A DNA stretch of 38,032 bases. It comes from Lachnospiraceae bacterium. GTDB taxonomy: Bacteria; Bacillota_A; Clostridia; Lachnospirales; Lachnospiraceae. The number at the start of each line of letters is the position of its first letter. Within the stretch, counting starts at the first letter, position 1. The notes under the pieces were generated by a model. That model had not been told where the DNA came from and did no database searches. It saw only the letters and a list, made by a program, of their open reading frames with translations. Below, piece by piece: positions 1 to 38,032 of this stretch. The stretch covers positions 1 through 38,032 of the forward strand of contig JAEEXJ010000018.1 in NCBI GenBank assembly GCA_016291475.1. Direction: 5' to 3'. Position numbers and translations under genes: made by a program.

Positions 1-2
1 AT

Positions 3-362
3 GGTATGAGAATGATATGTGCCGAGAAAAAAGCGCTTGGCGGCTTTTCTAATATGAAATCGTTTATAAAAGCTTGCTTTGCGGATGGAAACACCATTGA
101 AACAAGAATGCGGAAGGCAAAACGCAAATACATCAGGATAGAGATGCTTGTTGTCACACCGGAGTTTCAGGGCCGGGGATTCATGAGGAAAATGCTTGAG
201 GATGTATATTCGCTTGCCGATAAGGAAGGTGTTTCGGTTATCCTTGATACGGATGATAAAGACAAATCGTTAAGATATCAGCATTTGGGGATGAAACTTG
301 ACAGAATAAGAAACTGCGGTGAGAGATTTCACATGTACGATCTGATACGAGAGGGAGCATGA
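3..362 (+). CDS. GNAT family N-acetyltransferase, 5' end outside window
   Basis: This is the C-terminal part of a GNAT acetyltransferase, an enzyme type that moves an acetyl group from acetyl-CoA to an amine. The acetyl-CoA loop is visible as VTPEFQGRGFMRK, matching the family's V-x6-G-x-G-x-[LM] pattern, and it is followed by the typical YQHLGMKL segment. The reading frame is open to the left edge. The related N-terminal domain of the fusion gene at 1018 has about 130 residues before the same loop, while only about 50 are present here, so the start almost certainly lies upstream of the window. The stop nearly touches the next gene at 364, which suggests co-transcription and translational coupling. 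The substrate cannot be told from the sequence. Confidence 0.8.
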   Translation, partial: GMRMICAEKKALGGFSNMKSFIKACFADGNTIETRMRKAKRKYIRIEMLVVTPEFQGRGFMRKMLEDVYSLADKEGVSVILDTDDKDKSLRYQHLGMKLDRIRNCGERFHMYDLIREGA

Positions 363-363
363 A

Positions 364-999
364 ATGAAATACAAAGGAATGCCTGCAGCAATGTGGATGA
401 TGTATAAGAAATCATTTCGACAGCATCTTGTGTCGATACTCGGTTATTCGCAGGCTGATGCTGAGAGGATAACATGCCTTGCTAAATCGAGATATAAAGA
501 GATAATCAATAAAATACCTGAATTCGAAACGGGAGACCGATTTAAAACAAATATAGTAAATTGTGCGCTGCTTATTGCATTTCTTCAGAGTATGGATAAA
601 CGTCCGACTGTGGAACAGCTGACGGACTTTTATGATAAAGCAATGACAATGCCTGTTACGGAGATGTTCTGTAAAAAGGCAGGCAAGATAAAGTTTACCG
701 ATAAGGATATCAAAGCTCAGAGAGCAACGGCAGAATTGCGGGCAGGTGACAGGAATGAATATTCTTGGACTATGGATTATATCCCTTATGAAGATGGTAG
801 CGGATATGAGGCAAGGTTCTATACCTGCGGCATCTGTACACTTATGAAAGAGTACGGATTCTATGATCTGGTTCCTGCCATGTGCCATCTGGACTATACC
901 ATGAGCAGGCTTGGCGGAGCATCTGAATTTTTAAGAGAGTATACGCTTGCAAGTGGAGGACCATATTGTGACTGCGGATATAAAAAGAAGAATATTTAG
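364..999 (+). CDS. L-2-amino-thiazoline-4-carboxylic acid hydrolase-like protein
   Basis: This 211-residue soluble protein resembles the ATC hydrolase family (Pfam ATC_hydrolase). The founding activity opens the thiazoline ring of L-2-amino-thiazoline-4-carboxylate on the way to L-cysteine. The C-terminal third carries the family-like signature: a Cys-Gly-Ile-Cys start, then YGFYDLVPAMCHLDY, an arginine, and TLASGGPYCDCGY near the end (residues about 150-205). The first 100 residues are helical and lack a signal peptide. It starts two bases after the previous gene's stop and is followed closely by a GNAT-methyltransferase fusion. Many clostridial members of this family sit in such small modification clusters and have no proven substrate, so the true reaction may differ. 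The family assignment is firmer than the function. Confidence 0.75.
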   Translation: MKYKGMPAAMWMMYKKSFRQHLVSILGYSQADAERITCLAKSRYKEIINKIPEFETGDRFKTNIVNCALLIAFLQSMDKRPTVEQLTDFYDKAMTMPVTEMFCKKAGKIKFTDKDIKAQRATAELRAGDRNEYSWTMDYIPYEDGSGYEARFYTCGICTLMKEYGFYDLVPAMCHLDYTMSRLGGASEFLREYTLASGGPYCDCGYKKKNI

Positions 1000-1017
1000 A
1001 GTAAGAAGGTAATCAAA

Positions 1018-2313
1018 GTGGGAATAAGGATAAACAGCTTAAAAGAAGATGAGATACGTTCCATAGGTGATGCATTTTCCAATTTCGAATACGCCGAAAA
1101 TGAATGGGGTATGAGCTATTTCGCCAAAAACAAAAAAGCTGTCAGTGATTATATCTGTTCTTATGTCAGAATGGCTATTAAAGAACGGGTTTTATATTCC
1201 ACAAGTGATAAGCATGAAGCGTTTATCGCATTTAAAAAATCCGGTGTAAATATGAGTCTGTCATCTGCTATGGGACTTATCGGTGTTGTTCCCGGAAATA
1301 TTGATATGAACCACACGGCAGATGTGTTGAAACGGATTAATCGTGCGGGGAGAACCTACGGACAGATACTTGATAAATTAAAAATCCCTTACATATATGT
1401 GGGAATGGTTGCCGTAACCGAAAAATATCAGGGACAGGGCTTTATGCGTAAACTTCTTGAGATTGCATTTGAAGAGGGAAGAAAACATGCGATCCCCGTT
1501 GTTCTTGATACAGATGCGGTGCTTAAAAGGGATAAATATGAGCATATCGGAATGAAGTGTGTTACAAAACAGTTTTTTTCAACCGGAGTGGAAATGTACG
1601 GATTGGTGTATGAACCTGATAACATTCCGAAGGAATGGAAAAGTGAAATAGTACTTGAGGATATGAAGATACTCACATCAAAGAGCGGAAATGTGTGGGA
1701 TCGTTTTGCTCCTGTTTATAGCAAATTTGTCACCGCTACTCCCGGAAACAGAAGAGCATATGAAGCAATGTACGGACGTATTCGCAAGGTTGTTAAGGAT
1801 AAAGAAGTTCTTGAGATAGCAACCGGGCCCGGTGTGATTGCCAAGCAGGTAGCATCCGAAGCAAAGAATATGATAGCAACGGATTATGCGGAGAAAATGC
1901 TTGCAGTTGCAAGGAGAGGCATTATTCCGGACAATCTTTTGTTTGAGTATGCTGATGCCCATGATCTTAAATATGATGACAGTTCTTTTGATATAGTTAT
2001 CATTGCAAATGCTCTTCATATTGTTCCGAATCGCGGTAAAGTTCTTTCCGAGATCAGACGTGTCCTTAAAACGGGAGGGATATTGATAGCACCGAATTTT
2101 GTGCATGAAAGCGGAAATTCGATCAGCAATGTATTCAGCAAAGCTCTTTCCGCAGCCGGTGTGGTGTTTGAAGCAAAGTGGGATGCTGAAGGCTATCGGG
2201 AATTTCTTCTGGATAACGGTTTTGATGTCTGCTATTCGAAGCAGCTTTCTTCGACAATACCTCTCGTATATACGGAATGCAGACTTAAGCCTGAAACAGT
2301 AGCATTGGTATGA
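1018..2313 (+). CDS. GNAT acetyltransferase fused to class I SAM methyltransferase
   Basis: This 431-residue protein has two enzyme domains. Residues about 1-205 form a GNAT domain with the acetyl-CoA loop VTEKYQGQGFMRK near residue 140 and a C-terminal segment similar to the partial GNAT at the window's left edge. Residues about 220-431 form a UbiE/Methyltransf_11-like methyltransferase: SAM motif I is EVLEIATGPG at about 263-272, motif II is in ATDYAEKML, and motif IV is DSSFDIVIIANALHI. The start is a GTG behind an AAGAAGG ribosome binding site. The gene is four bases from the next regulator gene. A likely role is acetylation and methylation of one small molecule, but that is inference and the substrate is unknown. 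Confidence 0.8.
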   Translation: MGIRINSLKEDEIRSIGDAFSNFEYAENEWGMSYFAKNKKAVSDYICSYVRMAIKERVLYSTSDKHEAFIAFKKSGVNMSLSSAMGLIGVVPGNIDMNHTADVLKRINRAGRTYGQILDKLKIPYIYVGMVAVTEKYQGQGFMRKLLEIAFEEGRKHAIPVVLDTDAVLKRDKYEHIGMKCVTKQFFSTGVEMYGLVYEPDNIPKEWKSEIVLEDMKILTSKSGNVWDRFAPVYSKFVTATPGNRRAYEAMYGRIRKVVKDKEVLEIATGPGVIAKQVASEAKNMIATDYAEKMLAVARRGIIPDNLLFEYADAHDLKYDDSSFDIVIIANALHIVPNRGKVLSEIRRVLKTGGILIAPNFVHESGNSISNVFSKALSAAGVVFEAKWDAEGYREFLLDNGFDVCYSKQLSSTIPLVYTECRLKPETVALV

Positions 2314-2316
2314 TAT

Positions 2317-3024
2317 ATGAGCCGGTTATTTTTTGAAAAAGAGTATATTGCAGTTATTCCTTCATATAAACAAACTGACGAGCATAAGCATAATATGATG
2401 CATTTGTTTGTCGGAACGGATCCGCTGGTATTGGAGTGTGAAAAGGGAACGGTTAAGGGGAAGATTATTATTCTGGATAAGAATATTATTCACAAAGGTC
2501 CCGAGGGTAATCTTGAATATTTTCTTTTTATTGTTCCTACATCTTTATTTGGAAGAAAAGTGAGAAAAGAGTATCTGAAAGATTCGTGTTTTTGCTCTTT
2601 TGATACCGATGTTCTAAGCAATATTGGTGATTTTTCATCTAAACAATTTGAAGCCAAGCTGGTTTCTTTTTTCGGTGTAGATATTTTCGGTGATGATACT
2701 GATTTGGATTCCAGAATACGAGAACTGATACGGAGAATCGATACTTTTGAACATATAGGGAAAAAGGTGTCGGATATTGCTGAAGAGGCAGGATATTCCG
2801 AAAGTTATCTAACACATCTTTTCAAAAAGGAAACCGGAATTCCTCTGAAGAATTATATGCTTATGCGCGAATTCGAATATGCATATAAAAAGATCGCATC
2901 AGGAGAAAAGATTACGGATGCGGTATTGGAAGCAGGATTCGGATCATCATCACATTTTTCTGATGTTTGCCGGAAGCTGACCGGTATAAGTGTAATGGAT
3001 GTGATGCGTGAAAAAAGCAGATAA
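2317..3024 (+). CDS. AraC family transcriptional regulator
   Basis: This 235-residue protein has a C-terminal AraC/XylS DNA-binding domain (about residues 130-233) with two helix-turn-helix units. The first reads KVSDIAEEAGYSESYLTHLFKKETG, in two visible parts: the VSDIAEEAGYS helix pair and the LTHLFKKETG recognition helix. The second is ITDAVLEAGFGSSSHFSDVCRK. The N-terminal part resembles a short cupin-like ligand domain: it contains the EHKHN and ILDKNIIHKGPEG segments usual for AraC sensor domains. It starts three bases after the preceding stop without a clear ribosome binding site, so translation is probably coupled to the upstream gene. A plausible target is the inverted repeat just downstream at 3046-3077. 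Confidence 0.85.
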   Translation: MSRLFFEKEYIAVIPSYKQTDEHKHNMMHLFVGTDPLVLECEKGTVKGKIIILDKNIIHKGPEGNLEYFLFIVPTSLFGRKVRKEYLKDSCFCSFDTDVLSNIGDFSSKQFEAKLVSFFGVDIFGDDTDLDSRIRELIRRIDTFEHIGKKVSDIAEEAGYSESYLTHLFKKETGIPLKNYMLMREFEYAYKKIASGEKITDAVLEAGFGSSSHFSDVCRKLTGISVMDVMREKSR

Positions 3025-3045
3025 ATAGAAGTATGGGACGTGAAC

Positions 3046-3077
3046 TTATATTATTCTTAGGCCACCGAATAATATAA
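3046..3077. promoter_or_regulatory. Perfect 11-bp inverted repeat before the MBL-fold gene
   Basis: TTATATTATTC (3046-3056) is followed by a 10-base spacer and its exact reverse complement GAATAATATAA (3067-3077). The right arm ends where the AAAAGGAG ribosome binding site of the gene at 3094 begins. There is no T-run, so this is not an intrinsic terminator. It could be an operator or an RNA hairpin that affects ribosome access. Confidence 0.6.
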
Positions 3078-3093
3078 AAAGGAGACCGATAAT

Positions 3094-3897
3094 ATGAAGT
3101 TCATGTATTTTTTTGATACAAAATTAAAAAAGTATACGATGTACGGCAAACGAATGCTTCATCCTCAAAATACGGGAATATACGATAGCGGAATAAGCTG
3201 TATAAGAGAACATGACGTAAATATATGGTTTTATACAAAGGGGAATGCAACTGTCGCGATTGATGCGGGACATTTGAATTTTGAAGGAGTATATGAAGAA
3301 TTCCGGAAGATAGGTGTAGATCCACTGAAGATTGAAAATGTTTTACTTACTCATTCTGATGTGGATCATTGCGGAGGCGTTGACAGATATGCAGATCAGT
3401 ATCTGTTTCCCAATGCAAATGTATATATAGGAAAAGGTGAAGAGAATTATTTTGACGGTGCTGTATGCAGAATGATCAAAGCCGGAATACCTCTTAAAAA
3501 TCCTGTCAGACTTAAGGATGGATACCGGACTGTTTCGGACGGTGATTTATTTTACCTGAACGGGATCAAAGTACAGGTGATCGAAGTGCCGGGGCATACA
3601 ATAGGCCATGTTTGCTACGTGCTGGATGATAAAATCCTGTTCAGCGGAGATTGTATGGCGGTAAATGATGAAGGAGGATATAGCCTGTTTGATTTCTTTA
3701 CACAGAATCCGGCATTAAATAAAAAATCATTACAAAAGCTTAAATCAATGATTGAAGGTTCGAAAGTAGAATACATATGCACGGGACACAGCGGACTCAG
3801 AAAAAATGATGAAAAGATTTTTAAACATATAGATGAATCAGCTGTCAGTACAAGGAGACATCCCTTTGATGAGACAGCGCCGAAAAGTATTATCTGA
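3094..3897 (+). CDS. Metallo-beta-lactamase-fold hydrolase
   Basis: This 267-residue cytoplasmic protein has the metallo-beta-lactamase fold. Metal ligands can be picked out: THSDVDHCGG supplies H87, D89, D91 and H92 (the usual HxHxDH motif with Asp in the second position), PGHTIGH supplies H168, FSGDCM supplies D186 and CTGHSG supplies H232. The size and layout match glyoxalase II-like or lactonase-like hydrolases rather than beta-lactamases, and there is no signal peptide. The ATG has a strong AAAAAGGAG site. The gene follows an AraC regulator in the same direction with an inverted repeat between them, suggesting inducible expression. The substrate is unknown. Confidence 0.85.
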   Translation: MKFMYFFDTKLKKYTMYGKRMLHPQNTGIYDSGISCIREHDVNIWFYTKGNATVAIDAGHLNFEGVYEEFRKIGVDPLKIENVLLTHSDVDHCGGVDRYADQYLFPNANVYIGKGEENYFDGAVCRMIKAGIPLKNPVRLKDGYRTVSDGDLFYLNGIKVQVIEVPGHTIGHVCYVLDDKILFSGDCMAVNDEGGYSLFDFFTQNPALNKKSLQKLKSMIEGSKVEYICTGHSGLRKNDEKIFKHIDESAVSTRRHPFDETAPKSII

Positions 3898-3924
3898 AGA
3901 GTCTGATGATCAGAAAATTGAATG

Positions 3925-3953
3925 TTGATATCGTGAAATGCATATGGTAGAAT
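3925..3953 (+). promoter_or_regulatory. Sigma-A promoter of the ECF/ABC operon
   Basis: TTGATA at 3925-3930 and TAGAAT at 3948-3953 are separated by exactly 17 bases, each one mismatch from the vegetative consensus. Transcription would begin around 3960, inside the palindrome at 3955-3976, about 40 bases before the first gene. Confidence 0.75.
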
Positions 3954-3954
3954 T

Positions 3955-3976
3955 GCGGTTAGTTGCGACTAACCGC
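3955..3976. promoter_or_regulatory. Palindromic operator, GGTTAG-N6-CTAACC type
   Basis: GCGGTTAGT (3955-3963) and ACTAACCGC (3968-3976) are perfect inverted 9-bp arms around TGCG. The site covers the transcription start predicted from the promoter at 3925-3953. The core GGTTAG-N6-CTAACC recurs at 11300-11317 before the second ABC operon, with the TetR gene at 10636 between them. The arms are followed by a short T-run, so a conditional terminator reading is possible but less likely given the position right after the -10 box. Confidence 0.7.
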
Positions 3977-3998
3977 ATTTTTAAAAAGGAGTAATATA

Positions 3999-4619
3999 AT
4001 GGCTAGAAAAGAAGTAGTAAATAACCTCGGTGATAATAAAAATAATAAGAAGCTTCGCACCAAGGATCTGATATTTGCAGGTGCGTTCGGGGCTATATAT
4101 ATAGTGCTAATGTTGATAGTTGTCATGGTAACGGGTACAATCCCCGTTCTGTATATTATCAGCCCGCTTCCTGTAGGTATTGTATGTGCAACTGTATACG
4201 AGCTCTGCGTTCTTAAGGTACGCAAATTCGGTGCTGCATTGATACTCGGAATCCTTTTTGCGGTAACAACCTCATCGGCTTATCTTCCCGGTTTGATTCT
4301 TGCGATCACTATAGCTATCTTGGCTGAACTTGTTATCCTTATCGGAAAGTACAGATCCAGAAAAATGTTCATGCTTTCATATCTTGTATTTAATCTGACA
4401 ATGGTTTGTCCTTTTACAAATCTTTATTTCAACAGAGATTCATTTATGGCTATGGCCACCGAATATTACAGCCCCGAATATGCCGAAAGTGTAAGCAGAT
4501 TCGCTAAAGGCTGGCTTCCTTTTCTTCAGGCCGGACTTGCTGTCGCAGGAGCAGCTATCGGACTTCTTATTGCATCTAAACTCATTAAGAAGCATTTTGA
4601 AAAAGCGGGTATTGTCTGA
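3999..4619 (+). CDS. ECF transporter S component, MptD/Trep_Strep family
   Basis: This 206-residue integral membrane protein resembles the substrate-binding (S) subunit of an energy-coupling-factor transporter of the MptD/Trep_Strep type. After a short charged N-terminus (LRTKDLIFAGAFGAIYIVLM) it has about five to six hydrophobic segments and ends in a lysine-rich tail. The start at 3999 is preferred over the upstream ATG at 3963 because it has AAAAAGGAG seven bases upstream, and because 3963 lies within the operator. T and A subunits follow immediately. The substrate of this S family has not been settled as far as I know. Expression should be governed by the palindrome overlapping the transcription start. 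Confidence 0.8.
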   Translation: MARKEVVNNLGDNKNNKKLRTKDLIFAGAFGAIYIVLMLIVVMVTGTIPVLYIISPLPVGIVCATVYELCVLKVRKFGAALILGILFAVTTSSAYLPGLILAITIAILAELVILIGKYRSRKMFMLSYLVFNLTMVCPFTNLYFNRDSFMAMATEYYSPEYAESVSRFAKGWLPFLQAGLAVAGAAIGLLIASKLIKKHFEKAGIV

Positions 4620-4634
4620 GGAGAGTATATATAA

Positions 4635-5390
4635 ATGGATCTTACTTTCTACGGGGGAGACACACGTGGTCTTATTAAAGTCGACCCCAGAACCAAATTT
4701 CTGATCTTTCTTGCAAGCGGACTGCTTACACTCAGCAGTTATAGCGATACGGGTGTTGCAATTTATTCGGTTTTCTTATGTGTGATAATCGCACTATGCG
4801 GTAAACCGCTTACTGCGCTTAAATCAGCATTGACCCTCGGGTTGGTGCTGTATTTGCGTGCGATCCTTCAGACTTCGCAAGGTGCTCCGTCTGTTATTGT
4901 TCTGCTTATCACCGCGCTTACCACGGTCTTTATGTTTGGTTTTCCTATGATCATGAGTCTGATCCTCATCATTAAAACCACAAAGATCAGTCAGTTCCTG
5001 TCAGCTTTTCAGGCTATGCATATTCCTGTTAAGGCGATTATTCCCGTAGCGGTGTTTTTCAGATTTCTTCCGACGGTTGCTGAGGAATGGAGCGGAGTAA
5101 GGAAAGCGATGGCTTTTCGCGGAATCTCTTTAAGCCCTGTTCAGATCATTTGTCATCCTTGGAAAACCATAGAATATATTCTGATTCCAATGCTGTTTTC
5201 ATCCATTTCTGTTATGGAGGAACTCGCTTCATCTACCATGGCGCGCGGTATGGATGTTGATGTAAAAAGAAGTTCGTATGAAAAAATTAAATTCGGCATT
5301 GCCGATTACATATTAGTCATCCTTATTATCGGAATGATGGTACTTACGACCTTCCTGGGAAATATAGTAAAAGGAGGTACTTTGGGATGA
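4635..5390 (+). CDS. ECF transporter T component (CbiQ/EcfT family)
   Basis: This 251-residue membrane protein is the transmembrane coupling subunit that links the S component to the ATPases. It begins with the typical VDPRTKFLIFLASG segment, has several hydrophobic helices, and carries two EcfT coupling motifs that dock into the ATPase grooves: MAFRGIS near residue 160 and STMARGMD near residue 200. It lies 15 bases after the S gene and its stop overlaps the next start by four bases (ATGA), indicating translational coupling. The length is normal for the family. Confidence 0.88.
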   Translation: MDLTFYGGDTRGLIKVDPRTKFLIFLASGLLTLSSYSDTGVAIYSVFLCVIIALCGKPLTALKSALTLGLVLYLRAILQTSQGAPSVIVLLITALTTVFMFGFPMIMSLILIIKTTKISQFLSAFQAMHIPVKAIIPVAVFFRFLPTVAEEWSGVRKAMAFRGISLSPVQIICHPWKTIEYILIPMLFSSISVMEELASSTMARGMDVDVKRSSYEKIKFGIADYILVILIIGMMVLTTFLGNIVKGGTLG

Positions 5391-8300
5391 TAAGGTTTGA
5401 CAATGTAAGCTTTCACTACGGTGGTGAAAACGGAACCGGTGAAGGTGTAGATAATATCGATCTTACTATCGGGGATGGTGAGGTTATTGTTTTATGCGGT
5501 GCTTCGGGATGCGGTAAGACCACACTTACAAGACTTATCAACGGTCTTGCGCCCCAGTTTTATCCGGGTGAACTCGAGGGCAGCGTGTGGGTTGATGATG
5601 TATGCGTTAGCAGTGCGGAATTGTCTGAGACCAGCAGGCATGTTGGCAGTGTTTTTCAGAATCCCAAAAGTCAGTTCTTTAATATAGATACTACGAGTGA
5701 ACTGGTATTCGGGTGTGAAAATCAGGGAATGCCCCGCGAAGAGATTCATAAGAAGCTTCTTAAGACCGAAAAGGATATGAAACTGGAAGCTTTGATGGGG
5801 CGTAATATATTTGAACTCTCAGGTGGAGAAAAGCAGCAGATAGCCTGCGGAAGCGTATATACCACATCCCCTTCTGTATTTGTTCTGGATGAACCTTCTT
5901 CTAATCTTGACAGAAAGGCTATCCACAGACTTCATGATATATTACTGAAAATAAAATCCGAAGGTAAAACGATAGTTGTATCCGAACATCGCTTGTATTA
6001 CCTGATGGATATTGCCGACAGATTTATTTATCTGGAAGACGGCTTGATCAAATCCGTGTATTCGTGTGAAGAATTAATGAATCTGACGGATGAGGAACTC
6101 TCGGAGGCGGGGCTGCGTCTTCCCGATCTTTCGAGACTTCAAAGAGATTATTCAGGTAATGGGATAAAGATTGAAAATCCCGTAATCGATGTTCTTGATC
6201 TTAATTGCACAAAGGGCGGAAACCAGATTCTTGACATTGAAAGATTAAACCTTCCGGAACACAGCATAATTGCCGTGATAGGAGATAACGGATGCGGGAA
6301 ATCAACACTTTCGGAAGCACTGTGCGGTATAGGACCCGCAGACGGAAGTATAGGTTTTAAAGGTGTTTATCTGACTGCCAAAGAAAGAGCTGCTAAAAGC
6401 TTCATGGTCATGCAGGATGTTAACAGGCAGCTTTTTTCGGATAGTGTTATCGAAGAAGTAATGCTTAATTCCTCCGTGACAAGACAGGAAGCAGAACAGA
6501 TACTGGATAAACTTGGCCTTAAAGATACTTTGGACAGGCATCCCTCATCATTGTCCGGTGGTCAGAAACAGCGTGTTGCAATTGCATCCGCTTTATGTGC
6601 GGGTAAAGAAATTATTTTCTATGATGAACCGACCTCAGGACTCGACAGAGGCGGTATGGAGAAGTTCGGTGAGCTGCTCGGAAGCATGAAGAACGAGATT
6701 ACTTCTGTGATCATAACTCATGATCCCGAACTTATATTTACATGCTGCACACATATTCTTCATATCGAGAACGGAAGAGTGCTTGCTTTCTATCCGCTGA
6801 ATAATGATGGGATCATAAGGGTTAAGAGTTATTTTATGTCCGAAAATGATGATAATAACTCTAAACCCAGAAAAAAGTACGGCATGTTCGGAAGAGTTCT
6901 TAAGTATACCGGAAGGTGGAAGAAATATGTATTTATCGCTATGGCTTTTCTGATTTCCGGAGCTATATTCAATGTTATTCCTTATCTGGGTATATATGAT
7001 CTGCTGAACAGATTACTTGGCGGAGAGACGGTTACACTTGAAAATTCCATCGTGGATATAGGGATTGTTCTTATGTTCGGGATTCTCACGGCACTGGCAA
7101 ACACCTTCGGATTACAATACAGCCACCGTGCAGCGTATCACACTCTTGAAAACATCAGGATCAGTCTTCAGGAAAAGCTTGATAAACAGCCTATAGGGAA
7201 TATACATGAACTGGGAGTGGGTGCTATTAAGAAGTTGTTCAATGAAGATGTTGAATCTGTTGAAGTGATGCTTGCTCATGTAATTCCCGAGGGTTTTTCC
7301 AATCTTTTTGTCGGATCTGCTATATTGATCGTCCTTATAGGCGTCGACTGGCAGATGGCTTTGCTTTCGGTGATCATTCTCCTCTTCGGATATGGTGCAT
7401 CCCGTCAGATGTTTGAAGTGGGAATGGACAGGATGGGTACTTATTTTGCATCCTCCAAGAGACTTAATAACACCATCATTGAATATGTATCCGGAATGGA
7501 AGTGGTAAGGATATTTAACCGCGACGCGCAGTCAGAGGAAAGATTTGAGGAGTCTGTCAGAAACTACAGAGATTTCGGGCTTGACTGGTATAAAGTATGC
7601 TGGCCGTGGATGGCGGTGTATGGAAGTCTGTTTGCCAATATTACTCTATATTCACTTCCTCTCGGAGCACTTTTGGTTATTTTGGGTTATCTGTCTGTAT
7701 CAAGATATGTTTTGGCTCTATGTCTCAGCTTTGCACTTGGTCCCATGCTTGTTCGTACGCTTGCGCTTATAGGAACATTGCCCAGAGTAAATTATAAGAT
7801 TCAGTCTGTGGAAAAGGCACTGGATCGTCCTTCTTTGAAGTGCGGTGGAGATGCGTTTGAAGGTAATGATCATGATGTCGAATTCAGAAATGTGCGATTT
7901 TCCTATAAGGGAGATGAAGCTCTTAGAGGAATAACTTTTACCGCCAAAGAAGGCGAGATGACTGCGCTGGTGGGAGCATCGGGAAGCGGCAAGAGTACGA
8001 TCGCCAGACTGATATCGCATTATTATGATACGGATTCCGGCACCATCAGGATCGGCGGACAGGATATAAGCAGCATGTCTCTCGAGAATCTTGGTAAAGA
8101 AGTGGCTTACGTTTCACAGGAACTGTTTCTGTTTAATAAAAGTATTCTGGAAAACATCAGAGTCGGAAAACCTGATGCAACAGATGATGAAGTGAAGGAA
8201 GCTGCTAAGAAGGCAGGATGCGACGAATTTATAAATGAACTTGAAAACGGATACGATACTCTTGCAGGAAGAGCCGGAGGCAAACTTTCGGGCGGACAGA

Positions 8301-8641
8301 AACAGAGAATCGCATTTGCAAGAGTTCTGTTAAAGGATGCACCTATCATTGTTCTGGATGAGGCTACGGCTTTTATAGATCCTGAGAATGAAAAGAAGAT
8401 GAACGATGCCATAGCGGAGATCACACGTAATAAAACGGTCATAGTGATCGCACATAAACTCAGTTCCATTGCCGGGGCTGATAAGATCCTTGTTCTTGAT
8501 AAGGGACAGATCATAAGTGAAGGAAAACATGATGAACTGTTAATAGAATGTGATATGTATCGCAAATTGTGGAAGGCTACAGAAGAAAGTAACAGTTGGG
8601 TATTGACAGGAGGCAGGACAGTTGATTCATTACGTGCATAG
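5387..8641 (+). CDS. Double ECF ATPase fused to an ABC exporter half-transporter
   Basis: This 1084-residue protein has three ATPase domains. Residues 1-475 are a tandem ECF A component. Domain 1 has Walker A GASGCGKTT (38-46), signature LSGGEKQ (144-150) and VLDEPSSNLD. Domain 2 has Walker A GDNGCGKST (299-307), signature LSGGQKQ (389-395) and YDEPTSGLD. From about residue 484 a complete ABCB-type exporter half follows: a roughly 300-residue six-helix membrane region, then Walker A GASGSGKST near 864, LSGGQKQRIAFAR, LDEATAF and an IAHKLS H-loop. These two modules are expected as separate genes. The junction has an in-frame ATG at 6836 (residue 484) with a weak AAGAG upstream, so a separately started exporter subunit is possible. 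No frame break is needed to read through. Confidence 0.85.
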   Translation: MIRFDNVSFHYGGENGTGEGVDNIDLTIGDGEVIVLCGASGCGKTTLTRLINGLAPQFYPGELEGSVWVDDVCVSSAELSETSRHVGSVFQNPKSQFFNIDTTSELVFGCENQGMPREEIHKKLLKTEKDMKLEALMGRNIFELSGGEKQQIACGSVYTTSPSVFVLDEPSSNLDRKAIHRLHDILLKIKSEGKTIVVSEHRLYYLMDIADRFIYLEDGLIKSVYSCEELMNLTDEELSEAGLRLPDLSRLQRDYSGNGIKIENPVIDVLDLNCTKGGNQILDIERLNLPEHSIIAVIGDNGCGKSTLSEALCGIGPADGSIGFKGVYLTAKERAAKSFMVMQDVNRQLFSDSVIEEVMLNSSVTRQEAEQILDKLGLKDTLDRHPSSLSGGQKQRVAIASALCAGKEIIFYDEPTSGLDRGGMEKFGELLGSMKNEITSVIITHDPELIFTCCTHILHIENGRVLAFYPLNNDGIIRVKSYFMSENDDNNSKPRKKYGMFGRVLKYTGRWKKYVFIAMAFLISGAIFNVIPYLGIYDLLNRLLGGETVTLENSIVDIGIVLMFGILTALANTFGLQYSHRAAYHTLENIRISLQEKLDKQPIGNIHELGVGAIKKLFNEDVESVEVMLAHVIPEGFSNLFVGSAILIVLIGVDWQMALLSVIILLFGYGASRQMFEVGMDRMGTYFASSKRLNNTIIEYVSGMEVVRIFNRDAQSEERFEESVRNYRDFGLDWYKVCWPWMAVYGSLFANITLYSLPLGALLVILGYLSVSRYVLALCLSFALGPMLVRTLALIGTLPRVNYKIQSVEKALDRPSLKCGGDAFEGNDHDVEFRNVRFSYKGDEALRGITFTAKEGEMTALVGASGSGKSTIARLISHYYDTDSGTIRIGGQDISSMSLENLGKEVAYVSQELFLFNKSILENIRVGKPDATDDEVKEAAKKAGCDEFINELENGYDTLAGRAGGKLSGGQKQRIAFARVLLKDAPIIVLDEATAFIDPENEKKMNDAIAEITRNKTVIVIAHKLSSIAGADKILVLDKGQIISEGKHDELLIECDMYRKLWKATEESNSWVLTGGRTVDSLRA

Positions 8642-10373
8642 GATTTTGAAATTCTGTGATCGCGATAACGCACGCAGAATTCGATCGGCCTATATTTTTT
8701 CATTTTTAAAATCATTTTCGCAAAATGCTCCGATCGTCATGGCTGTATTTTTGATCCGTGCCCTTATGGAAGGCGATGCCGATGTGAAAAGCTGTCTCAT
8801 AGCCGCGGCAGGACTTTTTACATTCTTTGTTTTGACAGCGGTTTTCGGACATTTATCCGACAGACTTCAGTCATCCTCAGGTTATAAAGTGTTTGCCGAT
8901 AAGCGAATAGAATTCGCAAGACATTTGCGTACTCTTCCTATGGGATTTTTTACAACCGGAAATATAGGACGGATCAGTTCAATATTATCGGAGGACATGG
9001 TCTTTGTTGAGGAAAACAGCATGAGCATAATCGCGGAGATCATCAGCGGTTTGTTTTCACAGCTTGTAATTGCCGGCTTTATGTTTGTATTACATCCGGC
9101 TTTGGGAATAGTGGTAACGATCACATCATTGGTAGTAATGTGTGTCGCAATACCCATGGACAGAGAATCCATGCGCAATTCCGCCGCGCGACAGAAGGCT
9201 GTTGAGGATCTCAGCGGCGCTGTGATCGAATATGCCGAAGGGATGGCTGTTTCAAAAAGCTTCGGTATTACCGGAGAAAGCTCCACGAACCTCAGGGAGA
9301 GCTTTACCAAAAGCCGTGAGGCAAATCTGAAGTTTGAAAAGGATCATACTCCCTGGGAAAGAACTCTGGAGATCATTTATGCCCTCGGAACTGCGGGGGT
9401 GCTTATTGCTTCGGTATGGCTTACGGGGGAAGGACAACTGGACAATGCATCATTTATCGGAATGCTATTGTTTCTTATGAATCTCTTTGCGCCGTTTAAA
9501 ACCGTATATCAGCTTGGTTCGCGTCTTACCATTATGGATATCGCACTTGACAGAATTGAGTCGGTATTTGCTGAAAAAGCCCTTCAGGACGACGGCAAAG
9601 AAGAGCTTAAGAGTGATCCGGGGCATGAGATAGAATTTGCCGATGTTTCTTTTTCTTATGATAATGAAGAAGTTCTCCACGGTATTTCTTTTACCGCAGA
9701 TAAAAATGAGATGGTTGCACTTGTAGGTGAATCGGGAAGCGGTAAAACCACAATTGCCAATCTGCTTGCGCGCTTTTGGGATGTGTCATCCGGAACTGTA
9801 AAGGTTCGCGGCACCGATATAAGCAGGGTGCCGTTGAAAACTTTAATGGATCAAATCAGTATTGTTTTCCAGAAAGTATATCTGTTTGAGGATACGGTTT
9901 TTAACAATATCGCTATGGGTAAAGAAAACGCGACGTTCGAAGAAGTTGCGGAGGCGGCAAAAAAAGCACGTTGCTATGATTTCATTATGAACCTGCCTTA
10001 CGGTTTTGATACCGTGATCGGAGAAGGCGGATCGACCTTGTCCGGGGGAGAAGCACAGCGAATATCCATTGCCAGATGCATCCTGAAAGATGCACCGATT
10101 ATTATTCTGGATGAGGCTACTGCAAGTATTGATGCGGATAATGAAAGATTCATCAAGGAAGCAATGTCGGAGCTTTGCCTGAATAAGACAGTCATCGTAA
10201 TTGCCCACAGACTAAATACCATACAGGGAGCCGATAAGATCATAGTAATGGATCACGGTAAGATCATTGAACAGGGTGATCACGGATCGCTCATGGAGAA
10301 AAAAGGATCATATTACAGGATGTATTCTTTACAGCGAAGCATGAATGAAAACACGGAGGTAACCTGTGCATGA
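8622..10373 (+). CDS. ABC exporter, ATP-binding/permease half-transporter
   Basis: This 583-residue ABCB-type half-transporter has a six-helix membrane domain (about 20-310) and a C-terminal ATPase with Walker A GESGSGKTT, signature LSGGEAQRISIAR, Walker B with catalytic Glu in IIILDEATASID, and H-loop VIAHRLN. All key residues are intact. It starts at a TTG with AGGAGG eight bases upstream (8608-8613) and overlaps the end of the previous gene by 20 bases. It most likely forms a heterodimer with the exporter module fused to the ECF ATPases. The co-transcribed ECF genes suggest the two systems handle related compounds, but direction and substrate are inference. Confidence 0.88.
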   Translation: MIHYVHRILKFCDRDNARRIRSAYIFSFLKSFSQNAPIVMAVFLIRALMEGDADVKSCLIAAAGLFTFFVLTAVFGHLSDRLQSSSGYKVFADKRIEFARHLRTLPMGFFTTGNIGRISSILSEDMVFVEENSMSIIAEIISGLFSQLVIAGFMFVLHPALGIVVTITSLVVMCVAIPMDRESMRNSAARQKAVEDLSGAVIEYAEGMAVSKSFGITGESSTNLRESFTKSREANLKFEKDHTPWERTLEIIYALGTAGVLIASVWLTGEGQLDNASFIGMLLFLMNLFAPFKTVYQLGSRLTIMDIALDRIESVFAEKALQDDGKEELKSDPGHEIEFADVSFSYDNEEVLHGISFTADKNEMVALVGESGSGKTTIANLLARFWDVSSGTVKVRGTDISRVPLKTLMDQISIVFQKVYLFEDTVFNNIAMGKENATFEEVAEAAKKARCYDFIMNLPYGFDTVIGEGGSTLSGGEAQRISIARCILKDAPIIILDEATASIDADNERFIKEAMSELCLNKTVIVIAHRLNTIQGADKIIVMDHGKIIEQGDHGSLMEKKGSYYRMYSLQRSMNENTEVTCA

Positions 10374-10555
10374 GTAAGAATACCAGCAGAATGATCGGAA
10401 TGATCACTATGATCGTCAGTGTGTTTTTTCTGATGGGAGGGCTATATCTTGGACAGGCCGGTATCTCGAAGATTGTGACTTGCGTTTGTCTTATTGCAGG
10501 GGTGGTCCTGCTGATCTTAGGGACTGTTTTCTATAAAATCCTTAAATCGGATTGA
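10370..10555 (+). CDS. Small two-helix membrane protein
   Basis: This 61-residue protein has two hydrophobic segments (about 9-28 and 33-55) joined by a short loop, a basic N-terminus and a charged end. Its ATG overlaps the preceding ABC exporter stop by four bases (ATGA), so it is the last gene of the ECF/ABC operon. I do not recognise a family. The position suggests an accessory or stabilising partner of the transporter, which is inference. Confidence 0.65.
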   Translation: MSKNTSRMIGMITMIVSVFFLMGGLYLGQAGISKIVTCVCLIAGVVLLILGTVFYKILKSD

Positions 10556-10562
10556 TGTGTAT

Positions 10563-10591
10563 TTGACAAAGCATTTTAAATGATGTAATCT
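10563..10591 (+). promoter_or_regulatory. Promoter of the tetR-like gene
   Basis: A perfect TTGACA (10563-10568) is followed after 17 bases by TAATCT (10586-10591), a weaker -10 box. The transcription start would fall near 10598, in an imperfect 15-bp palindrome (10598-10612, GCTAACACTGATAAC, 11 of 15 positions symmetric), which fits autoregulation. Confidence 0.55.
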
Positions 10592-10597
10592 TTGATA

Positions 10598-10612
10598 GCT
10601 AACACTGATAAC
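10598..10612. promoter_or_regulatory. Imperfect palindrome at the tetR-like gene start of transcription
   Basis: GCTAACACTGATAAC is partly self-complementary and contains the CTAAC half-site found in the operators at 3955-3976 and 11300-11317. A further GGTTAA half-site lies at 10624-10629. The match to the GGTTAG-N6-CTAACC core is poor, so autoregulation through this site is only a suggestion. Confidence 0.35.
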
Positions 10613-10635
10613 TTATGCTTACAGGTTAACAAAAC

Positions 10636-11253
10636 ATGCCAAGAGATAAGTCCTTAAGCCATGAAAAAGTAAAAAGGGCGATCCGTGAAGAATTCCTTGA
10701 AAAAGGGTATGATGACGCATCCATCAGAAGCATCGGTGCCCGTGCAGGAATGACTTCAGCCGGATTGTATCGTCATTATCCCGATAAGGAATCCATGTAT
10801 TGTGCCATGGTTGAACCTCTCATAGCCAGCATTAAGACATGGACCGACAGGCATACAGCCATGAAATTCGATATGGTCGATAGCGGTGCAAAGAAAGATG
10901 AACTTTTCGGAGAAACCTTCATCGATCTTATCAGGGAAGTGATACTTCCCAGAAGGGAAGAATTCAAGCTCCTGATGACCAGATCGAGAGGAACGAAGTA
11001 TGAGAACTTCATTAATGATTATGTTGAAGAGAATCAGAAGAAGTTCATGTACGCCATCAGGCAATTAAAAAAGAATGGCTATAAGACGATTGATATAAGC
11101 GAGGAGGAATTACACATGTTGCTTTCAGCATATCTGACAGCATGCTTTGAACCGATCATACATGATTATGATGATAAGAAGATCATCAAGTATTTAAATA
11201 CAGTCCATCAATTTTTCATGCCGGGATGGCTGAAGATAATGGGAATCAAGTAG
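10636..11253 (+). CDS. TetR family transcriptional regulator
   Basis: This 205-residue regulator has an N-terminal TetR helix-turn-helix at about residues 10-56, with REEFLEKGYDDASIRSIGARAG, read here as REEFLEKGYDDASIR then SIGARAGMTSAGLYRHYPDKE, the classic TetR recognition pattern ending in YRHYPDK. The C-terminal 140 residues are a helical ligand-binding and dimerisation domain with no recognised subfamily. It sits between two ABC transporter operons that share the same palindromic operator, and it has its own promoter and terminator. The natural reading is a local repressor of both operons that releases on binding a transported compound. Confidence 0.88.
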   Translation: MPRDKSLSHEKVKRAIREEFLEKGYDDASIRSIGARAGMTSAGLYRHYPDKESMYCAMVEPLIASIKTWTDRHTAMKFDMVDSGAKKDELFGETFIDLIREVILPRREEFKLLMTRSRGTKYENFINDYVEENQKKFMYAIRQLKKNGYKTIDISEEELHMLLSAYLTACFEPIIHDYDDKKIIKYLNTVHQFFMPGWLKIMGIK

Positions 11254-11279
11254 AAAAGAGCCGAAAGGCTCTTTTTTAT
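11254..11279 (+). terminator. Rho-independent terminator of the tetR-like gene
   Basis: AAAAGAGCC (11254-11262), a GAAA tetraloop and GGCTCTTTT (11267-11275) form a perfect 9-bp stem followed by more T residues. The stem begins at the gene's stop codon. Confidence 0.88.
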
Positions 11280-11280
11280 T

Positions 11281-11345
11281 ATGTTAGTTATCAATACGCG
11301 GTTAGTGATAGCTAACCAAATGAGCGTATTGATTACTTATAACAT
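11281..11345. promoter_or_regulatory. Nested operator/dyad before the second ABC operon
   Basis: The core GGTTAG (11300-11305), TGATAG, CTAACC (11312-11317) repeats the operator at 3955-3976. It lies inside a wider dyad: TCAATACGC (11291-11299) pairs exactly with GCGTATTGA (11324-11332), and outermost ATGTTA (11281-11286) pairs with TAACAT (11340-11345). The region could be a compound operator or a leader hairpin. I could not assign a convincing -35/-10 pair here. Confidence 0.6.
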
Positions 11346-11364
11346 CACAGGGAGGAACGTTAAG

Positions 11365-13128
11365 TTGGGTAAGAAAAATGAATTTGATCACATGAAGCTG
11401 ATCAGAGAATATGCGGGGGGGCATAAGCATCTGATAACTATAGGAAGATGCCTTGCAGGTGTAAGTGCCGTAATGACACTTATTCCATACTACTTGCTAT
11501 GGAAGATCATCAGAACAGCGGTTGGCGGTGAAGAATTAGAGAAGATAAGCCTTTATGCATGGTTTGCGGTAGCCATGATCGTAGGGGCACTTCTCGTATA
11601 TATATTGGCGCTTTTATGTACTCACATTGCCGCATTCAGGGTTCAGGCCAACATGAGGTCTTCTCTTATGAGACGAATCCTTACACTGCCGCTTGGAGTT
11701 TTTGATGAAGACGGAACCGGTAAGATCAGAAGAACCGTCAATGACTCCACTGCGGCAACCGAAACATTTATCGCTCATAACCTTGCTGATAAGACCGTGG
11801 CAACTGTTACACCGATCGGTCTGCTTGTTCTTGTACTTGCTTTTAACTGGAAGATCGGTCTTATCTGCATGATACCTGCATTTATCGGATTCATATGCAT
11901 GATGTCGATGATGGGTAAAGGCATGCAACAGAAGATGAAAGAATATCAGGATGCTCTCGATACAATGAGCAGTGAAGCGACCGAATATGTGCGCGGCATT
12001 CCGGTTGTCAAAACTTTCGGACAGACTGTTCATTCTTTTAAACGCTTTAAGGAATGCATAGACGGATACGGAAAGTGGACCACCGATTACACCCTTATGC
12101 TCAGATTACCCATGATGGGATTCATGACATGCATCAATGCGATATTTGCTTTTATAGTGATCGCAGCGTATGCGGTGACGAAAGACGGAATAACAAATGC
12201 GGCAATCCTGAATGTCATGTATTACATCATCGTTACGCCCCTTGTTACCATAGCGCTTACAAAGATCGCATATTCGGGAGAGGCGGAGATGACTCTTATC
12301 GATGCTCTTAAACGAGTAGAGACCATCATGGCTATTAAGCCATTGGATGAAGGATCCTCTGATAAGAAACTTTTGGATAACGGAATTGAACTTAGAAATG
12401 TTTCTTATCGATATGATGATGCAACCCGTGATGCAGTTGAGAATGTTTCAATATCCATCGCCTCCGGAGAGCATGTAGCTTTAGTCGGTCCCTCCGGATC
12501 CGGTAAGACCACACTTGCAGAACTTATGGTCAGATTCTTTGATGTTACGGAAGGAGAGATCCTGATCGGCGGAGTGAATGTAAAAGATATATCTTCAGCA
12601 GAATTAATGAATCAGGTTTCATTTGTATTTCAGGACAGCCGTTTGATCAAAAAATCCATCTTTGAAAATGTCCGTATGGCAAAGCCCTCTGCATCCGAGG
12701 AAGAGGTTATTGAAGCATTAAGGAAAGCTCAGTGCATGGATATCATCGAAAAGCTTCCTGACGGAATTCATACCGTAATAGGCGAAAAGGGAACATACCT
12801 CTCAGGCGGAGAACAGCAGAGGATCACCATAGCAAGAGCTGTTCTCAAAGACGCTCCGATACTTATCCTTGATGAAGCAACCGCTTTTGCCGATCCTGAT
12901 AATGAAAGCAAGGTACAGGCAGCATTTGAAGAACTTTCACAAAATAAGACTCTCATAATGATCGCTCACAGGCTGAGTACTGTCATGAATGCGGACAGGA
13001 TATTTGTGATGGATAAAGGTAAATGCACCGAATCGGGAACTCACGAGCAGCTTATGAGCCGGGGCGGTTTGTATAAGCGTATGTTTGACGAATATACAAG
13101 ATCAATCGAGTGGAAGGTAGGTGCATGA
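11365..13128 (+). CDS. ABC exporter, ATP-binding/permease half-transporter
   Basis: This protein of 587 residues is an ABCB-type half-transporter with a six-helix membrane domain followed by an ATPase with Walker A GPSGSGKTT, signature LSGGEQQRITIAR, Walker B plus Glu in LILDEATAFAD, and H-loop IAHRLS. The TTG at 11365 is preferred because GGGAGG lies nine bases upstream (11350-11355). The ATG at 11281 would start inside the operator and terminator area and add 28 residues of unlikely sequence. The next ATG is at 11392. The gene overlaps the following half-transporter by four bases, so the two should form a heterodimeric exporter. The upstream palindrome links it to the neighbouring TetR. Confidence 0.87.
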   Translation: MGKKNEFDHMKLIREYAGGHKHLITIGRCLAGVSAVMTLIPYYLLWKIIRTAVGGEELEKISLYAWFAVAMIVGALLVYILALLCTHIAAFRVQANMRSSLMRRILTLPLGVFDEDGTGKIRRTVNDSTAATETFIAHNLADKTVATVTPIGLLVLVLAFNWKIGLICMIPAFIGFICMMSMMGKGMQQKMKEYQDALDTMSSEATEYVRGIPVVKTFGQTVHSFKRFKECIDGYGKWTTDYTLMLRLPMMGFMTCINAIFAFIVIAAYAVTKDGITNAAILNVMYYIIVTPLVTIALTKIAYSGEAEMTLIDALKRVETIMAIKPLDEGSSDKKLLDNGIELRNVSYRYDDATRDAVENVSISIASGEHVALVGPSGSGKTTLAELMVRFFDVTEGEILIGGVNVKDISSAELMNQVSFVFQDSRLIKKSIFENVRMAKPSASEEEVIEALRKAQCMDIIEKLPDGIHTVIGEKGTYLSGGEQQRITIARAVLKDAPILILDEATAFADPDNESKVQAAFEELSQNKTLIMIAHRLSTVMNADRIFVMDKGKCTESGTHEQLMSRGGLYKRMFDEYTRSIEWKVGA

Positions 13129-14864
13129 AGATGATAGAAAAATTACAGCATAAGTACGCCCTTTCAAGACAGGGTGCTGTTGATATGATCAAGGCAAGCA
13201 TCGCTGTGACAATTACCAATATCGCACTTATGATGACTGCCGGGATTCTATATACCCTAATAAATGACCTGCTCAGGGGGAATCTGGGTGATGACAGGAT
13301 CCCGTTTTATGTGATCGGATCCATTGCTGTTTTGGTATTGGTTTTCATCACCAATTATATACAGTACAATGCAACATTTCTTACAACATATCGTGAGAGC
13401 GGTATCAGAAGAACCACGATTGCCGAAAAACTCAGAAAGCTTCCGCTTTCGTATTTCGGTAAAAAGAATCTGGCAGATCTTACTACGAATATTCTGGGCG
13501 ACTGTGCAATGATCGAAACAGCATCAAGCCATTGGATCCCTGAACTTATCGGTGCGATTGTGTCCACAACTTTGGTCGGTATCAGTTTATTCTTTTTCTT
13601 TGATCCCAGAATGGTAATTGCCAGTTTCTGGGTAATACCCATTGCATTCATAATCGTCACATCATGTTCCGGTCTGGAGAAAAAGGCTGCCCGCAAGAAT
13701 CAGGCGGTAAAGCTTGAAATGTCCGATGGAATACAGGAGTGTCTTGAATCCATAAGGGATCTTCGCGCCAATAATGCGCAGGATGCATACATGGATGAAC
13801 TTGAAGGCAAGATAAGAAAAGTAGAAAAATTTGCGCTCTTTACTGAACTGAAAATGGCAGTGTATGTAAATTCTGCGGCTATAGTTTTAAAGCTGGGGAT
13901 AGGAACCACTTCGGTTGTGGGAGGCATACTTTTTGCAAAAGGTGAAATAGATCTTCTTACGTTCTTTATGTTCCTTATGCTGGTATCAAGGCTTTATGCT
14001 CCCATGGAAATATCACTGCAAAATTTTGCGGCGATCATTGCAACGGGAATTCAGTGCGAGCGTCTTGATGAAGTTCTTTCACATGATATCCAGACCGGTT
14101 CCGAAGTAATGAAAAACAACGGCTTTGACATTGTATTTGAAAACGTGGGATTTAAATATTCGGATGATACGGATGTTCTTAAGGATGTAAGTTTTACGGC
14201 TAAGCAGGGAGAAGTTACCGCACTTATAGGACCTTCCGGCGGAGGTAAGACTACGATCTCAAGACTTGCGGCAAGATTCTGGGATGTAAACAGCGGAAAG
14301 ATCACTCTAGGGGGAGAAGATATTTCTAAGATCGATCCGGAAACACTTCTTACCAATTATTCGATCGTATTTCAGGATGTAACACTCTTTAATAATTCTG
14401 TCATGGAGAACATCAGAATAGGAAAGAGCGGTGCCACCGATGAAGAAGTAATGGAAGCTGCAAAGCTTGCTAACTGTGATGAGTTCATAAATCTTCTTCC
14501 CGAAAAATATGGCACATACATCGGAGAAAACGGAAGTGAACTTTCAGGCGGTGAGAGACAGAGGATATCTATCGCAAGAGCATTCCTTAAAGATGCTCCG
14601 GTCGTTCTCCTTGATGAAGCAACCGCTTCACTTGATGCGGAGAATGAGACAGCGATTCAGGAAGCTCTCTCCAGACTTATCAAAAATAAGACCGTTCTTA
14701 TCATCGCACATCGTATGAGAACCATAGCAAATGCAGATCATATAGTAGTGCTCAAAGACGGCACGGTTGCGGAACAGGGCAGCCCTGAATTCCTGTCGGG
14801 TTATGACAGCATATACAGCCGCATGACCAAACAGCAGCTTATATCCCAGAATTGGAAGATGTAA
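13125..14864 (+). CDS. ABC exporter, ATP-binding/permease half-transporter
   Basis: This protein of 579 residues pairs with the previous one. The membrane domain occupies about residues 20-310, and the ATPase has Walker A GPSGGGKTT, signature LSGGERQRISIAR, VLLDEATASLD with the catalytic Glu, and H-loop IAHRMR, so both nucleotide sites of the presumed heterodimer look catalytic. The ATG at 13125 overlaps the previous stop as ATGA and has GGAAGG seven bases upstream. A GTG at 13110 and an ATG at 13131 are alternatives. It is the last gene of the operon and converges on the TetR gene at 14875 with only 10 bases between and no clear terminator. Confidence 0.87.
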   Translation: MKMIEKLQHKYALSRQGAVDMIKASIAVTITNIALMMTAGILYTLINDLLRGNLGDDRIPFYVIGSIAVLVLVFITNYIQYNATFLTTYRESGIRRTTIAEKLRKLPLSYFGKKNLADLTTNILGDCAMIETASSHWIPELIGAIVSTTLVGISLFFFFDPRMVIASFWVIPIAFIIVTSCSGLEKKAARKNQAVKLEMSDGIQECLESIRDLRANNAQDAYMDELEGKIRKVEKFALFTELKMAVYVNSAAIVLKLGIGTTSVVGGILFAKGEIDLLTFFMFLMLVSRLYAPMEISLQNFAAIIATGIQCERLDEVLSHDIQTGSEVMKNNGFDIVFENVGFKYSDDTDVLKDVSFTAKQGEVTALIGPSGGGKTTISRLAARFWDVNSGKITLGGEDISKIDPETLLTNYSIVFQDVTLFNNSVMENIRIGKSGATDEEVMEAAKLANCDEFINLLPEKYGTYIGENGSELSGGERQRISIARAFLKDAPVVLLDEATASLDAENETAIQEALSRLIKNKTVLIIAHRMRTIANADHIVVLKDGTVAEQGSPEFLSGYDSIYSRMTKQQLISQNWKM

Positions 14865-14874
14865 ATCGGGTTTA

Positions 14875-15477
14875 TCAGATCATCTTGAACAGGCGCCGAA
14901 ACTCGGCTTGAATAAAGTCGGTTTCGGAAAGGCCTGTTTGTTTTTTTATATACTTGGCTTTTTTTGCGGTCATTTGAATGACACCACAGATGGAAGACCA
15001 GACTGTAAAAACAGTAATGAAGGCATCATCTTTAAGGTTAAACAGTTTAGTCAGGTACGTATGTATTTCTTCACCGATCATATATGTATCTTTTTCGGAT
15101 TGATAATATTTTTCTGAGGAAAAATCTACATTAATGGTATCCTGCAGAAATTGGAAATACATAGGATACTTCTTGTTGTATTTCAGCAGACTGTTGCATA
15201 CACCCATGAAGTTTTCTTCATCCGAGTAAGTATCATCGGTAGAAGATAGGATTTGTTTTTTGATCAGTTCCATGCTGTGTAAAACAAGATACGAGATGAT
15301 CTCTTCTTTATTTTCAAAATACACGTAGATTGTCGCTTTGCTGTATCCTGCAAGTTCTGCAATCTGTGAGACTGTGGTTTTATCTATGCCCTGTTTGATG
15401 AAGAGTTTTTCTGCAGCTTCGGATATTCTTTTTCTGTGGATTGAAGGTTCTTCTTTTACTCGTCTTGCCATGATCAT
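14875..15477 (-). CDS. TetR family transcriptional regulator
   Basis: This 200-residue repressor has a TetR helix-turn-helix near residues 17-63: the segments SEAAEKLFIKQGIDKTTVSQ and IAELAGYSKATIYVYFENKE match the family closely. The C-terminal ligand domain is not assignable. Its start overlaps the stop of the upstream nitroreductase-like gene (ATGA), so both belong to one operon transcribed leftwards. The 44-bp palindrome over that operon's promoter is its likely autoregulatory target. Confidence 0.88.
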   Translation of the reverse strand: MIMARRVKEEPSIHRKRISEAAEKLFIKQGIDKTTVSQIAELAGYSKATIYVYFENKEEIISYLVLHSMELIKKQILSSTDDTYSDEENFMGVCNSLLKYNKKYPMYFQFLQDTINVDFSSEKYYQSEKDTYMIGEEIHTYLTKLFNLKDDAFITVFTVWSSICGVIQMTAKKAKYIKKQTGLSETDFIQAEFRRLFKMI

Positions 15478-16556
15478 TTCACCGAAATGTAATCGGCTAA
15501 ATCCCTCCTTATAGCAGCATTTGTTCCGTAGTCATTAGTATAACCGATACGCAGTATCATTTGAATATTTTCTATATTAAGAGCTTTTTCAAGATTCGTT
15601 TTGTATACGGGTTCTTCAATAGCGTAACTCATGGGCTGGACAGAGATTCCTGCGTTTGTTAATGACAGCCATAGATTGACTGTCTGTATTCCGCAGGCTA
15701 TAAGTTCTTCCTCTGAATTTTCTGAAGTGATAATTACAAAACCGGAACAATTATCCAGCTGATTTTCAGCGGTTGTAATACCCTGCTCCGCAAAAGATTC
15801 TCCTGTAGCACTTTCATGAGTTGTAATGAGATAATAAATACTTTTTCTGAATCCGGTTATTCCCAGTTGCTCAGCGGGAAGGCCGTCTTTAGTGCTGATG
15901 GTTTCCGAGTTTGATAACCTGAGCCATTCCGATAATTCCTTGGCTGCGCGCAAATCACCGGCCTGAGCTATGTAAGCATTTAATGTGGCATTCTTTATAG
16001 CGGCAAATTCTGTGGTATCGGAAGAGTAATATTGAACCATATCTGAAACCGGATATGCGTTATTAAAAGATTCCGGTGTTAACTCCTCCGGTTTGAATTC
16101 TCTTTTATCTGTGTGGCGCTTAAGGATAAGATCAATTAGATCCTGATCCGTTGTTTCACTTGTTTTATGATAATTTAGTGAAATTTCCTTTAACTCATCA
16201 TTGTAACTTTGGGTGGTTTCGTAGCCATATGCTTTAAAGCTGTTCATAAGTGTCATGGTATAGCATCCGAGAGAAATATAGTTCTCCCTGAGAACCGGAT
16301 CTATGATATTCAGTGTTCTGTCAGGATCAATCTTTATTTTAATCATTTCCTGATCGGGATATACATCTATGATCCAGCTTTGGATGTTGTGTGAACTGGG
16401 AGCCAGGGATCCCAGGTACAGAATATCCTGTAATTCTTCACTGATCCCTGCAACGGATCTGTCTGTGTGGACATCTATTCTCCTTCCGCGGATCAGTAAT
16501 ACGGCTATGAGTACTAAAACAATTGTTACAATAAGGATCATAAATTTGATTTTCAT
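15474..16556 (-). CDS. Membrane-anchored Acg-type nitroreductase-like protein
   Basis: This protein of 360 residues has an N-terminal hydrophobic anchor (about residues 3-23, followed by RGRR) and a nitroreductase-like domain of the Acg/FMN-binding type. The start of that domain, ILYLGSLAPSSHNIQSW, matches the family motif that contacts FMN phosphate, and a second characteristic stretch, TNAGISVQPMSYAIEEP, lies near residue 315. The ATG at 16556 is preferred over the one at 16568 because GGAG lies six bases before it. In the usual topology of an N-terminal anchor the catalytic part would be outside or membrane-associated, which is unusual for a flavoprotein. It is the first gene of an operon with a TetR repressor and sits behind a strong promoter covered by a long palindrome. 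The substrate is unknown. Confidence 0.72.
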   Translation of the reverse strand: MKIKFMILIVTIVLVLIAVLLIRGRRIDVHTDRSVAGISEELQDILYLGSLAPSSHNIQSWIIDVYPDQEMIKIKIDPDRTLNIIDPVLRENYISLGCYTMTLMNSFKAYGYETTQSYNDELKEISLNYHKTSETTDQDLIDLILKRHTDKREFKPEELTPESFNNAYPVSDMVQYYSSDTTEFAAIKNATLNAYIAQAGDLRAAKELSEWLRLSNSETISTKDGLPAEQLGITGFRKSIYYLITTHESATGESFAEQGITTAENQLDNCSGFVIITSENSEEELIACGIQTVNLWLSLTNAGISVQPMSYAIEEPVYKTNLEKALNIENIQMILRIGYTNDYGTNAAIRRDLADYISVK

Positions 16557-16571
16557 AACTATCTCCATTTG

Positions 16572-16615
16572 ATTAATTGAACTATGGGTTTAATTAAACC
16601 AATAGTTCAATTAAT
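16572..16615. promoter_or_regulatory. Near-perfect 44-bp palindromic operator
   Basis: The 22-bp arms centred between 16593 and 16594 are complementary at 21 of 22 pairs, the exception being 16586/16601. The core is GGTTTAATTAAACC (16587-16600), flanked by ATTAATTGAACTAT and its complement ATAGTTCAATTAAT. It covers the spacer, -10 box and start region of the leftward promoter at 16593-16621. The length suggests two TetR dimers or two overlapping sites. Confidence 0.82.
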
Positions 16616-16621
16616 TGTCAA
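16593..16621 (-). promoter_or_regulatory. Promoter of the nitroreductase/TetR operon
   Basis: On the minus strand a perfect TTGACA (16621-16616) is followed by a 17-base spacer and TTTAAT (16598-16593), one mismatch from the -10 consensus. The 44-bp palindrome overlies it. Confidence 0.8.
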
Positions 16622-16675
16622 GAGATACTTAAGGGAGAATGATTAAATTTTCTTAAATCGCATTACCTCGTATGT

Positions 16676-18187
16676 TTATTCCTGAGTTTTGGCATCACTG
16701 CGAGACAGGTACAATATGGACAGAGTCAGAAACAGTGCGATAAAAAATCCTGATGAAATTATTGAAGGTATGATACTTGCACCTCCTCTGTTCATTGCGG
16801 CATCAAATACAGAGTAGGGCGTAAGATAGGGTATATCCTTTGAAATGCATACAAGTCCTGAAAGTCCGCCGATAAAGCCTATTATTATGGGAATGATCAG
16901 ATTCCTGACAACAAGAGAAGTAAAAATCTGGAATGCGCAAATGGCCCAAGATGCGATCATACCTACTGCGACCCATCCGATCATTTCCGAAGGAAGGGAT
17001 CCTTCCACATGGATGATTTGTCCGGATATTATGAATAACGCAACCATCCATATAATGGACAGAGAAGTTATAAAGCAGGTGGCCAGGTACTTTCCGAGGA
17101 TTATTGAAGAAGCTTTGTTGTGAGTGAGCAGGATATTCATGTTGGTTCCCGCATGGTCCGCTCTCCAGATGCATCCTGCAAAGAGTCCTATCATTATGGA
17201 CATGAAGAAGTAGCATAAGAAAAGCGTATGCTGAGACCAGAGTGAATACCAGCCATCGGTAAGGATGCTCAGGTTACCTGAATAGTTAATGGTTCCTATG
17301 ATCGCTGATAAGACCGGGACTATGATAAAGGCAACCCACGCAGGCGACCCCTTAAGCTTCAGCACCTCTATAGGGCGTTTATGCAAGGTTATATTTTGGT
17401 TAATGGGTCTGCTTTTTTTGTTTTCTCTTTCTTCGACAGATGATCTCTTTAACAGGAACTGTGTCAGACATGTTAGTAATACGATCCATACGATATTGAC
17501 AACTGTCGGGAAAAAGCTGGGATCTGTCAGTATCCAGTCGGTGACCCTGGTTTCCCTGTCCCAATCGATTCTGACAAACATTGATGTTGTAAATGATCCC
17601 CAGGGGAGGAGTTTTTGAAAGATCGTCTCCGGGAGGAACGCGGTAAAAAGTCCCATAAAACTTCCGAGAATACCTACAGTGATGTTAACGGCCTGATTTC
17701 TGTAGAAGAAAGCAAGGATCATGTGAATCGTAAACAACGTAAGACATGTGATGAAATTGGTGATAGCAAAGATGATGAGATATCTTATCGGAAATTCTGT
17801 AGGGAATTTAAGGATCCCCGCATTTATATAGAAGGATCCGCACATCATCGCAACGAGCAGTGCCGTGGCAATCACTCCGTATATATACTTGGTATAGAAG
17901 ATTCTCTCGGGCGTTGTGAATGTATATAGGGATTTGAGCATATCCCCCTTATGTTCTATATCCGTAAGTCTTGATGCGAAACATGCGATCGCAACAGGGA
18001 GGAACAGGCTGTTGATTATGGGATAGTTGTAGAACAGAAGCATCCATCCTTTTTCAAGACCTGTCCTTCCGTGATAATTTCCGTATATAAAGAAGATTTC
18101 CGCAAGCACTACAAACACCGGGATTAGCATATTAAAACGGTGTTTGTGCTTTTTGGTTTCGATTATAAAATCATTTAAAGCATTCAT
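16676..18187 (-). CDS. ABC-2 type permease, fused tandem (lantibiotic-protection type)
   Basis: This 503-residue membrane protein consists of two ABC-2 permease halves of about 250 residues each, with about 12 hydrophobic segments in all. The halves share layout: a first helix (FVVLAEIFFIYGNYHG versus VPVLSAIIGTINYSG), a large loop with a tryptophan, then a helix pair and a DxxHKGDML or ADHAGTNMN motif followed by a KYIYG or KYLAT stretch. In lantibiotic self-protection systems (LanFEG, CprABC) the two permeases are separate, so this looks like a fusion of E and G. The ATG has AAGGAG 10 bases upstream. The ATPase gene ends five bases before its start. Confidence 0.8.
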   Translation of the reverse strand: MNALNDFIIETKKHKHRFNMLIPVFVVLAEIFFIYGNYHGRTGLEKGWMLLFYNYPIINSLFLPVAIACFASRLTDIEHKGDMLKSLYTFTTPERIFYTKYIYGVIATALLVAMMCGSFYINAGILKFPTEFPIRYLIIFAITNFITCLTLFTIHMILAFFYRNQAVNITVGILGSFMGLFTAFLPETIFQKLLPWGSFTTSMFVRIDWDRETRVTDWILTDPSFFPTVVNIVWIVLLTCLTQFLLKRSSVEERENKKSRPINQNITLHKRPIEVLKLKGSPAWVAFIIVPVLSAIIGTINYSGNLSILTDGWYSLWSQHTLFLCYFFMSIMIGLFAGCIWRADHAGTNMNILLTHNKASSIILGKYLATCFITSLSIIWMVALFIISGQIIHVEGSLPSEMIGWVAVGMIASWAICAFQIFTSLVVRNLIIPIIIGFIGGLSGLVCISKDIPYLTPYSVFDAAMNRGGASIIPSIISSGFFIALFLTLSILYLSRSDAKTQE

Positions 18188-18192
18188 TTGAT

Positions 18193-18912
18193 TTACGCTC
18201 CTTTTGTCATATCCAGAAATACTGCTTCGAGTGATTCGTTTCCGGCTTCGAGTTCCGAAAGAGGTCCTTCAAAGATCAGTTCACCCTTATTGATGATTCC
18301 AACATAGTCAGCCATCTGTTCTACTTCGGAGAGGAGGTGACTTGATATGATGACCGTTGATCCGTACTTTTCCGGGATGCTTTTGATCAGATTTCTGATC
18401 TCCTGTATTCCTGCGGGGTCAAGGCCGTTTGTGGGTTCGTCCAGTATCAGCAGCTCCGGTTTACCCATAAGAGCCATGGCAATTCCGAGACGCTGTTTCA
18501 TTCCGAGAGAATAGTTTTTTACCTTATCATCTTTTCTGTCAAAGAGCTGCACGATCTTCAGTACTTCTTTGATGTCTTTTTCTCCGAGCTTTTTATATCT
18601 TGCGATTATCTCAAGATTTTCCTGAGCGGTGAGATGGGGATAGAAGCCGGGACTTTCGATAAGGCTTCCGGTATTTTGGTTTATACGGAATCTGTTTGCA
18701 GGATTCATTTTTTTACCGAGGATCTCTGCGACACCGTTATCCGCTTTGATCAGTCCCAGCAAAATCTTCATGGTAGTTGTTTTGCCTGCTCCGTTCGGCC
18801 CCAGAAATCCGTACACGACTCCGCGGGGGACGTTTAAGTTTACATCCTTGATACGATATTTTTTTCCGCACTTTTTGCTGATGGCGTATGTTTGTACTAC
18901 ATATTCTTTCAT
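18193..18912 (-). CDS. ABC transporter ATPase, lantibiotic/bacitracin-resistance type
   Basis: This 239-residue ATPase has Walker A GPNGAGKTT (near residue 38), Q-loop region, signature YSLGMKQRLGIAM near 135, Walker B LLILDEPTNGLD near 155 and H-loop SSHLLSE. The GMKQRLGIA signature and short C-terminal tail are typical of BcrA/LanF-type exporters that remove peptide antibiotics from the membrane. It begins the leftward operon with an AGGAG site six bases from the ATG, and it is divergent from a response regulator gene that would control it. Confidence 0.87.
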   Translation of the reverse strand: MKEYVVQTYAISKKCGKKYRIKDVNLNVPRGVVYGFLGPNGAGKTTTMKILLGLIKADNGVAEILGKKMNPANRFRINQNTGSLIESPGFYPHLTAQENLEIIARYKKLGEKDIKEVLKIVQLFDRKDDKVKNYSLGMKQRLGIAMALMGKPELLILDEPTNGLDPAGIQEIRNLIKSIPEKYGSTVIISSHLLSEVEQMADYVGIINKGELIFEGPLSELEAGNESLEAVFLDMTKGA

Positions 18913-18959
18913 GTTTTTCTCCTATATTTGATCTTTCCGGTGATGATTCCGGGTTGTGC

Positions 18960-18988
18960 ATAATATAAAAAAACCACATTAATCCAAA
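18960..18988 (-). promoter_or_regulatory. Putative promoter of the permease/ATPase operon
   Basis: On the minus strand TATTAT (18965-18960) has a weak -35 candidate TTTGGA (18988-18983) at 17 bases. The weak -35 and the direct repeats just upstream of it fit an activator-dependent promoter. Confidence 0.45.
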
Positions 18989-18995
18989 ATGACAT

Positions 18996-19015
18996 TTACA
19001 TTACGGTTACATTAC
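18996..19015. promoter_or_regulatory. Direct repeats, probable OmpR-type response regulator site
   Basis: TTACATTAC occurs twice, at 18996-19004 and 19007-19015, with an 11-bp period (minus strand GTAATGTAA twice). One helical turn of spacing is typical for tandem OmpR/PhoB-type monomers. The site sits immediately upstream of the leftward -35 region and about 70 bases before the response regulator start. Confidence 0.6.
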
Positions 19016-19084
19016 AAAACAATTTTGAAAATGCCTGATGCAATTTAAAAGTGTATACTGTCATAGGAGGATCGGAGGATAGAT

Positions 19085-19786
19085 ATGATCTTAACGGATA
19101 GCAGGATACTGCTGGTTGATGATGAAAAGAAAATACTTGAAATAAATGAAAAGCTTCTTGAAAACGACGGCTTTACAAATATCGTAACATGCGGATGTGC
19201 GGAAGATGCAAATGAAGTTATAGCAAATTCGAAAGCGGATATCGTCGTGCTGGACATAATGCTTCCGGATCTTGACGGACTCTCATTATATGAGATGTGG
19301 AAGAAGCGTGGGATCAATATACCTGTGATCTTCTTGTCTGCAAGGGATGAGGAAACAAGCAGACTCAAAGGGCTGGGACTCGGCGCAGACGATTACGTTA
19401 CCAAACCTTATACTCCGGAAGAACTGCTCCTCAGGATCAAGGCTGTCCTCAGACGCACCTATAACCTTACGGAAAATAAAACGGTTGAACTTGGAAGTGT
19501 GAAGATAGATCTTTCTTCCGGAATCGTCTACAGAGCTGACGGCGAATCAGAACTTACTGCCAAAGAGTTTACTCTTTTTACGAAGCTTTATGATAACAGG
19601 GGAAAGATAGTATCTATGAATATACTGATGGATACACTTTGGCCTGACGGAAGTTACGGACTTGAAAATTCACTTATAGTTCATATAAGAAGACTCAGGG
19701 AGAAGATAGAGGAGAATCCTTCGGAACCAAAGTTTCTTCAGACAGTCAGAGGATTGGGCTACAGACTTAATGTTACGGGAAGATGA
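19085..19786 (+). CDS. Response regulator, OmpR/PhoB family
   Basis: This 233-residue regulator has a receiver domain with acidic pair D12/D13, phosphoacceptor D57 in VVLDIMLPD, the conserved Thr/Ser region FLSARD and Lys in DDYVTKPY, followed by a winged-helix domain (about 135-230) with ELTAKEFTLFTKLYDNRG and the HIRRLREKI recognition part. The ATG has GGAGG six bases upstream. Its end overlaps the kinase gene start. The divergent ABC transporter operon is its likely target through the TTACATTAC repeats. Confidence 0.92.
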   Translation: MILTDSRILLVDDEKKILEINEKLLENDGFTNIVTCGCAEDANEVIANSKADIVVLDIMLPDLDGLSLYEMWKKRGINIPVIFLSARDEETSRLKGLGLGADDYVTKPYTPEELLLRIKAVLRRTYNLTENKTVELGSVKIDLSSGIVYRADGESELTAKEFTLFTKLYDNRGKIVSMNILMDTLWPDGSYGLENSLIVHIRRLREKIEENPSEPKFLQTVRGLGYRLNVTGR

Positions 19787-20946
19787 TGATGAAAAGAATC
19801 AGCGGATATTTCTTATCGATGCTGCTTGTTTTTGTGGCATTGATATTTACGGATTTTATAATACTGGGAATAGTCAGTATTAAAGGTGACAGAGGATTTC
19901 TGGGAAAAGATATTATATCCTCCGTGTCTGACGGAATCATTTATTCGGACGGAGAGTTTACAATCCTTCCTTCGCTTGGCAAGATGATGGATGAGGAAAA
20001 CTTCTTTGTAATGATAATCGATGATAACGGAGATGTTATCTGGGATTACAATAAACCCTCCGACATTGAAGATCACTACGGGATCAAAGAAGTTGCTTCT
20101 TTTTCCAGATGGTACCTTAATGATCATCCTGTTTATATTTGGACAAGGGATGAAGGATTATTGGTGGTTGGAGAACCTGTCGGAAGCACCTGGAAATATT
20201 CCTTGAATGTAAGGATGAATTCATTGGAAAATTTTTTTGTCATTTTGCCGGTTCTTTTGATCGTTAATATACTGATACTTATCATTCTGCCTGTTCTGAT
20301 AACGAGAAAGTGGATCAGGAACAGAGAAAAATCCAGGACGGAGTGGATCGCCGGTGTGTCGCACGACATCAGGACTCCTCTGAGTATCGTGATGGGTTCT
20401 GTGGAAAAAGGAAGTGCTTCCGAAAAGCAATGCATTAAGATAAGAGATCTCATAGGCAATCTTAATACGGAAAACAAACTGGAATCCGGAACCGGCAAGT
20501 GGAATGAAGAGGAGATCAAAATTGTTCCTCTTCTAAGAGAGATCGTATGTGACTATATCAATTCTTATGATGATCCTTATACATTCGAATTCGATTTCGA
20601 TGAAGAACTTGAAGGCCGCGCGATAAATGCGGATGAGGGCCTTATCAGAAGAATGATTGAAAATCTTATATCTAATTCCGTCACACACAATGAAAAAGGT
20701 TGTAATATCATAGTGTCATTAAAGCAGGCACCAAAAGGAAGAGTGAAGCTTGTGATATCGGATGACGGTGCAGGCACAAGCGGAATTAAGATCCGGACAT
20801 TAAATTCAAAACTGAGATCCGATTATCTTCCCGAACATGGTCTCGGCATACGTGTAGTCAAACAGGTAGCAAGAAAGTATAAATATCGCGTCCTGTTTTC
20901 CTCTGAGGAGGGTAAAGGGTTTTCGACCGAAGTTTTGATCAGATGA
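19783..20946 (+). CDS. Sensor histidine kinase
   Basis: This 387-residue kinase has two transmembrane segments (about 8-32 and 151-175) around a roughly 120-residue extracellular sensor, an H-box GVSHDIRTPLSIV with phospho-acceptor H194, an N-box ENLISNSVTHNE, a DDGAG G1 box and HGLGIRVV G2 box. The layout matches lantibiotic-responsive kinases such as CprK rather than the tiny-loop BceS type. Three consecutive-frame ATGs at 19783, 19786 and 19789 are possible starts, and the first overlaps the response regulator stop. The sensed peptide is unknown. Confidence 0.9.
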   Translation: MMMKRISGYFLSMLLVFVALIFTDFIILGIVSIKGDRGFLGKDIISSVSDGIIYSDGEFTILPSLGKMMDEENFFVMIIDDNGDVIWDYNKPSDIEDHYGIKEVASFSRWYLNDHPVYIWTRDEGLLVVGEPVGSTWKYSLNVRMNSLENFFVILPVLLIVNILILIILPVLITRKWIRNREKSRTEWIAGVSHDIRTPLSIVMGSVEKGSASEKQCIKIRDLIGNLNTENKLESGTGKWNEEEIKIVPLLREIVCDYINSYDDPYTFEFDFDEELEGRAINADEGLIRRMIENLISNSVTHNEKGCNIIVSLKQAPKGRVKLVISDDGAGTSGIKIRTLNSKLRSDYLPEHGLGIRVVKQVARKYKYRVLFSSEEGKGFSTEVLIR

Positions 20947-20987
20947 TCGGATTTGAAATTTGTATAAAATATTTTTGGAAATATCTG

Positions 20988-21018
20988 TTGACTCTCACAT
21001 AATGGTAGGGATTAGTGT
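20988..21018 (+). promoter_or_regulatory. MerR-type promoter with long spacer
   Basis: TTGACT (20988-20993) and TAGTGT (21013-21018) are separated by 19 bases, the over-long spacing characteristic of promoters activated by MerR proteins. The spacer holds a rough dyad (CTCACAT ... ATGGTAGGG). This fits autoregulation by the downstream MerR gene. Confidence 0.5.
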
Positions 21019-21060
21019 AGTGGTGAGCTCAAGAAACAAACATCCATGGAGGTTAAGTAA

Positions 21061-21861
21061 ATGCTGAAAATAGGAGATTTTTCCAAACTATCCAGAGTAA
21101 GTATCAGGATGCTGCGCCACTACGACGACATCGGATTATTGAAACCTGCGGAAATCGATGATTTTACCGGATATCGTTATTACCGCGAAGATCAGCTTTT
21201 TGTCATCGGAAGGATCACCGCACTTAAGGATATGGGATTTGCCCTTGCGGATATAGTCCGCATCCTTGAGATATATGATGATCAGGAACAACTTGATGTT
21301 TTCTTTTCCGAAAGGCAAAAGGAACTGACCGAGCAGGCCAAGGAGACGGAGTATAAACTGATGCTTCTGGACACAGCCCGAAAGGGTTTGAGAAAGGAGC
21401 ACAAAATGAGTTTTGATGTAAACATAAAGACTATTCCCGAAAGATATGCCGCAACCGTACACATGATCGTTCCCCGTTATGAGGATGAGGGAATGGCATG
21501 GGGAGCAATGAGAGAGTGCAAGAATCTGGTTCCCGATGAACCCTGCTATGCGATCGCAGAGTTTCTCGATAACGAGTTTAAGGAAGAGAATGTAGAGCTT
21601 GTTGTATCGATGTCGGTAAAGGGTAAGTACGAAGATACCGAGCATGTAAAGTTCAAGACACTTCCTGCCGTAAAAGTCGCAAGTTGCATCATTAAGGGAA
21701 GCTACGAGCAGATGACTGAGGCGTACGCAACTCTCGTCGAATGGATCAATAAGAACGGATATAAGATGAACGGACCTATGTTCAATATCTATCACGTAAG
21801 TCCTGCACAGACTCAGAACCCCGATGAGTATGTAACCGAAGCATGCTTTCCGGTTGGGTGA
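21061..21861 (+). CDS. MerR family regulator with GyrI-like effector domain
   Basis: This 266-residue regulator has an N-terminal MerR winged helix (1-72): the segments KIGDFSKLSRVSIRMLRHYD and IGLLKPAEIDDFTGYRYY are the canonical recognition and wing elements. A coiled dimerisation helix follows (about 75-110), then a GyrI-like effector-binding domain (about 118-264) of the BmrR/AraC-effector type that binds hydrophobic ligands. The ATG has GGAGG eight bases upstream. It stands alone between a promoter with 19-bp spacing and a strong terminator, so any target other than itself is elsewhere. Confidence 0.9.
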   Translation: MLKIGDFSKLSRVSIRMLRHYDDIGLLKPAEIDDFTGYRYYREDQLFVIGRITALKDMGFALADIVRILEIYDDQEQLDVFFSERQKELTEQAKETEYKLMLLDTARKGLRKEHKMSFDVNIKTIPERYAATVHMIVPRYEDEGMAWGAMRECKNLVPDEPCYAIAEFLDNEFKEENVELVVSMSVKGKYEDTEHVKFKTLPAVKVASCIIKGSYEQMTEAYATLVEWINKNGYKMNGPMFNIYHVSPAQTQNPDEYVTEACFPVG

Positions 21862-21892
21862 TGAAAATCTTAATCGCATAATGTAAAATAAC

Positions 21893-21942
21893 TTAGGGAA
21901 CTTTTGGAAGTGATGAAACCGGAAAAGTTCCCTAATATTTTT
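21893..21942 (+). terminator. Terminator after the MerR gene
   Basis: A perfect 13-bp stem, TTAGGGAACTTTT (21893-21905) with AAAAGTTCCCTAA (21923-21935), encloses a 17-base loop and is followed by TATTTTT. Confidence 0.85.
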
Positions 21943-21953
21943 GTCATTGGATA

Positions 21954-21959
21954 TATAAT
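21954..21959 (+). promoter_or_regulatory. -10 box directly before a start codon (possible leaderless mRNA)
   Basis: A consensus TATAAT ends only six bases before the ATG at 21966, so transcription would start at about the A of the start codon. No Shine-Dalgarno sequence is visible in the 15 bases before the ATG. A consensus -35 at 16-18 bases was not found (this position falls in the terminator's right arm). Confidence 0.45.
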
Positions 21960-21965
21960 CGTTTT

Positions 21966-22877
21966 ATGAAGCTTGGAGTTATATCTGATATACACAGCAA
22001 TTACATAGCGTTCAAAGAGTGCGTGAGGAAACTGGAAAAGGAAGGATGCGATGAGTATCTTTTTCTCGGCGACTATGTTTCCGATACTCCGTATACAAGA
22101 GAAACTCTGGATTTTCTTTATGAGTTTATTGATGATCATACTTGCTATCTTCTCAGGGGTAACAGAGAAGAGTACATGCTTTCTCAGAGAAAGGTATTAA
22201 AGGAAGGTTCGGAAGATCAGAAATGGATCTATAACTCTGCAAGCGGTAATCTGCTATATTCCTATGAATTGTTAACCGACAGGGATTTAGATTTTTTCGA
22301 AAGGCTTTCGATTTCTTTTGTCTATGAAAAAGAAGGTTATCCGACTATCAAATGCGGTCATGGTTCGCCTGAAAGTTCGAGAGAGTTGATACAACTCGGA
22401 AGCGACAGGGCGCGTTTTTGGCTGGATAATATTTCTGAAGATTATCTTCTTTGTGCACACACTCATTTTCCGGGTGAATATGAATATAACGGGAAGCATT
22501 ATATGAACTCCGGATGTGTGGGAATAGCAATTAACGATGCCGGCTTTGCACAGTGCATGATGCTTGATTCTTATAATGATGAAAATGGCGTGGCCTCTTG
22601 GAAGCCCACATTTTTGAAAGTTCCTTATGATAATCATAAGGTTGTAAAGGATATGATCACTACCGGATTGCTTGATAAGGCACCGTGGTTTATCAACAGT
22701 AATATACAGATCCTTTTGACGGGCACGGATAATTCGGCGGCAATGGTTGAGCTTGCGTCTAAACTATCCGAAGAAGCCGGTGCCCCCAAAGGCTGGCCGC
22801 TTATTAAAGAAGAGTTTTTTGAAGAAGCCGCCAAACGGCTTGGAATTCCTGATTACCGCAGCGTAGGTATCGAGTGA
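21966..22877 (+). CDS. Metallophosphoesterase, YfcE/YmdB-like calcineurin superfamily
   Basis: This 303-residue phosphoesterase has the full calcineurin-like metal set: D8 and H10 in ISDIHSN, D36 in FLGDYVSD, N66 with R67/E68 in GNREE, a CGHGSPES segment and the closing CAHTHFPG. The N-terminal domain is followed by about 90 residues at the C-terminus that are not part of the core. The start is fixed by the canonical MKLGVISDIH beginning. It has no ribosome binding site. Substrate is not predictable; relatives act on nucleotides, phosphodiesters or proteins. Confidence 0.87.
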   Translation: MKLGVISDIHSNYIAFKECVRKLEKEGCDEYLFLGDYVSDTPYTRETLDFLYEFIDDHTCYLLRGNREEYMLSQRKVLKEGSEDQKWIYNSASGNLLYSYELLTDRDLDFFERLSISFVYEKEGYPTIKCGHGSPESSRELIQLGSDRARFWLDNISEDYLLCAHTHFPGEYEYNGKHYMNSGCVGIAINDAGFAQCMMLDSYNDENGVASWKPTFLKVPYDNHKVVKDMITTGLLDKAPWFINSNIQILLTGTDNSAAMVELASKLSEEAGAPKGWPLIKEEFFEEAAKRLGIPDYRSVGIE

Positions 22878-22887
22878 CGAAGGTAAT

Positions 22888-23218
22888 AGACTGTAAGAAT
22901 CGCGGAGAGTTTGAAATTTACAGTCTTTGCTGGTTGGTAAAGCGGCGAAATTCTGGACTTGGACTGTAAAAGAGAGGGATTGATTGGTATTTACAGTCCC
23001 CACGGTCATTCAAAGTGATGAAAAGCTCGAATTGGACTGTAAAAGACGGGAAAAGGTTCGGATTTACAGTCCCTGTGGTCAAGCAAAGCGTTGAAATCTC
23101 ATATTTGGACTGTAAAAAGCGTGATAATCTTCAGCTTTACAGCCCCTTTCGCCTGAAACCACAGCTAAATCCTGTTCCGTGGCTATAAAATTCACCCCGG
23201 ACATAAAATTTATAGCCC
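22888..23218. repeat. Tandem array of five 73-bp units, each with a 39-bp hairpin
   Basis: Units start at 22888, 22961, 23034, 23107 and 23180, exactly 73 bases apart. Each has a 10-base left arm, 19 variable bases and a 10-base right arm (39 in all), then a 34-base linker. Units 2 and 3 have GGACTGTAAA ... TTTACAGTCC, unit 1 has AGACTGTAA ... TTACAGTCT, unit 4 has one changed base in the right arm, and unit 5 has GGCTATAAA ... TTTATAGCC. Stem bases change in compensating pairs (unit 1: outer G-C to A-T; unit 5: A-T to G-C at pair 3 and G-C to A-T at pair 6). The first three linkers share AAAG-N-G-N2-GAAA. Seventy-three is not a multiple of three and no coding frame is apparent. Together with the following dyad it fills most of the 590-base gap between the metallophosphoesterase and ychF. 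Confidence 0.85.
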
Positions 23219-23238
23219 CGGCTGCATAATCCCCCATA

Positions 23239-23278
23239 CTATAATCCGTCACTAAACACTAAAAGTACGGGATTATAG
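23239..23278. repeat. Additional dyad after the 73-bp array
   Basis: CTATAATCC (23239-23247) and GGATTATAG (23270-23278) are perfect 9-bp inverted arms with a 22-base loop. It resembles the array hairpins in size but is out of the 73-bp register by about 14 bases and has a different arm sequence. Confidence 0.6.
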
Positions 23279-23357
23279 CAGAGGCCGGTGACGGGGATGG
23301 CGACACTGACTCTGAAATTTTGCAACGCTTGGGCTTCTTTATTATTGGGCGGAAATA

Positions 23358-23366
23358 TGATATTAT
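23358..23366 (+). promoter_or_regulatory. Extended -10 promoter candidate for ychF-lgt
   Basis: TG-A-TATTAT at 23358-23366 is an extended -10 element, which tolerates the weak -35 seen upstream. It would give a leader of about 95 bases containing a small GGTAC/GTACC hairpin (23386-23403). Confidence 0.4.
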
Positions 23367-23467
23367 GTGTTGGATTTTATGCCGTGGTACTGAAGATGGT
23401 ACCCGGACGAAGATATAAATTGAAACAAGCCGATATACCGAGGCTTTTAGAAGGAGAAACATAGGAA

Positions 23468-24565
23468 ATGAAACTAGGAATCGTCGGTCTTCCCAACGTA
23501 GGAAAGAGTACACTTTTCAATTCGATCACAAAGGCGGGAGCGCAGGCTGCGAACTTCCCCTTTTGTACCATTGATCCCAATGTAGGAGTTGTAGCAGTTC
23601 CCGATGAGAGGATCGAGAAGCTGGGAAAACTTTACAATACGAAGAAAGTTACACCCGCAACCATCGAGTTTGTAGATATCGCAGGACTCGTAAAGGGTGC
23701 GTCAAAAGGTGAAGGACTCGGAAACCAGTTCCTTGCAAACATCCGTGAAGTAGATGCAATCGTTCACGTAGTAAGATGCTTTGATGACGATAACGTTATC
23801 CATGTGGACGGAAGCGTTGATTCCATAAGAGATATCGAGACCATCAATCTGGAACTTATCTTTGCAGACCTCGAGGTTTTAGAGAAGCGTATCGCCAAGA
23901 CTGCAAAGACCGCCAGAATGGATAAGACCGCTGCCAAGGAACTTGATCTGCTTGAGAGATTCAAAGCTCATCTTGAGGCCAATAACGCAGCAAGAACTCT
24001 TGTTACGGAAGATGAAGATGAGATCAAGTATCGCAAGGAGTTTAACCTCCTTACCGACAAGCCCGTTATCTATGCTGCCAATGTAGAAGACGGCGACCTT
24101 GCGGATGACGGAGCAAACAACGAGAATGTAAAGAAGGTTCGTGAGTTTGCGGCTCAGGAAGGTTCGGAAGTATTCGTAATTTCTGCCAGAACCGAGGAAG
24201 AGATTTCCGAACTCGATGATGCGGAAAAGAAAGAATTCCTCGAAGCCATGGGACTTAAGGAATCCGGACTTGAGAAGCTCGTCAGAGCAAGCTATGATCT
24301 TCTCGGACTTATGAGTTTCCTTACCGCAGGAGAGGATGAGTGCCGTGCCTGGACCATTAAGAAAGGCACAAAGGCTCCTCAGGCAGCCGGAAAGATCCAT
24401 ACCGATTTTGAGCGCGGATTCATTAAGGCAGAGGTTATCAATTATCAGGACCTTCTCGACAATGGTTCCATCGCGGCTGCGAAGGAAAAAGGAATCGTTC
24501 GTATCGAAGGAAAAGAGTACGTTGTACAGGACGGAGACGTTATCCTGTTTAGGTTTAATGTATGA
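23468..24565 (+). CDS. ychF: Redox-regulated ATPase YchF (Obg family)
   Basis: This 365-residue P-loop protein is YchF/OLA1, an Obg-family nucleotidase that prefers ATP and is linked to ribosomes and oxidative stress responses. G1 is GLPNVGKST at the N-terminus, the switch region carries [12 protein letters not shown], and G3 is [18 protein letters not shown] coiled-coil insertion occupies about 130-200. The C-terminal TGS domain contains [19 protein letters not shown] and [12 protein letters not shown]. The length is normal. It has an AAGGAG site and its stop overlaps the start of lgt, so the two are co-transcribed. Confidence 0.97.
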
Positions 24566-25458
24566 TGAATGTAAATGAGATATCTTTTCCCAATATGGGA
24601 ATTGATCTTCACAATGTTCCCGAAGGATTTTCCGTATTCGGACTGGAGATAAAGCTCTACGCTATATGTGTTGTTCTCGGTATGTTTGCCGGCGGAACTC
24701 TTGCTGCGTATCTTGCCAAAAGAGGCGGATGGGACAAAGAGAAGATATGGGACTTCTTTTTCTACGGAGTGATATTCGGAGTTCTCGGAGCCAGGATCTA
24801 TTATGTGATCTTTGCCTGGGATTTCTATAAAGCAAATCCCATTCAGGTCTTTAACCTAAGGCAGGGAGGCCTTGCTATATACGGTGGCGTCATAGCTGCA
24901 TTCATAACCGTATTTATATATTGTAAGGTTACGAAGATAAATCCCTTCAGACTTCTGGATTATTCCGTACCCGGTCTTGCACTCGGTCAGGCATTCGGAA
25001 GATGGGGAAACTTCTTTAATAGAGAAGTGTTCGGAGAATATACCGATAACTTCTTTGCCATGAGACTTCCGGTTTCAAGAGTAAGACCTCAGGATATTTC
25101 GGAGAGCATCAGAGCTCATATGGCGGAAGGACAGAACTATATACAGGTTCATCCCACTTTCTTATATGAATGCTTATGGAATCTTGCGATAGTGGCTCTT
25201 ATGGTTAAATTCGAGCCTAAGAAGAAATTCGTCGGAGAAGTTGCTCTTTGGTATCTCGGAGGATACGGACTGGGAAGGTTCTGGATCGAGGGAATCCGCA
25301 CGGATACATTGTTTATTCCGGGTACAACTCTTGCGGTATCCCAGGTTTTGGCCATTATAATGTTCGTGGGAAGCCTTGCGGCGGATATCATCATCAGGAT
25401 TCTGATATCCAAGGGAAAATTAAAAAATATTATTTTTTGCCCCACTTCTTCCCACTAA
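24562..25458 (+). CDS. lgt: Prolipoprotein diacylglyceryl transferase
   Basis: This 298-residue polytopic membrane enzyme transfers diacylglycerol from phosphatidylglycerol to the cysteine of prelipoprotein lipoboxes. The Lgt features are present: GARIYYVIF, RQGGLAIYGG with the essential His replaced by Tyr as in many Firmicutes, and the signature GQAFGRWGNFFNREVFG near residue 150, followed by HPTFLYECLWN. About seven membrane helices are visible. Its ATG overlaps the ychF stop. A terminator follows at 25488. Confidence 0.96.
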   Translation: MMNVNEISFPNMGIDLHNVPEGFSVFGLEIKLYAICVVLGMFAGGTLAAYLAKRGGWDKEKIWDFFFYGVIFGVLGARIYYVIFAWDFYKANPIQVFNLRQGGLAIYGGVIAAFITVFIYCKVTKINPFRLLDYSVPGLALGQAFGRWGNFFNREVFGEYTDNFFAMRLPVSRVRPQDISESIRAHMAEGQNYIQVHPTFLYECLWNLAIVALMVKFEPKKKFVGEVALWYLGGYGLGRFWIEGIRTDTLFIPGTTLAVSQVLAIIMFVGSLAADIIIRILISKGKLKNIIFCPTSSH

Positions 25459-25487
25459 AAACAAAATATAGTTTCTTTGTCTAAATC

Positions 25488-25522
25488 GACTCCCAAAATG
25501 TAGATTTTGGGGGTCTTTTTTT
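25488..25522 (+). terminator. Rho-independent terminator after lgt
   Basis: GACTCCCAAAA (25488-25498) pairs with TTTTGGGGGTC (25505-25515), with one G-T wobble, and is followed by seven T residues. It separates ychF-lgt from the division cluster. Confidence 0.88.
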
Positions 25523-25567
25523 GTCATTTTTTACCCAAACATTTTATTAACAAATTTAATAATTTGC

Positions 25568-25596
25568 TTGCAAATCCTTCATAAATTCGGTATTAT
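25568..25596 (+). promoter_or_regulatory. Promoter of the mraZ division operon
   Basis: TTGCAA (25568-25573) and TATTAT (25591-25596) are 17 bases apart. The start of transcription would be near 25603, just before the MraZ boxes. Confidence 0.72.
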
Positions 25597-25606
25597 TAAC
25601 GTGTCG

Positions 25607-25642
25607 GTGGGAATAAGTGGGAAAACTACCCCAAAGAGTGGG
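25607..25642 (+). promoter_or_regulatory. MraZ boxes (GTGGG repeats)
   Basis: GTGGG occurs at 25607-25611, 25617-25621 and 25638-25642, that is at a 10-base period with one degenerate position near 25628. This matches the TGGGN-N5 direct repeats that MraZ binds to repress its own operon in other bacteria. Confidence 0.8.
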
Positions 25643-25721
25643 AAAAACATCAAACCACAATTCCACAGACACAATCCCACAAAACCCAGTAAAATCAGGC
25701 GTTTCAAGAAGGTAACGAGTG

Positions 25722-26162
25722 ATGACCGGTCTCATCGGCGAATACAATCGAACAATTGACGCCAAAGGCCGCATGTCAGTTCCCTCAAAATTCAGTACGG
25801 TTTTGGGCGAATCGTTCGTTATTTCAAAAGGTTTTGACGGATGTCTCGTTATTTATTCGGACGAGGAATGGAATCTTTTCTCCGAAAAACTCAATTCTCT
25901 TCCTTCATTTGATCCTCAGGCTCGTCAGATAAAGAGATTCTTCGGATCGGGTGCAACAAGAGTCGATATCGATTCACACGGAAGAGTTCTGGTGCCTGCA
26001 TCACTTATGGAATATGCGGGACTGAAGAAGGACGTAACGATAGTAGGAACCGCAGACGGAAGAGCAGAGGTTTGGGATACGGATAAGTGGAATGCAGAGG
26101 CAGGAAATGTAAGCCCCGAAGATGCAGCCAAGAACCTTTTCGAAAGAGGAATAGTTATCTGA
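25722..26162 (+). CDS. mraZ: Transcriptional regulator MraZ
   Basis: This 146-residue protein has the two SpoVT/AbrB-like MraZ repeats: GEYNRTIDAKGRMSVPSKF at the N-terminus and TRVDIDSHGRVLVPASLMEY in the middle, each with the DxKGR or DSHGR core. MraZ forms a ring oligomer and represses the mra/dcw operon. The ATG at 25722 is chosen, nine bases from AAGAAGG; a GTG at 25719 is an alternative. The GTGGG repeats about 100 bases upstream are its expected operator. Confidence 0.95.
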   Translation: MTGLIGEYNRTIDAKGRMSVPSKFSTVLGESFVISKGFDGCLVIYSDEEWNLFSEKLNSLPSFDPQARQIKRFFGSGATRVDIDSHGRVLVPASLMEYAGLKKDVTIVGTADGRAEVWDTDKWNAEAGNVSPEDAAKNLFERGIVI

Positions 26163-26165
26163 CAG

Positions 26166-27098
26166 ATGGAATTCAAACACATCTCAGTACTCTTAAATGA
26201 AACAGTCGATTGCATGATGGTCCGCCCTGACGGTGTATACCTCGACGGCACACTCGGCGGAGCGGGCCACTCCTCCTGTATCGCTTCGAAACTCACGACC
26301 GGACATCTCTACGGAGTTGATCAGGACAGCGATGCGATAGAAGCGGCAACCGCAAGGCTTAAGCCCTATGAAAAGAATGTAACGGTGATCAGAGACAATT
26401 ACCGGAATGCCGTAAGGATTCTCAGAGAAATGGGAGTGAGCGGCGCAGACGGAATACTACTTGATCTTGGAGTAAGTTCCTGGCAGTTCGATCAGGGTGA
26501 CAGAGGTTTTTCCTACAACTATGACGCACCTCTTGATATGAGGATGGATACGAGAAAAGACTTATCCGCTGCGGTGATAGTTAACGAATATCCGGAAGAA
26601 GAGATCAGAAGGATATTAAGAGATTACGGTGAAGAAAAATTTGCTTCGAATATTGCTTCAAATATCTGCAAAGCAAGAAGCAAAAAGAAGATAGAAACCA
26701 CATTTGAACTTAACGACATCATAAAGGATTCGATACCCGCCAAATTCAGAGCGGGAGGACATCCTTCAAGACAGACATATCAGGCACTCCGCATTGCCTG
26801 CAATGAAGAACTAGATGTACTTGAGAACTCACTCGATGAGATGGCGGATTTCTTAAATCCCGGCGGAAGACTTTGCATCATAACCTTCCATTCACTGGAA
26901 GACAGGATAGTAAAGAACGCGTTCAAGAGATTTGAAAATCCCTGCACATGTCCGCCCGGATTTCCTCAGTGCGTATGCGGAAAAGTTTCAAAAGGAAAAG
27001 TTATTACCAAGAAGCCCATAGCTCCCACGGATGTAGAAATAGAAATGAATCCGAGATCCAGAAGTGCGAAGCTGAGGGTATTCGAAAAAACAAAATGA
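26166..27098 (+). CDS. rsmH: 16S rRNA (cytosine(1402)-N(4))-methyltransferase
   Basis: This 310-residue enzyme (formerly MraW) methylates N4 of C1402 in 16S rRNA using SAM. Motifs seen: HISVLLNETVD at the start, DGTLGGAGHS (SAM motif I), VDQDSDAI, LLDLGVSSWQFDQGDRGFSY, PLDMRMD, and the C-terminal ITFHSLEDRIVK and CTCPPGFPQCVCG. It starts four bases after mraZ, the standard order in division clusters. Confidence 0.97.
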   Translation: MEFKHISVLLNETVDCMMVRPDGVYLDGTLGGAGHSSCIASKLTTGHLYGVDQDSDAIEAATARLKPYEKNVTVIRDNYRNAVRILREMGVSGADGILLDLGVSSWQFDQGDRGFSYNYDAPLDMRMDTRKDLSAAVIVNEYPEEEIRRILRDYGEEKFASNIASNICKARSKKKIETTFELNDIIKDSIPAKFRAGGHPSRQTYQALRIACNEELDVLENSLDEMADFLNPGGRLCIITFHSLEDRIVKNAFKRFENPCTCPPGFPQCVCGKVSKGKVITKKPIAPTDVEIEMNPRSRSAKLRVFEKTK

Positions 27099-27148
27099 AA
27101 AGCTCTTTGAAGAAAGGATTCTTCAGTTAAAAAGAGGGGGATTAGGAA

Positions 27149-27589
27149 ATGGCAATTCGTTCAAATTATTCAGATTTTATACAGGGCACGGCAGTCAGAA
27201 AAGAAGCTCCCGCAAGACCTTATGTTCGTCCCATAGAGCATCAGGCTCCTAAGAGAAAGGTCGCAAGAAGGCGTTTTTCCCTTCCTGTTGTTGCATCTTT
27301 TATGTTTGCCGTTCTTTCTTTTGCCGTTTGTGCATATATGATGGTATCATATGTAAGGCTCCGCAGTGAGCTCACCGAAATGAGCCGTTCCGTCACAAGC
27401 AAGAGATCGGAGCTCAGCTCCATGATCTCTCACAATGATGCAGAGTATAACCGCATCATGGCTTCCGTAGATCTTGCTTCCATCGAAGCGGTCGCAAGAG
27501 GAGAGCTCGGGATGACTTATGCTGACGAAGGACAGATCTGTTTTTACTCAGGTGAAACCGGTGATTACATGAGAAGATACGGAAATTGA
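27149..27589 (+). CDS. ftsL: FtsL-like septum protein
   Basis: This 146-residue bitopic protein has a basic cytoplasmic N-terminus (about 45 residues with KRKVARRR), one membrane helix (about 45-67) and an extracellular coiled coil (about 70-105, with RSELTEM and KRSELSSM heptads), followed by the ARGELGMTYADEGQICFY segment typical of FtsL/DivIC proteins. It is assigned from position between rsmH and the division PBP as well as structure; FtsL sequences are poorly conserved. FtsL works with FtsQ/DivIB and DivIC to activate FtsW and the PBP. Confidence 0.82.
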   Translation: MAIRSNYSDFIQGTAVRKEAPARPYVRPIEHQAPKRKVARRRFSLPVVASFMFAVLSFAVCAYMMVSYVRLRSELTEMSRSVTSKRSELSSMISHNDAEYNRIMASVDLASIEAVARGELGMTYADEGQICFYSGETGDYMRRYGN

Positions 27590-27593
27590 TCAA

Positions 27594-29912
27594 ATGGCAC
27601 CTCGGAAAAAGAATACAAAAAACAATTCAAAAAAGAATAATCGGGGCACGTTCTCGGCAAGGCAGATCAGGTTTAACAAGCTGACTGTCTTGTTTTCGAT
27701 TTTATTGGTGATGCTGGTTGCTCTTACCATCAGACTGATCAAGATCGTAAGAGACAACGGCGAAGAGTATCAGAGAATAGTTTTATCCAATCAAAGATAT
27801 GATTCTGTTATCATCCCCTTCAGAAGAGGGGATATTGTTGACTCAAAGGGTACCATTCTCGCAACAAGCGAAAAGGTCTACAATCTTATCATCGATGCAT
27901 CCGTCATGACCACATATGAGGATGACAGATATCTCGAGCCTACTCTTACCGCACTCGGTGCATGCTTCCCTCAGATCGATATTAACGAACTTCGTACGTT
28001 TGTATTGAATAATCAGACCAGCCAGTACAGGATCCTTGCAAAGCGTCTTTCCTACGGAGAGATAAGCGAGTTTCTTAATATGCAGGCCAATAATACTTAT
28101 ATCCGCGGAGTTACTTTCGAAGAAGAGTATAAGAGAGTTTATCCCATGGGTACTCTTTGCTCCACCATTCTCGGATATACCACAGGTAATACAAATTCAG
28201 GCGGAATGTACGGCCTTGAGGAGTATTATGAATCGGTTCTTACCGGAACGGACGGAAGAGAGTACGGATATCAGAATGAGGATGCTACTCTCGAGCGTAC
28301 CATCAAACCTGCTGTTGACGGATATACCATACACACTACGATTGATTCCACCATCCAGAGAATCGTCGAAGATAAATTAAATGAGTTCAACGAGACCTAT
28401 AAGAATAATTACCGTCCCGGTAACGGCGCTGAAAATCTCGGATGTATCATCATGAACATCAACACCGGCGAGATCCTTGCAATGGCGGATTTCCCCGGAT
28501 ATAATCCCGGCGATTACATGAACACCGATCCTCTTATCGGATGCAACTATTATGAGGCGGTAACAAATGCAGGCGGATATATCGAGTACAGAAAATCCAC
28601 CGATATCATCACTCAGGAAATGCTTGATCAGATGTCGCCGGATCAGGTAAACGTTAATCTGTATAACCTTTGGAAAAACCAGTGCATCAGTTATACTTAT
28701 GAGCCCGGTTCGACAGCAAAGCCCTTTACCGTAGCCGCTGCGCTTGATTGCGGAGCGATAACCGGAAATGAAGTTTATACCTGTAACGGCGGACTTCAGG
28801 TTTCAAACTATTTTATTAAATGTCATACATATGATTCCGGCGGAGACGGAGTTGTTACGGTTCAGGATTCCATTGCATGGAGCTGTAACGTAGCACTCAT
28901 GAAGATCGCACAGGCTCTCGGAAACGAGAATATGTGCAAGTATCAGAGGATCTTCAATCTCGGACTTAAGACAAACATCGATCTTGCGGGTGAAGCAAGA
29001 ACGGATACACTTGTATATACTCCTCAGACGATGGGTGCCGTTGACCTAGCGACCAACTCTTTCGGTCAGAACTTTAACGCAACCATGATCCAGATGATCT
29101 GCGGATACAGTTCACTTATAAACGGCGGATATTATTACGAGCCTCATATCGTAAGTAAGATCACAGACTCCACCGGTGCGGTCATCGAAAACATAGAGCC
29201 CAGGATCCTTAAGCAGACTGTCTCTGAGTCTGTTTCCGACAGGATCAGACAGTACTGCAGAGCAACGGTTATGGAAGAGGGAGGATCAAGACGAAGCGGA
29301 CGTAATGCCAGACCTTACGGATACGCTATCGGAGGAAAGACCGGAACCGCACAGACCATTCCCCGTGAGACCGGACAGATCGTTATTTCCTTCATGGGAT
29401 TTGCCCCTGCTGACGATCCGCAGATCGCGATTTATGTTGTCATCGACAGACCTAACTTTGCCAAGCAGGATAACGTAAAGTACGCATGTCTTCTTTGCAG
29501 GGACATCCTGCAGGAAGTGCTTCCTTACATGGGAATATATATGACCGAGCCTCTTTCCGATGAGGAGATAAAATATCTCGAGGAAAGACAGCTTGAAAAT
29601 ACTTTGAGATATACTCAGAGTAATGAGGAACAGACCACCGAACCCGGTGAAGAGGATCCTTACGAAGAGATCGAAATGCAGGAAGTAACGGATTCTACCG
29701 GTGAAACCGCAAACGTTTATCCCAGGTGGATGAGCTTCCCCATTGATCCTGCAACGGGATACCGTGTCGGACCCGACGGAAAATATTACGATGCCGATAC
29801 GGGCGAACTTGCTACGGCAACCCAGGAAATACTTGATGATTCGGTGCCCGTCAACGGCAACCTCGAATCTGAGAATGCGCAGACTACACAAACCACACCT
29901 ACCGGAAACTGA
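27594..29912 (+). CDS. Class B penicillin-binding protein (FtsI/SpoVD family transpeptidase)
   Basis: This 772-residue septal transpeptidase crosslinks peptidoglycan strands. After a basic N-terminus and one membrane anchor (about 30-50), it has a PBP dimerisation domain beginning near RRGDIVDSKGTILATS. The transpeptidase domain carries S373 in GSTAKPF, the SCN motif at 430-432 and K582-T-G. The C-terminal part (about 640-772) is an acidic, low-complexity extension rich in Glu, Thr and Gln rather than PASTA domains, longer than in E. coli FtsI. It is followed by ftsW, its usual SEDS partner. Whether it serves vegetative division or sporulation (SpoVD) cannot be told here. Confidence 0.9.
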   Translation: MAPRKKNTKNNSKKNNRGTFSARQIRFNKLTVLFSILLVMLVALTIRLIKIVRDNGEEYQRIVLSNQRYDSVIIPFRRGDIVDSKGTILATSEKVYNLIIDASVMTTYEDDRYLEPTLTALGACFPQIDINELRTFVLNNQTSQYRILAKRLSYGEISEFLNMQANNTYIRGVTFEEEYKRVYPMGTLCSTILGYTTGNTNSGGMYGLEEYYESVLTGTDGREYGYQNEDATLERTIKPAVDGYTIHTTIDSTIQRIVEDKLNEFNETYKNNYRPGNGAENLGCIIMNINTGEILAMADFPGYNPGDYMNTDPLIGCNYYEAVTNAGGYIEYRKSTDIITQEMLDQMSPDQVNVNLYNLWKNQCISYTYEPGSTAKPFTVAAALDCGAITGNEVYTCNGGLQVSNYFIKCHTYDSGGDGVVTVQDSIAWSCNVALMKIAQALGNENMCKYQRIFNLGLKTNIDLAGEARTDTLVYTPQTMGAVDLATNSFGQNFNATMIQMICGYSSLINGGYYYEPHIVSKITDSTGAVIENIEPRILKQTVSESVSDRIRQYCRATVMEEGGSRRSGRNARPYGYAIGGKTGTAQTIPRETGQIVISFMGFAPADDPQIAIYVVIDRPNFAKQDNVKYACLLCRDILQEVLPYMGIYMTEPLSDEEIKYLEERQLENTLRYTQSNEEQTTEPGEEDPYEEIEMQEVTDSTGETANVYPRWMSFPIDPATGYRVGPDGKYYDADTGELATATQEILDDSVPVNGNLESENAQTTQTTPTGN

Positions 29913-29920
29913 TTACACCA

Positions 29921-31147
29921 ATGGCTGACAGAAAGCAGACAAAACATAATAACGTCATCAATATGAAAGTCCCGGATCTGAGGGAAACAACCTCGGAACT
30001 GGGTGGTTATATTGAGAGTAACATCGATTTAAACCTGCTTTTTATCGTTCTGTTTTTGGCGGGATTCGGACTTTTGATGGTTTATTCCGCATCGTCTTAT
30101 GTTGCACTTCGCGATTTCGGAAGTTCTTCTTACTTTTTCAGAAAACAGATCATTGCGGATGGCCTCGGATTGTTCTGCATGATCGTTACTTTGTTTGTGC
30201 CTCTTAAGAAGATCGAGAGATTTAAATACTTTTTCCTCGCAATCGCTCTTGGGGTTATTTTCTTGGTTATTCCTTTCGGAATCGAATCACATGGTGCGAG
30301 AAGATGGATACAGATTCCTTTTGTGGGACAGAGACTTCAGCCTGCGGAGATAACCAAACTGTTCATGATCCTGTTCCTTGCGGCGATGATCAATTCCATG
30401 GGAAACAAACTCATTTCATCCTGGAAGGGATTCCTGTTCTGCATGGGAATCGCATGCTTTGCATCGCTTCTTCTTTACACGCTTACCGATAACCTGAGTT
30501 CTGCGCTCATTGTATTTGCGATTGCGTTCGTAATGTGTTTTGTCGCTGCTGCGGATTATAAGAAATATATACTTCTGACTCTTCTGGGATTGGGAGCCGC
30601 AGGCGCGCTTGTTGCATATGTTGCATCGACCGAGGGTGCATCGGACGGATCCTTCAGACTTACCAGAATTTCCTCATGGCTTCGTCCTGAAAATTCCACA
30701 GAAACTTCCGCACACCAGATGCTTCAGGGATTATATGCCATCGGTAACGGCGGAGTCTTTGGACGCGGACTCGGTCAGAGTGTTCAGAAAATATCCGTAC
30801 TTCCCGAACCTCATAACGATATGATCTTTGCAGTTATATGTGAGGAACTTGGAATCGTAGGTGCCATCGCACTTATGATCATGTTCGCCCTCATGATTTA
30901 TCGTATGTATTACATTGCCAGAAATACCAAAGACAGATTTGAATTCATGATAGTAAGCGGAGTTATGGCACACTTTGCGATCCAGATCGTTCTTAATATC
31001 GCGGTCGTTACAGGATCCATTCCCAATACCGGTGTGTCACTTCCCTTTATCTCATACGGCGGTTCATCGGCTCTTTTTCTCCTTATCGAAGTAGGACTTG
31101 TTCTTAACATCGACAGGACAACCAGAGCAGAAAGAAGGAGAGGATGA
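29921..31147 (+). CDS. ftsW: Cell division protein FtsW (SEDS glycosyltransferase)
   Basis: This 408-residue polytopic protein of the SEDS family polymerises lipid II for septal peptidoglycan together with its class B PBP. Family markers are FGLLMVYSASS in the first helix region, GARRWIQIPFVGQRLQPAEITKL (visible as GARRWI and QPAEITKL), the FAVICEELGIVG loop and SIPNTGVSLPFISYGGS near the end. It has about ten helices and a short charged tail. Its end overlaps the next start by four bases. Confidence 0.94.
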   Translation: MADRKQTKHNNVINMKVPDLRETTSELGGYIESNIDLNLLFIVLFLAGFGLLMVYSASSYVALRDFGSSSYFFRKQIIADGLGLFCMIVTLFVPLKKIERFKYFFLAIALGVIFLVIPFGIESHGARRWIQIPFVGQRLQPAEITKLFMILFLAAMINSMGNKLISSWKGFLFCMGIACFASLLLYTLTDNLSSALIVFAIAFVMCFVAAADYKKYILLTLLGLGAAGALVAYVASTEGASDGSFRLTRISSWLRPENSTETSAHQMLQGLYAIGNGGVFGRGLGQSVQKISVLPEPHNDMIFAVICEELGIVGAIALMIMFALMIYRMYYIARNTKDRFEFMIVSGVMAHFAIQIVLNIAVVTGSIPNTGVSLPFISYGGSSALFLLIEVGLVLNIDRTTRAERRRG

Positions 31148-31896
31148 GCGCCTCAAGAGGCAGAGGTATTCGCAGGATAATGATCCCTCTGCTTATATTC
31201 CTGATAGTATTTGCCTGCGTTATGGGAGTTGAATATTTTATCGAGATTTACAGAGTTGATCCTGCCAAGATTTATGTGGACGGAAATACTCATTATACGA
31301 ATCAGCAGATAATCGACATTGTAATGAACGGTCCCTTGGGTGATAACTCCCTTGTTTTATCACTGAAATATAAAAATAAAAAGATAACCGACGTGCCTTT
31401 TGTCGATGCAATAACCGTAGAGGTTGTATCATCCGATTCCATCAGGATAAGAGTTTTCGAAAAAGCACTTGCAGGATATGTTAAGTATCTGGACAGATAC
31501 ATCTATTTTGACAAGGACGGAACAGTGGTCGAAAGTTCTGATGTTCTTACTGAGGGAATTCCCCAGGTAACCGGTATTGTTTTCTCGGGAATTCAGGTTG
31601 GAAAACCGCTTTCATCGGATGATACCGATATTTTTGCGAGAACGCTGGACCTTACAAAGCTTCTTGCTAAATACGAACTGACCGCAGACAGGATTCATTT
31701 TCACGAAAACGGCGAAGTTACCATATATTTCGGCAATGCAAGAGTTGATCTCGGAACGGATGAAGAGGGCATAGAAGATAAGGTTATGCTCCTGGGAACC
31801 TTCCTTGAACGTGTAGGATCGTTAAGCGGCGTTCTGGATATGGAAGAATACAGTGAAGAGGGGATTTACGTTTTCACCCCCGATGACACCAAATGA
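31144..31896 (+). CDS. ftsQ: Cell division protein FtsQ/DivIB
   Basis: This 250-residue bitopic protein has a short basic cytoplasmic tail, one membrane helix (about 11-31), a POTRA domain (about 38-105, starting at KIYVDGNTHYTNQQI) and a beta-rich FtsQ domain with YIYFDKDGTVVESS and DRIHFHENGEVTIYFG. It bridges FtsL/DivIC and the septal synthase. The start overlaps ftsW (ATGA). It closes the mraZ-led run before the ftsZ leader. Confidence 0.88.
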   Translation: MSASRGRGIRRIMIPLLIFLIVFACVMGVEYFIEIYRVDPAKIYVDGNTHYTNQQIIDIVMNGPLGDNSLVLSLKYKNKKITDVPFVDAITVEVVSSDSIRIRVFEKALAGYVKYLDRYIYFDKDGTVVESSDVLTEGIPQVTGIVFSGIQVGKPLSSDDTDIFARTLDLTKLLAKYELTADRIHFHENGEVTIYFGNARVDLGTDEEGIEDKVMLLGTFLERVGSLSGVLDMEEYSEEGIYVFTPDDTK

Positions 31897-31920
31897 TAAC
31901 ACCAGATATTTCATAAATAG

Positions 31921-31952
31921 TTGAAATAATTGTGTTTATAAATTATTATAAT
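31921..31952 (+). promoter_or_regulatory. Putative ftsZ promoter
   Basis: A perfect TATAAT (31947-31952) in an AT-rich stretch has TTGAAA (31921-31926) 20 bases upstream, a spacing longer than optimal. The 92-base gap between ftsQ and ftsZ is the largest in the division cluster, which supports a separate promoter. Confidence 0.5.
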
Positions 31953-31988
31953 ACAGTATGTTGTGTTTTTAAGTAGGAGGACAAAACC

Positions 31989-33230
31989 TTGTATGAGATA
32001 AAAGAGTCCACAAAACCTAACGGAAAAGCAAGAATAATCGTAGTTGGAGTCGGTGGTGCCGGCAACAACGTTGTAGACAGAATGATAGAAGACAATGTTA
32101 CGGGCGTTGAGTTCGTAGCTATGAATACCGATCTCCAGGATCTGGAGCTTTCTCTTGCACCCGATAAAGTACCTCTTGGTGAAAAAGAAACTCAGGGTCT
32201 CGGCGCAGGTGCCGATCCCGAAGTTGGTGAAAGGGCAGCTCAGGAGAGCGTAGACGAGATCAGAGAACACATCAAGGATGCTAACATGCTGTTCATCGTA
32301 TGCGGCATGGGCGGCGGTACCGGTACGGGTGCTGCTCCTGTTATCGCACACGAAGCAAGAGACATGGGAATCCTTACCGTAGGTGTTATGACCACTCCTT
32401 TCTCAATCGAGAGAGCAGTCAGAAGAGAGAATGCGGAACTCGGTATTGCCAAGATCCGTGACGATCTCGATACAATTCTTGTTATTCCCAACGATAAATT
32501 GTTTAATCTGGCCAGCAAATCAACCCCCATCAAGGCAATGTTCAAACTTGCGGATGAGGTTGTTAAGCAGGCTGTTCGCGGTATCACCGATATCATCAAT
32601 GAAGACGGCGACTTAAACCTTGACTTTGCGGATATTAAGAAGGCCATGAAGGATAAGGGAACCGCTCTTATCGGAATCGGTGAGGCAGAAGGAGAAGGCA
32701 GAGCTTCCGCTGCGGTTAAGGCTGCCGTTGAAAGCAAACTTCTCGATTCCAAGATCAATTCCGCAAGTGCCGTTATCGCAAACGTTGTCGGTAACGTTAC
32801 TGCCGGTGATATTCAGGAAGTTGATGAGTATCTTCAGGAACTCCTCGGAGACAGAGTCGAGTTCTTCCTTGGTATGCGCAGTGATGAGAGCCTCGGAGAA
32901 AAGCTCTCCGTTACAATTATTGCTACCGGTATCGATGACAATACTTCAATCCACGGAGGATTTGTTCCCCGCAGCGTTCCTTCATCTGCAAGCAAGTTCG
33001 GAACCAGTCATATTCCTCCCGTTGATGCTGTTGCATACAATCCTGCTCCCGCAGCTCCTCAGCCTGCCGTTAAGAACAGTTTCACCGAGAGAACCGTTTC
33101 TCCCATCAGAACAGTTAATCCTACGGCTCCCGCAGCTGCAACTACGGGCGAGATTCCCGGTCTTAAGAGCAGAGTAAAGGATGTTCACATGGAGGTTCCT
33201 TCATTCCTCAGAAAAAAGAATGACGAATGA
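31989..33230 (+). CDS. ftsZ: Cell division GTPase FtsZ
   Basis: This 413-residue tubulin homologue forms the Z ring. GTP-binding features are VGVGGAGNNVVDRM (19-32), the tubulin signature GGGTGTGAAP (108-117) and the T7-loop region with NLDFADIKK. After a variable linker rich in Pro and Ala (about 325-390), the C-terminal peptide VPSFLRKKN, which docks membrane anchors, is intact. The start is a TTG with AGGAGG eight bases upstream; the nearby ATG at 31993 is out of frame. FtsZ with a TTG start is unusual but fits this genome's habit. Confidence 0.97.
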   Translation: MYEIKESTKPNGKARIIVVGVGGAGNNVVDRMIEDNVTGVEFVAMNTDLQDLELSLAPDKVPLGEKETQGLGAGADPEVGERAAQESVDEIREHIKDANMLFIVCGMGGGTGTGAAPVIAHEARDMGILTVGVMTTPFSIERAVRRENAELGIAKIRDDLDTILVIPNDKLFNLASKSTPIKAMFKLADEVVKQAVRGITDIINEDGDLNLDFADIKKAMKDKGTALIGIGEAEGEGRASAAVKAAVESKLLDSKINSASAVIANVVGNVTAGDIQEVDEYLQELLGDRVEFFLGMRSDESLGEKLSVTIIATGIDDNTSIHGGFVPRSVPSSASKFGTSHIPPVDAVAYNPAPAAPQPAVKNSFTERTVSPIRTVNPTAPAAATTGEIPGLKSRVKDVHMEVPSFLRKKNDE

Positions 33231-33565
33231 TGATCGTACGTGAAGATATTCTGCCCATGGGATTTCTTAAAAAATCCGATTATTCGGGTTCCTGTGGGGG
33301 ACTAAGGTACAGACTCAATAAGATTTCCAAAAAATCTGTTTCGGATTCGGGAGAGGAGATCAAACAGGATGCGCTCCTGTGCGAGATCTGGCCCGGACCG
33401 TTCAACTATCATACAACTCCCGACGAGCTGAAAGAATCGGCTGAGTTTTCTTTTGACGAAGACGGAGTAACAGATGCCATATCTTGGATGAACGATAAAC
33501 TTGCGGAAGATCCCGTTAAATGGGAGAATGCAGCCACAGATTGGAAGCGCTATTCCGCGGAATAA
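33227..33565 (+). CDS. Conserved hypothetical protein downstream of ftsZ
   Basis: This 112-residue soluble protein has no signal peptide or membrane helix. It starts within the ftsZ stop (ATGATGA overlap), so it is translated in coupling with FtsZ. Recognisable stretches are SGSCGGLRYRLNKI, EIWPGPFNYHTTPDE and AISWMNDKLAEDP. The pattern of short acidic residues with conserved Trp and Pro suggests a folded domain, but I cannot assign a family. A division-related role is suggested only by the coupling to ftsZ. Confidence 0.75.
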   Translation: MMIVREDILPMGFLKKSDYSGSCGGLRYRLNKISKKSVSDSGEEIKQDALLCEIWPGPFNYHTTPDELKESAEFSFDEDGVTDAISWMNDKLAEDPVKWENAATDWKRYSAE

Positions 33566-33585
33566 CCGTTTTATAGGAGAAGGGT

Positions 33586-34041
33586 ATGAAGTGTCCTTAT
33601 TGCGGAAGCGATGATACCAGAGTTATCGATTCAAGACCTGCTGATGACAACTATTCCATCAGAAGGCGCAGGATCTGCGATAACTGCACGAAGCGTTTCA
33701 CCACTTATGAGAAGGTTGAGACGATTCCTCTTATCATCATCAAAAAAGACAACAACAGAGAGACCTACGATCGTGCCAAGATCGAATCCGGTGTTTTGAG
33801 AGCATGCCACAAGAGACCTGTAAGTGCAACTCAGATCACCCAGCTTGTTGATGAGGTTGAAAACGAGATTTCAACACTTGAGGATAAGGAAATTCCTTCC
33901 CGCGTTATCGGCGAGATCGTTATGAAAAAGCTTAAGGATCTCGATGCCGTAGCGTATGTTAGATTTGCATCCGTTTACAGAGAATTCAAGGATGTCGATT
34001 CCTTCATGGATGAGCTGAAAGGCTTTATCGGTAAGAAATAA
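33586..34041 (+). CDS. nrdR: Transcriptional repressor NrdR
   Basis: This 151-residue repressor of ribonucleotide reductase genes has a zinc ribbon (C3, C6, C31, C34, in CPYCGSDDTRV and RRRRICDNCTKRFTTYE) and an ATP-cone domain (about 50-140) with LIIIKKDNNRETYDRAKI. It responds to ATP/dATP. It has an AGGAGAAGG site and lies 20 bases after the hypothetical gene. No nrd genes or NrdR boxes were noticed in the window. Confidence 0.97.
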   Translation: MKCPYCGSDDTRVIDSRPADDNYSIRRRRICDNCTKRFTTYEKVETIPLIIIKKDNNRETYDRAKIESGVLRACHKRPVSATQITQLVDEVENEISTLEDKEIPSRVIGEIVMKKLKDLDAVAYVRFASVYREFKDVDSFMDELKGFIGKK

Positions 34042-34127
34042 TTCTTTTTGTTGCCCTCGTCTAAATATTTGCCGGAACCTGTCGATATATATATCACACG
34101 GCATTTGTTTGACACGGAGGTCAGCAT

Positions 34128-34508
34128 ATGAGAATAGGCGAAGGCTTTGATTATTCACAGGTATATAACGATCTGTCATCCATAAAGCTTCGTGATACTT
34201 TATCCGAAGCAAAACCTGTTCAGGACGTTTCCGCTAAAGCACCTGAAATTGCCGCTCCCGGTAAGATTAGTCTTGAAGAGCAGGTAGCTGCCCGTCCGGG
34301 TAAGCTTATCGGACTTGAAGATATATCCATATCTTTCAATAAAAATGATGATTTCGATCTTATAGGTACCACAAGCGATATCACTAATCTTGATGTTGCA
34401 AAGGCTGTTTCTCTTTCCAGGAGAGATGATATATTAAACAGCTACCGTTCATCGGAAACTCAGGCTCCGGTTTATGCGGGAGAAGAGGGAACGGTCATCG
34501 CAAAGTGA
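34128..34508 (+). CDS. Hypothetical protein
   Basis: This 126-residue protein starts at an ATG with CGGAGG upstream. It has no membrane segment or signal peptide. The middle is Ala/Pro/Glu rich (APEIAAPGKISLEEQVAA) and looks disordered, followed by a more ordered stretch DFDLIGTTSDITNLDVAKAV and RRDDILNSYRSS. I recognise no family. A strong terminator follows at 34528, so it is the last gene of its transcript. Confidence 0.7.
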   Translation: MRIGEGFDYSQVYNDLSSIKLRDTLSEAKPVQDVSAKAPEIAAPGKISLEEQVAARPGKLIGLEDISISFNKNDDFDLIGTTSDITNLDVAKAVSLSRRDDILNSYRSSETQAPVYAGEEGTVIAK

Positions 34509-34527
34509 TTTTTAACTGAAAATACTT

Positions 34528-34560
34528 AAGAGAACAGGGTAAAACCTGTTCTCTTTTTCT
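34528..34560 (+). terminator. Rho-independent terminator
   Basis: AAGAGAACAGG (34528-34538) and CCTGTTCTCTT (34545-34555) form a perfect 11-bp stem with a six-base loop, followed by TTTCT. Confidence 0.88.
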
Positions 34561-34645
34561 TTTCTAATTTCAATGTGTGATTTATAATAATTTGTGGTTT
34601 TTCACTGTTTTACGGTCCTTTCGGACCCATATAAAGGAGCATGAT

Positions 34646-36256
34646 ATGGAGAAAAAGAAAGAATTGCAAAAAACGATTAACATTATCGCTCTGACACTTG
34701 TGGTGGTTGTCCTGATTGTCGGAGGATTTGTAACCGATGCAGCTTCTGTTCAGGTTACATTTTGGGCACTTGTTCCTCCTATCATCGCTATTGTGCTCGC
34801 ACTTATAACCAAGGAAGTTTACAGTTCTCTTTTTATCGGAATAGTTGCGGGCGGACTGCTTTATTCCGGATACAGCTTTGAAGGAACTGTTAATCACGTA
34901 TTTGTAGACGGAATCATTACCGTTCTTGCTGACTCATATAATGTGGGAATCCTGGTATTCCTGGTACTTCTCGGAATCATGGTTTCGCTTATGAACCGTG
35001 CTGGCGGAAGCGCAGCATTCGGCGAATGGGCTTCAACTCATATCAAAACCAGAGTGGGAGCGCAGCTTGCAACCATTCTTCTGGGAATCCTTATTTTCAT
35101 AGATGACTATTTTAACTGCCTTACCGTCGGTTCTGTTATGAGACCCGTTACCGATAAGCACAAGATCTCAAGAGCAAAGCTTGCTTATCTGATCGACTCA
35201 ACCGCAGCTCCCATCTGTATCATCGCACCCGTATCATCCTGGGCTGCAGCTGTTTCCGGATTTGTTCCCGGAGAGACTAACGGAATCGCACTTTTCGTAT
35301 CAACGATTCCTTATAACTTCTATGCGATTCTCACCATAGTCATGATGATCGCTCTTGCGGTATCGCAGAGAGATTTCGGCCCCATGGCTGTTCATGAAAA
35401 GAATGCGATGGAAAAAGGAGATCTCTTTACCACACCCGACAGACCTTATGCGGAAGCCGGAGATAATAAAGTAAGTTCAAAGGGCAAAGTTATAGACCTT
35501 GTCATCCCCGTTGTAGCGCTTGTTATATGCTGTGTTATCGGAATGATCTATACCGGCGGATTCTTCTCGGGTGAATCTTTCATTGATTCCTTTGCTAATT
35601 CTGATGCATCCGTAGGTCTTGTATTCGGTTCATTCTTCGGACTTCTTATAACTCTCATCCTCTATTTGTGCAGAGGAGTTCTCAGCTTCAAGGATTGTAT
35701 GGAATGCATTCCCGAGGGATTTAAGTCCATGGTTGCGCCCATCCTTATCCTTACTTTTGCATGGTCACTCAAAGCAATGACAGATTCCCTCGGTGCAAAA
35801 GAATTCGTAGCAGGTATTGTTGACGGCTCAGCATCCAGCTATATGAGCCTTCTGCCTGCGATCATTTTCCTCATTGCAGTATTCTTATCATTTGCAACCG
35901 GAACTTCATGGGGAACCTTCGGTATCCTTATTCCTATCGTTGTAAGTGTATTTGAAAATGTTGATTACACCATGATGATCATTTCCATGAGTGCATGTAT
36001 GGCAGGCGCCGTATGCGGAGATCACTGTTCACCTATTTCCGATACAACCATCATGAGTTCCGCAGGTGCCCAGAGTAATCATCTTAACCATGTATCAACC
36101 CAGATTCCTTATGCGCTGGTATGTGCATTTGTATCATGCCTTTGCTATTGCATCGCAGGTTATGCCAAGAATCCCGTGCTTCCTCTTATCGTAGGTGTTG
36201 CGGTAATGGCCGGACTTGCATTTGTCATGAAAAATAATTCCAAGCAGACTTCTTAA
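34646..36256 (+). CDS. nhaC: Na+/H+ antiporter, NhaC family
   Basis: This protein of 536 residues has about 12 membrane helices and fits the NhaC antiporter family, which exchanges external protons for internal Na+. Characteristic stretches include ILIFIDDYFNCLTVGSVMRP with buried acidic residues, AAPICIIAPVSSWAA, SFATGTSWGTFGILIPI and AVCGDHCSPISDTTIMSSA. The ATG at 34646 is chosen because AAAGGAG lies six bases upstream; earlier in-frame starts would include the leader. A TATAAT at 34583-34588 and a GGTCC/GGACC hairpin (34614-34627) lie in the leader. Related transporters carry amino acids or organic acids, so the substrate is not certain. It is immediately followed by the cysteine desulfurase gene. 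Confidence 0.85.
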   Translation: MEKKKELQKTINIIALTLVVVVLIVGGFVTDAASVQVTFWALVPPIIAIVLALITKEVYSSLFIGIVAGGLLYSGYSFEGTVNHVFVDGIITVLADSYNVGILVFLVLLGIMVSLMNRAGGSAAFGEWASTHIKTRVGAQLATILLGILIFIDDYFNCLTVGSVMRPVTDKHKISRAKLAYLIDSTAAPICIIAPVSSWAAAVSGFVPGETNGIALFVSTIPYNFYAILTIVMMIALAVSQRDFGPMAVHEKNAMEKGDLFTTPDRPYAEAGDNKVSSKGKVIDLVIPVVALVICCVIGMIYTGGFFSGESFIDSFANSDASVGLVFGSFFGLLITLILYLCRGVLSFKDCMECIPEGFKSMVAPILILTFAWSLKAMTDSLGAKEFVAGIVDGSASSYMSLLPAIIFLIAVFLSFATGTSWGTFGILIPIVVSVFENVDYTMMIISMSACMAGAVCGDHCSPISDTTIMSSAGAQSNHLNHVSTQIPYALVCAFVSCLCYCIAGYAKNPVLPLIVGVAVMAGLAFVMKNNSKQTS

Positions 36257-37435
36257 ATGATCTATTTAGACAACGCTGCAACAACTAAGATTGAAGACTC
36301 AGCATTTAATGCCATGCTCCCCTTTTTAAAAGAGGAGTATGGCAATGCTTCTGCTGTCTATGAACTTGCAAGACGTTCCAAGAAAGCGGTATTTGAAGCA
36401 AGGAAAAATGCGGCATCCCTCATAGGCGCAATGCCTTCCGAAATCTTTTTTACATCCGGCGGAACGGAATCCGATAACTGGGCTTTGTGCGGAGCATATG
36501 AAACTTTCCGTAAAAAGAATACCGGATCTGCAGGTCATATCATCACAACAGCAATAGAGCACCATGCCATTCTACATACCGCTCAGTATCTGGAAAGTCT
36601 TGGTGTTTCGGTAACTTATCTTAAGCCTGATTCGGAGGGATTTCTAACCGCTGCTCAGGTTTTGGAATCGATTCGTCCCGATACATTTCTTGTATCCGTG
36701 ATGACCGCAAATAACGAGATAGGCACGATTGAGCCTGTCTGTGAGATAGCAGATGCGGTTAAGAATGTGAGAAAAGACATCCTGATCCATACGGATGCGG
36801 TTCAGGCTTTCGGTCAGATTCATCTGGAAGACCTGTCGAAACATGTGGATCTGTTGTCCGCAAGCTCTCATAAACTGGGCGGCCCCAAAGGCGTCGGTAT
36901 TCTTTTCATAAAAGACGGAGTGAAGTTTTCGCCCTTTATGAGAGGCGGAATGCAGGAGAGCGGAAGAAGGGCCGGCACAGAGAATGTAGCGGGTATAGCG
37001 GGATTCGGAGAGGCTTGTAAGCTGGCATATGCAGGAATTGATTCAAAAATAGCCGAAGAAACAGCACTTCGTGACAGGTTAGTTGCAAAATTAGGCAATA
37101 TAACAGATGTTATTGTTAATGGAGCTTATTCTGAGGGAGATTTTTCAAAGAGACTTCCGGGTAATATCTCCGTATGTATAAAAGGTATTGAAGGTGAATC
37201 GGCGCTTATCATGCTGGACAGAGAAGGCATATGTGCATCAAGCGGATCTGCATGTGCCACCGGAGCCATGGATCCTTCCCATGTACTCAAAGCAATCGGA
37301 AGAGCAGATGATGAGGCAAAGGGTTCTCTGAGACTTACTCTTTCTCATCACAATACGGAAGAAGAAATAGATAAAGCGGCTGCGGTAATTGCTGAAATCG
37401 TAGACAAACTCAGAAACGGAAAGAAACATTTGTAA
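36257..37435 (+). CDS. Cysteine desulfurase (NifS/IscS family)
   Basis: This 392-residue PLP enzyme converts cysteine to alanine and a protein persulfide. Features: [12 protein letters not shown] start, [16 protein letters not shown], the PLP-binding K206 in [10 protein letters not shown], the GTENVAGI stretch and catalytic C333 in SSGSACATG. The start codon follows directly on the previous stop (TAAATG), so translation is probably re-initiated. Its stop overlaps mnmA by one base, with no IscU-like scaffold between, which suggests it hands sulfur to MnmA as the adjacent YrvO does in Bacillus. Confidence 0.94.
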
Positions 37436-38032
37436 TGAGTAAAACAGTGGTTGTAGGTATGAGCGGAGGTGTTGATTCATCCGTCTGCGCATATCTGTTA
37501 AAAGAACAAGGATACAATGTAATAGGCGTAACCATGCAGATTTGGCGTCCCGAGAATGTATGCGATATTGCAGACAACGGCGGATGCTGCGGACTTTCTG
37601 CAGTTGATGATGCAAGAAGAGTTGCGGAGACTATAGATATTCCCTATTACGTAATGGATTTCCGCAGTGAATTCCAGAAGTGGGTCATAGATCATTTCGC
37701 TACTCAGTATGTAAAGGGCCTTACTCCCAATCCCTGTATTGAATGCAACAGGCATGTAAAGTGGGAAGCTCTTTTGCAGAAGGCCAGAGACATCGGTGCA
37801 GATTATCTTGCTACCGGTCATTATGCGAGAATCTCTCAGCTTGAAAACGGAAGATATTCCATTTCCGCATCCAAGACCGCAGCCAAGGATCAGACTTATG
37901 CATTGTATGCTCTGACTCAGGATCAGCTGGCACACACTCTTTTGCCAATAGGTGAATATGAGAAGACTGACGTACGAAAGATTGCTGAGGAAGCGGGACT
38001 TCCCGTTGCACATAAGAAGGATTCCCAGGAAA
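37435..38032 (+). CDS. mnmA: tRNA-specific 2-thiouridylase MnmA, 3' end outside window
   Basis: The first 199 residues of MnmA are present (full length is usually about 360). This enzyme thiolates U34 of Lys, Glu and Gln tRNAs using ATP and sulfur from a desulfurase. Seen here are the PP-loop GMSGGVDSS (8-16), the first catalytic cysteine C101 in NPCIECN, the second region TGHYAR and [10 protein letters not shown]. The frame runs open to the right edge without a stop. The ATG overlaps the desulfurase stop by one base. Confidence 0.95.

What the first reader, a model, noticed from the sequence alone, without database searches (positions are those of the whole stretch)
22888..23218. Exact 73-bp tandem array of hairpin units with compensatory stem changes
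Five units repeat at exactly 73 bases: a 39-bp element (10-base arm, 19 variable bases, 10-base arm) plus a 34-base linker. Arms are conserved and loops vary. Arm changes occur in base-paired couples (unit 1 outer pair G-C to A-T; unit 5 A-T to G-C and G-C to A-T), with one unpaired change in unit 4, so pairing itself seems selected. I know no described repeat family of this form. It could be a structured RNA array, a clustered protein-binding site upstream of ychF-lgt, or a nonautonomous repeat element. Arms can also pair across the 34-base linkers, giving two alternative folds.
Basis: seen in the sequence. Interest (0 to 1): 0.75.

Follow-up and report, generated by a model that had tools for sequence, protein, structure and literature searches.

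The report
Seven-turn phased inverted-repeat DNA arrays
A small group of related gut or rumen bacteria carries DNA arrays behind its genes, built of 73-letter units that are seven turns of the double helix long, which looks more like a track for a protein that bends or wraps DNA than like a structured RNA.

Summary
In detail: five 39-bp inverted repeats at exactly 73-bp spacing (22888-23218), with paired arm changes. It belongs to a dispersed family. The same locus in two sister species has 8 units each, and a covariance model finds arrays in 5 of 31 congeneric genomes, which with the window form one clade. Spacing is 73 in 124 of 156 consecutive pairs and 72-75 in 26 more. Both arms of a unit are the same 'type' (GGCTATAA, GG[A/G]CTGTAA or GGCTAATA) in 191 of 196 units.

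The new result concerns the parts that looked variable. Loops and linkers are nearly unrelated between most loci (median identity 0.30), yet share an A+T oscillation of 10.43 bp, i.e. seven helical turns per unit, in phase across 29 arrays (R = 0.95; 0 of 5000 shuffles). Arm mismatches show no clear G-U preference, and both strands fold equally well. I read the signal as DNA-level: a curved or wrapped array behind genes, working like gyrase-binding BIME-2 but without the REP tag. No binding protein is identified; gyrase or an Lrp-type wrapper fits, and RemA is absent from the five genomes. An RNA array is not supported as the main function but not excluded as a second one.

The parts
21966..22877 (+). 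Gene upstream of the array: calcineurin-like metallophosphoesterase, 303 aa; the array starts 11 bases behind its stop codon
   Evidence: Pfam PF00149 E 5.6e-17; position
22888..22926 (+). Unit 1, 39-bp inverted repeat, arms AGACTGTAAG / TTTACAGTCT (type A)
22927..22960 (+). Linker 1, 34 bp
22961..22999 (+). Unit 2, arms GGACTGTAAA / TTTACAGTCC (type A)
23000..23033 (+). Linker 2, 34 bp
23034..23072 (+). Unit 3, arms GGACTGTAAA / TTTACAGTCC (type A)
23073..23106 (+). Linker 3, 34 bp
23107..23145 (+). Unit 4, arms GGACTGTAAA / TTTACAGCCC (type A, one A.C mismatch)
23146..23179 (+). Linker 4, 34 bp; resembles linker 7 of the sister array in L157, not linkers 1-3
   Evidence: read by eye
23180..23218 (+). 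Unit 5, arms TGGCTATAAA / TTTATAGCCC (type B)
23239..23278 (+). Separate palindrome behind the array, CTATAATCC...GGATTATAG, outside the 73-bp frame; present and longer in sister L157
   Evidence: read by eye
23468..24565 (+). Next gene: ychF (GTPase), 365 aa
   Evidence: Pfam PF06071 E 1.3e-39

Best explanation
The array is one of a clade-specific family of dispersed DNA scaffolds. Each 73-bp unit is seven helical turns (10.43 bp per turn) with A/T-rich blocks on one face and G/C-rich blocks on the other. In each unit two matching 8-10 bp half-sites sit in inverted order about a dyad. I infer that a two-fold symmetric DNA-binding protein recognises the matching half-sites and bends or wraps the phased DNA, and that successive units stack on one face as a regular nucleoprotein array behind genes (3' side). 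There it would hold or manage supercoils, as gyrase-bound BIME-2 elements are thought to do in E. coli. Shown: geometry, phase, arm matching, usual position behind genes, single-clade distribution in the genomes searched. Inferred: that a protein binds, which one, and the topological role.
For: With the period left free from 40 to 130, 31 of 34 detected chains have 73 and 3 have 74; 10 of the 41 sequences gave no chain of 3 or more (my count). Consecutive spacing: 73 in 124 of 156, 74 in 16, 72 in 9, 75 in 1. The A+T profile of 116 units from 29 arrays peaks at the 7th harmonic (0.868, next 0.312); with arms masked 0.351, next 0.091. 0 of 5000 shuffles reach it; phase R = 0.953 over 29 arrays, 0.985 over 10 similarity clusters, linkers alone 0.909 over 18 clusters; window alone 19 of 20000 shuffles. 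Between-array loop+linker identity has a median of 0.30; at A/T peaks class-preserving changes are 43% of differences, against 29% at fourfold sites of ychF. AA/TT make up 48% of steps at the peaks. Arms match in type in 191 of 196 units, against a mean of 146 and maximum of 165 in 2000 within-array shuffles. No clear wobble preference and no strand difference in folding argue for DNA. Of 31 arrays, 26 lie in tandem gaps and 4 in convergent gaps (with my readings). The array genomes form one clade, support 96/97.
Against: No binding data and no identified protein. The strict matching of arm type is more than independent half-sites require and would also fit a hairpin being read. Transcription-related asymmetry exists: the loop motif lies on the sense strand in 15 of 25 arrays, antisense in 5, undecided in 5 (some of these matches are weak), and T exceeds A after the right arm. 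Two arrays may lie in divergent gaps (L243, and 136 kb in G401). The harmonic is weak in some arrays taken alone (rank 10 or lower in 3 of 29). Candidate wrappers are not clade-specific: Lrp/AsnC in 28 of 31 genomes; gyrase is assumed universal (not searched). The arrays are partly related, so 29 is not 29 independent cases; the cluster tests address this.
Confidence: 0.55

Rival explanations
1. Structured RNA in the 3' untranslated region: a row of hairpins that slows exonucleases or weakly terminates transcription, kept by selection on RNA pairing.
For: Arrays mostly sit behind stop codons. The loop motif CCTCAGAAAC lies on the sense strand in 15 of 25 arrays, antisense in 5; T-rich bases follow the right arm. 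25 of 147 units have a U-rich tail, against 15 with an A-rich head; unit 1 of L161 reads like an intrinsic terminator. Arms covary.
Against: G.T/T.G 21 versus A.C 16 in 145 units, 11 versus 10 arrays. Sense and antisense 39-mers fold equally (-11.7 and -12.1 kcal/mol, p 0.43). Only three arm types are used at about 40 array places. Helix phasing in unpaired parts has no obvious RNA meaning. At one locus the array separates two genes that lie 7 bases apart in an array-less relative.
Confidence: 0.2
2. REP/REPIN-like selfish repeat spread by a RAYT (Y1) transposase that reads the hairpin as single-stranded DNA; the array is a by-product.
For: Extragenic, dispersed, hairpin-forming. The two array-rich genomes G401 and G415 have Y1_Tnp proteins that look alike (by eye).
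Against: Y1_Tnp is found in 2 of 5 array genomes and 7 of 26 array-less ones, and no family hairpin in the 12 fetched Y1 loci of about 2-3 kb. No GTAG or CGTC tag: 3 and 4 of 147 units, about 10 expected by chance. 58 of 65 hairpins in 800 kb are arrayed, few are single.
Confidence: 0.12
3. Neutral tandem satellite whose palindromes are kept perfect by template-switch (quasipalindrome) correction and unit duplication, without function.
For: Units within an array are often near copies; unit numbers differ between sisters. Template-switch correction is recalled, not searched.
Against: It does not predict the same 73-bp length and the same helical phase in arrays with nearly unrelated linkers, nor the positions behind genes.
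Confidence: 0.1
4. A cluster of regulator binding sites that controls ychF-lgt.
For: It lies upstream of ychF and has inverted half-sites.
Against: Same kind of array behind unrelated genes (PNPase, ETF alpha, MsrA, tRNA-Leu, others), and few if any arrays in divergent gaps, where promoters face each other.
Confidence: 0.03

Closest known systems
BIME-2 / REP arrays of E. coli (gyrase-binding)
   Same: Extragenic arrays of palindromic units; PMC6379681 (abstract and passages) reports gyrase cleavage sites over-represented in BIME-2 and enriched downstream of highly transcribed operons
   Different: No GTAG/CGTC tag as defined in PMC3733652 (passages); head-to-tail 73-bp period; large variable loops; typed, matching arms; no consistent Y1 transposase
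DNA gyrase binding motif / strong gyrase sites
   Same: Phased ~10-bp G/C variation over more than 100 bp, read by PMC6379681 as DNA wrapping on the GyrA C-terminal domains
   Different: The gyrase motif is 130 bp with a 36-bp central part and flanks of 10.75-bp period, and is degenerate; here the phase runs through whole units and there are sequence-specific half-sites. Match to the motif matrix not tested
LrpC / RemA wrapped sites of Bacilli
   Same: PMC8481266 (passages): octamers proposed to wrap DNA; RemA protects AT-rich 7-bp direct repeats spaced by 3 bp
   Different: Those RemA sites lie upstream of promoters; RemA was found in 1 of 31 genus genomes and in none of the five array genomes
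Prokaryotic satellites (PMC6749651, passages)
   Same: Tandem repeats of constant unit length; in one rumen archaeon described there at least half of the long ones are non-coding
   Different: In that archaeon the satellites are said to be unrelated among themselves; here many loci share geometry, phase and half-sites
CRISPR arrays
   Same: Regular spacing with +/-1 variation
   Different: No near-identical repeat with unrelated spacers; whole units resemble each other

Membership tests
REP / BIME | 20-40 bp palindrome in extragenic DNA | tested here: met
   39-bp inverted repeats between genes
REP / BIME | GTAG or CGTC tag at one end | tested here: not met
   3 and 4 of 147 units, below the chance level of about 10
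REP / BIME | Associated RAYT transposase | tested here: inconclusive
   Y1_Tnp in 2 of 5 array genomes, 7 of 26 others; genomes may be incomplete
REP / BIME | Units in alternating orientation, many single copies (recalled, and start of the abstract of PMC2817692) | tested here: not met
   Head-to-tail units; 58 of 65 hairpins in arrays in 800 kb
DNA gyrase strong site | ~10-11 bp phased G/C variation | tested here: met
   7th harmonic of 73 bp
DNA gyrase strong site | 36-bp central cleavage region and score against the published matrix | not tested
   The matrix is in a supplement that could not be read here
DNA gyrase strong site | Gyrase binding or cleavage in vivo | not testable with these tools
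   Needs Topo-Seq or gel shift
Structured RNA element | Compensatory changes with wobble tolerance on the transcribed strand | tested here: not met
   Covariation yes, clear wobble preference no, no strand difference in folding
Structured RNA element | Match to a described RNA family | tested here: not met
   0 Rfam matches in the window
Intrinsic terminators | U-tract behind the hairpin | tested here: not met
   Only 25 of 147 units have at least 4 U in 6
RemA target | RemA gene in the genome | tested here: not met
   0 of 5 array genomes; genomes may be incomplete
CRISPR | Near-identical repeats with unrelated spacers | tested here: not met
   Best and worst 28-base windows of a unit do not split into identical repeat and unrelated spacer
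CRISPR | cas genes nearby | not tested
   Only 7 window proteins were scanned with PADLOC; no Cas hit among them

The most novel reading that the evidence does not exclude
A bacterial clade has evolved, once, a coded nucleosome-like array: sequence-specific seven-turn units with type-matched half-sites, dispersed behind genes, on which a dedicated two-fold symmetric protein assembles and wraps DNA, with the half-site code changing in step between species.
Probability: 0.3. Interest if true: 0.88.

Novelty: new variant of a known kind. Interest (0 to 1): 0.72.

Why it matters
If true, it gives a natural, repeated and evolving substrate for DNA wrapping in bacteria, where helical phase and protein contacts can be read from the sequence of some 30-40 loci in six related genomes. 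It would let one test whether extragenic repeats such as BIMEs are topological devices. It also warns that 'compensatory' arm changes need not mean RNA structure.

Tried and rejected
RNA-structure reading: tested by wobble counts, strand folding and Rfam; not supported as the main function. Pairing across linkers: disfavoured by where arm types switch. A second interleaved palindrome (CTTCTGAGG...CCTCAGAA) is clear only in some arrays, so it is not a general part. Mobile spread by a Y1 transposase: inconsistent distribution and no tag. RemA: absent from the array genomes. Lrp/AsnC: present almost everywhere, not informative. Plasmid and phage collections: no match; viral contigs: 0 matches to the type A pattern. 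Eight literature searches listed no paper that I recognised as describing this family; I saw listings and starts of abstracts, and the library lacks most subscription journals.

Rows dropped: strand-oriented counts use 25 arrays with an assigned upstream gene; convergent arrays and loci without a resolved gene were left out, and 2 of the 147 units (L235) are a spurious alternative hairpin, removed. The phase test uses 29 arrays from 40 examined sequences: only units with a partner exactly 73 bp away; convergent arrays were given an arbitrary direction. Hairpin detection needs 7 of 8 pairs and allows two wobbles but only one other mismatch, so strongly mismatched units are missed and wobbles are slightly favoured; filling of gaps recovered the hybrid unit of the sister array. 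The model search scored at most 150 candidates per genome, so its counts are lower bounds. The family-wide pattern search covers arms GGCTATAA and GGCTGTAA only, not GGCTAATA or GGACTGTAA. An early profile was off by one base on reversed arrays and was replaced. An earlier count gave 8 bases for the empty site; the sequence shows 7.

Full report
OBSERVATION. The five units are present as described, with exact 73-bp spacing and 10+19+10+34 geometry. Shuffles give 0.01 such matches per window, against 4. The array begins 11 bases behind the stop codon of a metallophosphoesterase gene and ends 250 bases before ychF. No Rfam family matches.

RELATIVES. No genome is held for the window. A YchF search in 397 genomes drawn from the family of a Lachnospira MAG (I take it to be Lachnospiraceae) led to one genus of 31 genomes. 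Two sisters keep the same locus with 8 units each, all at 73 bp: L157 (G415; its contig is also L087, JAGCUO010000152.1, titled a Lachnospiraceae MAG from yak rumen) and L161 (G401). Their arms differ: GGACTGTAAA then GGGCTATAAA in L157, AGGCTAATAA then TGGCTATAAA in L161. A covariance model of 18 units found matches at E up to 0.01 in 5 of 31 genomes (G401 41 matches, G415 57, G417 10, G414 5, G426 2) and none in 26. A free-period detector on the window and 40 fetched loci gave 34 chains, 31 at 73 and 3 at 74; 10 of the 41 sequences gave none. In the 397 family genomes a pattern for arm types A and B with loops of 12-30 bases gave at most 2 hits per genome, in 54 genomes; the backward control pattern gave similar scattered hits. 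That pattern does not cover type C. A ychF tree of the window and 22 of the 31 genomes (those with a near-full gene) puts the window and the five array genomes in one clade (support 96/97, in 96% of 200 bootstrap trees). One gain is the simplest history.

GEOMETRY. Of 156 consecutive spacings, 124 are 73, 16 are 74, 9 are 72, 1 is 75 and 6 are others. The gap between the 8-bp arms is 21 in 179 of 195 arrayed hairpins, 22 in 14 and 24 in 2. In an 800-kb stretch of G401 taken without regard to arrays there are 8 arrays with 58 of the 65 hairpins found, so single copies are rare.

ARMS. Three arm types occur: A (GG[A/G]CTGTAA), B (GGCTATAA) and C (GGCTAATA and close forms). Both arms have the same type in 191 of 196 units; right arms shuffled within arrays give a mean of 146 and a maximum of 165. 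G401 mixes B with C; G415 and the window mix A with B; G414 has all three; the G417 and G426 units are C. Types switch at a linker in 12 arrays and within a unit in 2 (L229, L246; my count of the rows). At pair 6 there are 106 A-T, 39 G-C and no mixed pair (2 T-A belong to spurious hairpins), whereas pairs 2 and 3 vary more freely (17 G.T, 15 A.C, 9 A-T). On the transcribed strand G.T+T.G (21) and A.C (16) mismatches are of similar number, in 11 and 10 arrays, and the two strands fold equally well. Selection on RNA pairing should favour G.U clearly; it does not, though the test is small.

PHASE. Averaging 116 units of 29 arrays, A+T content rises and falls with a 10.43-bp period, the 7th harmonic of 73. 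Peaks are near positions 9, 20, 31, 41, 51 and 62, with a weak one near 71. With the arms masked the 7th harmonic still leads (0.351, next 0.091); no shuffle of 5000 reaches it, and phases agree across arrays (R = 0.953). After merging arrays with similar units, 10 clusters give R = 0.985, and linkers alone give 0.909 over 18 clusters. The window's own array shows it too (19 of 20000 shuffles as strong). Not every array is strong alone: the harmonic ranks first in 16 of 29 and 10th or lower in 3. The best-fitting period of a single unit is broad (10.3 with arms masked, 10.75 with arms). Loops and linkers of different arrays are otherwise nearly unrelated (median identity 0.30; best pair 0.68). 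At A/T peaks changes keep the A/T class more often (43%) than at fourfold sites of ychF (29%); two smaller metallophosphoesterase comparisons gave 26% and 34%, and GC positions of the arrays 28%. AA and TT dominate the peaks. So 73 bp is seven turns, and the 'variable' parts are constrained as helix-phased DNA.

POSITION. One search lists 31 arrays: 24 tandem, 5 convergent, 2 divergent. I re-read two of them: the window's minus-strand neighbour is a spurious ORF (ychF is on the plus strand), and L233 ends at a minus-strand ETF-alpha frame. This gives 26 tandem, 4 convergent and 1 possibly divergent (L243). In the 800-kb stretch there are 5 tandem, 2 convergent and 1 flagged divergent, where the right-hand neighbour is a short open frame overlapping the array; I leave it open. 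Divergent gaps are 34 of 169 gaps of at least 100 bp there, so about 6 of 31 would be expected. Upstream genes are varied: rod-binding protein, ETF alpha, PNPase, MsrA, solute-binding protein, symporter, also tRNA-Leu and tRNA-Pro. At one locus the array (8, 8, 6 and 4 units by my reading, in G415, G401, G414 and G417) separates a solute-binding protein gene from the next gene, which starts 7 bases behind the stop codon in array-less G423. Loops there are alike in G415 and G401 while arm types differ. An insertion between tightly linked genes does not look like a set of strong terminators.

MECHANISM. The best account is a DNA scaffold: a two-fold symmetric protein contacts two matching half-sites per unit and bends or wraps seven turns of phased DNA, unit after unit on one face. 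The E. coli gyrase motif has phased ~10-bp G/C variation over 130 bp, read as wrapping on GyrA; gyrase sites are enriched downstream of transcribed operons and over-represented in BIME-2 (PMC6379681, abstract and passages; wrapping also discussed in PMC12393610, passages). The same paper says that BIME-2 signals do not depend on transcription and that downstream regions have no higher motif score, so position behind genes alone is no proof of gyrase. Gyrase-like topology control behind genes is the leading version, at perhaps 0.2 on its own. Lrp-type wrappers remain possible (PF01037 in 28 of 31 genomes; PMC8481266 passages). RemA is absent from the array genomes. Binding, protein identity and topological role are inferred, not shown.

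REMAINING TENSIONS. Arm types match too strictly for independent half-sites. The loop motif CCTCAGAAAC prefers the coding strand (15 arrays against 5, 5 undecided; some matches weak), and T follows the right arm more than A precedes the left. These may be relics of origin from a terminator hairpin, or signs of a second, RNA-level role.

NOVELTY. REP/BIME membership fails on the tag and on unit organisation; CRISPR fails on repeat identity. Eight literature searches listed nothing that I recognised as this family, in a library that lacks most subscription papers. I rate it a new variant of a known kind: BIME-like extragenic arrays, with a seven-turn phase code that I did not find described.

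Noticed in passing
window 23239-23278; also in L157: A separate palindrome with TATAAT-containing arms behind the last unit, outside the 73-bp frame; longer stem in the sister. Could be a terminator or a promoter region for ychF.
   Followed up: no
L216, L232, L235, L237, L249 and others: Motif CCTCAGAAAC in loops and CTTCTGAGG/GCAACTGAGG in linkers form a second, interleaved inverted repeat in some arrays.
   Followed up: partly
L217, L219, L238, L244: Arrays in different genomes and orientations share one linker family (ending in CAACTGAGG) with different arm types, which suggests past dispersal between loci.
   Followed up: partly
L228 5275 (L161 unit 1): First unit reads as an intrinsic terminator (inner GC hairpin, then six T), a possible ancestor of the array unit.
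   Followed up: no
L004, L010 and other loci: GGACTGTAAA...TTTACAGTCC hairpins with short loops (9 bases) recur in rumen and gut Clostridia MAGs without 73-bp arrays.
   Followed up: partly
window 16556-16631: Abutting 38-base inverted repeat (79% complementary) at the gap between two minus-strand ORFs.
   Followed up: no
L159, L160: Upstream of ychF, two array-bearing species have tyrosine-integrase-like sequence instead of the metallophosphoesterase gene (my reading of the DNA), so this site is variable.
   Followed up: no
L088 5617-5862; L030 3669-3836: Chains of hairpins with other periods (82 and 42) in unrelated bacteria.
   Followed up: no
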